From Spirochaetales bacterium (GTDB taxonomy: Bacteria > Spirochaetota > Spirochaetia > Treponematales > UBA12059), in contig JAFGNN010000013.1 in assembly GCA_016926955.1 (NCBI GenBank), forward strand, positions 1 to 40,698: DNA of 40,698 bases, given 5' to 3'. The notes under the pieces are model-generated. The model saw only the letters and a program-made list of their open reading frames with translations. It did not search any database and was not told the origin of the DNA. Shown here in pieces: positions 1-40,698 of this stretch (the stretch's first letter is position 1; each line of letters opens with the position of its first letter). The translations under genes and the position numbers were made by a program.

Positions 1-48
1 TACGCGGCGCTTGCCGCCCTGGTCGAAAAGCTCGCGCGGTGCGGCTGA
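1..48 (+). CDS. C-terminal end of an unidentified protein (partial)
   Basis: Frame 1 is open from the window edge and ends at TGA 46-48, giving 15 residues (YAALAALVEKLARCG) that look like an amphipathic C-terminal helix. It is too short to identify. It would converge on the barrel gene at 166-780, which has its own minus-strand terminator in between; that arrangement supports a gene end here, but the evidence is thin. Confidence 0.4.
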   Translation, partial: YAALAALVEKLARCG

Positions 49-66
49 AAGGACGCGCCCGACCCG

Positions 67-96
67 AAGAAAAAGGCCGCCCCGGGGAGGGCGGCC
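67..96 (-). terminator. Rho-independent terminator of the small barrel gene
   Basis: Read on the minus strand, an 8-bp perfect GC stem (GGCCGCCC 75-82 pairing with GGGCGGCC 89-96, 6-nt loop) is followed at once by TTTTTCTT (74-67). It lies about 70 bases past the stop codon of the minus-strand gene at 166-780. There is no U-tract in the plus direction. Confidence 0.75.
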
Positions 97-165
97 GCTC
101 GAGAGGGTGCGGGGGTGGAGGGCGGAATCCCGCGCGGGCGGGGACCCCCCTTTTCCCCCATCGTA

Positions 166-780
166 CTAGAAACGGTAGCCGAGCGAGATCTCGACGGCGG
201 AGTAGCGATTCGATTCGACGATGTCGAAAGCTCCGGTGTATTCACCGGAAGTGCGGTTCTCCGAGTAGACGACGTCGGCGAAGAGCCCCGAGCCGAGCTG
301 CATGGTGAGCCCGGCGGCCCAGTAGATGCCGGGTTTTATGGAATCGTATGAATCGAGGTCCTTCATGGCCTGATCGGGGAGCATGAAGGTGAAACCGATG
401 CGGCCGACCGGACCCATGGTCACGCCTTCCACGCGGAGCGGCAGGCGCACGGTGGCGTAGGGCGTCAGGTAGCTGAGGGTCGGGCGGTCGGAGGCCGCGC
501 TCTGGAGGTCGCGGGGAATCTGGAACGAGAAGCCCGCGCCGAGGAGCATGAAGCGTTCGACGTCGAGAAGGTACTCGGCCGAGAGCGTGAAGCCCAGGTG
601 GGCGTCGGAGTAATTGTCCGGATCATCATTGACCGTCGTCGTTGAAAGGGTGATGTTCTCGGACGAAAGGGTCTTGTAGGTGCCCTCCAGGTCCATGCCG
701 ACGCGGACGACCAGTTGGGCGGACGCGGAAGCGGCGAAGAGGACGGCGAAGGCCGCGAGCGCGGCGAGTTTCCTGTTCAT
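166..780 (-). CDS. Small outer-membrane beta-barrel protein
   Basis: A 204-residue protein. Residues 1-21 form a clear signal peptide (MNRKLAALAAFAVLFAASASA, cleavage expected after ASA). The rest has alternating hydrophobic/polar strands rich in Gly, Tyr and Leu and ends in Tyr-Arg-Phe, the C-terminal aromatic typical of barrels inserted by BamA. The start at 780 is chosen because GGAGG (793-789) lies 8 bases upstream and the signal peptide begins there; a longer reading frame to 900 has no such signal. The exact family is not recognised; the size fits an eight-stranded OmpA/OmpW-like barrel. It has its own promoter, diverging from the kinase at 899, and a terminator at 96-67. The ligand or role cannot be inferred. 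Confidence 0.8.
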   Translation of the reverse strand: MNRKLAALAAFAVLFAASASAQLVVRVGMDLEGTYKTLSSENITLSTTTVNDDPDNYSDAHLGFTLSAEYLLDVERFMLLGAGFSFQIPRDLQSAASDRPTLSYLTPYATVRLPLRVEGVTMGPVGRIGFTFMLPDQAMKDLDSYDSIKPGIYWAAGLTMQLGSGLFADVVYSENRTSGEYTGAFDIVESNRYSAVEISLGYRF

Positions 781-800
781 GTTTCGTTCCTCCGTTCGCG

Positions 801-830
801 ATGGTAGGGCGGCGGGCGGGGCTCCGTCAA
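801..830 (-). promoter_or_regulatory. Promoter of the small barrel gene
   Basis: On the minus strand TTGACG (830-825), an 18-bp spacer and TACCAT (806-801). The predicted start near 794 gives a leader of about 13 nt that begins at the GGAGG ribosome-binding site. It is back-to-back with the promoter of the kinase at 899. Confidence 0.6.
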
Positions 831-863
831 CCGGGGCCGGGGCGCGCGATGCGAAGGGCGAAC

Positions 864-892
864 TTGCGGTTCCGGGCGCGCGGGGGTAACAT
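864..892 (+). promoter_or_regulatory. Promoter giving a predicted leaderless mRNA for the kinase at 899
   Basis: TTGCGG (864-869), exactly 17 bp, TAACAT (887-892). A transcription start about 7 bases after the -10 falls on the A of the ATG at 899. GGGGG at 882-886 lies before the predicted transcript start, so it could not act as a ribosome-binding site. Confidence 0.6.
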
Positions 893-898
893 CCATGC

Positions 899-2011
899 AT
901 GACGCCGCCCGAATGTCCCGACGAAGACGCCCTCTTCCCGCCCGGGCTGCCGGGTTTCGGCGAGTACTTCCTGGCGACGCAGACGCCCCTCTGGATCGAG
1001 GATTTTTCCGGCGTCGCTTCGCGCCTCGCGGAGCTCGGACTGTCGGGCGGCGAGCTCGAGAAGCACCTGCGCGCGAACCCCGGCGAGGTGCGCTACCTCG
1101 CCTCGAGGGTCCGCATCCTCGACGCGAACCAGGCCGCCGCCGAGCTCATCGAGGCCGACAGCCGCAAGCAGCTGACCGGCAACATCGCGGTCGGCTTCGA
1201 CGACGGTTCGTATGGCAATTTCCTCGAGGAAATCCTCTCGATCGCCTCCGGCGCCCGCCGCTTCACCGTGGACTTCCGCGCGCGCTCGGTGCGGGGACGC
1301 CCGCTCCGCCTCCGCATGCAGTGGAGCGTGGCTCCCGGACACGAGGAGGACCTGGCCCTGGTGTTCGTGAGCGGCATCGACCTGACCGCGCTCATGGAGC
1401 GCGACGACCAGCTGAGGATCGCGCTCGAACGGCAGGAGGTCCTGTTGCGCGAGCTCCAGCACCGGGTCCGGAACACCCTGTCGCTGGTCATCTCCATACT
1501 GCGCTGGCAACGCGACGCGGACCCGTCGGGCGAGGCGGTGCTCGGCTCGGCGCTCAGGCGCGTCGACACCCTGGCCACGGTGCAGCGCTCGCTCGGCTCG
1601 TCGGAGGACTACGCGCGGGTGTCCCTGCGCGATTGCGTGGAGGCCATCGCCGTGTCCGCGCGGACCGCGCTGGGCTTGGCCTCGGAGATAGCATGCGATC
1701 TGCCCGACCTGTCGCTGCCGGTCGAAACCGCGACGCCGCTCGCGCTCGCGGTCGGCGAGCTCGCGGACAATGCCCTGCGCCACGGCAGGGGAGCGGATGG
1801 ACGGGCCGAGCTTTCGCTCCGGGCCTGGCTCGAGGGGGAAGCGTCGCTCGTCGTCGAGGTGGGCGACCGCGGTCCCGGCCTCGACGCTGAGCGACCGGAA
1901 GGCATCGGGCTCGGCTTGGTGCGGGTACTGGCCCTGCAGCTGAAGGCGGAGCTCAGGATCGAGGAGGCGCGACCGGGCACCCGGGCCGTCCTCGTCATTC
2001 CGCTCGCGTAG
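899..2011 (+). CDS. PAS-domain HisKA_2-family sensor histidine kinase
   Basis: A 370-residue soluble kinase with no membrane segment. Residues about 65-170 resemble a PAS fold (EVRYLASRVRILDANQAAAELI onset). A short helix leads to the HisKA_2 dimerisation box ELQHRVRNTLSLV, with His188 as the predicted phospho-acceptor. The HATPase domain follows, with N-box GELADNALRHG (Asn291) and G-boxes DRGPGLD and GIGLGLV. It is the class of cytosolic kinase that senses a small ligand through PAS and passes phosphate to a separate receiver. No response regulator lies in the window, so the partner is elsewhere. It converges with the methyltransferase gene (32-bp gap). The start at 899 is set by the promoter geometry and reading frame; a weaker alternative ATG at 895 is out of frame. 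Confidence 0.88.
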   Translation: MTPPECPDEDALFPPGLPGFGEYFLATQTPLWIEDFSGVASRLAELGLSGGELEKHLRANPGEVRYLASRVRILDANQAAAELIEADSRKQLTGNIAVGFDDGSYGNFLEEILSIASGARRFTVDFRARSVRGRPLRLRMQWSVAPGHEEDLALVFVSGIDLTALMERDDQLRIALERQEVLLRELQHRVRNTLSLVISILRWQRDADPSGEAVLGSALRRVDTLATVQRSLGSSEDYARVSLRDCVEAIAVSARTALGLASEIACDLPDLSLPVETATPLALAVGELADNALRHGRGADGRAELSLRAWLEGEASLVVEVGDRGPGLDAERPEGIGLGLVRVLALQLKAELRIEEARPGTRAVLVIPLA

Positions 2012-2043
2012 ACGCGGGCGCCGGGTGCCTCCCGAGGGCGTCG

Positions 2044-2718
2044 CTACGGAAGGCGGCCAGCGTCGGGGGCCGCGGGGAAACCCAGCACCGCGAGGTCGGG
2101 TTCCTCGACCAGCGACAGGCGCGCGCCGAGCCGCTCCGCCAGGGCCGCGAAGGCGCGCGGACCGAAAAAGCCGACATGCGTGGGGTCTTCCTTGTACCAC
2201 CAACGCCCGAAATCCTCGCGGCGCTCCGGCGGGAAGCGCGTGCGCAGCGCTATCGAGCCGCCGACTTCGAGCTTCCGCGCGAGCGCCGAAAGCAGGCGGT
2301 AGGGGTAGGGGACGTGTTCGAGCACCTCGTGGACGGCGATCAGGGCGAAGCGCCCGGCGAGGGCGCGGCGCTCCGGGGCGAAGATCGGATCCCACGCCTC
2401 GGCGCGGTAGCCGCGTTCCCGCAGAATCAGGGCCAGCGCCGGTTCGGGACCGGAGCCGAAATCGAGGACGCGCGCGGGCGGCGGGGCGAAGGGCGCCACG
2501 GCGCGGTCGACGAAGGATGCGAGGAAGCGGCGGTAGCCTGAGTCGGCCGGATCGTTGCGGTGGAGGCGGTAGCGGGCCTCGGCCGTCTGCGCGTCAGGGA
2601 CAGCGCCCCGTTCGACGCGCACGTGGCCGCAGACCGGGCAGCGGAACCATTCGACGCCCCTGGCTCGGGTCCACGGGGCGTCGGCGGGAAAGGCGGCGGC
2701 GCAGGCTCGGCAACGCAT
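2044..2718 (-). CDS. Zinc-ribbon class I SAM-dependent methyltransferase
   Basis: A 224-residue protein. The N-terminus carries two CxxC pairs (CRAC at 3-6 and CPVC about 20 residues later) that should form a zinc ribbon. A Methyltransf_23-like Rossmann domain follows: motif I VLDFGSGPEP, an acidic residue in AEAWDP, and the post-motif HEVLEHVPYP. The substrate is unknown; proteins of this layout often modify sugars, tRNA or small metabolites. ATG 2718 is the first Met before the CxxC pairs. No ribosome-binding site is seen; the -10 box ends 7 bases before the start codon, so the mRNA is probably leaderless. The gene diverges from the AI-2E permease. Confidence 0.8.
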   Translation of the reverse strand: MRCRACAAAFPADAPWTRARGVEWFRCPVCGHVRVERGAVPDAQTAEARYRLHRNDPADSGYRRFLASFVDRAVAPFAPPPARVLDFGSGPEPALALILRERGYRAEAWDPIFAPERRALAGRFALIAVHEVLEHVPYPYRLLSALARKLEVGGSIALRTRFPPERREDFGRWWYKEDPTHVGFFGPRAFAALAERLGARLSLVEEPDLAVLGFPAAPDAGRLP

Positions 2719-2725
2719 GAAGCCG

Positions 2726-2755
2726 ATGCTAGCCCGGACCCGCCGGACTGGCCAA
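2726..2755 (-). promoter_or_regulatory. Promoter giving a predicted leaderless mRNA for the methyltransferase
   Basis: On the minus strand TTGGCC (2755-2750), 18 bp, TAGCAT (2731-2726), then 7 bases and the ATG at 2718. There is no purine-rich ribosome-binding site between the -10 and the start codon. Confidence 0.5.
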
Positions 2756-2812
2756 GAGCCGGCTAAGGTCGCGGGGCCGGAGCGCGGACGGGCTCTCCAC
2801 GCCTCCGACGCC

Positions 2813-2841
2813 TTGACTCGCGCGCGCGGGCGCGCCATTTT
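2813..2841 (+). promoter_or_regulatory. Possible promoter of the AI-2E-family permease
   Basis: TTGACT (2813-2818), 17 bp of pure GC alternation, then CATTTT (2836-2841), a poor -10. The context CCTTGACTCG is repeated exactly at the stronger ECF-operon promoter (4061-4070), which favours it being real. Confidence 0.4.
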
Positions 2842-2881
2842 CATCGGGTGCCCGTCGCGTCGCGACGCGCGCGGAGGCAGG

Positions 2882-3997
2882 ATGCAAGACCGGTTCAGGA
2901 ATTTCAACGCGGGCAGGGCCAACTTCTTTCTCGTGGGTTTCATGGCCCTGGTCGTGCTCATGGCCGTGGCGAAACTGACCGCCACGGTGATGATCCCGCT
3001 CGTCATAGCCCTGCTGCTCGCCTTCGTGCTCGAGCCCCTCGTCCTCTTCATCGAACGGCTGCGGATTCCGCGTCTGTTGTCCATCATAGCCGTTTTCATC
3101 CTGCTGGGCGGCGGCATCTACGTGATCGGCGCCATAGTCTTCACGAGCGGACGGACCATCCTGAGCCTCTACCCGAAGTACGAGGCGCGCTTCTCAGAGA
3201 TCTACGCGAGGGTGGCCGAGGTCCTCAGCCTGCCCTACGACGCGCGGCTCTCGGTTTTCGGCAACCTGTGGGGCCAGCTCGGCGTGCGGTCCAAAGTCCA
3301 GTCGCTCGCCCTCTCGCTTTCGGAAGGCTCCATCGGCTTCCTCTCCGACGCCATGATCGTGCTCATCATGACGACCTTCCTGCTCCTCGAGCTCGGGCAT
3401 TTCCGCGGCAAGATCGAGATAGCCTTCGAGCATCGCCTTTCGGACCGCATCCGCGCCATCGTGACCGACGTGGTCTCCCAGGTCAGCCGCTATCTCAGCG
3501 CTAAATTCTTCATATCGCTGGGCACCGGCATCCTGGTCACGGTGGGCCTCGAGATCGTCGGCCTCGATTTCGCGATCGTGTGGGGCGTCATATCCTTCGT
3601 CCTCAACTTCATACCCACCTTCGGCAGCATCGGCGCGGGTCTCGGCGCGGGCGCTTTCGCCCTGGTCCAGTTCTGGCCGGAGCCCGGCCCCATCATCGGG
3701 GTCGGCATCGTCATGCTCGGGGTCAACCAGGTGATCGGCAACTTCCTCGAACCGAAGATCATGGGCGATAACCTGGGCCTCTCGCCCTTCGTTATCGTCG
3801 TCTCGCTGGTGGCGTGGGGGTGGCTCTGGGGCTTCGCCGGCCTGGTGCTGGCGGTGCCGATGACGGTCATAGTCAAGATCGTGTGCGAGAACGTCCCCAT
3901 GCTCGAACCGGTGTCCCTGTTGATCGGTTCCTGGAAATCGGCACGGAAGCGACGCGGCGTCGACGAGGCTGGCGGCGACGCGTCCTCCGGAGCCTGA
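2882..3997 (+). CDS. AI-2E family (PerM/UPF0118) transporter
   Basis: A 371-residue polytopic membrane protein. A short polar N-terminus is followed by hydrophobic segments beginning at about residues 16 and 39, an amphipathic middle region (about 95-150), and a cluster of membrane segments to the C-terminus. It includes the family-typical stretch VISFVLNFIPTFGS and the downstream EPKIMGDNLGLSPFV. Family members export small solutes or ions (autoinducer-2, Na+); the substrate here is not predictable. The start at 2882 has GGAGG 5 bases upstream (2873-2877) and begins the conserved protein. The tail after the last membrane segment is short and charged. It stands alone between its promoter and that of the ECF operon. 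Confidence 0.88.
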   Translation: MQDRFRNFNAGRANFFLVGFMALVVLMAVAKLTATVMIPLVIALLLAFVLEPLVLFIERLRIPRLLSIIAVFILLGGGIYVIGAIVFTSGRTILSLYPKYEARFSEIYARVAEVLSLPYDARLSVFGNLWGQLGVRSKVQSLALSLSEGSIGFLSDAMIVLIMTTFLLLELGHFRGKIEIAFEHRLSDRIRAIVTDVVSQVSRYLSAKFFISLGTGILVTVGLEIVGLDFAIVWGVISFVLNFIPTFGSIGAGLGAGAFALVQFWPEPGPIIGVGIVMLGVNQVIGNFLEPKIMGDNLGLSPFVIVVSLVAWGWLWGFAGLVLAVPMTVIVKIVCENVPMLEPVSLLIGSWKSARKRRGVDEAGGDASSGA

Positions 3998-4062
3998 GAG
4001 CGGGGCGCGGCGAAGATGAGGCGCGCGGAAGCGGCCCCGGCGCTTCGGGCCCCGTCCCGCCC

Positions 4063-4091
4063 TTGACTCGCTGAATTGTCGGCGCTAGATT
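4063..4091 (+). promoter_or_regulatory. Promoter of the ECF transporter-coaX operon
   Basis: TTGACT (4063-4068), exactly 17 bp, TAGATT (4086-4091). Predicted transcription start near 4098, giving a leader of about 80 nt that contains the palindrome at 4156-4173. Confidence 0.7.
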
Positions 4092-4155
4092 GACACCGCG
4101 CCTGGATCCGTCGCGACCGGGACGCGGGAGTTTCGCATGACGATACCTGAGGCTC

Positions 4156-4173
4156 CCCTTCCGCGCGGAAGGG
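4156..4173. promoter_or_regulatory. 18-bp perfect palindrome beside the ecf ribosome-binding site
   Basis: CCCTTCCGC followed directly by its complement GCGGAAGGG. It ends 7 bases before the ATG at 4181 and shares GGG with the ribosome-binding region GGGCGGGG (4171-4178). It could be a repressor operator in DNA or a hairpin that limits ribosome access in the leader. It matches no riboswitch I know. Confidence 0.5.
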
Positions 4174-4180
4174 CGGGGCC

Positions 4181-5971
4181 ATGGCGTTCGTAGACGTCCG
4201 CGGGCTGTTCCACCGCTACCCGGGTTCGCCCGTCCATTCCCTGTCCGACGTATCCTTCCAGGTCCAGCCGGGCGAGTACCTGGCCGTGCTCGGCGCCAAC
4301 GGCTCCGGCAAGAGCACCCTCGTGCGCTGCCTCGACGGTCTCGCCGAGATCGAAAGCGGCACGGTGCTCGTCGGCGGGCTCGACCCCATGAACGCGGAGC
4401 AGCTCGCGGACTTGCGTTCGCGCGTCGGCCTCGTCTTCCAGTCGCCCGCCGACCAGCTGGTCGCCTCCGTAGTCGAGGAGGACTGCGCCTTCGGTCCCGA
4501 GAACCTCGGCCTGCCGCGGGAGGAGATCGCTCGACGGGTCGCCTCGGCCCTGGAAGCGGCAGGCTTGCAGGCGGAACGCTCCCGGCCCGCCTGGGCCCTG
4601 TCCGCGGGCCAGCAGCAGCGCCTCGCTGTCGCCGGCGCGCTCGCCCTCGAACCCGAGCTGCTGCTCCTCGACGAAGCCACCGCCATGATCGATCCGCCCG
4701 GACGCACGGGTTTCCTCGACCTGATAGGACGCCTCAACTCAGACGGCACGACGGTCATCCACGTCACCCATTCCATGGAAGAAGTCCTTCGCGCGGGCCG
4801 CGCCCTGGTCCTGCATGAAGGTCGCCTCGTGTTCGACGGAACGCCCGCGGACCTGTTCGAGCGGCCCGGGCTGGAGTCCTGGTCGCTTTCGCGGCCCGCC
4901 TCGCTGGAAGCGGCGCGTCGCGTCCGCTTTGCGTTTCCGGGGTTCCGGCCCGCCGGCCACGCCCCCGAGGATTTCCGCGACGAACTCTCGCGCCTTGCCC
5001 GGGCTTCGGGGAAGGTTCCGGCGAGCCCGCGCACCGACGTCTCGCTTCCGGCACCCGCCGTTTCCGTCGACCCGCCGCGCGAAGACGACGCGCTCGTTCT
5101 CGACAAGGTCGCGCACGAGTACCTGGGCGGCACCGAGCTCTCGAGGCTCGCGCTCGACGGCGTCTCGCTCCGCGTCGGGAAGGGCGAGCTCGTCGCCCTG
5201 GTGGGCGCAACGGGTTCCGGCAAGAGCTCCGCGCTCCAGCACGGAAACGCCCTGCTCGCGCCGTCCTCCGGATCGGCGCGCGTCCTGGGCCTCGACCCCG
5301 CGGCCAAGGGCGTCGACCTCAAGGCCTTGAGGTCGCGGGCGGCCCTGGCCGTCCAGCGGCCCGAGACCGCCCTCTTCGAGACCTGCGTCGGCGACGATGT
5401 GGCCTTCGGCCCCCGCAACCAGGGACTGCGGGGCCGTGCGCTCGTGGAGCGGGTCCGCTCGGCCATGGCGCGGGTCAATTTGCCGTACGCGGATTTCCGC
5501 GACCGCCCGGTCCGCGCGCTCTCGGGCGGCGAGAAGCGCCGCGCTGCCATGGCCGGGGTTCTGGCCCTCGATCCCGAGCTTCTGCTGCTGGACGAACCCT
5601 GCGCGGGACTCGACCCGGCGGGCCGCGAGTCGGCGCTGGCGCTTCAGGCCGCGCTGAGTTCGGACGGCCGGACGGTGGCCGTTTCGACCCACTCGATGGA
5701 GGACGCGACGCGGGCGGACCGCGTGTACGTCCTCGAGCGGGGCAGGGTTGTAGCCGAAGGGAGCTCGGCGGAAGTCTTCCTCGGGACCGAGCCGCCGCCC
5801 GGGCTCGAACGGCCTTGGGCCGCTGAAGCGTCCGTGCTGATGTGGCGCGCCGGGCTCACTGACGCCCCGACCGCCCTCGACGCCGCGGCGTTGGCCGACG
5901 AGGCGCTGGCCGTACTCGGTGTCGCGCCTCCGGGCGGCGTCCCGCGCGGGGGGCTGGAGGCGGCGCCGTGA
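4181..5971 (+). CDS. ecfA: ECF transporter ATPase, two ABC domains fused (EcfA-EcfA')
   Basis: A 596-residue energising ATPase of an energy-coupling-factor vitamin importer, located on the cytoplasmic face. Two complete ABC domains lie in tandem. The first has Walker A GANGSGKST (38-46), Q-loop VFQSPADQ, signature LSAGQQQR (from 140) and Walker B LLLLDEATAMIDP. The second has Walker A GATGSGKSS (342-350), Q-loop AVQRPETALFE, signature LSGGEKRR (from 447) and LLLLDEPCAGLDP. Most ECF systems use two separate subunits; here one chain supplies both, joined by a linker at about residues 235-310. The stop codon overlaps the GTG start of ecfT. The C-terminal 50 residues are Ala/Pro-rich and outside the ABC fold. 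Confidence 0.93.
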   Translation: MAFVDVRGLFHRYPGSPVHSLSDVSFQVQPGEYLAVLGANGSGKSTLVRCLDGLAEIESGTVLVGGLDPMNAEQLADLRSRVGLVFQSPADQLVASVVEEDCAFGPENLGLPREEIARRVASALEAAGLQAERSRPAWALSAGQQQRLAVAGALALEPELLLLDEATAMIDPPGRTGFLDLIGRLNSDGTTVIHVTHSMEEVLRAGRALVLHEGRLVFDGTPADLFERPGLESWSLSRPASLEAARRVRFAFPGFRPAGHAPEDFRDELSRLARASGKVPASPRTDVSLPAPAVSVDPPREDDALVLDKVAHEYLGGTELSRLALDGVSLRVGKGELVALVGATGSGKSSALQHGNALLAPSSGSARVLGLDPAAKGVDLKALRSRAALAVQRPETALFETCVGDDVAFGPRNQGLRGRALVERVRSAMARVNLPYADFRDRPVRALSGGEKRRAAMAGVLALDPELLLLDEPCAGLDPAGRESALALQAALSSDGRTVAVSTHSMEDATRADRVYVLERGRVVAEGSSAEVFLGTEPPPGLERPWAAEASVLMWRAGLTDAPTALDAAALADEALAVLGVAPPGGVPRGGLEAAP

Positions 5972-6822
5972 AGGACCTCGAATTCTTCCGCAACGCCACC
6001 CTCGGGCAGTATGTCGACTCCCATTCGCGTGTGCACGCGCTTGCGCCGCTCACCAAGTACCTTGGCCTCTTCGCGCTGGCTGCGCCGGCCCTCGCGTCTC
6101 GCCCCGCCTACGCGGCCCTTGCCGTCATGGCGCTGGGCCTCCTCGTCGCTCTGGCGGCGAAGGTGCGGCCGGCCTTCCTGCTCCGCGGACTCAAGCCCGC
6201 GCTCCCTGCCCTGGCCCTCATCATGGCGCTTCAGGTGCTGCTCTCCTGGCCCGGCGACGAGAGCGCGGTGCTGCTCCGCCTCGGCCCGATCGACGTGACG
6301 CTGGCCGAGCTCGCGAACTCCGCGCGTATCGCGGCGCGGCTCGCGGCGCTCATGGTGACGCTCGGGCTCTTCACCGCCACGGCATCCGAGAGCCAGATCG
6401 TCCACGGCATCGAGGACATCCTCTCGCCGCTTTCGCGGCTCGGCATTCCGGCGCACCGGCTCGCGCTCGTGGTCGGCATCGCCTTCCGCTTCATACCGAT
6501 CCTGGCGGGCGAGGCCGAGCTCATCGTCAAGGCGCAGGCCTCGCGCGGCGCGGACTTCGGATCCGGCACGCGGAACCCGGTCAGGCGCGTGAAGGCCTGG
6601 CTGCCTGTGCTGGTGCCTCTCATGCTGCGCGCCCTCGAGCGCTCGGAGTCGCTGGTCGAGGCTATGGAGGCCCGCGGGTATTCCGGCGGTCTCCGCTCGC
6701 GCCTCGCGTCCTATCCGGTCGGATCGGGCGAAAAGGCGCTCCGCGCCGGCCTCGTCCTGTTCGCCGTCGTCTCGGTAATCCTGGTCTCGAGGGCGCCGTC
6801 GCCCTTCGGAACCTGGCTCTGA
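5968..6822 (+). CDS. ecfT: ECF transporter transmembrane coupling protein EcfT
   Basis: A 284-residue CbiQ/EcfT-family membrane protein. Several hydrophobic segments lie in the N-terminal half. The two coupling-helix motifs that dock into the ATPase grooves are both present: QASRG (Ser192-Arg193-Gly194) and EARGY (Ala235-Arg236-Gly237). It starts with GTG overlapping the ecfA stop (GTGA), with GGAGG upstream inside ecfA, so the two are translationally coupled. It links the double ATPase to the substrate-binding S component encoded next. A final hydrophobic helix closes the protein. Confidence 0.9.
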   Translation: MKDLEFFRNATLGQYVDSHSRVHALAPLTKYLGLFALAAPALASRPAYAALAVMALGLLVALAAKVRPAFLLRGLKPALPALALIMALQVLLSWPGDESAVLLRLGPIDVTLAELANSARIAARLAALMVTLGLFTATASESQIVHGIEDILSPLSRLGIPAHRLALVVGIAFRFIPILAGEAELIVKAQASRGADFGSGTRNPVRRVKAWLPVLVPLMLRALERSESLVEAMEARGYSGGLRSRLASYPVGSGEKALRAGLVLFAVVSVILVSRAPSPFGTWL

Positions 6823-6848
6823 CACATCGCAATTAAAGGAGCAATGTC

Positions 6849-7424
6849 GTGAAGAAGTCCGTCGTCCGCAAGATCGTCGTGGCGGGAGTGCTCTCCGCCG
6901 TCGCCGCCTTCCTCGGCCTGACCCGGCTCGGCTACATCCCGTGGTTCTCCGGGGCCTCGCTCACCGTCATGCACGTGCCGGCCATCGTCGGCGCGGTGCT
7001 CGAGGGACCGATCGTCGGCGCCGTCATCGGCCTGGTGTTCGGCCTCACGAGCCTGCTGCAGGCGGCCATCGCGCCGACGGGGCCGCTCGATCCGGCCTTC
7101 GTCAATCCGCTCATCTCGGTGCTGCCGCGCCTGCTCGTGGGACCGGCGGCCTTCCTCGCCTACGCCGCCTTCCGCGGCAAGCTGGAAATCCCGGCGCTCG
7201 GGCTTTCCGGCATAGTCGGCAGCCTCGTGAACACAATGCTGGTGGTGGCGGCTCTCGCGCTGTTCGGCTTCCTGACCTGGGACCTCTTCTGGCCGGTCGT
7301 CACGGCGAACGGGCTTCCGGAGGCCGGCGCCGCCGCCATCGTCAACGTGGCCGTCGTGGCCGCCTGGAAGGGCGTCGCCCGAAGGGGCGGCAAGGCCTCG
7401 ATCGCCGCCGAAGAGGACAGGTAG
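6849..7424 (+). CDS. ECF transporter substrate-specificity (S) component
   Basis: A 191-residue membrane protein with about six hydrophobic segments. It shows the ECF_trnsprt-type motifs in the first half: MHVPAIVGAVLEGPIVG, then GLVFGLTSLLQA, then PLISVLPRLLVGP. It captures the vitamin in the membrane and hands it to the EcfT/EcfA module. GTG at 6849 is used: AAAGGAG (6836-6842) lies upstream, while the nearby ATG at 6844 hits a stop after two codons. The substrate is inferred only from context: the next gene, 2 bases downstream, is a CoaX homologue, so pantothenate or a related precursor is the first guess. Riboflavin, biotin or another vitamin cannot be excluded. Confidence 0.85.
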   Translation: MKKSVVRKIVVAGVLSAVAAFLGLTRLGYIPWFSGASLTVMHVPAIVGAVLEGPIVGAVIGLVFGLTSLLQAAIAPTGPLDPAFVNPLISVLPRLLVGPAAFLAYAAFRGKLEIPALGLSGIVGSLVNTMLVVAALALFGFLTWDLFWPVVTANGLPEAGAAAIVNVAVVAAWKGVARRGGKASIAAEEDR

Positions 7425-7426
7425 CC

Positions 7427-8260
7427 GTGCTCCTCGCGCTGGACGCCCGCAACGCCTCGATCTCCGTCGGCGCCTGGCGCGAGGGCGGCGCGGCAGGTCC
7501 CGTCCGCTTCCGGCTCGGGGCCGGCGCCTCGCGCAGCGCCGACGAGTGGGCCTACGCGCTCGATTCGATGCTGCGCGCCGGGGGAGTCGAGCCGTCGCTC
7601 GTCGATCGGGTCGTCCTCTCGTGCGTGGTGCCGAGCCTCAGCTCCCGGCTCCTCGGGGCCTGCTCGAAGGCGTTCGCCCTCGAGCCGCTGGTCGTGGGGC
7701 CCGGCGTGCGCAACGGGCTCAAGATCCGCACCGACTCGCCCTCGGAGCTCGGCTCGGACCTGGTCTGCGACGCCGTGGCCGCACGCGAATTGATGGCAGC
7801 GCGCGGCCTCGACGGGCATCCCTGCGTCGTCGTCGACTTCGGCTCCGCCATCGCCTTCTCGGCGCTGTCCGCCTCGGGCGAGTACCTGGGCGCCTCGATA
7901 GCCCCGGGGCCCGAGCTGGCCTCGCTGGCCCTATCGCGCGGGGCGGCGCTACTGCCCGAAGCCCGCTTCGAGGCGAGCACGCGCGCCATCGGCAGGAACA
8001 CCGCGGACGCCATGCGCTCGGGCCTCGCGCTGGGCTTCGCGGGCCTCGTGGACCGCGTGGTGGAGCGCATGGCCGCCGAGCTCGGCGAGCCCTGCCTGGT
8101 GGTGGGCTCCGGCGAGGAATACGGCCGCCTGCTGGAACCGGTTCGGGGCTACCTTTCCTTCGAGCCGGACCTGGCCCTGGAGGGCCTGCGCGCCATCGCG
8201 GCGCTCAACCCGGCCGGAGCGGCAAATCCCGGCGGAACGGGCGGGGATCCGCGAGGCTGA
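7427..8260 (+). CDS. coaX: Type III pantothenate kinase homologue (CoaX-like) with altered active-site motifs
   Basis: A 277-residue member of the ASKHA fold. The CoaX plan is recognisable: N-terminal LLALDARNAS, middle GSDLVCDAVAA, VVVDFGSAIAF, then ASIAPG and the later IGRNTADAMRSGLALGF. Asp6, Asp111 and Asp137 are kept. Several positions that are near-invariant in active CoaX differ: DxGNT reads DARNA, GxDR reads GSDL, and DFGTATT reads DFGSAIA. CoaX phosphorylates pantothenate in CoA synthesis; this copy may have lost or changed that activity. The GTG start lies 2 bases after the S-component stop, with AGAGGACAGG upstream. It is the last gene of the ECF operon. Confidence 0.75.
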   Translation: MLLALDARNASISVGAWREGGAAGPVRFRLGAGASRSADEWAYALDSMLRAGGVEPSLVDRVVLSCVVPSLSSRLLGACSKAFALEPLVVGPGVRNGLKIRTDSPSELGSDLVCDAVAARELMAARGLDGHPCVVVDFGSAIAFSALSASGEYLGASIAPGPELASLALSRGAALLPEARFEASTRAIGRNTADAMRSGLALGFAGLVDRVVERMAAELGEPCLVVGSGEEYGRLLEPVRGYLSFEPDLALEGLRAIAALNPAGAANPGGTGGDPRG

Positions 8261-8292
8261 GGGCAGCCGGACCCGGCCTCGGGCCGCGCCGC

Positions 8293-8322
8293 TTGCCCGA
8301 AGGCCTCGTATCGTCCTAGAAT
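8293..8322 (+). promoter_or_regulatory. Promoter of the decarboxylase Na+-pump genes
   Basis: TTGCCC (8293-8298), 18 bp, TAGAAT (8317-8322). Predicted start near 8329 gives a leader of about 29 nt carrying GGAGG at 8343-8347. Confidence 0.55.
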
Positions 8323-8357
8323 CGACCGAAAGCAATCCGGACGGAGGATCCACCAAC

Positions 8358-9488
8358 ATGGAAGAACTCTTCATCGGCTTCACGTCGGTGACCTGGCAGC
8401 ACCTGGTCATGTACCTGGTGGGCGTCGCGCTCATCGTCCTGGCCATCGTCAAGCAGTACGAACCGATGCTGCTTCTGCCCATCGGCTTCGGCGCCATCCT
8501 CGTGAACCTGCCTCTCGAGACCGTGTGGGAGCACTCCGGCGCCCCCGGCTTCCTCAAGATCCTCTACGAGGCCGGCATCGCGACCGAGCTCTTCCCCCTG
8601 CTCATCTTCGTGGCGGTGGGGGCCATGATCGACTTCGGGCCGCTGTTCAAGAACCCCTACATGATCTTCTTCGGCGCCGCCGCCCAGTTCGGCATCTTCG
8701 CCACCATGATCGTGGCGACCCTGGTCGGCTTCGACCTCCGCGAGGCCGCGAGCATCGGCATCATCGGCGCGGCCGACGGCCCCACGAGCATCTTCGTCGC
8801 CAACATCTTCGCCCCGAAGCTGCTCGGCCCGATCTCGGTGGCCGCGTACTCGTACATGTCGCTCGTGCCCCTGATCCAGCCGCCGGTCATCAAGGCGCTG
8901 ACCACCAAGGCGGAGCGCCGCATACACATGACCTACCACGAATCCAATTCGCCGAAGTGGCTCAAGGTGATGTTCCCCATCGCCGTCACCATGATCTCCG
9001 GCTTCGTGGCCCCCATCTCCGTTCCGCTCATCGGAAGCCTCATGTTCGGCAACCTCATCCGCGAGTCCGGCGTCCTCGAGCGCCTTTCGCAGACGGCGCA
9101 GAACGAGCTCGCGTACCTCGTGACCCTGCTCCTCGGCATCACCATCGGCTCCAGCATGAAGGCGGCCGACTTCCTGACCTGGAAGACCCTGCTCATCATG
9201 GGCATGGGCCTCGTGGCCTTCGTCTTCGACACCGCGGGCGGCGTCCTCTTCGCCAAGGCCGTCAACCTCTTCCTGCCCACGGGCCGCAAGGTGAACCCGA
9301 TGATCGGCGCCTGCGGCATCTCCGCCTTCCCCATGTCGGGCCGCATCGTGCAGAAGATGGCCAGCGACGAGGAGAAGGGCAACATCATCCTCATGCACGC
9401 CATCGGGTCCAACGTCTCGGGCCAGCTCGGCTCGGTCATCGCGGGCGGCATGGTGCTCGCCCTGGTCCCGCTCGTCGCGGGCCTCTGA
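8358..9488 (+). CDS. oadB: Na+-translocating decarboxylase beta subunit
   Basis: A 376-residue polytopic membrane protein of the OadB/MmdB/GcdB family. It uses decarboxylation of a carboxybiotin carrier to pump Na+ outward. Visible hallmarks are GIIGAADGPTSIF with the ion-site Asp140, a run of hydrophobic helices, and the C-terminal stretch NIILMHAIGSNVSGQLGS with the conserved Asn and Ser positions. Oxaloacetate, methylmalonyl-CoA and glutaconyl-CoA pumps share this subunit, so the substrate is open. No alpha carboxyltransferase or biotin carrier is encoded in the window. GGAGG lies upstream of the ATG. The 50-residue gamma-like gene follows after 14 bases. Confidence 0.93.
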   Translation: MEELFIGFTSVTWQHLVMYLVGVALIVLAIVKQYEPMLLLPIGFGAILVNLPLETVWEHSGAPGFLKILYEAGIATELFPLLIFVAVGAMIDFGPLFKNPYMIFFGAAAQFGIFATMIVATLVGFDLREAASIGIIGAADGPTSIFVANIFAPKLLGPISVAAYSYMSLVPLIQPPVIKALTTKAERRIHMTYHESNSPKWLKVMFPIAVTMISGFVAPISVPLIGSLMFGNLIRESGVLERLSQTAQNELAYLVTLLLGITIGSSMKAADFLTWKTLLIMGMGLVAFVFDTAGGVLFAKAVNLFLPTGRKVNPMIGACGISAFPMSGRIVQKMASDEEKGNIILMHAIGSNVSGQLGSVIAGGMVLALVPLVAGL

Positions 9489-9502
9489 TAAGGAGCAGCA
9501 CG

Positions 9503-9655
9503 ATGGAACGCTTCACCGAATGGCTCAAATACGGCGACGACACGGTCAAGGCGCTCGGCGTCTCGGCCGGCGGCCTCATCGGCGTCTTCGCCACGCTCGG
9601 CGTCTTTTTCCTCGTCATCTGGCTTTCCGACAAGGTCGGCCGGAAGGCGGAGTAA
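9503..9655 (+). CDS. Tiny single-pass protein, probable decarboxylase gamma-type subunit
   Basis: A 50-residue protein: a polar N-terminus (MERFTEWLKYGDD), one strong membrane helix at about residues 21-43 (LSAGG-type start to FLVIWLSD) and a charged tail. AGGAG (9491-9495) precedes the ATG at 9503. Its place just after oadB and its membrane topology fit the small OadG-type subunit that anchors the alpha subunit to the pump. It is shorter than the usual gamma subunits (about 80 residues) and lacks their His/Pro-rich tail, so the assignment rests largely on position. Confidence 0.65.
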   Translation: MERFTEWLKYGDDTVKALGVSAGGLIGVFATLGVFFLVIWLSDKVGRKAE

Positions 9656-9823
9656 GGTTGAAGGGAAAGGGGGAGCGCCCGCCCGGATGACTGCCGCCGC
9701 GGCGGTTCGCCGTCGCAACCGTACGACGCGGCTCCCCCCCGCTTCAGCGTCCTCGCCGGAAGCGGAAGCTTCCGGCTCCGGTCGCTTCCGCTCCCCCCTC
9801 TTTCCCCCGGGCGCCGGCCCGAT
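9656..9823. other. Intergenic stretch rich in inverted repeats
   Basis: No coding capacity is evident. It contains a perfect 8-bp hairpin with GGAA loop (CCGGAAGC 9756-9763, GCTTCCGG 9768-9775), a CCGCCGCGGCGG palindrome near 9693, and an outer pairing of GGGGGAGCG (about 9670) with CGCTCCCCC (about 9789). A run of U does not follow any of these stems, so a classical terminator is not supported. They may still end or protect the oad transcript. Confidence 0.4.
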
Positions 9824-9853
9824 TTGCGCCCCGGCCGGACCGCGCGCTATACT
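9824..9853 (+). promoter_or_regulatory. Promoter of the membrane histidine kinase
   Basis: TTGCGC (9824-9829), 18 bp, TATACT (9848-9853). The predicted start near 9860 gives a leader of about 28 nt containing GGGGAGG. Confidence 0.55.
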
Positions 9854-9887
9854 CCCATAATCACCGCTTCGGGGAGGCAGCCTGAAG

Positions 9888-11615
9888 ATGAGTCCGGACC
9901 AAGGCAAGGTCGCGGCGAAGGGGCGGACGCTCCGGCAGGAGGTCCAGTTCCTCGCCGTGGCCGTCCCGACAGCCATCCTGGCCCTCGTCGTGCTCGCCTT
10001 CATCGCCCTCGTCTCCGTCTCGATCGCCCGCGAGCTCAAGGCGGATGCGGCGAATGCCGCTGACGAGACGCGCGACCTCCTTGCCGATCCGCTCTACCGC
10101 ATCGACGACGAGCAGGCGCGCGCCATCGGCGAGGCCCTGCTCTCCTCGGGGCGCATCGACGGCATCCGCCTCGAGTCGCCCGTCTCCGGCATCGTCCTCG
10201 AGGTCGAGCCGTCCGGGCCTTCCACCATCGAGTCGCTCGGGCGCCGGATCGAGCGCGACGGCCTCGCTGTCGGCTCCGTGACGCTTCATTTCTCCGACCG
10301 GCGGCTCGAGGAAACCAGGAAGCTGCTCGCGGGGCTCGGAGTCGCCGTCATCCTGAGCGCGAGCCTCGCCAACGCGCTCGCGCTCTCCCTGATCCTTGCG
10401 CGACAGATCGGGCGGACCCTCCGGGGTCTTGCTTCCGGCGTCGGGGCCATAGCGCGCGGGGACTACGAGCGGCCCGTGCCGCTGACCCGCTACCGGGACG
10501 TCAACCAGGTCGTCGCCCTGCTCAACGACATGGCCGGACGCGTCGAGGCCAAGAACCGCGAGCTGATTCACGCCAACGCCACGCTCGAGACGCGCGTGGC
10601 CGAGCGCACCTCCGAGCTCAGCGACTCCCTTTCCGAGCTCAAGCGGACCCAACGCCTGCTCGTCGATGCCGAGAAGCTTTCCGCCCTCGGCCACCTGTCC
10701 GCCGGCGTCGCGCACGAGCTCAACACTCCGCTCGGCGCCATCGTCTCGGCCCTCGGCTCGATACGGACGTATTTCGGAAAGCAGGCGCTCGGGCTCGTCC
10801 GCTACCGCGGCGAGCTCGCTCCGGAGGCCGCCGCGCTGTTCGACGCGGCGCTGGAGGCGGGCCTTTCCGGCGACGCCGACCTGGCCGCGGGCAGTGCCGC
10901 GCGGAGCGGGCTCAAGCGCCTCAAGGCCGAGCTCGCGAAGCTCGGCGTGGATGACGGCGCCGAGCTAGCGGCCAGCCTCCACGAACTGGGCGGCGAGGCC
11001 GCGCTCGAACGTTTCAAGGAGCTCCTCGGCGTTCCCGGCGCCGCGTCAGTCCTCGAGGCGGCCCTGCAACCGGTCAACGCTAAACGCATGGCGGAGGTGG
11101 CCGCGCTGGCCGCCCAGAAGGCTTCGGAGGTCGTGGCGGCGCTTAAACCGTACCTGGACGACAGTGCGCTTCCCGAACTCGGTCCCGTCGATGTCGCGAA
11201 GGGCTTCGAGGAGGCGCTTTCGCTCATGAGCGAGTTCGCGCTGTCCCGGATCACCGTCTCGCGGGACTGCGCGGCCGTGCACGCCCGCGGCAAGCGCGAG
11301 GATCTGATGCGGATATGGTACAACCTGATCCGGAACGCGGTGCAGGCCATGGCCTACCAGGGCGAGCTCGGCCTTTCCGCGCGCGTCGAGGACGGCATGG
11401 CGGTCGCGCGGGTACGCGACAACGGTCCCGGCATCCCCGAGGAGATCCGCGACCGCGTGTTCGAGCCCTTCTTCACCACCAAGCCGGGCGGCGAGGGGCT
11501 CGGGCTCGGGCTCATGGTTGCCAGGCGCATCGCCGAGGGTTTCGGGGGAAGCGTCGAGTTTGAATCGAGGCCCGGCTACACCGAGTTCACGGTCCGCCTT
11601 CCCGCCTGGAATTGA
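9888..11615 (+). CDS. Membrane-bound sensor histidine kinase (HAMP, HisKA, HATPase)
   Basis: A 575-residue protein. Membrane helix 1 spans about 21-47, a periplasmic sensor of about 95 residues follows, then helix 2 at about 145-170 and a HAMP linker. A coiled coil (about 220-260) leads to the H-box LSAGVAHELNTPLG (His276). The region of about 190 residues before the N-box (LIRNAVQAM, Asn483) is longer than usual and Ala/Leu-rich, replacing the compact dimerisation helix. The G-boxes are DNGPGIPEE, FEPFFTTKPGGEGLGLGL. Kinases of this type detect an extracellular cue. No receiver gene adjoins it. The monocistronic context and own promoter make it an orphan. Confidence 0.9.
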   Translation: MSPDQGKVAAKGRTLRQEVQFLAVAVPTAILALVVLAFIALVSVSIARELKADAANAADETRDLLADPLYRIDDEQARAIGEALLSSGRIDGIRLESPVSGIVLEVEPSGPSTIESLGRRIERDGLAVGSVTLHFSDRRLEETRKLLAGLGVAVILSASLANALALSLILARQIGRTLRGLASGVGAIARGDYERPVPLTRYRDVNQVVALLNDMAGRVEAKNRELIHANATLETRVAERTSELSDSLSELKRTQRLLVDAEKLSALGHLSAGVAHELNTPLGAIVSALGSIRTYFGKQALGLVRYRGELAPEAAALFDAALEAGLSGDADLAAGSAARSGLKRLKAELAKLGVDDGAELAASLHELGGEAALERFKELLGVPGAASVLEAALQPVNAKRMAEVAALAAQKASEVVAALKPYLDDSALPELGPVDVAKGFEEALSLMSEFALSRITVSRDCAAVHARGKREDLMRIWYNLIRNAVQAMAYQGELGLSARVEDGMAVARVRDNGPGIPEEIRDRVFEPFFTTKPGGEGLGLGLMVARRIAEGFGGSVEFESRPGYTEFTVRLPAWN

Positions 11616-11627
11616 GCCTGCCGGCGC

Positions 11628-11655
11628 AACCGTCGGGCAGCGCGCGCGGTATATT
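11628..11655 (+). promoter_or_regulatory. Probable promoter of the protease lipoprotein, -10 close to the start codon
   Basis: TATATT (11650-11655) is a good -10 and ends 8 bases before the ATG at 11664. A weak -35, CTGCCG (11628-11633), sits 16 bp upstream. No ribosome-binding site lies between, so a leaderless or near-leaderless mRNA is predicted. Confidence 0.45.
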
Positions 11656-11663
11656 CCGGGTAT

Positions 11664-13493
11664 ATGAGCGCCACGTTCAACAAAAGGGGCCGCCGCCCCG
11701 CGCGCGCGCCGCGCGCCGCTTCCCTCCTCGCCGTCCTCACCTTCCTCGTCGCCCTCGGCTCCTGCGGCCAGCCTGACCCGGTAGACGAGACGGTCTATCC
11801 CGTTTCCGCGTCGTTCGACGCCGCGGACGCGTCCGCCTGGACCGCGGCCGGCCCTTCGGTCCGCTTCGCAACCTACGCTCCCGCGGACCGCAACGAGGAA
11901 GTGTCGTTCACCGCGAGCGGCCTCGTGCCCGGCAAGGCCTGGCTCGTCGTCACCAACGCCGACCCGGGCGCCTCCTTCGAGCTTTCCGGCACACTTGCCA
12001 ACGCGGTGCCCGAGGCGCGGACGGCGGTCGAATCCACCGACACCGCCACTGCCGACACCTTGACGCGCTACCTCCGCGACATCCCCGCGGTCAGCGAGTT
12101 CAACGCGGACCCGTGGGCGTACGTCGAAGAGAGCGCGATTTCCAGCAGGGCCATCGTTCCCTCCGCGCCTGTCTTAAGCACTTCAGCACTCTATGAGAAG
12201 GCGGAATTCAGCTACCTGATCGTCAACTCCGTAGGTGAACTCGAGACCGTAACGGCATTTGCTACGTGCAAGGCTTACGACACTGATACCACTACAGGCA
12301 TCAGCGCCGCAGTATGGGTTCTTGATAGCCTTCTGGCCGACAGCACGATAAGCCAAACTATGATTGATGCGGTAATCTCGAAATTCCTTGTGGTGGGAAG
12401 CGACAACGATATCCATGACTGGGTGTCAAGTGTTTTCGGCGACAGCTACTCGACCCCCGTCGCTGCTCGTTCCGATGCGCTCATCACCGATGCCGATGTT
12501 ATCGACATCCTGATCGCGGACATTGGGCAGCAGGATATAAAGAGCGGAATAATCGGATATTTCCATTCGTTGCACAATTACCAAAAGAGAGTTTTTTCGG
12601 ATTCGAACGAGAGAGTGATGTTTTTCATCGATGCACCCATACTTGCTGATCCGTCCGGCGGCAAGAACTCGATCTGGGAACCAACCGACATCGGTCCCAT
12701 GGAAATCTGGTCCACGCTGGCGCACGAACTGCAGCACATGATCCACTTCAATGAAAAATTCGTGGAACGCGAGTCCGCCCAATCGCCGACATGGTATGAC
12801 GAAACGTGTTCGGCCGCGGCTGAAGATCTGGTATCGTATAAGCTCGCAATCAACGGACCCAGAGGCGTTTCATGGGATCGGGCCGATGCAGGCGATACGG
12901 GAAACCAAAGCGGCCTCCTGCCCTATTTCGTATGGTATCCTGAGGATTCTTTGACCTATTGGCCCTCGCCAGAACTGTCTACGATGCATGACTACGGCAG
13001 CGCCTACGCGTTCGCCGCGTGGCTTGGCAGGAACTATGGTCCCCAGGTCTTCCAGGGAATGGTTCAGAGTTTGGATACTGGATTCCAGGCGCTCGAAAAT
13101 GCGATTGCCAATCTGGGGTACGTGAAGCCGGACGAGTCGACCCTATTGCGGGATTGGGCAGTTGCCAGTATTGGCTCGACCTTCGATCCTGTGACCTATC
13201 CAATGGAAATTCCATACCGGTTCAATTCAGGGACCTGGTTTACTGGGACGGTGGGATCAACCACGTATCAGGTAGGCTCGATTGGTTTGAATCGCTATCG
13301 CCAGATAGAGGATGGAAGCACGACCGTCCTTCATGAAACAGGGCTGAAGATTCTAAGCGATATTCCATCCTCAGGCTCCATCGCCCCCGCCGCCAACCTG
13401 TACATCGCGTTGCCGGTGGCCGCGGACGGGACGGCGGCCGGAACGCTCACACTCTACCGGGGCATGTCCATGACCGTGGTGGTGAGCGAGTGA
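11664..13493 (+). CDS. Lipoprotein with an M30 (hyicolysin)-like zinc metalloprotease domain
   Basis: A 609-residue protein. It has a basic N-terminus, a hydrophobic core and a lipobox ending ALGSC, so it should be lipid-anchored and exported. Residues about 40-150 are a beta-rich Ala/Asp-rich module. The protease core carries AHELQHMIHF, an HEXXH site (His354, Glu355, His358), followed by WYDETCSAAAEDL, where Glu380 is the likely third zinc ligand (gluzincin plan). This resembles M30 hyicolysin, a secreted peptidase. Base composition changes within the gene: 47 of 60 bases are G/C at 11701-11760, 23 of 60 at 12541-12600 and 47 of 60 at 13381-13440 (hand counts). So the catalytic core looks foreign, flanked by host-like ends. 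The stop overlaps the next gene. Confidence 0.8.
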   Translation: MSATFNKRGRRPARAPRAASLLAVLTFLVALGSCGQPDPVDETVYPVSASFDAADASAWTAAGPSVRFATYAPADRNEEVSFTASGLVPGKAWLVVTNADPGASFELSGTLANAVPEARTAVESTDTATADTLTRYLRDIPAVSEFNADPWAYVEESAISSRAIVPSAPVLSTSALYEKAEFSYLIVNSVGELETVTAFATCKAYDTDTTTGISAAVWVLDSLLADSTISQTMIDAVISKFLVVGSDNDIHDWVSSVFGDSYSTPVAARSDALITDADVIDILIADIGQQDIKSGIIGYFHSLHNYQKRVFSDSNERVMFFIDAPILADPSGGKNSIWEPTDIGPMEIWSTLAHELQHMIHFNEKFVERESAQSPTWYDETCSAAAEDLVSYKLAINGPRGVSWDRADAGDTGNQSGLLPYFVWYPEDSLTYWPSPELSTMHDYGSAYAFAAWLGRNYGPQVFQGMVQSLDTGFQALENAIANLGYVKPDESTLLRDWAVASIGSTFDPVTYPMEIPYRFNSGTWFTGTVGSTTYQVGSIGLNRYRQIEDGSTTVLHETGLKILSDIPSSGSIAPAANLYIALPVAADGTAAGTLTLYRGMSMTVVVSE

Positions 13494-13789
13494 GCCGACC
13501 GTCCCGGCGCTTCGTCCTCGGGCTTTTCGCGGCCGCGCTGCCCGCCCTGGTCCTCCTGGGTGCCTGCGACGCGACGCTCGAGGGAACGGTGCTCCGGGTG
13601 GGCAACGAGCCGTTCTCGATGCTGGTCCTGAGGATCGACGACGGGCGGGACCTCGCGCTCGAGGGACCGCTCCTCGCGGAGCTCGAGCGCTTGCAGAACC
13701 GCCGCGTGCGGCTCGAGGGCGAGCTCCTCGAAGGCGGCCCTCCCGGCGCCGCCGCCCGCCTCGCGGTCAGCTCCATCGAAGAAGACTGA
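13490..13789 (+). CDS. Very small lipoprotein, translationally coupled to the protease
   Basis: A 99-residue protein. The GTG start overlaps the stop codon of the protease gene (GTGA), so it is made with it. The signal sequence has twin arginines and ends in a lipobox LLGAC, giving a mature protein of about 74 residues with several beta strands (EGTVLRVG, MLVLRIDDG, RRVRLEGELLEGG). The family is not recognised. The tight coupling suggests a chaperone, inhibitor or docking partner for the protease lipoprotein, but that is inference. The composition is host-like, unlike the protease core. Confidence 0.7.
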   Translation: MSRPSRRFVLGLFAAALPALVLLGACDATLEGTVLRVGNEPFSMLVLRIDDGRDLALEGPLLAELERLQNRRVRLEGELLEGGPPGAAARLAVSSIEED

Positions 13790-13912
13790 CCACGGGGACA
13801 CGGAGGAGAGACGGAGAAAGCGGAAGAGACCGGGACAATGAGAACGGGAATGCCTCCCCGATTCCCTTCCTTCCCTCCCTCTTGCCCTCCCTATCTCCGT
13901 GCCTCCGTGGTT
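13789..13912. repeat. Palindromic intergenic repeat, copy R1
   Basis: Left arm ACCACGGGGACACGGAGG, right arm ending CTCCGTGCCTCCGTGGTTT, with an internal pyrimidine-rich stretch. It fills the gap between two convergent genes and shares a base with the stop codon of the small lipoprotein. It belongs to the same family as R2-R5. Confidence 0.8.
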
Positions 13913-13919
13913 TGTATCT

Positions 13920-15380
13920 TCAGAAGCTGCCCGAGCCGACGGTGATGGAGAGCGACACCGAGGCCGAGGGCTTTCCGGGGCCGGTGGGCCCCATGGTGAA
14001 CTCGTCCCCTTCCTCGCCGAAGGTGAAGCGCGCCGAGAGGCTGGCGGAGAGGTAGTCGAAGAAGCGGTACGAAAGCTGCGGCATCGCGAAGCCCGAGAGG
14101 TCCGAAAGGTTCGCCATGGCGGTCAGCGAAGCCGAGAGGTCCTCGGCGCCGAAGAGCTCGCCGAGCGAGACCGAGGCCGCCGCGTAGTGGCGCGAAAAGC
14201 GGAGCGTGTCGAGGGCGAACGCGACCGGATCGGTGAACGAGCCGGTTTCCTGCAGGGCTGTCTGAAGGAAGAAGTGGTTGAACGCCTCCGCGGCCGTCGC
14301 CTCGCTCTGGGCCTCGCCGTTGAACAGGTACTGCGCCATCACCGTCAGGTTCGTTTCCTGGTTCAGGTAGCTGGCGCCGAGCGTCGCGCTGGCGAAGAAG
14401 CGGTCGGGGTATTCGACCGCCTCGAAGGCTGACGAGCCGAGCATGAGAACCGTGAGCGGAGTCGCCTCGTCGGATTCGAGGAAGGTGCGCTCGGAGCCGT
14501 ACTTGAGCTGGGCCTCGCCGAAGACGTTGAGGTCCCAGAGCCCCGAGTTGAGCATGAGGAAGGCCGAGGGCGGGGCGTCGTACTTGTACGCGGCGGCCAG
14601 GGACAGCTCCGTGTCGCCGAAGAAGTGCTTGGCCTTGGCCGCGTACATGATGTCCTCGGGCTTTTCGGCTCCCTTCGGGAAGACGGTCCAGAGGGCTACG
14701 CTCGACAGGGTGCGGGGTATCGGCCAAAGGGCGGTGAAGGCGAGCGGTCCCTCGCGCTCGGCCTCGGGGTCGGACACGTCGATCTCCGAGAGCGACACGA
14801 GGTCGTCGGCCGGCTGGAAGAAGCGCCCGACGCCGAGGCGCAGTGGCTGCTTGCCGAAGCTGAAGAAGAGCGCGTCGTCCCACGAGAAATTCGCGTAGAG
14901 CGCATAGATCGAAATGTTGGGTATGCCGTCAACGGTCGAAGATTCGCTGGCCTCGGCATCGGGCGTCATGGGGTCGGAGTCGTGGTCCCAATGCACCACC
15001 GAACTTCCCGTGGCGGTAGTCGTGAAGGGGTATGAAAGGTCGAGGGCGGCGTAGTAGCCCCAGTCGGCAGCGGGCTTGGCCTGCAGGGTCAGGCGGCTCG
15101 AGAGGGCGGGATTCATGGCGTAGTCGTCGTACATCGCGGACTCGAAGGCCCAGGGGTCGAGCCAGGTCCACGAGAAGCCGAGCGAGCCGGAGAGCCAGCC
15201 GGAGACGCGCGGGGCGTCCCATTCGAGGAACTCGGAGCGGTCGATCTCGGCCGCGTCCGCGGCCTCCTCGACGGTCTCAGGGGCGCCGAACAGGTCCTCG
15301 TCGGACTGGGCAGCGGCCGGCGAAACGAGTGCCGCGAAGGCGGCCGCGAAAACCAGAACGTGAAGTGTATTGCCTTTCAT
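13920..15380 (-). CDS. Outer-membrane beta-barrel protein of the Lol-like cluster
   Basis: A 486-residue protein. The signal peptide covers residues 1-24 (MKGNTLHVLVFAAAFAALVS onset, PAAA end). The mature N-terminus begins QSDEDLFGAPETV, then a short acidic linker, then a long series of amphipathic strands ending ITVGSGSF with a terminal Phe, as in barrels of about 16-18 strands. GGAGGAC lies 5 bases before the ATG at 15380. No named family is recognised. It is the last gene of a same-strand run with a LolA-like protein and an ABC transporter, so an outer-membrane end point for that pathway is plausible. The motif DLFGAPETV (29-37) recurs in the permease at 17744-19201. It converges with the small lipoprotein. 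Confidence 0.82.
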   Translation of the reverse strand: MKGNTLHVLVFAAAFAALVSPAAAQSDEDLFGAPETVEEAADAAEIDRSEFLEWDAPRVSGWLSGSLGFSWTWLDPWAFESAMYDDYAMNPALSSRLTLQAKPAADWGYYAALDLSYPFTTTATGSSVVHWDHDSDPMTPDAEASESSTVDGIPNISIYALYANFSWDDALFFSFGKQPLRLGVGRFFQPADDLVSLSEIDVSDPEAEREGPLAFTALWPIPRTLSSVALWTVFPKGAEKPEDIMYAAKAKHFFGDTELSLAAAYKYDAPPSAFLMLNSGLWDLNVFGEAQLKYGSERTFLESDEATPLTVLMLGSSAFEAVEYPDRFFASATLGASYLNQETNLTVMAQYLFNGEAQSEATAAEAFNHFFLQTALQETGSFTDPVAFALDTLRFSRHYAAASVSLGELFGAEDLSASLTAMANLSDLSGFAMPQLSYRFFDYLSASLSARFTFGEEGDEFTMGPTGPGKPSASVSLSITVGSGSF

Positions 15381-15401
15381 TATGTCCTCCAAAAGGGAAG
15401 A

Positions 15402-15517
15402 AACCACGGAGGCACAGAGGTACGGAGCGAAGAGGGAGCAAGAACGAATCAGGGATTCATAAAAATCAGCCCTGATATTCCTCCCTCCTTCCTCCCTTTC
15501 TCCGTGCCTCCGTGGTT
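15402..15517. repeat. Palindromic intergenic repeat, copy R2
   Basis: Starts AACCACGGAGGCACAGAGG and ends CTCCGTGCCTCCGTGGTT; the outer 14 bases pair perfectly. It lies between the LolA-like and barrel genes, inside the apparent transcription unit. An inner pair CAGGGATT/AATCAGCCCTG is imperfect. Confidence 0.85.
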
Positions 15518-15530
15518 GATTTCATCGGTT

Positions 15531-16271
15531 CTACCGGGCGCGCTTGAGGAAGGACTCGGTGAAAGTGTCGTCGGGCAAGCGCCCGACGGCGACGTCGGAG
15601 AGGGTCAGCTGGCTCTTCTCGCCCGAGTTGATCTCGTCGACGATCAGGATGCGCGAGGGTATCTGCTTGCCGCCCGCGCTGATGTAGCTCGGCGGGAAGC
15701 TGACCGTGCGCATGAGCCGGCCCGACACGGAGAAGTCCTCCTCCTTGAGCACGAGCGGCTTGTCCTTGCGGACGTAGAGGCGGACGCGCTGCCAGCTGAC
15801 CTCCGAGTCCTTCGACACGAGCTCGAGGATCCATACGTCGTAGGCGCCGAGCTTGCCCTCGGAGCTTTTCTCGATATCGTAGTCGTCGGCGTAGCTCATG
15901 CGCGAAAGGTCGGAGTTGCGCGCCTCCGAGTCCTGCACGCTCTCCTTGATGGTGCTCTTGGCGAACTCGCCCGACTCGGGGTCGTAGAACCAGACGTTGT
16001 CGTCCACCTTGAGGTAGCCCTGGCCCTTCTGGCGTTCGGGCTTGAGGAAGAGGAAGACGAACTGCTCGCGCTCGTCGCGGCGGTAGACGCGGACCTGGAC
16101 GGTCTCGGGCTTCTGCCCCGGCTTCTCCGAGACGATGGTGTAGGTGGCGCTGAAGTCCTGTCCGCCGAAATCGCCGAGCGAGTCGATCTCGCGCAGCATG
16201 GCCTTGAAATCCTGGGCCCCCGCCATCGCCACCGACAGCGCCGCCAAAACCGATATCATCACGCGTTTCAT
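15531..16271 (-). CDS. LolA-like outer-membrane lipoprotein-sorting protein
   Basis: A 246-residue periplasmic protein. The signal peptide is residues 1-19 (MKRVMISVLAALSVAMAGA), followed by the LolA/LolB-like half-barrel. Typical strands are FSATYTIVSEKPG, VQVRVYRRDE, QFVFLFLKPERQKGQGYLK, VDDNVWFYDPESGEF and later LPDDTFTESFLKRAR. This matches the LolA_like family often annotated 'outer membrane lipoprotein-sorting protein', which sits beside MacB/FtsX-type or MMPL exporters and carries a hydrophobic cargo across the periplasm. GGGAGG lies before the ATG. Neighbours are two permeases and an ATPase upstream and a barrel downstream, all on one strand. Repeats R3 and R2 flank it. The cargo is not shown. 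Confidence 0.87.
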   Translation of the reverse strand: MKRVMISVLAALSVAMAGAQDFKAMLREIDSLGDFGGQDFSATYTIVSEKPGQKPETVQVRVYRRDEREQFVFLFLKPERQKGQGYLKVDDNVWFYDPESGEFAKSTIKESVQDSEARNSDLSRMSYADDYDIEKSSEGKLGAYDVWILELVSKDSEVSWQRVRLYVRKDKPLVLKEEDFSVSGRLMRTVSFPPSYISAGGKQIPSRILIVDEINSGEKSQLTLSDVAVGRLPDDTFTESFLKRAR

Positions 16272-16292
16272 GGAACCTCCCTGAAAAAGAAG

Positions 16293-16413
16293 ACCACGGA
16301 GACACGGAGCAAGGGAGCGAGGAGGGAGGGAGAAGAGGGATTCGGGAAAGGCGATTTCCCACAAGATCGCTTCATCTCCCGCATTCCCTCCGTACCTCCG
16401 TGCCTCCGTGGTT
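16293..16413. repeat. Palindromic intergenic repeat, copy R3
   Basis: Starts ACCACGGAGACACGGAGC and ends CTCCGTGCCTCCGTGGTT. It separates permease B from the LolA-like gene. The inner pair GCGATTTCCCACAAGATCGC adds a short second hairpin. Confidence 0.85.
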
Positions 16414-16422
16414 CATTTGTTG

Positions 16423-17733
16423 TCAGACGGCCGTGCGGAGGGCCACGGCGGGATCGAGCTTCGCGGCGCTCCGCGCCGGAAGGAAGGCGGCCGCAAGGGT
16501 CAGGAAGGCGACGATCGCCACCTTGAGCGCGACGCTCGCCCAGTCGAGGCGGAAGCTCATATGCCCGTTCTTGAGGATGATGAAGAGCGGACTGTCCAGC
16601 CCGAAGTCGATCAGCCCCACGCCGAGCATGACGAGGGAGGCGGCCGCGAGTCCCGCGACCGCTCCGCCGAGGGCCAGGAAGAGCGCTTCCCACAGGAAGA
16701 GGCCGCGCACCTGGCCGCGCTGCATGCCTACCGCCCGCATCGTGCCGATCTCGCGGATGCGCTCGTACATGATGATGCGGAAGGTGTTGGTGATGCCCAC
16801 CATGATGATCAGGAAGAGCACGAGCAGGATGACGAGGCTTGCGGTTTCCAGCACGTCGACGATCTGCTGCACCTGGGCGAGCGCGTCGTTCAAGGTGGTG
16901 ACGCGGTATTTGACGCCGGTCCAGGTCTCCTCGTCCTCGCCGCGCATCATGGCCAGGATGGGGTTTTCGCCCTCGGCGCCGGGCGCCTCGCGCTCGAAGG
17001 TCTGTAGCCGGCTCGACACCTCGGCGTGCAGGCGGTCGCCGGCCTCGTCCATGCCGGAGAGCGAGGGAAGGTAGAACGAGAGGGCCTGGTACTCGTCCGG
17101 CGCCAGGTCGAGTAGCTCGTTGACGTAGTCGCGCGTGGCGTATGCCGAGATCGAGCCGAGTATGCCCGGGTCCTTGATGACGGCGGCCACGGCGAACTCT
17201 CCGACGTTCTGCTGTCCGGAGTAGGTGCGGGTGGTCACGAGCAGGCGGTCGCCTGTCTCGACTCCGAGCTTGTCGGCTATCGGTTCGGGGATGACGATGC
17301 CGTCCCGGGGCAGGTTATCGAGGCTGCCCGAGGCCAGGGCGAGGCGCTCGGCGAGGAAGGACTCCGCGGCGAAGTCCACGCCCTGCACCGCCAGGGAGGC
17401 GGTGCGGCCCGCGAATTTGAGCGAGCCTTGGAGGGCGGAGCGGCGCGAGACGTATTTCGCCTCGATGCCCGCGGCCTCGGCCGCCTCGCGGAGCGCGGCG
17501 TCGTCGCGGATGATGTCGAGGTCCCGTCCTTTGGGGCTCTTTTCGACGCCTTCCACGAAGACGTGGCCGGCGAGCAGGTTCGAGAAATTCTCGGATACGT
17601 TGTCCACGAAGGCGCCGGCGAAGCCGTCGATCAGGGTGACTATCATGACGCCGAAGGCGATGGCGCCCCCGAGCAGGAAGGATCGCCGCTTCTGGCGGCT
17701 CAGGTTGCGGAAGGCGAGCCTGGCTGTCTGCAT
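16423..17733 (-). CDS. FtsX/LolCE-type ABC permease B
   Basis: A 436-residue membrane protein with the MacB/LolC/LolE plan. One membrane helix (about 20-40, FLLGGAIAFGVMIVTLIDG) is followed by a large extracytoplasmic domain (about 45-280), then three helices. The hallmark cytoplasmic turn YERIREIGTMRAVGMQRGQ lies after helix 2. AAGGAG precedes the ATG, and the gap to permease A is 10 bases, so they form an operon. Paired with permease A it should make a heterodimeric mechanotransmission transporter that moves lipoprotein or lipid from the inner membrane to the LolA-like carrier. Confidence 0.9.
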   Translation of the reverse strand: MQTARLAFRNLSRQKRRSFLLGGAIAFGVMIVTLIDGFAGAFVDNVSENFSNLLAGHVFVEGVEKSPKGRDLDIIRDDAALREAAEAAGIEAKYVSRRSALQGSLKFAGRTASLAVQGVDFAAESFLAERLALASGSLDNLPRDGIVIPEPIADKLGVETGDRLLVTTRTYSGQQNVGEFAVAAVIKDPGILGSISAYATRDYVNELLDLAPDEYQALSFYLPSLSGMDEAGDRLHAEVSSRLQTFEREAPGAEGENPILAMMRGEDEETWTGVKYRVTTLNDALAQVQQIVDVLETASLVILLVLFLIIMVGITNTFRIIMYERIREIGTMRAVGMQRGQVRGLFLWEALFLALGGAVAGLAAASLVMLGVGLIDFGLDSPLFIILKNGHMSFRLDWASVALKVAIVAFLTLAAAFLPARSAAKLDPAVALRTAV

Positions 17734-17743
17734 CGCGGACTCC

Positions 17744-19201
17744 TTACTCGGCCTGCATCGCGCGGACCGGCTGGATGCGGAGCGCGAGCTGCACGGGATA
17801 CACGTGGGCGACCACGGAGACCGCGGTGACCATGACCAGGGACCAAAGCACCGACATCGGGTTCACCGCAGGCTTCAGGACCTTGCCGGCGAAGAGGATC
17901 TCGAGGAAGGCATTGCCAGCCTCGATGTTCATCGCGGACAGGACGCCGAGTATTCCGAAGGCGAGGGCAGTGCCGACGAGGCCGAAGACTGCGGCGATGA
18001 CGACGGTTTCCACCAGGAACATCTTGCGCACGAAGCCTTTCTGCGCGCCCAGGGCCCGCATGGTGCCGATCTCGCCGGTGCGTTCGATGACCGAAATGAC
18101 CAGGGTGTTGGTCATTATGATGATCGCCACGATGGCCACGATGATGATGGCGACGTTGAAGACGACGCGCACTACGTCGACGCTCTGGGCGAAGGGGCCG
18201 GCGGCCGCCTTCCAGCCTTCGGCGACGACCGGCAGGCCTTCCTCGGCGAAGCGCTCGTTGAGCTGCTTCACGACTCGCTCCGCCTGGGCCGGGCGCTCGA
18301 GTCGCGCCAGCAGGAAATGCCAGGCGCCGGAATCGACCAAGGTGGCCGGCGCGGCGGGGGAAATCGCCTCTACGGGGACGGGTTCCGGCACGGCCGCCGC
18401 CGCAGACGCGAGGTCGACGGTTTCAGGCGCGCCGAAGAGGTCGTCGTCGCTCAAGGACGAGAGCAGCTCGGTTTCCTCCGGCGCGAGCACGATGTCCGCG
18501 TCGGTGCCGAGGGTAAGCCCCATGAGGATGCGGAGCGTGTCCGCGTCCACGTACGAAATGAACTCGGTGGCCTCGGTGTCGGCCTTGTACTCGATGAGGC
18601 CGACGAGCGGCACCGCCCGGATCTTGAAACCGGAGTTGCCCAGGCCGGTCAGGACGACGTCGTCGCCGACCTTGAATTCGACTTCGAGCTGCTCGGCCAT
18701 GCGCTCGACCTGGCGCTTGGTGAGGAGTATGCCCTCCTCGCCGGGTTCGAGCATGCGGCCCTCGACCACGACGGCGTTCTCGAAGACACGCGAGTACTCG
18801 TCGGGCATGACGCCGAACATGAGGGCAAAGCCGGTTTCCTCGGAGTCGCGCGGGGCGGCGAGGGCATAGCCGGTGACCTGGCTCGCGACGCCGATCACGC
18901 CGTCCGTCTCCTCCAGGATCGCGCGGACCCGTTCGTAGTCGGGGATGGCAGGGGTTTCCTCCCGGCCGCCCACCGACTGCACGCCGAAGAGGCTGACCGG
19001 GTCCGTCGTCTCGGCGTGGATGAAGACGTCCGCCGTGTAGTTCTCGGTGAAGGTCTTGCGGATGCCGGCGGCTGCGGTGTCCATGAAACTGTTGCCGACG
19101 ACCAGGATGACCACGCCGAGCGCGAGCAGGCCTCCGATGATGAAGCTCTTGGCCTTGTGCTCGAGCAGGTTCCTGAGGGCTATGCGTACCAGGATGGGCA
19201 T
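17744..19201 (-). CDS. FtsX/LolCE-type ABC permease A, with a DLFGAPETV insertion
   Basis: A 485-residue membrane protein. Helix 1 is at about 17-38 (FIIGGLLALGVVILVVGNSF). A periplasmic domain of about 300 residues follows, then helices from about 340 on, with the ERTGEIGTMRALGAQKG turn. It is longer than permease B because of an Asp/Ala/Pro-rich insertion at about 248-290 that starts SDDDLFGAPETV (motif Asp254-Val262) and looks disordered. The same motif begins the mature barrel protein downstream. The ATG abuts the stop codon of the ATPase with no gap. It is predicted to recognise cargo with permease B; the insertion may contact another envelope component. Confidence 0.9.
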   Translation of the reverse strand: MPILVRIALRNLLEHKAKSFIIGGLLALGVVILVVGNSFMDTAAAGIRKTFTENYTADVFIHAETTDPVSLFGVQSVGGREETPAIPDYERVRAILEETDGVIGVASQVTGYALAAPRDSEETGFALMFGVMPDEYSRVFENAVVVEGRMLEPGEEGILLTKRQVERMAEQLEVEFKVGDDVVLTGLGNSGFKIRAVPLVGLIEYKADTEATEFISYVDADTLRILMGLTLGTDADIVLAPEETELLSSLSDDDLFGAPETVDLASAAAAVPEPVPVEAISPAAPATLVDSGAWHFLLARLERPAQAERVVKQLNERFAEEGLPVVAEGWKAAAGPFAQSVDVVRVVFNVAIIIVAIVAIIIMTNTLVISVIERTGEIGTMRALGAQKGFVRKMFLVETVVIAAVFGLVGTALAFGILGVLSAMNIEAGNAFLEILFAGKVLKPAVNPMSVLWSLVMVTAVSVVAHVYPVQLALRIQPVRAMQAE

Positions 19202-19912
19202 CTAGGCCTCCGCGCCCGCGCGCTCGCGCCGGAAGTTCTCGGTCACGAGTCCGTCCCGGAGGCGCACCACGTGATCGGCGATGTCGACAATCTTGGCGTC
19301 GTGGGTGGAGAAGATGAAGGTCGTCTCCAGGTCGCGGTTGATCTTCTTCATGAGCTCGATGATCTGCTCGCCCGTGGCGGAGTCGAGGTTGGCGGTCGGC
19401 TCGTCGGCCAGCACGATCTTGGGCTTGGTCACCAGGGCGCGCGCGATGGCCACGCGCTGGCGCTGGCCGCCAGACAGCTCGTTGGAGCGGTGCCCCTTCC
19501 AGTCCGAGAGCCCGACTTCCTCGATGAGGAAGTCCACCCACTCGGCCGCCTCCTTCCGTGGCTGCCGCTTCGCGCCGAGGAGCAGGGGGAACTCCACGTT
19601 CTCGCGCACGTTGAGCACCGGAATCAGGTTGAAGCTCTGGAAGATGAATCCGAGCGTCTCGTGGCGCAGCGTGGTCAGCTCGCGGTCGGCCAGCTTCGAG
19701 GTGGGCTTGCCCTCGATCAGCACCTCGCCGCCCGAGGGGCGGTCCACGAGGCCGATCATGTTGAGGATGGTGGTCTTTCCGGAGCCGGAAGGACCCGCGA
19801 TGGAGATGAAGTCGCCCCGCTCGATGCGGAACGAGACGCCCTTGACGGCCTGCACCTCGGTCTTTCCGAGGGGGTAGGTCTTGCGGACTTCGGCGAGTTC
19901 GATGATGGACAT
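19202..19912 (-). CDS. LolD/MacB-type ABC transporter ATPase
   Basis: A 236-residue cytoplasmic ATPase, full family length. It has Walker A GPSGSGKTT, Q-loop FIFQSFNLIPVLNVRENVEFPL (diagnostic of the LolD/MacB group), signature LSGGQRQR, Walker B IVLADEPTANLD and H-loop STHD. It energises the two FtsX-type permeases encoded directly after it. AGGAG lies 8 bases upstream of ATG 19912. It is the first gene of the five-gene minus-strand run, behind a 396-bp gap with a promoter-like and hairpin element. Confidence 0.93.
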   Translation of the reverse strand: MSIIELAEVRKTYPLGKTEVQAVKGVSFRIERGDFISIAGPSGSGKTTILNMIGLVDRPSGGEVLIEGKPTSKLADRELTTLRHETLGFIFQSFNLIPVLNVRENVEFPLLLGAKRQPRKEAAEWVDFLIEEVGLSDWKGHRSNELSGGQRQRVAIARALVTKPKIVLADEPTANLDSATGEQIIELMKKINRDLETTFIFSTHDAKIVDIADHVVRLRDGLVTENFRRERAGAEA

Positions 19913-20065
19913 GCGCGATGCTCCTGGGGCGCCGCCCCTTCGGGGGGGCCGGCGCGGCTCTGGCGGGGGAGGAGCTCGAAAGGCCGTCCCCGGCCGGCCC
20001 GCCGCCCTCGGGGCGCGGTCGTGCCGGCGCGCCCGGGGCTCCCGGCTCCGGACCGCATGGGGATA

Positions 20066-20107
20066 AAAATAGCGAGGGCCGCGTCCTCCGATCAAGGACG
20101 CGGCCCT
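20066..20107 (-). promoter_or_regulatory. 13-bp inverted repeat overlapping a possible promoter of the ABC cluster
   Basis: AGGGCCGCGTCCT (20075-20087) pairs perfectly with AGGACGCGGCCCT (20095-20107), with a 7-nt loop. On the minus strand it is followed after 5 bases by TTTTT (20069-20065), so it may terminate the aminotransferase transcript. The same bases hold TTGATC (20095-20090), 18 bp, TATTTT (20071-20066), a possible promoter for the ATPase gene with a leader of about 147 nt. Then the inverted repeat would be an operator. The sequence does not decide between the two. Confidence 0.5.
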
Positions 20108-20120
20108 TACAAACGAATTA

Positions 20121-20299
20121 AACCACGGAGGCACAGAGGCACGGAGACCGGAGGGAGAAACCGGGGGGGAAAGGCTAGATCATGATCCTGGATCGATCTC
20201 CTCCCTGTTCCCTCCCCTTCTCCGTGCCTGCGCCTGTCGGCGCTTTCGGATAGGAAGGTATTGAGGTGCCCGCCTTGGACGGGCACCTCATCCGTGGTT
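20121..20299. repeat. Palindromic intergenic repeat, copy R4, with an inserted hairpin
   Basis: Left arm AACCACGGAGGCACAGAGG. The right arm CTCCGTGCCT is broken by about 60 extra bases (roughly 20230-20291) before TCCGTGGTT. The extra part contains an 11-bp perfect hairpin, TGAGGTGCCCG (20262-20272) with CGGGCACCTCA (20280-20290). The rest of the 396-bp gap 19913-20308 holds the element at 20066-20107 and GC-rich DNA with no gene. Confidence 0.8.
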
Positions 20300-20308
20300 T
20301 CTCCCGTG

Positions 20309-21583
20309 CTATATACCTTCGGCTGAGGTGCGGCCGCGGGGGCCGGCCTCGTGCGCGTCGATCTCGGCCTTGATCACCTCGGCCAGGCGCTTCACGCCCT
20401 CCTCGATCTGCTCGAAGCCCGAGTACGAGAAGTTGATGCGCATGGCGTTGTGCTCGGGCTCGTCGAAGTAGAAGGCCGAGCCCACCACGTAGGCCACCTT
20501 GCGCTCGACGGCCTTGAAGATCATCTGGTCGGTGTCGATGTACTTCGGCAGCGAGATCCAGAGGAAGAGCCCGCCCTCGGGCTTGGTCCAGGTCAGGTCG
20601 TAGCGCTTGGGCATGTACTTCTCGAGCATGGCCACCATGTGGTTGCGCTTGTCGCGGTACAGCTTGCAGGTGTTCTCGATGACCCCGTAGAGCTTGCCGG
20701 TCTGGAGGTACTCGGCCAGCCACTTCTGCGCGAAGACGTTGGTGCAGAGGTCCATGGCCTGCTTGGCGATGACGAGCTTCTGGATGAACTCGGGGTGGGC
20801 CATGACCCAGCCGACGCGGGCGCCGGGGATGAGGATCTTCGAGAAGGTCTTCATGTTGATGACGATGCCCCGGTTCTCGCCCTGCTGGTCGAGCTGGTAG
20901 ATGGAGGGCAGGTTCTCGCCCATGAAGCGGATCTCGCGGTAGGGCGCGTCCTCCACCAGGGGCAGATCGTGGTCATAGGCGAACTTGAGGATGGCCTTGC
21001 GCTTCTCGAGGCTCCAGCAGATGCCGGAGGGGTTCTGGAAGTCGGGGATGACGTAGACGTACTTGACCTTCTTGCCGTCGCGGACCGCGCGCGCGTAGCG
21101 CTTCTCGAGCTCGACCATGTCGAAGCCGTCGTTGTCGGGCGAGAAGGGAATGCCGAGCACCTTGCCCTGGTAGGACTGGATGGCCTGGATGGTGCCGACG
21201 TAGGTGGGCCGGCCCGCGATGACGTAGTCGCCCGGGTCCAGGAAGAGCTTGGGAAGCATGTCGAGGGCCTGCTGGCTGGCGCTGACGATGAGGAGGTTGT
21301 CGGGGCCGAGGGTGACGCCCTGGCGGGCTTCGTACTTGATCAGCTCGGCCTTGAGGTCGTTGTCGCCCTCGGTGGTGCCGTACTGCAACGCCTTGGCGGC
21401 GTGCTTGGTGAAGACCGCGTCGGCGGCGACCCGTAGGTCCTCGACGGGGAAGGTCTCGGGAGCCGGGAGACCGCCCGCGAACGAGATGATATCCGGTTGC
21501 GTGGTCAGCTTGAGGAGCTCGCGGATGACGCTCTTCTTCATGCTGAGCGCGTTCTTCGAGTAGAGCGAGTCGAACTTCGGCAT
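20309..21583 (-). CDS. PLP-dependent class I/II aminotransferase (MocR/LysN-like)
   Basis: A 424-residue cytoplasmic enzyme of fold type I. Visible family motifs are ISFAGGLPAPETFP near the N-terminus, QYGTTEGDNDLKAEL, VSASQQALDMLPKLFLDPGD, YVIPDFQNPSGICW, and MKTFSKILIPGARVGW with the PLP lysine at Lys249. The C-terminus has EGGLFLWISLP and MRINFSYS with the substrate-carboxylate Arg. The closest remembered group is 2-aminoadipate/aromatic or branched-chain aminotransferases (LysN type). The substrate is not certain. AAGGAG lies before ATG 21583; a longer reading frame to 21811 runs through repeat R5 and is rejected. It is monocistronic with its own promoter. Confidence 0.9.
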   Translation of the reverse strand: MPKFDSLYSKNALSMKKSVIRELLKLTTQPDIISFAGGLPAPETFPVEDLRVAADAVFTKHAAKALQYGTTEGDNDLKAELIKYEARQGVTLGPDNLLIVSASQQALDMLPKLFLDPGDYVIAGRPTYVGTIQAIQSYQGKVLGIPFSPDNDGFDMVELEKRYARAVRDGKKVKYVYVIPDFQNPSGICWSLEKRKAILKFAYDHDLPLVEDAPYREIRFMGENLPSIYQLDQQGENRGIVINMKTFSKILIPGARVGWVMAHPEFIQKLVIAKQAMDLCTNVFAQKWLAEYLQTGKLYGVIENTCKLYRDKRNHMVAMLEKYMPKRYDLTWTKPEGGLFLWISLPKYIDTDQMIFKAVERKVAYVVGSAFYFDEPEHNAMRINFSYSGFEQIEEGVKRLAEVIKAEIDAHEAGPRGRTSAEGI

Positions 21584-21642
21584 GTCGGCTTTCTCCTTGC
21601 GGCGCGGAAGGGGCGGTAGGGAAGGCCGCCCGCGCCGCGACC

Positions 21643-21671
21643 ATGGTACAACGGCTTTCCGCATTGGTAAA
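21643..21671 (-). promoter_or_regulatory. Promoter of the aminotransferase gene
   Basis: On the minus strand TTTACC (21671-21666), 17 bp, TACCAT (21648-21643). The leader is about 53 nt with AAGGAG ahead of the ATG. The 378-bp gap 21584-21961 otherwise holds repeat R5 and the ychF promoter. Confidence 0.5.
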
Positions 21672-21704
21672 CCGCGAATAAAAACCCGCCCGGAATGGAA
21701 ATAT

Positions 21705-21856
21705 AACCACAGAGTCACGCAGGCACGGAGAGAAGAGGGAGGAAGAGCGAGGAAGGGAGGAGATGATGGTGGAAGACGCATCCACATTCGATTCTTCAAC
21801 TCTTTTCCCAATTTCTTCCTAACTCCCTCTTCCTCCTAACTCCGTGACTCCGTGGT
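21705..21856. repeat. Palindromic intergenic repeat, copy R5
   Basis: Starts AACCACAGAGTCACGCAGG and ends CTCCGTGACTCCGTGGT. It is the most diverged of the ACCACGGAG family, and its centre is AT-rich (about 21790-21830). It lies between the divergent promoters of the aminotransferase and ychF. Confidence 0.78.
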
Positions 21857-21884
21857 CTGATTCGTTCGGGGCGCTTCGGCAGGA

Positions 21885-21914
21885 TTGACCGGGGGGGCGG
21901 GGGCATCCTATCGT
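21885..21914 (+). promoter_or_regulatory. Promoter of ychF
   Basis: TTGACC (21885-21890), 18 bp, TATCGT (21909-21914). The leader is about 40 nt, with CTGGAGA 5 bases before the ATG. Confidence 0.55.
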
Positions 21915-21961
21915 AGGAAACGCGGCGCATCCCGGCCGCGCATCAGATTCCTGGAGACCAC

Positions 21962-23071
21962 ATGGCACTCAACTGCGGTATCGTGGGACTTCCGAACGTC
22001 GGCAAGTCCACCATCTTCTCGGCCCTCTCGAGCGCCAAGGCCGAGGCCGCCAACTATCCCTTCTGCACCATCGAACCCAACGTGGGCATCGTTCCCGTGC
22101 CGGACCCGCGGCTGGAACGCCTGGTGGAGCTCTTCCAGCCCAAGAAGCGCGTGCCGGCGGTGGTCGAATTCGTCGACATCGCGGGCCTCGTGGCCGGCGC
22201 CTCGAAGGGCGAGGGCCTCGGGAACCAGTTCCTGGCCCATATCCGCGAGGTGGGCATCATCGCGCACGTGGTGCGCTGTTTCGACGATCCGGATGTGGTC
22301 CACGTGGCCAACCGGGTCGACCCGATTTCCGACATCGACGTCATCCTGACCGAGCTGGCCCTGGCCGACCTCGAGACCGTCGACAAGCGCCTCGAGAAGG
22401 CCTCGCGCTCCATGAAGGTGCTCGGCGGCGAGCAGAAACGCGCGGCCGAGCACGAATTCGCGGCCCTGACCAAGGTGCGCGCCGCCCTCGAGCAGGGCAA
22501 GCCCGCGCGCTCGGTGGCCCTCTCCGACGAGGAGGCCGTCGAGGCCCGCCAGTGGTTCCTGCTGACCATGAAGCCGCAGATCTACGTGTGCAACGTGGAC
22601 GAGTCGGGCGTGAAGGGCGACAACGCCCACGTGAAGGCCGTCAGGGAGCGCGCCGCGGCCGAGGGCGCCGAGGCCGTGGTCATCTGCGGCAAGTTCGAGG
22701 CGGAGCTCGCGGACCTCGGCTCCGACGAGGAGAAGCGCGAATTCCTTTCCGAGCTCGGCCTCGAGGAGTCGGGCCTGACCGCTCTCGTGCACGCGGCCTA
22801 CCGCCTGCTGGGCCTCCGCACCTTCCTGACCGCGGGGCCCGACGAGTGCCGCGCCTGGACCATACGCGCGGGCGACAAGGCTCCCCAGGCCGCCGGCGTC
22901 ATCCACACCGACTTCGAGAAGGGCTTCATCAAGGCGGAGGTATACTCCTTCGCGGACATCGACGCCCTCGGCTCCGAGAAGGCCGTCAAGGAAGCCGGCA
23001 AGCTCCGCGTCGAAGGCAAGGAATACGTGGTCCAGGACGGGGATGTAGTGTTTTTCAAGTTCAACGTGTAG
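21962..23071 (+). CDS. ychF: Redox-regulated ATPase/GTPase YchF (Obg family)
   Basis: A 369-residue cytoplasmic P-loop protein of full family length. It has the P-loop GLPNVGKST (9-17), the switch region [17 protein letters not shown], and the G4 element NVDE instead of NKxD, the change linked to ATP preference in YchF. The C-terminal TGS domain ends with [19 protein letters not shown]. YchF binds ribosomes and affects stress responses. Single gene with its own promoter; repeat R6 lies directly after its stop. Confidence 0.97.
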
Positions 23072-23081
23072 GACGAATACG

Positions 23082-23189
23082 GACGCCGAGGCGCAGAGAC
23101 GCCGAGAGGCTGGAGGAGAAAGGATTCGAGACGGGAGCCGACTGTTCCGACCCGAACCGCCATCCTCTGCGTCTCGGCGTCTCGGCGTC
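23082..23189. repeat. Palindromic intergenic repeat, copy R6 (variant subfamily)
   Basis: Starts GACGCCGAGGCGCAGAGACG and ends CTCTGCGTCTCGGCGTCTCGGCGTC. It has the same layout (GAGGCxCAGAG near both ends, unpaired middle) as R1-R5, but the end sequence is GACGCCGAG instead of ACCACGGAG. It lies between convergent ychF and the gene at 23198-23677. Confidence 0.78.
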
Positions 23190-23197
23190 GTTTTTCA

Positions 23198-23677
23198 CTA
23201 GTCTTCCCGGACCAGGCCGCGGCGGGAGAGCTCGGCGAAGACTTCGTCCATGAACGCGAGGCGCGCCTTGACGCCTTCGGGCTCTCCGGAGCGGGCCCGC
23301 CAGGACGCGTCGATGGCGTCCTCGAGGTCGGCGCGGCGGGGCCGGGGGTCGCGGGTCAGGTCGAGCGCCTTGCCGACCGGACAGCCTTCCGCGTGCCAGC
23401 CCGAGCCGCCGCAGGACGGGCACGCGGAGCTTTCGCCGCCACCCGAGAAGGCGAGCCCGTGCAGCGCCTTCCACGCCTCGATGAGCAGCGCGCGCGTGCG
23501 CGCGAGCTCGTCGGAGGAGACGCCGAAGGCGACGCGGAGCTCGTCGAGCCGGGCGCGGGCCTTCCGCAGAGCCTGGCTGGCCAGTTCCGGCATGTCGCGC
23601 GCCTGCTCCAGGCGCTCGCGGAGCGAGCGGATCTCCTCGCGCAGCCGTTCGGTCTCGCCTTCGCGTCCCTCGTTCAT
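23198..23677 (-). CDS. Coiled-coil protein with a Cys-rich motif, function unknown
   Basis: A 159-residue protein, family not recognised. Residues about 4-75 form an Arg/Glu/Leu-rich coiled coil (LREEIRSLRERLEQA and on). The middle carries CPSCGGSGWHAEGCPVG, a compact Cys/His cluster (C-x2-C-x5-H-x3-C) that could hold zinc and resembles the CxxCxGxG type. The C-terminal 50 residues are helical and acidic. ATG 23677 has GGAGG 9 bases upstream. It diverges from the corrinoid operon across a 90-bp gap and could share regulation with it. No signal peptide. Confidence 0.7.
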   Translation of the reverse strand: MNEGREGETERLREEIRSLRERLEQARDMPELASQALRKARARLDELRVAFGVSSDELARTRALLIEAWKALHGLAFSGGGESSACPSCGGSGWHAEGCPVGKALDLTRDPRPRRADLEDAIDASWRARSGEPEGVKARLAFMDEVFAELSRRGLVRED

Positions 23678-23767
23678 CGCCCGCGTCCTCCATTGCCATG
23701 ATAATGTCTTCTCCTCGATCTGGACAGCCCGGGCGCTCCGGGCGAGACTGGGAACGGGAGGAGCCAC
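23678..23767. promoter_or_regulatory. Divergent regulatory region with a small inverted repeat
   Basis: Minus strand: TATCAT (23703-23698) with a weak TGTCCA 17 bp upstream, next to GGAGG of the coiled-coil gene. Plus strand: no convincing -35/-10 pair is seen, but an inverted repeat GCCCGG-N5-CCGGGC (23727-23743) lies ahead of GGGAGGAG and the GTG at 23768. It could be an operator for the corrinoid operon. Confidence 0.4.
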
Positions 23768-24508
23768 GTGGAAAGCGAGTTCCAGGCAATTCGGGAAGAG
23801 CTCTACGCGCGGATCCTGGCGGCCCGTCCGAAAGAGGCCGGAGCTATCGTGTCGGAACAGCTGGAACGGCATGGGGCCCAGGCCGTGCTTGCCCGGGTGC
23901 TCGGGCCAGTGCTCGCCTCGATCGGGGAGCGCTGGAGCCATGACCGCATCTCCCTGGCCGTGGCCTATGTGGCCGGAAGGGTGGCGGAGGACGCCATCGA
24001 GGCCATCATGGCGGGCGCCGGGGCCGACGGCGAGGCGATCGCGGGGACGGGACGGATCGCGGATCCGGCGAAAGTCGCCGTGATCGGCAATGCCGAGGAC
24101 GACTACCACGGCCTCGGCCGACGCATGGTCGCGGCCTTCCTGCGCGTGGCCGGCTGGAACGTGGTCGACCTCGGATACGACGTGCTCCCCGCCGATTTCG
24201 TCGATGCCGCGCTTGCCGGAGGGGCCCGGGTCATCGGCGTTTCCGCGATGATGCTGACCAACGCGGAGAACATCCGCCGGGTGCGCGAGGAGATCGAGCG
24301 GCGCAACCTTTCCGGCCGGCTCAAGCTGGCGGTCGGCGGCGCGGTCTTCGTCATGCGGCCCGAGCTGGTGGCCGAGGTCGGCGGTGACGGAACCTCGGCC
24401 ACGGCCATGGAGGCGCCCGCCCTGTTCGAGCGTCTCGCGGCGGAGGCGGCGGAAGTCGAAGCCGAGGCGGGGGGCGGCGGGGGCGGTCCCGGAGGAGGCG
24501 CCGCGTGA
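23768..24508 (+). CDS. Corrinoid (B12)-binding protein, MtaC/MtbC type
   Basis: A 246-residue cytoplasmic protein. Residues about 1-95 match the helical B12-binding_2 cap. The Rossmann B12-binding domain then shows DYHGLG, the DxHxxG motif (Asp112, His114, Gly117), where His114 is the lower cobalt ligand. It is followed by the helper motifs GYDVLPADF, VIGVSAMMLTN and KLAVGGAVF. Such proteins carry a methyl group between two methyltransferases. The C-terminus ends in a Glu-rich helix and a Gly-rich tail. GTG start with GGGAGGAG upstream. Its stop overlaps the next start (GTGA). No MtaB/MttB-type substrate methyltransferase is next to it. Confidence 0.92.
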   Translation: MESEFQAIREELYARILAARPKEAGAIVSEQLERHGAQAVLARVLGPVLASIGERWSHDRISLAVAYVAGRVAEDAIEAIMAGAGADGEAIAGTGRIADPAKVAVIGNAEDDYHGLGRRMVAAFLRVAGWNVVDLGYDVLPADFVDAALAGGARVIGVSAMMLTNAENIRRVREEIERRNLSGRLKLAVGGAVFVMRPELVAEVGGDGTSATAMEAPALFERLAAEAAEVEAEAGGGGGGPGGGAA

Positions 24509-25530
24509 CGGGCAGCGAACGGATAGGGGCGGCGCTCCGGGGGGATTTCTCCGACCGGCGCGCCTTCACCATGACCCTCTCGCTCTACGGGGCGCGGCTC
24601 TCGGGCAGCCGGCCCGGAGACTACTACCGGGAGAGCGCCCTCTATCACCGCGGGCAGGCTGAGGTCGCCGCGCTCGTCGATCCGGACGTCCTCTTCGGAC
24701 CCTTCGCCATGCCCCTCGAGGCGGAGGCCTGGGGCGCGAGCCTGGTCTGGACCGACAAGGCGCCGCCCAATGTCGGCAAGCCGCTCCGCTCGGCGGCTTC
24801 CTTCCTCGAACGCGAGGCGCCCCGACCTGACTCGGATCCGCGCCTGTCATATCTCGTCGAGTCCGTCCGGCTCGTCGCGGCCGACAACGCGGATACCCGG
24901 CCCGTCGCGGCGGTGGCGACCAGCCCCTCGGACCTGCCGGCGATGGCGCTCGGCATCGACGCGTGGCTCGAGATCCTGCTCTTCGACCCCGGCCTGGCAG
25001 ATCGCGTGCTCGAGCGCTCGGGCGAGCATTTCAGGGCGCTGTGCGCGGCCTACGCTGCCGCGGGCGCCGCCTTCGTCGCCGTGCCGGTCATGTTCGCCAA
25101 TCCGCGCATAGTCACAGAGGGCATAGTCCGCGAGCGGATAGCGCCGTACCTGGCGCGCGAGTTCGGCGCGGCGGGGCTTCCGGTAGTGTTCCACCATGGC
25201 GCGAACCCGCTGGCGGAGTACCTGCCGCTCTTTGCCGGGCTGCCGGGCGTCGCCGGCTTCGCGCTGGCCGAGCGCGACGATCTGGGCGCGGCCCGCGCCG
25301 CGCTCGGTCAAGGCGCCCTGATTCTGGGCGGGGTGGAGGGACCCACGATAGCACGGCGCCCGCTCGGGCGTGTCCTCGAGGTGGCGCGCTCGGTTCTGCG
25401 GGACCGCGCGGCCGACCCCCGCTTCGTGTTCGCCACGGCATCCGCCGACGTCCCCTGGGACACCGATCCGGAGAACCTCGCGGCGCTGGCGCGGACTGTC
25501 CGGGAAGCGGAGCTCGCGCGTGCCTCGTGA
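24505..25530 (+). CDS. UroD-fold methyltransferase (MtaA/CmuA-like) without the usual zinc cysteines
   Basis: A 341-residue TIM-barrel protein of the uroporphyrinogen-decarboxylase-like superfamily. The MtaA/MtbA group transfers methyl from a methyl-corrinoid protein to a thiol or another acceptor. Recognisable parts are VDPDVLFGPFAMPLEAEAWG, the central PSDLPAMALGIDAWLEILLFDP, VVFHHGANPLAEYLPLF and DTDPENLAALARTVREA. In zinc-dependent MtaA the motifs are HxCG and, near the C-terminus, GCxxP. Here these read HHGA and ASADVP, and I count a single Cys (in RALCAAY) in the protein. CoM-type activation is therefore unlikely. Both ends overlap neighbours (GTGA with the corrinoid gene; 11 bases with the kinase). 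Confidence 0.85.
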   Translation: MTGSERIGAALRGDFSDRRAFTMTLSLYGARLSGSRPGDYYRESALYHRGQAEVAALVDPDVLFGPFAMPLEAEAWGASLVWTDKAPPNVGKPLRSAASFLEREAPRPDSDPRLSYLVESVRLVAADNADTRPVAAVATSPSDLPAMALGIDAWLEILLFDPGLADRVLERSGEHFRALCAAYAAAGAAFVAVPVMFANPRIVTEGIVRERIAPYLAREFGAAGLPVVFHHGANPLAEYLPLFAGLPGVAGFALAERDDLGAARAALGQGALILGGVEGPTIARRPLGRVLEVARSVLRDRAADPRFVFATASADVPWDTDPENLAALARTVREAELARAS

Positions 25531-27358
25531 GAAGGCGCGGACCAAGCTCCTGGCCTGCGGTATCTTCGCGCGCGAGTACGGCCTGCTGGACGCGGCGCTC
25601 CGCGCGCGCTTCGAACCCGTGTTTGTCGACTCGATGCTTCACATGCACCCGGACCGGCTCGGCGAGACCCTTGACGGGCTTCTGGCCGCGGCGGGCGACG
25701 CCCCGGCGGTGGGCCTCTTCGGCGACTGCTGTCCGCGCTCGCGCGAGCTCTTCTCGGGTCCGGCCCGAGCCCGGGTAGCCTGCGTCAACTGCGTCGAGCT
25801 CGCGCTCGGACGAGAGCGCTACCGCGAGCTGCGCAAGGCCCGCACCTTCTTTTTCATGCCGGAGTGGGCCGAGCGCTGGGAAGAGGTGTTCGCGCGCGAG
25901 CTGGGTCTCGGCGACCCGGAACTCGCGCGAGACTTCCTGCAAGACGAGATGAGCCAGATCGTCTACGTCGACACGGGTGTCGTGCCCGTGCCGGAGGCGA
26001 CGCTCGCGGAAATCGAGGCGCGCTTCGGCTTGCCGGTCCGGATCGAGCGCTCCGACCCGGGAGCCCTCGAATCCGCGCTCAGGACCGCGCTCGACAAGGT
26101 GGACGGAGTGGACCGCGCGGAAAGCGCGGATGGGAGGGCGGCAGACGCCGGAGACGAAGCGGCCTCCCGGGAATCCGGGCCGCCGGGCGCCGGCAGCGCG
26201 GAGGGCGGGGCCTTCGAATTCCTGTTTTCCGACCTCGTGGAACGGACCATGTCGCTGGCCGACCGGCCCGCCGATTGCCTGGCCTTCATCGCGCACGAGC
26301 TTCGCCAGCTCGTCGGGGTCAGGACCATCTTCGTCTACGCTGATCCCGGTCCGGATCCCGGCCGTTCGCCGGAACTCGCCCTGCTCGCGGCCCTTCCGGA
26401 GCGCAGGCGCACCATCGGCGAGGGCGGGCGCCTGCTCGAAATCGCCGCCATCGCCCGGTCGGGCGGGGAGCCCTTCTTCATCAGGCCGGGGGACGGGACC
26501 CGCGCGGGCAGCCTGCTCGCTGAGCTCGGCGTCGGCGAATCGCTGGCGCTGCCGCTGCGCTACGCGGGGAACGCCGTCGGCGCGATCCTGCTCTTGGACC
26601 TGCTCGACAAGGCGAACCTCGGCACGGTCATCGACACGCTTGGCCGCCTGTCTTCGGTGCTGGCCCTGATCATCCGCACCGCGCGGCTCTACGGGAACCT
26701 CGAGGCGGCGGTGGCGGAGCGCACGCGCGAGATCGAGGTCCAGCGCGAAGCCGTGGCCGCCTCGCTCCGCGAGAAGGAGGCCATGCTCAAGGAGATCCAC
26801 CACCGCGTCAAGAACAACCTGCAGATCGTCTCGAGCCTGCTCCACCTCAAGATGGGCACGCTCGACGACCCGGCGGTGCGCGAGCTTTTTTCCGAGAGCG
26901 AGAGCCGCATCCGCGCGATGGCCTTGGTGCACGAGGAGCTTTACCGTTCCGGCGATCTCGGCCGGGTCGAGATTTCCGACTACATCGAGCGCCTGGCGCG
27001 GAGCCTGGCCGCCGTGGGCGACGTCGAGCTCGACCTGGACGCTGAGCGGGCCGGTTTCCCGATCGACGCGGCGGTGCCCTGCGGGCTTGTGCTCAACGAG
27101 CTCGTGATGAACGCGGTCAAGTACGGGAAGGGCGATCGGGGCACGGTGCGCGTCGGCATACGCTTCGCGCGCCGGGGGGACGAGTTTGTCCTCGAGGTCC
27201 GCGACGACGGCCCGGGCCTGCCTCCGGGCTTCGCGCCGGGAAAGACGGGAGGCGTCGGTCTCTCCATCGTCGAAGCGCTGGCCGGGCAGCTCCGGGGCGA
27301 GCTTCTGATCGGCGAGGGGAAGGGCGCCCGCCTCACGCTGGTATTCCCCGCTCCGTAA
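25520..27358 (+). CDS. DUF1638-GAF-HisKA_2 hybrid histidine kinase
   Basis: A 612-residue cytoplasmic fusion. Residues 1-190 are a DUF1638 domain (LACGIFAREYGLL, GLFGDCCPRSREL, ACVNCVELALG, ARDFLQDEMSQIVYVDTG). Cys13, His41, His43, Cys70, Cys71, Cys88 and Cys91 could bind metal or cofactor. A low-complexity linker (about 195-235) leads to a GAF-like domain (about 240-390). The kinase core has EIHHRVKNNLQIV with His428, N-box LNELVMNAVKYG (Asn531) and G-boxes DDGPGLPPG, GGVGLSIV. GTG 25520 overlaps the methyltransferase end by 11 bases and begins the DUF1638 domain. DUF1638 proteins are, from memory, usually separate and found near corrinoid methyltransferases. Here the domain is the input of a kinase, pointing to sensing of methyl-corrinoid state. 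No receiver protein is nearby. Confidence 0.88.
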   Translation: MPREKARTKLLACGIFAREYGLLDAALRARFEPVFVDSMLHMHPDRLGETLDGLLAAAGDAPAVGLFGDCCPRSRELFSGPARARVACVNCVELALGRERYRELRKARTFFFMPEWAERWEEVFARELGLGDPELARDFLQDEMSQIVYVDTGVVPVPEATLAEIEARFGLPVRIERSDPGALESALRTALDKVDGVDRAESADGRAADAGDEAASRESGPPGAGSAEGGAFEFLFSDLVERTMSLADRPADCLAFIAHELRQLVGVRTIFVYADPGPDPGRSPELALLAALPERRRTIGEGGRLLEIAAIARSGGEPFFIRPGDGTRAGSLLAELGVGESLALPLRYAGNAVGAILLLDLLDKANLGTVIDTLGRLSSVLALIIRTARLYGNLEAAVAERTREIEVQREAVAASLREKEAMLKEIHHRVKNNLQIVSSLLHLKMGTLDDPAVRELFSESESRIRAMALVHEELYRSGDLGRVEISDYIERLARSLAAVGDVELDLDAERAGFPIDAAVPCGLVLNELVMNAVKYGKGDRGTVRVGIRFARRGDEFVLEVRDDGPGLPPGFAPGKTGGVGLSIVEALAGQLRGELLIGEGKGARLTLVFPAP

Positions 27359-27430
27359 GCGGTGTCACGAAGCTTCCGGGAACCGCACGCGGAGTTTGAG
27401 CCGGGTACTACACAAAAGACGGGCGCCCTC

Positions 27431-27459
27431 TTGCCGGTCGGATGCGGCGGCGCTATGCT
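27431..27459 (+). promoter_or_regulatory. uvrA promoter, near-leaderless
   Basis: TTGCCG (27431-27436), exactly 17 bp, TATGCT (27454-27459), then 11 bases to the ATG at 27471. The predicted 5' leader is about 5 nt and holds no ribosome-binding site. No LexA-like box is evident. Confidence 0.6.
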
Positions 27460-27470
27460 CTGCCGCAACC

Positions 27471-30296
<2,826 letters not shown>

Positions 30297-30308
30297 GCCG
30301 GCGCGGGG

Positions 30309-30333
30309 GCTCGGGCCGGGCGCCGGCCCGAGC
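30309..30333. other. 11-bp perfect hairpin between uvrA and the lptD-like gene
   Basis: GCTCGGGCCGG (30309-30319) pairs with CCGGCCCGAGC (30323-30333) across a 3-nt loop, 13 bases after the uvrA stop. No U-tract follows. It ends 10 bases before the -35 of the next promoter, so it may act as a terminator of a non-classical kind or as an operator. Confidence 0.5.
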
Positions 30334-30343
30334 GCGGAGCGCA

Positions 30344-30372
30344 TTGCCGAGCGTCCGCGCCTCGGCTAGAAT
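30344..30372 (+). promoter_or_regulatory. lptD-like gene promoter, leaderless
   Basis: TTGCCG (30344-30349), exactly 17 bp, TAGAAT (30367-30372), then 7 bases and the ATG at 30380. The predicted transcript starts at or one base before the start codon. Confidence 0.62.
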
Positions 30373-30379
30373 CCTCGCC

Positions 30380-33300
30380 ATGCCGCCATTGAGCCGCGCG
30401 CGGGAAGCGCCCCGACGACCGAGCACCAAGCTCTCGCCCCTCGCCGCCTCGATCATCGCCGTGGCCGTCTGCGTCGCGCCCGGCTCCGCGGCGGCCCAGG
30501 AGGTCCCGGTTCCGGACGAAGCGGCCGCGGCGGTCGAGGCCGAAGGCGCAGATGGATCCGAAGCGGACGCGACGCCGGCGTCCGCGCCCGTCGAGCGCGA
30601 CCTGGCCGAGGCGACGCTCGTCATGGACCTCGAGAGCTCGGACCTCGCCGCCCTGCTCGCTCGCTGTCGGGAGCTGGGGCTTCCCGAGACCGGCGACGAG
30701 GCGGAGCTCCGCGCGCGGCTCTACGAACACTACGGGCTCGAGCCTCCAGCCGGCGCGACTGGCGGGGGCGTGTCGGTCCGCGTGCTCGCCGCCGACACCG
30801 CGCGTTCCTACGAACTCGACGGAGAGCGCCTGACCGTGCTCGAAGGGGGAGTCTCGCTCGAGCTCGAGGCGGAGGACGGGAGCGTGCACCGTCTCTTCGC
30901 CGACTCGGTTGTCTACAACGTCGAGCTCGGCATGGTGTACGCGCGCGGACACGTCACCTACCGCACGGAGGGCGCCGAGGCGTTCACGGGCTCCGCCCTC
31001 GCCATCGACCTCGGAAGCTGGTCCGGTCGTTTCCTCGGCGGCCGGACGCTGCGGGACGCGAGCATCGGCGAGGCCGACGGGCTCTTCTTCGAAGCGGACG
31101 AGATCGTCCGCTCGACCGGCGACTCCGCCTCGTTCCGGGACGGCCTCATCACCTCCTGCGACCTTGAGGACGATCCGCATTGGTCCATAAGGGCGTCGAA
31201 GGTCTGGCTCCTTGCGCCGGGCGAATGGGCCATCGCCAACGCGTGGCTCTCCGTGGGCGAGGTTCCGCTGCTCTGGCTGCCCTTCTTCTATTACCCCGGG
31301 GAGGAACTCGTCTTCCATCCAGTTTTCGGTTACCGCGACCGCGAGGGCCGATTCGTCCAGACCACCACCTACCTGCTCGGCGCCAAGCCCCCCGCCAAGG
31401 AGTCGACTCTGCCCCTCTCGCTGGCGGGCGATGGTAGCGACGGCGGCAAGACCCTGAAGGGCCTGTTCCTCCGGACCGATCCGGACGCCGAGGCGGAGCG
31501 GGGCTCGGATTACGTAAAGCTGATCGCGGACGCCTACGGCACGCTCGGCGCGGCCCTCGCGCTGGACTGGAAGCTCGGGGAGCTGCCCCTGGGCGGGACG
31601 GGCGAAGGATCGCTCATGCTCGCCCGAAGCCGGTCGGTTTTCTACACGAGCGGCATCTACACGCCCTATGTCGCGGACGGGGACTGGAAGAGCGTCTGGA
31701 ACGATGCCAGCTTCCTCGGGGCCGACCTTCCGCTCCGCTTCGCCTTCGATTCCACGCTGCGCTTCCAGGGGCCAGGGTTTTCGCTGTCCGTCCGGACCCC
31801 GCTGGCGTCCGACCCCTGGGTGAACCGCGACTTCCGCGACCGCAGCGAGGACATGGACTGGCTCTCGTTCCTCGATCCCGCCGGAGAGACCACGCCGCCC
31901 GCCAAGCTCTCCGCGCTCGTCCAGGGGATCGACCTGTCCTGGACGCCGAGCCCGGGCGCGCTCAAGCCCTGGTTGGAAGGCCTTTCGCTGAGCCGATTCA
32001 GCTCCTCGCTCTCGTGGACCGCGCGGACTCGGGACCAGGGAGTCACCGAGCCGTACGCGCTCTACATGGCCGATCCGCTCCGCGACTACTTCGCGCCCGA
32101 GCGCCTGCTCCTGGCAGACGCCCAGGTAGCGCTCCGCGGCACCCTGCTCTCGGTGAGGCCGGCCGCGCGCGGTGCCGCTCCCCTGCCCGAAGGTCCCGCC
32201 CTCCGGGTGCCCTGGGCCCCGGACGCGGAAGCCCCCGACGACGCCGGGGCGTCCGTCGCGCCAGACCTCGGCTTTCCGGCAGGAAGCGGCACGGAAGGCG
32301 TCTCGGACTCCGCCGGAGCCGCGCTCGTCCTCAAAGGCTTCGCCCCGCCCGCGGCCGCGCCGGGGCCCGCCTCCTCCAAGACGTCGTCCACGATCGCGAC
32401 GCTGGGCTGGACCCTGGCCCCCGCGGGCTCGCTCGAACGCCGCTTCGCTACCCTGGACCTGGGAGGGCCCGCGGACATCGTCCTCGAGCCCTGGTACGAC
32501 CTCGCGGTTGCGCGCGTTTCCGGCCAGCTTTCGCTCGCCCTCGGCGTTCCGGCCGGGTTCGCCGATCTCTCGCTCGTCCTGAGCGGCAACTACCAGGACC
32601 AGGCCCACACCATGATCTCCACGGATGCTTCCGTTGCCGAGCGGGACGCCTGGCTCCTGCAGGACGCCAAATTCGAGGGGGCGAAGGCGAACGTAGCCGT
32701 GAAACTCGGGGTGAAGCCCTTCGGCGTGACCGGTCCCTTCGGCGACCTGTTCGAGACGGAGCTCCCCCGTTCGCTCGGCTTCTCCTGGAGCCTGGACGCC
32801 CGGCTCTGGTCGCGCGCCTTCGAGTCCGGCGACGGCATCGACCCGGTGTACGCCGTCGAGACCTTCGCGTGGGACCGCGATTCACTCAACGTCCACCAGG
32901 CTTCCCTGAGCTTCGCCCCGAGCGTCGGCGGATACGCGCAGAACCTTTCGGTCTCCGCCTCGCTGCCGCCCCTGCGCCAATCCTACGCGGGCAAGGTGGA
33001 CCTCCGCGCGAAGGGACTCGCGGTCTCGGCTTCCACGCGCTGGGCCGCGCGCGATGACGAGGGGAACTTCGCCTGGGATCCCCTGGCGGCGAGCGCCGCC
33101 TGGTCACCCGCGGACCTGTTGAGGCTGAACGGAAACCTTTCGTGGAACCTCGAGGAGGACAGGCCCGAGTCCGCGCGCGCCAGCCTGGTCGCGGGCCCCG
33201 TGACGGCGAGCCTGTCGGCCAGGCACTCCGTCGGGTACCGGCTCGAGCTTGACACGCCCCCGCTCGGCTGGCAGACGGTGCCCGACTCGGAGCGCTTCCG

Positions 33301-33850
33301 CGCGAGCGACGCTGGTCTTTCGATAGCCGGCGACTGGAGCCCCGATCCCGTCTGGAAGGGGCGGCTGGCCGCTTCGCTGTCAGCCTCGCTGGCGGCCTCG
33401 CAGAGCCTGCTCAAATTCACCGATTCGACCCTGTCGCTGACCCTGGGCGTGAATTTCGAGGTGGCGGACCGTTTCACCCTGAGCTTTTCGAGCGTCTCAC
33501 GGAACCAGTCGTTCTGGCGCTACTTCCCGGGACTCTTCGACTTTCCCGGGACCATCGAACCGGTTAACCCCGTGCGCGACGTCCTCGATTCCTTCGACTT
33601 CTTCAGTCCGGGGCAGGAGGGCCGCTACCGCAGCCTCTGGAAGCTCTCTTCCCTGTCCGTGAAGCTGCTCCGGGAACTGCACGACTGGGACCTCTCGCTC
33701 GAGCTCTCCGCCCGCCCCGTGCTCCGTTCCGACGTAGTCCCGAGGATTTACGAATTCGAAACATCGTGGACGATGCTGGCCTCCTGGCGCGCCATCCCGA
33801 AGATCCAGACCAAGGCCACGGGGAAGGGAAGCGAGTTCGCCATCGAGTAG
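30380..33850 (+). CDS. lptD: LptD/OstA-like outer-membrane assembly protein
   Basis: A 1156-residue protein. The signal region is residues about 1-38 (ASIIAVAVCVAPGSAAAQ). It is followed by an acidic Ala-rich linker and a short helix-loop-helix (LAALLARCRELGLPETGDEAELRARLYEH) like a SAP motif. Then comes an OstA/LptA-like beta-jellyroll (from about 105: SYELDGERLTVLEGGVSLE, DSVVYNVELGMVYARGHV). The LptD hallmark lies at about 245-300: LITSCDLEDDPHWSIRASKV and WLSVGEVPLLWLPFFYYPG. The remaining 850 residues are long amphipathic strands of a large barrel. LptD inserts lipopolysaccharide in the outer leaflet; spirochaetes without classical LPS also keep a homologue. The start at 30380 is set by the promoter and the signal peptide. 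No LptE or Bam gene is adjacent. Confidence 0.85.
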   Translation: MPPLSRAREAPRRPSTKLSPLAASIIAVAVCVAPGSAAAQEVPVPDEAAAAVEAEGADGSEADATPASAPVERDLAEATLVMDLESSDLAALLARCRELGLPETGDEAELRARLYEHYGLEPPAGATGGGVSVRVLAADTARSYELDGERLTVLEGGVSLELEAEDGSVHRLFADSVVYNVELGMVYARGHVTYRTEGAEAFTGSALAIDLGSWSGRFLGGRTLRDASIGEADGLFFEADEIVRSTGDSASFRDGLITSCDLEDDPHWSIRASKVWLLAPGEWAIANAWLSVGEVPLLWLPFFYYPGEELVFHPVFGYRDREGRFVQTTTYLLGAKPPAKESTLPLSLAGDGSDGGKTLKGLFLRTDPDAEAERGSDYVKLIADAYGTLGAALALDWKLGELPLGGTGEGSLMLARSRSVFYTSGIYTPYVADGDWKSVWNDASFLGADLPLRFAFDSTLRFQGPGFSLSVRTPLASDPWVNRDFRDRSEDMDWLSFLDPAGETTPPAKLSALVQGIDLSWTPSPGALKPWLEGLSLSRFSSSLSWTARTRDQGVTEPYALYMADPLRDYFAPERLLLADAQVALRGTLLSVRPAARGAAPLPEGPALRVPWAPDAEAPDDAGASVAPDLGFPAGSGTEGVSDSAGAALVLKGFAPPAAAPGPASSKTSSTIATLGWTLAPAGSLERRFATLDLGGPADIVLEPWYDLAVARVSGQLSLALGVPAGFADLSLVLSGNYQDQAHTMISTDASVAERDAWLLQDAKFEGAKANVAVKLGVKPFGVTGPFGDLFETELPRSLGFSWSLDARLWSRAFESGDGIDPVYAVETFAWDRDSLNVHQASLSFAPSVGGYAQNLSVSASLPPLRQSYAGKVDLRAKGLAVSASTRWAARDDEGNFAWDPLAASAAWSPADLLRLNGNLSWNLEEDRPESARASLVAGPVTASLSARHSVGYRLELDTPPLGWQTVPDSERFRASDAGLSIAGDWSPDPVWKGRLAASLSASLAASQSLLKFTDSTLSLTLGVNFEVADRFTLSFSSVSRNQSFWRYFPGLFDFPGTIEPVNPVRDVLDSFDFFSPGQEGRYRSLWKLSSLSVKLLRELHDWDLSLELSARPVLRSDVVPRIYEFETSWTMLASWRAIPKIQTKATGKGSEFAIE

Positions 33851-33900
33851 GCCGAGCCGCCTGACGCAGCCCCCGCGGGGCTCCGGACAGGTCCGATCGG

Positions 33901-33929
33901 TTGATTTTTCCCTTGCGCCGGGTTACGAT
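33901..33929 (+). promoter_or_regulatory. Promoter of the phoH-pgpH-ybeY-corC-TPR operon
   Basis: TTGATT (33901-33906), exactly 17 bp, TACGAT (33924-33929). The predicted start near 33936 gives a short leader with GAGAGG (33937-33942) and GGAAG (33950-33954). Confidence 0.65.
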
Positions 33930-33959
33930 GGCGCACGAGAGGCACTATTGGAAGATTGC

Positions 33960-34913
33960 ATGGCCATGGCGCTCGACGACACCGGGCTTTTGGCGGAGGT
34001 GTGCGGAGCCAATGACGGCAACCTGCGCGCGGCCGAACGGGCGCTGGGCGCCCGCGTTTTCACCCGGGGCAACGAGATCTTCCTCGAATCCTCCGACGAG
34101 GACCTTCGGGACCGTTTCCGCCGGCTGGTCGGGGAGCTCGTGGACTCGGTGCGCGACGGCATGCCCTCATCGCCGGAGCTCGTCGCGGCGATAGCGGCCA
34201 GCATCGACCCGGACCCGCTCACGCGCGACGACCCGCGAGGCGAAGCCTTCAAGGATTCGTGCGTCCAGGTTCCCGGGGGCTTCGGGAAGATCTACCCCCG
34301 TTCGCCGGCCCAGGCCCTGTTCCTGAAAGGGCTTTCGAATTTCGACGTCTGCTTCGCCGTCGGTCCCGCCGGCACGGGCAAGACCTACCTCGCCGTCGCC
34401 TGGGCCCTGCGCGAGATCCTCTCGAAGAACCGCCGCAAGCTGGTCCTGACGCGTCCCGTCGTGGAAGCCGGCGAAAGCCTCGGCTTCCTGCCCGGCGACC
34501 TCGCGCAGAAGATCAGTCCCTACCTCAGGCCTCTCTACGACGCCATGGAGAGCCTCGTTCCCTTCGAGACCATACGCAGGCTCGAGGACAGCCACGCCAT
34601 CGAGATAGCCCCGCTGGCCTACATGCGCGGGCGCAGCCTCAACAACGCGGTGATCATCCTCGACGAGGCGCAGAACACAACACGCGAGCAGATGAAGATG
34701 TTCCTGACCCGCCTAGGCCAAGGCTCGCAGGCCATCATAACGGGCGACGTCACGCAGGTGGACCTGCCGCGCAAGACCGAGTCAGGCCTCGCGCACGCCG
34801 TGAAGGTCCTCAAGGACGTAGAGGGCATCTTCGTCTCGCGCCTCGACGCGCGGGACGTCGTACGCAATCCGCTGGTGCGCTCCATTATTAAGGCCTATGA
34901 AACCGAAGACTGA
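33960..34913 (+). CDS. phoH: PhoH-like ATPase (YbeZ)
   Basis: A 317-residue cytoplasmic P-loop protein. An N-terminal KH-like/regulatory part (about 1-110) leads to AQALFLKGLSNFDVCFAVG, Walker A GPAGTGKT (135-142 from this start), LTRPVVEAGESLGFLPGDL, Walker B VIILDEAQNTT and MFLTRLGQGSQAIITGD. YbeZ/PhoH partners the endoribonuclease YbeY in rRNA processing, and ybeY lies two genes on. ATG 33960 has GGAAG 5 bases upstream; an in-frame TTG at 33948 with GAGAGG 5 bases upstream is a credible alternative that would add four residues. The 3' end overlaps pgpH by 17 bases. Confidence 0.95.
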   Translation: MAMALDDTGLLAEVCGANDGNLRAAERALGARVFTRGNEIFLESSDEDLRDRFRRLVGELVDSVRDGMPSSPELVAAIAASIDPDPLTRDDPRGEAFKDSCVQVPGGFGKIYPRSPAQALFLKGLSNFDVCFAVGPAGTGKTYLAVAWALREILSKNRRKLVLTRPVVEAGESLGFLPGDLAQKISPYLRPLYDAMESLVPFETIRRLEDSHAIEIAPLAYMRGRSLNNAVIILDEAQNTTREQMKMFLTRLGQGSQAIITGDVTQVDLPRKTESGLAHAVKVLKDVEGIFVSRLDARDVVRNPLVRSIIKAYETED

Positions 34914-37122
34914 GGGGAGAGGACCCGCCTTCGGCGCGCGCCTCGTCGCCATCCTGTTCGGGTCCTCGAAGGTGGGACGGGTCGACCGCTACATCCTTGT
35001 CGGAGCGTTCGCGGCCAGCATGGCGGTCGCCGCCCTGCTCGGACCCGGCGGACCGCTTTCCGAGGGGGCCGTGGTCTCCGACTTCGAGGTCGGCAAGGTC
35101 GCGGAGCGGGACGTCATCGCGGTGCGCGACCTGGTCTACGTCGACGAGGCCGCGACAGAGATCCGGCTCGACGCGGAGCGGCGGCTCGTCCCGGCGGTCT
35201 TCGTCGTGGACGAGGAGGCGTCGAAGGAGCTGTCGCTCGAACTCGCCCGGTTCAGGTCCTACCTGGTCGAGCTCCTCGCCCGCGAAGCCGGCGAGACGCG
35301 GGCCCTGGCGCTCCAGCGCGACTGGCCGGGCGTGTTCGGGAAGGAAGCCGTCGCCTCCCTGCTCGCGCTGCCCGATCCGCCAGCCGCGGTCGACGCCGCG
35401 GCCCTGGTGCTGTCCGAGCTGCTTTCCCGCGGCATCCTCGAGGTGCCGGACGCCGGCCTCGAAGACTACAATCCGGACGTCTACGAGATCCGGCGCTGGC
35501 GCGAAGGCCGCCTCGCCTACGAACGCGTCCCGGTCGACCGTGCGCCGGTGCTCAGGCGCGTCCCGTCGCTCGCCGACGAAGCCCTGCGCGCCCGCGCGCT
35601 GCCGATCGGGCGCAGGGAGGTCGCCGCCGTAATCGTCGCGAGCTTCGCGGGGCCGAACGCCCCCTTCGACGCGGAGCAGAGCTCCCGCCGCATGGAGGCG
35701 TCCCTGGCGAAGGTGGAGCCCGTGGTGCGGCGCGTCGAGCGCGGCGACTACCTTGTCCGACGCGGCTTCGTCGTGACGGAGGCCGATATCGAGCGCCTGC
35801 GCGCGGCCCGCGATTCCGGGCGCCGCTTCGATTTCGGCCGGGTGCTGGGCGCTGCGCTCGTCATCGCCTTCGCCCTGGCCATCGGCACGCGGGCGGCGGC
35901 CCCCGCTCTTTCGGGGGTCGCGTTCTCCAGGCAGACCCTGCTGGTGACGCTGTCCCTGGCCTTCTTCATGTTCGCCGCAGCCCAGCTCGTTCGCCGCTTC
36001 GTGCCGACCGGTCCCGGGCTGCCGCCCTCCGCCTTCCTGCCGGCGGCTTTCGCGGCCATCGTCGTGTCGCTGCTCGTGTCGGCCCGTTTCGCGACGAGCT
36101 TCGCGGTGGTGACGACCCTCCTCGTCTCGACCGCCTTCGGCCTCGATCCCCGCACCATCGTCACCGTGCTGGTAGGCTCGCTCGCGGGCGTGTTCGCCGC
36201 GCGCGACGCGGACAACCGCATCGACCTGGTTCGCGCAGGCGCCGTGCTCGCCCTGATCCAGGCCGGCGCTTCGGTGGCGGTGGACCTGGTGTCCGGGGTC
36301 GAGGCGGGGACGCTGCTCCAGGCTGCCGTTTGGTCCGGCCTCAACGGGTTCTTCTGCGCCATCCTGGCCATCGGCCTCCTGCCCCTGCTCGAGCAGGCCC
36401 TGAACGCGCCGACCCGTTTCAGGCTCATGGAGCTCTCTGACCTGAACGCCCCTCCGCTCAAGCGCCTCCTGACCGTGGCGCCGGGCACCTACGCCCACTC
36501 GGTCACGGTCGCGCACCTGGCTGAGACCGCCTGCCGCGAGATCGGGGCGAATCCGCTCATAGCGCGGGTCGGGGCTTACTACCACGACATCGGGAAGATC
36601 GACCAACCCGAATATTTCATCGAGAACCAGGCGGGCGGCCGCAACAAGCACGACGACATCAATCCCCGCCTCTCGGTGACGGTAATACGATCGCACGTCA
36701 AGCTCGGCGTCGAACGCGCCCGCGCCCTGGGGCTCCCGCGGGAGGTGGTCGACATCGTCGCCCAGCATCACGGCAACGCCCTGATTCCCTGGTTTTTCGA
36801 CAAGGCGCAGAAGAAGGACGCGAGCGCCCTTCCCGAGGATTATTCCTATCCGGGCCAGCCTCCGGCGAGCCGGGAGGCCGCGGTGGTCATGCTGGCCGAC
36901 GCGGTCGAGGCCGCCAGCCGCACGCTCAAGAAGCCGTCCATCGGCAAGCTCGAAGACCTGGTACGCAACCTGGCGATGGAGCGCGTGCGGGACGGCCAGC
37001 TTTCGCGCGCCGACCTGACTTTCCGCGATCTCGAAACCATCGTCGCTTCCTTCGTCAGGATACTCGCGGGACACTTCCACTCCCGCATCGAATACCCCAA
37101 GGTACGGGAGAACGCCCGATGA
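34897..37122 (+). CDS. pgpH: 7TM-HD cyclic-di-AMP phosphodiesterase (PgpH family)
   Basis: A 741-residue membrane enzyme. A first membrane helix (about 32-50) is followed by the extracytoplasmic 7TMR-HDED domain (about 60-305). A block of seven hydrophobic helices spans about 310-500. The cytoplasmic HD domain has AHSVTVAHLAETACREIG, YYHDIGKID (His563, Asp564), NKHDDINPRLS and VAQHHGN metal ligands. PgpH hydrolyses c-di-AMP and links an outside signal to turgor and potassium control. The 17-base overlap with phoH and the ATGA overlap with ybeY place it firmly in the operon. Confidence 0.92.
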   Translation: MKPKTEGRGPAFGARLVAILFGSSKVGRVDRYILVGAFAASMAVAALLGPGGPLSEGAVVSDFEVGKVAERDVIAVRDLVYVDEAATEIRLDAERRLVPAVFVVDEEASKELSLELARFRSYLVELLAREAGETRALALQRDWPGVFGKEAVASLLALPDPPAAVDAAALVLSELLSRGILEVPDAGLEDYNPDVYEIRRWREGRLAYERVPVDRAPVLRRVPSLADEALRARALPIGRREVAAVIVASFAGPNAPFDAEQSSRRMEASLAKVEPVVRRVERGDYLVRRGFVVTEADIERLRAARDSGRRFDFGRVLGAALVIAFALAIGTRAAAPALSGVAFSRQTLLVTLSLAFFMFAAAQLVRRFVPTGPGLPPSAFLPAAFAAIVVSLLVSARFATSFAVVTTLLVSTAFGLDPRTIVTVLVGSLAGVFAARDADNRIDLVRAGAVLALIQAGASVAVDLVSGVEAGTLLQAAVWSGLNGFFCAILAIGLLPLLEQALNAPTRFRLMELSDLNAPPLKRLLTVAPGTYAHSVTVAHLAETACREIGANPLIARVGAYYHDIGKIDQPEYFIENQAGGRNKHDDINPRLSVTVIRSHVKLGVERARALGLPREVVDIVAQHHGNALIPWFFDKAQKKDASALPEDYSYPGQPPASREAAVVMLADAVEAASRTLKKPSIGKLEDLVRNLAMERVRDGQLSRADLTFRDLETIVASFVRILAGHFHSRIEYPKVRENAR

Positions 37123-37574
37123 ACAGGATAGCCGTGGGCGCCGAAGGATTCGATCCTCCGCCGTGGACCGAGCGGCTCCGGGCTTTCGCCCTCGCCGCGC
37201 TCGACGCGCTTGCCCTCGACGCGTGGGATGTCTCCGTGCTCCTCTGCGATGACGCGTTCATGGCCGACCTGAACGCCCGCTATCGCGGCAAGGAAGGCCC
37301 CACCGACGTCCTGTCCTTCGAGCAGGGGGAAACTTGGGACGACCCGGAGGCCGGCGCGCGCTTCCTGGCCGGCGATATCGTTATCTCGCTGCAAACCCTG
37401 CGGCGCAACGCCGCCGAGTTCGGCGTCGGAGAGGACGAGGAGCTCAAGCGGCTCGTCGTGCACGGCCTCCTCCACCTGTCTGGCCTCGACCACGCGACGA
37501 ACGATGCCGCGGAGCCCATGCTCGCGCGGCAGGAGGAAGTGCTCGCTTCGCTCTCCGGGGAGCGGATACTGTGA
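37119..37574 (+). CDS. ybeY: Endoribonuclease YbeY
   Basis: A 151-residue zinc endoribonuclease for 16S rRNA 3' maturation and ribosome quality control. The zinc motif HGLLHLSGLDH gives ligands His115, His119 and His125. Other family marks are LNARYRGKEGPTDVLSFE and AGDIVISLQT. Start ATG overlaps the pgpH stop (ATGA) and its stop overlaps the next GTG (GTGA). Full length. Confidence 0.97.
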   Translation: MNRIAVGAEGFDPPPWTERLRAFALAALDALALDAWDVSVLLCDDAFMADLNARYRGKEGPTDVLSFEQGETWDDPEAGARFLAGDIVISLQTLRRNAAEFGVGEDEELKRLVVHGLLHLSGLDHATNDAAEPMLARQEEVLASLSGERIL

Positions 37575-38374
37575 GCCTCGGGGATCGCATACGGGCCGCC
37601 CTGGCCCGCGGGCGCGGGAAGGGAGCGCGGGTGGAAAAGGCCGTCGACGAGGCCGAATCCGTGGCCGAGCGCCGCGACATGATACGCGGCGTCGAGGAGC
37701 TCTCCGAGACGACGGTAAAGGAGATCATGGTTCCCCGTGTCGACGCGGTGTTCCTGCCCATCGACGTTCCGCGGGACGAGCTGCTCGAGACCGTGGTCGA
37801 GTGCGGCCATTCGCGCATTCCGATCTACCGCGACACCATAGACCGCGTGGAGGGCGTCCTCTACGTCAAGGACCTGCTCAAGGCCGTCATACGCGGCGAC
37901 GACCCCATCGACCTCGAGGGGGTCGTCCGCAAGCCCTTCTTCGTGCCGGATTCGAAGCGGATCGACAGCCTTCTCAGGGAATTCCGGCGCCGCCACGTGC
38001 ATATCGCCATCGCGATCGACGAGTACGGCGGGGTCTCCGGCCTGATCTGCCTCGAGGACATCATCGAGGAGATAGTCGGCGACATCCAGGACGAGTTCGA
38101 TGACGAGCGCGAGGATGTCGTGACCATCGGCGAGGGCATCTGGATCGTCGACGGCCGGCTCAACCTGGCGGACCTCAATGAGGAGCTCGGACTCGGCCTG
38201 CCCGACGACGAATTCGACACCCTCGGCGGCTTCGTCTTCGACCTGTTCGGGAAGATCCCCTCCCGGTACGAAAAAGCGGCCTGGCGAGACCTGGAATTCA
38301 TCATCCAGGACATGGACGGGCACAAGGTCGATTCGGTCAAGATAGTCCGCCGCCGCGAGGAAGGCGCCTCATGA
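37571..38374 (+). CDS. corC: CBS-domain CorC/TlyC (hemolysin III-like) protein
   Basis: A 267-residue soluble protein without the N-terminal membrane domain of CNNM pumps. Residues about 45-180 form a pair of CBS domains (VKEIMVPRVDAVFLPIDV, GHSRIPIYRDTIDRVEGVLYVKDLLKAV, HIAIAIDEYGGVSGLICLEDIIEEIVGDI). The CorC_HlyC domain (about 195-265) has DGRLNLADLNEELGLGLPDDEFDTLGG. CBS pairs bind adenosine nucleotides. Spirochaete homologues are called TlyC. GTG start overlaps the ybeY stop; its TGA overlaps the next ATG. Confidence 0.93.
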   Translation: MSLGDRIRAALARGRGKGARVEKAVDEAESVAERRDMIRGVEELSETTVKEIMVPRVDAVFLPIDVPRDELLETVVECGHSRIPIYRDTIDRVEGVLYVKDLLKAVIRGDDPIDLEGVVRKPFFVPDSKRIDSLLREFRRRHVHIAIAIDEYGGVSGLICLEDIIEEIVGDIQDEFDDEREDVVTIGEGIWIVDGRLNLADLNEELGLGLPDDEFDTLGGFVFDLFGKIPSRYEKAAWRDLEFIIQDMDGHKVDSVKIVRRREEGAS

Positions 38375-40377
38375 GCCTCCGCTCCGCTCCCGTGACCGCC
38401 ATCGCCCTGTCGCTCGTCCTCGCTGCAGCGCTCCCGGGCGTCGCGGCCGCGCAGGCAGCGTCGGCGCCGAGTCTGGCCGCGCGCGCGAACGAGCTCATGT
38501 TCGCGGGTGCCTGGTACGAGGCGGTCGAGACCTGGCTGGCCGCCCTCGACGCGAATCCGGCCTACTTCGAGGCCATGCGCGGCCTCGCGTCCTGCTACCT
38601 CGAGCTCGGCGAGTACGCGCAGTCGCTGGACTATGTCGAACGCGCGCGTCCCTTCCGCTCCTCCGACGAGGCGCTCCGCAAGATCGAAGGTTTCGCGCTC
38701 ATCGGTCTCGGCCGCCTCGACGAGGCGCGATCGGCCTTCGCGGAAACGCTCGCGGAGTTGCCGAACGACCTCGAGGCCCGTTTCGGCCTGGCCCTGCTGG
38801 ACCTGCGCGCCGGACGGCCCGCGGAAGCCCGCGGACGATTCGAGGCCGCGCTCCGCATCGAGCCGCGCAACGCGAGGGCTTTGCTCTCACTCGCCCTCGT
38901 CGCCCTCGAGTCCGGCGCCCTGCGCGAGGCGCGGACCCGTGTCGACGAGGCGCTCCGCTACCACGCCGAGGAAGCGCGCGCCTGGTTCGTGGCCGCCCGC
39001 GTCGCCCTTGCCGAGGGGAACGCCCCGAAAGCCGCCGGCCTGGCCGAGACCGCCCTGGAGCTCGATCCCGCGTACGCGGAAGCCCGCGGCCTCCTGGCCT
39101 CGATCCGGCACCGGACCGGCGATTACGCGGGCGCCGCCGCCCTGATGGAAGCCGCCGTGAGGGCCGACCGCGACGACGCCTTGGCCTGGTACGCCCTCGG
39201 CCGCGCGCGCGCCGCCTCGGGCGATACCGCGCGCGCGATCTCGGCCTACCAGGCCGCCATCCGCGTCCGCCCCGACGACGAGATCGTGCGGCTCGCCGCG
39301 GAGGACCTCGTCATGGAGAGCACCGCGCTCGAGGATCCCTCGCGTTCCCCATGGGCCGACTGGCGCTTCGCCCGAGCGACCTCGTTCCAGTCGCTCCGCG
39401 AGTACGAGCGCGCCATCGCCGAATTCAGGCGGGGCTTGCGGATCTACCCCTACGCGGCCGCGGGCCGCAAGGCCTACGCCGAGCTTCTCCGCCTGCGCGG
39501 CCTCAACGGATCCTACCTCGCCGAGCTCGAGTTCCTCGAAGAGCTCGGCAAGGCCGACCGCGACTCCCGCGACAAGGCCGAGTCGTGGCGCTCCCTGCTC
39601 GCCGACTCGGTCGCGTTCCGGTGGAGGGTGGACCAGTTCGCCCTCCCGAAGCGCCCTTACTCGCTTGTCGTCGCCATCGATCCGTCGACGGCCTCCACCC
39701 TGCATCCCGAGGCCGAGGTCGTGGCGGCTTCCTATTTCCGCTCCGTGTTCTCCGCCTCCGGGCTGGTCCGGGTCGAGACCCGCATCGTCCGGGAGGCCGG
39801 GTTCGCGGACGCGTGGCGAGCGGCCAGGGAGCTGGACGCGGACTACCTGGCTGTCGTGAGCTTCCGCGAAACCCTTCGCGAATGCGCGCTTACGGTCTCC
39901 GTGCACTCCGCTCGGACCGGCTCGCTCTCCGCGACTTACCGGTCGGTGCGCTCCGGCAACGACCGAGTGCAGCGCGTGGCCGAACGGGTCGCGTTGCGCG
40001 TCCTCGAGGAGCTCGAGCCGCGCGGCTCGCTGCTGGCCCGCGAGCGGGACCGTATCCTGTTCGACCTGGGATCCCGCGACGGCGTCTCGGTCGGCGACGA
40101 ATTCGTCGTCTACCGCAAGGGCGATGTCGCGCTTCCCGCGTCCGGCCTGGTCCTGGCCCGACCGCCCTCCGGTCCGCTCGCGACCATTACAGTGACAGCG
40201 GTCGACGAGGAAATCTCCGAGGGAACCCTGAAGAGCTCGGGCTGGTTCGACCGCGTCAACGTGGGCGATACGGTACTGCGCGTGGTCAAGCCGGGCGCGG
40301 AGGACGCGGCGAGTGCCGCTCCCGCGGCGGAACCGGTGTACACGGGCCTCTTCGACGAGGTCTCGGGGCTGCGCTAG
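38371..40377 (+). CDS. Exported TPR protein with a C-terminal beta domain
   Basis: A 668-residue periplasmic protein. Signal peptide residues 1-28 (ALSLVLAAALPGVAAAQ). About eight TPR units span residues 35-370, for example ALDANPAYFEAMRGLASCYLELGEYAQSLDYVERA and AALRIEPRNARALLSLALVALESGALREARTRV. A mixed domain then includes VVAIDPSTASTLHPEAEVVAASYFR. The last 110 residues are beta-rich (RDRILFDLGSRDGVSVGDEFVVYRKG), like the FlgT C-terminal fold. The first part suggests protein docking at the envelope or flagellum. It ends the operon, coupled to corC by an ATGA overlap. The exact family is not recognised. Confidence 0.82.
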   Translation: MSLRSAPVTAIALSLVLAAALPGVAAAQAASAPSLAARANELMFAGAWYEAVETWLAALDANPAYFEAMRGLASCYLELGEYAQSLDYVERARPFRSSDEALRKIEGFALIGLGRLDEARSAFAETLAELPNDLEARFGLALLDLRAGRPAEARGRFEAALRIEPRNARALLSLALVALESGALREARTRVDEALRYHAEEARAWFVAARVALAEGNAPKAAGLAETALELDPAYAEARGLLASIRHRTGDYAGAAALMEAAVRADRDDALAWYALGRARAASGDTARAISAYQAAIRVRPDDEIVRLAAEDLVMESTALEDPSRSPWADWRFARATSFQSLREYERAIAEFRRGLRIYPYAAAGRKAYAELLRLRGLNGSYLAELEFLEELGKADRDSRDKAESWRSLLADSVAFRWRVDQFALPKRPYSLVVAIDPSTASTLHPEAEVVAASYFRSVFSASGLVRVETRIVREAGFADAWRAARELDADYLAVVSFRETLRECALTVSVHSARTGSLSATYRSVRSGNDRVQRVAERVALRVLEELEPRGSLLARERDRILFDLGSRDGVSVGDEFVVYRKGDVALPASGLVLARPPSGPLATITVTAVDEEISEGTLKSSGWFDRVNVGDTVLRVVKPGAEDAASAAPAAEPVYTGLFDEVSGLR

Positions 40378-40464
40378 GATTCCCGCCCCGCGCGCTTTCC
40401 GGTACCCGCGCGTATTCGTGAAAAAGGCGGCGGGGGTTCTATCCGGACTTTGCAGGGCAGGGCC

Positions 40465-40526
40465 TGACGAACGAAAACACACCCCCATGCTCAAGCTCTC
40501 GCATGTGGGCGCGTTTTCGTTCGTCA
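40465..40526. repeat. 62-bp hairpin element
   Basis: TGACGAACGAAAAC (40465-40478) pairs perfectly with GTTTTCGTTCGTCA (40513-40526). Inside, CCCCATGC and GCATGTGGG form a second stem. No U-tract follows. The bases 40378-40464 hold nothing recognisable. It could be a terminator of the TPR operon or a small mobile palindrome. Confidence 0.75.
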
Positions 40527-40552
40527 CCCGCCGACCTGACTTATTCCGCGAG

Positions 40553-40698
40553 GCGCTCCGCCGGGTTTGCCCAAGCACGCCGCGTTTCCGTGAGGGGGCG
40601 GGGCGGGATTTCTGGCGGAGGGCCTCGACTGGCGGGTGCATGGCGCTCCGCCGGGTTTGCCCAAGCACGCCGCGTTTCCGTGAGGGGGCGGGGCGGGA
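40553..40698. repeat. Two direct copies of a 56-bp repeat with 90-bp period
   Basis: Copies at 40553-40608 and 40643-40698 are identical over 56 bases, starting GCGCTCCGCCGGGTTTGCCC and ending GGGGCGGGGCGGGA, separated by a 34-base unrelated spacer. The second copy meets the window edge, so more units may follow. Confidence 0.9.

Follow-up and report, generated by a model that had tools for sequence, protein, structure and literature searches.

A conserved operon of a corrinoid protein, a UroD-family protein, DUF1638 and a histidine kinase as a candidate sensory system for a methyl-donating compound

The stretch of DNA analyzed here, hereafter the window, comprises positions 1 to 40,698 of contig JAFGNN010000013.1 from a Spirochaetales bacterium (UBA12059; assembly GCA_016926955.1), the genome of which is 98% complete. 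Three overlapping genes on the forward strand (23768–27358), flanked in the window by the genes for YchF and UvrA, encode a corrinoid protein, a UroD-family protein resembling the methyltransferase MtaA, and a DUF1638-GAF-HisKA_2 sensor kinase. The corrinoid protein gene runs from a GTG at 23768 to a TGA at 24508 and specifies 246 residues that form a B12-binding_2 cap and a B12-binding domain, with the cobalt-ligand motif DxHxxG read as DYHGLG (24101–24118). The UroD-family gene (GTG 24505 to TGA 25530, 341 residues) overlaps the first by four bases (GTGA), and the kinase gene (GTG 25520 to TAA 27358, 612 residues, no receiver domain) overlaps the second by 11 bases. Open reading frames and Pfam matches bear out this arrangement, its overlaps and its domains as first described by the first-pass annotation, the GAF domain being recovered from the predicted structure. 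We infer that the three genes are co-transcribed.

The corrinoid protein matches Pfam B12-binding_2 (8.6e-7) and B12-binding (3.1e-22), and the NCBIfam models closest to it are all corrinoid proteins of methyltransferases, each matched below its cut-off. Matches in the PDB include 1y80, 7xcn and 3ezx, with CarH chains among the distant ones. The Asp, His and Gly of DxHxxG are present in all 54 module corrinoid proteins in which the column is filled (55 aligned). The signature of B12 photoreceptors given in the available part of PMC11796333 (GxxW, EH, GxxH, GxxxP) is reduced in these proteins to GxxW (51/54), with GxxxP in 14, GxxH in one and EH in none of the 54. B12-binding_2 is found in two proteins of the window's genome, and the other one carries the photoreceptor signature and adjoins a PAS-GGDEF gene.

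The UroD-family protein (Pfam URO-D, 2.7e-35) matches 4ay7 by profile (3.5e-21), and its AF2 model (pLDDT 96.1) has the same entry as top fold match (TM 0.83). Thiol methyltransferases of the MtaA type carry the zinc motif HxC, which reads VLHICGN in 4ay7 and HHG in the window protein. Across 58 module UroD proteins, the His is kept in 57, and the Cys position is occupied by Gly in 55 and by Cys in none; the MtaA-type zinc cysteine is thus missing at the MtaA position. A Cys lies four residues past the conserved His (HxxxC) in 15 of these sequences and near the C-terminal end of the barrel in seven, so that a different zinc arrangement is possible in some members. R6, G29, G50-Q51, D61, G77 and P88 are invariant in the 58 sequences, and H230 is found in 57. 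A UroD protein of the window type was detected at E ≤ 1e-20 in eight of 392 genomes, all eight of which carry the module.

DUF1638 (PF07796) matches the kinase gene at 25622–26077 with an E-value of 7.7e-19 and 68.6 bits, against a curated cut-off of 27. Its family-invariant residues are C13, H41, C70 and C91 in kinase numbering, with the C13 codon (25556–25558) just outside the Pfam match, and the invariant Cys set is also common to 30 non-module DUF1638 rows examined. The module DUF1638s form one clade (58 rows, SH-aLRT 97). The domain is modelled with confidence within a model of kinase residues 1–412, for which the fold-match lists were filled by the GAF domain; a DUF1638 sequence profile found nothing in the PDB below E 0.34, and a protein search with kinase residues 1–200, its candidates limited by length and shared words, returned only the window protein itself and a pair of close copies. 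The fusion of DUF1638 to a kinase, real in the window, is a local and minority variant, and DUF1638 is mostly a separate gene across module loci. Among the 54 loci that have a kinase ORF, three show the fusion, which is also found in the window's genus and L040; DUF1638-kinase fusions were seen in the window's genus, L078, L112 and L125, L040 encodes DUF1638-PAS-HisKA_2, and L039 fuses UroD to DUF1638. In four further loci (L041, L042, L056 and L061) DUF1638 is joined to a hydantoinase-type ATPase. One non-module DUF1638, in genome G245 (L065), has a same-strand kinase marker 1.5 kb away, with other genes in between.

C-terminal to DUF1638, the kinase continues with a divergent GAF domain (26195–26728, residues 226–403), HisKA_2 (26792–27010) with the phospho-acceptor box HHRVKNN, and HATPase_c (27086–27352) with the N box NELVMNA and the G boxes DDGPG and GVGL, all intact. 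HisKA_2 and HATPase_c match Pfam at 2.7e-28 and 2e-13; the GAF domain falls below the Pfam cut-off by sequence (E 0.006) and is clear in the predicted structure. NCBIfam PhyK matches the kinase core at 7.3e-39, below cut-off, with 4r39 as PDB match. The GAF region is the constant part of the kinase, aligning almost gap-free across all 55 module kinases, and the output end is HisKA in 42 of them and HisKA_2 in seven; Response_reg occurs in 37 of the 55. The 21 families listed for these 55 kinases include neither a ferredoxin-like domain nor PocR, and the latter was not found in the window kinase either. A receiver gene follows the kinase in L074, L077, L078, L079 and L046. None is present among the window proteins scanned, and a search of the genome for a receiver partner gave a top-scoring match of 36% identity, a low-confidence assignment.

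We scanned genome contigs with patterns derived from module DUF1638s, and in the resulting 57 loci, which are not a neutral sample, the order corrinoid protein, UroD, DUF1638 and kinase on one strand is found in 50, the remaining seven ending at contig ends. This conserved order rules out chance or an annotation artefact. The kinase is not found mostly without the other two genes; a kinase or DUF1638 of the clade lacks them in these loci at contig ends only. The rows of the module tree carry ten NCBI phylum labels, eight of them firm, and the module is thus spread over at least eight phyla. In a Spirochaetota sample, 10 of 32 DUF1638 genomes have the corrinoid and UroD genes beside DUF1638, and all 10 have the kinase as well. 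Outside the module, no neighbor family recurs in more than seven of the 57 loci, and no conserved adjoining regulon was found. The largest neighbor clusters (7/57) all come from Holophagaceae or other Acidobacteria bins, followed by clusters of six loci (an ABC-type ATPase; an aldehyde-dehydrogenase-like protein, named by reading) and of four to five (kinase/receiver-like proteins and others). A link to mercury methylation is suggested by one genome (L045/L109), in which the module immediately follows hgcAB, but we set it aside, as HgcA and HgcB markers match only L109 among the 57 loci. When pairwise distances are compared with the corrinoid protein and with UroD, DUF1638 shows only weak correlation (rho 0.30 and 0.26), and the GAF region (0.46 and 0.53) scarcely surpasses the kinase output (0.38 and 0.45); these distance matrices alone are weak evidence and do not demonstrate tight co-evolution.

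No second methyltransferase or activase gene lies within the module, and no MTII-type family was found among the window proteins scanned. In the window's genome, searches for the RamA-type activase RACo, for MTTB and for a pterin-type second methyltransferase gave no match (the sole Pterin_bind match is dihydropteroate synthase), which weakens the case for an ordinary catabolic cluster. Of the 32 genomes searched for MTTB, the 10 that carry the module likewise gave no match, and no RACo or MttB neighbor was seen at the module in close relatives. The first-pass annotation had taken both a substrate methyltransferase and an activase to be absent; RACo and MttB are indeed undetected in the genome, but UroD-family proteins can themselves be substrate methyltransferases, the zinc-free CdmB being an example in the available part of PMC13222342. 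In Spirochaetota, RACo is found in two of 10 module genomes and, among the non-module DUF1638 genomes, in 20 of the 21 examined (Fisher p 4.7e-5, without correction for relatedness), a contrast that comes partly from five genomes of one family and leaves out non-module genome G222. In the wide set, however, 27 of the 50 genomes with the module also carry RACo, so module and RamA are not mutually exclusive.

Methyl transfer through corrinoids is familiar as a metabolic process. The four-part system was not described in the literature searched, the nearest relative being the mec cassette of dichloromethane fermenters, which, as far as the available part of PMC9768040 goes, comprises the kinase MecA, the corrinoid protein MecB, the UroD-superfamily proteins MecC, MecE and MecI, the receiver MecD and the MTII protein MecF. 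Clustering of corrinoid and UroD-superfamily proteins with a two-component pair therefore has a precedent, which the first-pass annotation does not mention. The mec cassette differs in its MTII, its several further methyltransferases and the PocR domain of its kinase, with no DUF1638 named in that part of the source; the module lacks an MTII and includes DUF1638 and GAF. DUF1638 is not a blank domain either. In the portion of PMC5764234 available, on methionine synthesis in Phaeobacter inhibens, genetic data make it the partner of a RamA-like protein of B12 reactivation, and an excerpt of PMC12478193 also describes it as a partner in B12 reactivation. The P. inhibens gene adjoins a corrinoid protein gene, as in the module, but its partner is a DUF4445 (RACo-type) activase, whereas that of the module is a histidine kinase; the P. 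inhibens protein is outside our alignment, in which the invariant Cys set was compared with 30 other non-module rows and the module DUF1638s are a clade of their own. Module UroD proteins share with MtaA, CmuA and CdmB the fold and a corrinoid protein partner, and differ in the replaced HxC cysteine and in the lack of a second methyltransferase or activase beside them. CarH, AerR and the photocobilins also place a B12 domain in signaling, but the module lacks EH and, in all but one protein, GxxH, and has a separate methyltransferase-type protein and a histidine kinase. PhyK and the LOV HisKA_2/HWE kinases share the C-terminal core of the window kinase, the sensor half of which is DUF1638-GAF, and most module kinases are of the HisKA kind.

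These features make it about evenly probable that the four-part operon is a sensory system for a methyl-donating compound, rather than a system for feeding on it. We infer that the UroD protein would methylate the corrinoid cobalt at the expense of a small donor. The methyl or redox state in which this leaves the corrinoid protein would be read by DUF1638 and relayed as phosphate by the GAF-kinase. On this view DUF1638 has exchanged its partner: elsewhere it accompanies RamA-like proteins, or is fused to hydantoinase-type ATPases, that would repair a corrinoid protein, whereas its kinase partner in the module would report on one. The signaling role first proposed for the locus is thereby upheld in part: the operon behaves as a sensory unit, some premises of that proposal needed correction, and methylation or redox state is the presumed signal.

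A different division of labor, in which corrinoid protein, UroD and DUF1638 act together as a functional demethylase under the control of a kinase that senses a ligand through GAF in the conventional way, seems unlikely, even though the conserved UroD residues suggest a working pocket, RACo occurs in over half of the module genomes of the wide set, and the kinase and receiver that accompany MecB, MecC, MecE and MecI are read in the available part of PMC9768040 as a plain regulator of catabolism. Against it stand the fact that the module includes neither an activase nor a second methyltransferase, the lack of RACo, MTTB and a pterin-type MT2 in the window's own genome, the absence of widely kept catabolic neighbors, and the DUF1638-kinase fusions of several lineages, which tie DUF1638 to signaling. 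Rather improbable, too, is a sensor of cobamide or redox status, in which the kinase would read apo/holo or Co(II)/Co(I) forms and UroD would only hold or present the corrinoid protein. The zinc cysteine missing from all 58 UroD sequences, the lack in the window's genome of a pterin-type MT2 that could reset methyl-cobalt, and the association of DUF1638 with reductive reactivation elsewhere, as far as the sources go, speak for this reading, but the invariant UroD residues seem too numerous for a scaffold.

That the kinase-like protein is instead a DUF1638-linked, ATP-dependent reactivase replacing RamA, with no role in signaling, is very improbable. The hydantoinase-type ATPase fusions and the eight of 10 spirochaete module genomes lacking RACo would fit such an enzyme; the intact phospho-acceptor His box and HATPase of the window kinase, the wide occurrence of HisKA/HisKA_2 and Response_reg, the receiver genes that follow in some loci, and the missing ferredoxin-like domain all argue for a kinase. 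A CarH-like B12 photoreceptor is scarcely credible: the cap and B12 domain do adjoin a signaling protein, CarH chains appear among distant PDB matches and GxxW is nearly universal, but GxxH and GxxxP are largely missing, and we reject light sensing of this type on the absence of the EH pair (0/54).

Returning to a sensory system for a methyl-donating compound, we tentatively propose that the module may represent a new class of sensor, undescribed so far and present in at least eight phyla, in which a corrinoid methyltransferase has been turned into a receptor, each methyl transfer to cobalt being a sensing event, DUF1638 serving to read corrinoid-protein state in general and interchangeable kinases broadcasting the result. 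Named strains are among the carriers (Geothrix fermentans DSM 14018 and Desulfopila aestuarii DSM 18488), which makes the system testable. If the proposal is correct, it would explain why DUF1638, a domain of unassigned function whose phenotype concerns B12 reactivation, accompanies activases in some genomes but kinases in others. With a phosphate signal drawn from corrinoid methyl transfer, these bacteria would be able to sense methylated compounds, or the condition of their own B12 chemistry, directly.

Among 392 Spirochaetota genomes, 32 encode DUF1638, with 43 matches in total, and gene context was covered for 40 of these. Ten matches, each in a separate genome, lie beside corrinoid and UroD genes, and all ten are also accompanied by a kinase marker; the corrinoid/UroD/DUF1638-kinase grouping that the first-pass annotation proposed as a corrinoid-based sensor is a recurrent one in this phylum. 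The DUF1638 of G245 (region L065) has a same-strand kinase marker within 4 kb, with intervening genes and without a corrinoid or UroD marker. UroD proteins of the window type are found at E ≤ 1e-20 in eight of the 392 genomes, all of them module carriers, and those of the module genomes G027 and G183 missed this threshold. Within the window's family, the module is present in 5 of 11 sampled genomes. DUF1638 and kinase are fused in the window's genome (G000) and in G063, and are adjacent but separate genes, the kinase with a GAF domain, in G319, G341, and G343, so the fused gene of the window represents a local variant of an operon with four parts. The minus-strand corrinoid gene of G341 (region L035) is normal except for one in-frame stop in the cap region, which could be a sequence error; relatives have intact copies.

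We scanned genome contigs, using an alignment of five module DUF1638s as query, and retrieved 57 loci, most of them from metagenome bins. Beside DUF1638 we saw UroD and kinase markers in 55 loci each and a corrinoid marker in 52, counts that describe the companions of this clade rather than of a neutral DUF1638 sample since the search patterns derive from module sequences. The complete four-part set is present in 50 of 57 loci, every absent marker falls at a contig end, and no locus contradicts the gene order; a kinase that mostly occurs without the other genes, which would have spoken against the initial proposal, is not what we find in these loci. A kinase frame was traced in 54 loci; it is distinct from the DUF1638 frame in 51 of them and fused to it in three. 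Tree labels span ten NCBI phyla (Spirochaetota, Thermodesulfobacteriota, Bacteroidota, Ignavibacteriota, Nitrospirota, Acidobacteriota, Planctomycetota, Bacillota, Myxococcota, and Pseudomonadota), of which we count eight as firm because the last two come solely from bins titled Deltaproteobacteria or Proteobacteria bacterium. One contig carries a second, divergent set of module markers on the opposite strand (L090:13639-16473).

In the DUF1638 tree, 58 module rows form a single clade (SH-aLRT 97, by a quick method with a long-branch warning), and the module rows L039 and L040 make up a second small branch; of 30 non-module rows, 25 lie beyond a strong branch and five in between. C13, C70, and C91 (window kinase numbering) are conserved in 57/57, 58/58, and 58/58 module sequences, respectively, and in all 30 non-module rows, and H41 in 57/57 and 28/30. 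In the structural model, successive strands (8–13, 31–36, and 63–66) carry the conserved residues at their C-terminal ends or immediately beyond, with C91 at a helix start, suggesting a shared metal or thiol site. Four non-module DUF1638s (L041, L042, L056, and L061) are fused to Hydant_A_N and Hydantoinase_A in proteins of ~940 residues, perhaps corrinoid reactivases of a separate kind. In Phaeobacter inhibens, a methionine phenotype is common to a DUF1638 protein and a RamA-like one, in a study whose authors disclaim a specific proposal for DUF1638 (PMC5764234); in Ruegeria pomeroyi, both were more abundant on N-osmolytes (PMC12478193).

The D, H, and G of the DxHxxG motif are conserved in all 54 module corrinoid proteins, and their SAMM and GGA motifs are almost invariant. 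The window UroD protein is nearest to the zinc methyltransferase MtaA (4ay7) by both sequence profile and fold (model pLDDT 96.1), but the HxC cysteine of MtaA is missing from the module proteins: the His is retained in 57 of 58 and the Cys in none, and an MtaA-like thiol zinc site is therefore not expected from these sequences. Some members may have another zinc arrangement, as 15 of 58 harbor HxxxC, with the Cys two residues beyond the HxC position.

Among 55 kinases (54 loci plus the window), Pfam identifies HATPase_c in 49, HisKA in 42, HisKA_2 in seven, Response_reg in 37, DUF1638 in four, and GAF in six, and a GAF-like region aligns almost gap-free in all 55. DUF1638-kinase fusions occur in the window genus, L078 (a Treponema bin), L112, and L125. 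The distant L040 fuses DUF1638 to a PAS-HisKA_2 kinase, and L039 (945-2465) joins UroD and DUF1638 in a single reading frame, with separate kinase genes after it. A receiver gene follows the kinase in four spirochaete loci and in L046. The window encodes a second HisKA_2/HWE kinase (899-2011) with no recognized sensor domain.

The G000 assembly (3.38 Mb, 94 contigs, 98.08% complete; the window is contig C89) contains one DUF1638, two B12-binding_2 proteins, and six B12-binding matches, one of which is a methylmalonyl-CoA mutase C-terminal domain; its sole pterin-binding protein is dihydropteroate synthase. The second B12-binding_2 protein (contig C47; L052:5942-8910, minus strand, including an adjoining PAS-GGDEF gene) has all four elements of the B12-photoreceptor signature, GxxW, EH, GxxH, and GxxxP, as given in PMC11796333, so neither cap-bearing corrinoid protein in G000 is a methionine synthase. 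Similar signature-bearing proteins adjoin the module divergently in L034, there with GGDEF, and in L035. An ECF-type transporter (a two-ATPase protein and a CbiQ/EcfT family protein) adjoins a type III pantothenate kinase at window 4181-8260.

Genome searches of G000 for RACo/RamA and, among substrate methyltransferases, for MTTB returned no match, in keeping with the first-pass claim that no substrate methyltransferase or activase is present; that claim is weakened for the methyltransferase, as the UroD protein may itself be the substrate enzyme, by analogy with the UroD-family chloromethane methyltransferase CdmB, which is zinc-independent (PMC13222342). RACo is found in 2 of 10 module genomes in the Spirochaetota sample versus 20 of the 21 DUF1638 genomes whose gene context was covered and lacks the module (p = 4.7e-5, Fisher, relatedness ignored; RACo-positive G222 lies outside the context-examined set) and in 27 of 50 module genomes in the wide set, so the module neither depends on RamA nor excludes it. 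MTTB occurs in 8 of 32 DUF1638 genomes, none of them module carriers. When neighbor genes were clustered, no family was shared by more than seven of the 57 loci; the biggest clusters are Acidobacteria-specific, and a receiver cluster occurs in four. In a single locus of the 57, hgcA and hgcB lie directly upstream of the module on the same strand (L045:11716-13205, equivalent to L109, genome G015; NCBIfam above cut-off). Distance-matrix correlations over 45 loci are modest: 0.69 for corrinoid-UroD, 0.26 to 0.30 for DUF1638 versus either, and, against corrinoid and UroD, 0.46 and 0.53 for GAF and 0.38 and 0.45 for the kinase output; they are compatible with inheritance as a single unit or without it.

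A catabolic corrinoid enzyme regulated by a kinase is kept as a live alternative. The closest published arrangement, the mec cassette, likewise pairs a two-component kinase with a corrinoid cluster, and its kinase and receiver lie inside a catabolic one (PMC9768040); in the literature searched, in which subscription journals were sparsely covered, we saw no description of the four-part system. A self-contained corrinoid/UroD/DUF1638 set, joined to differing kinases and lacking widely conserved catabolic neighbors, is sensor-like. We consider a signaling role of some kind quite probable for the module; that it senses through a specific methyl-donor mechanism is a proposition we hold in even balance.
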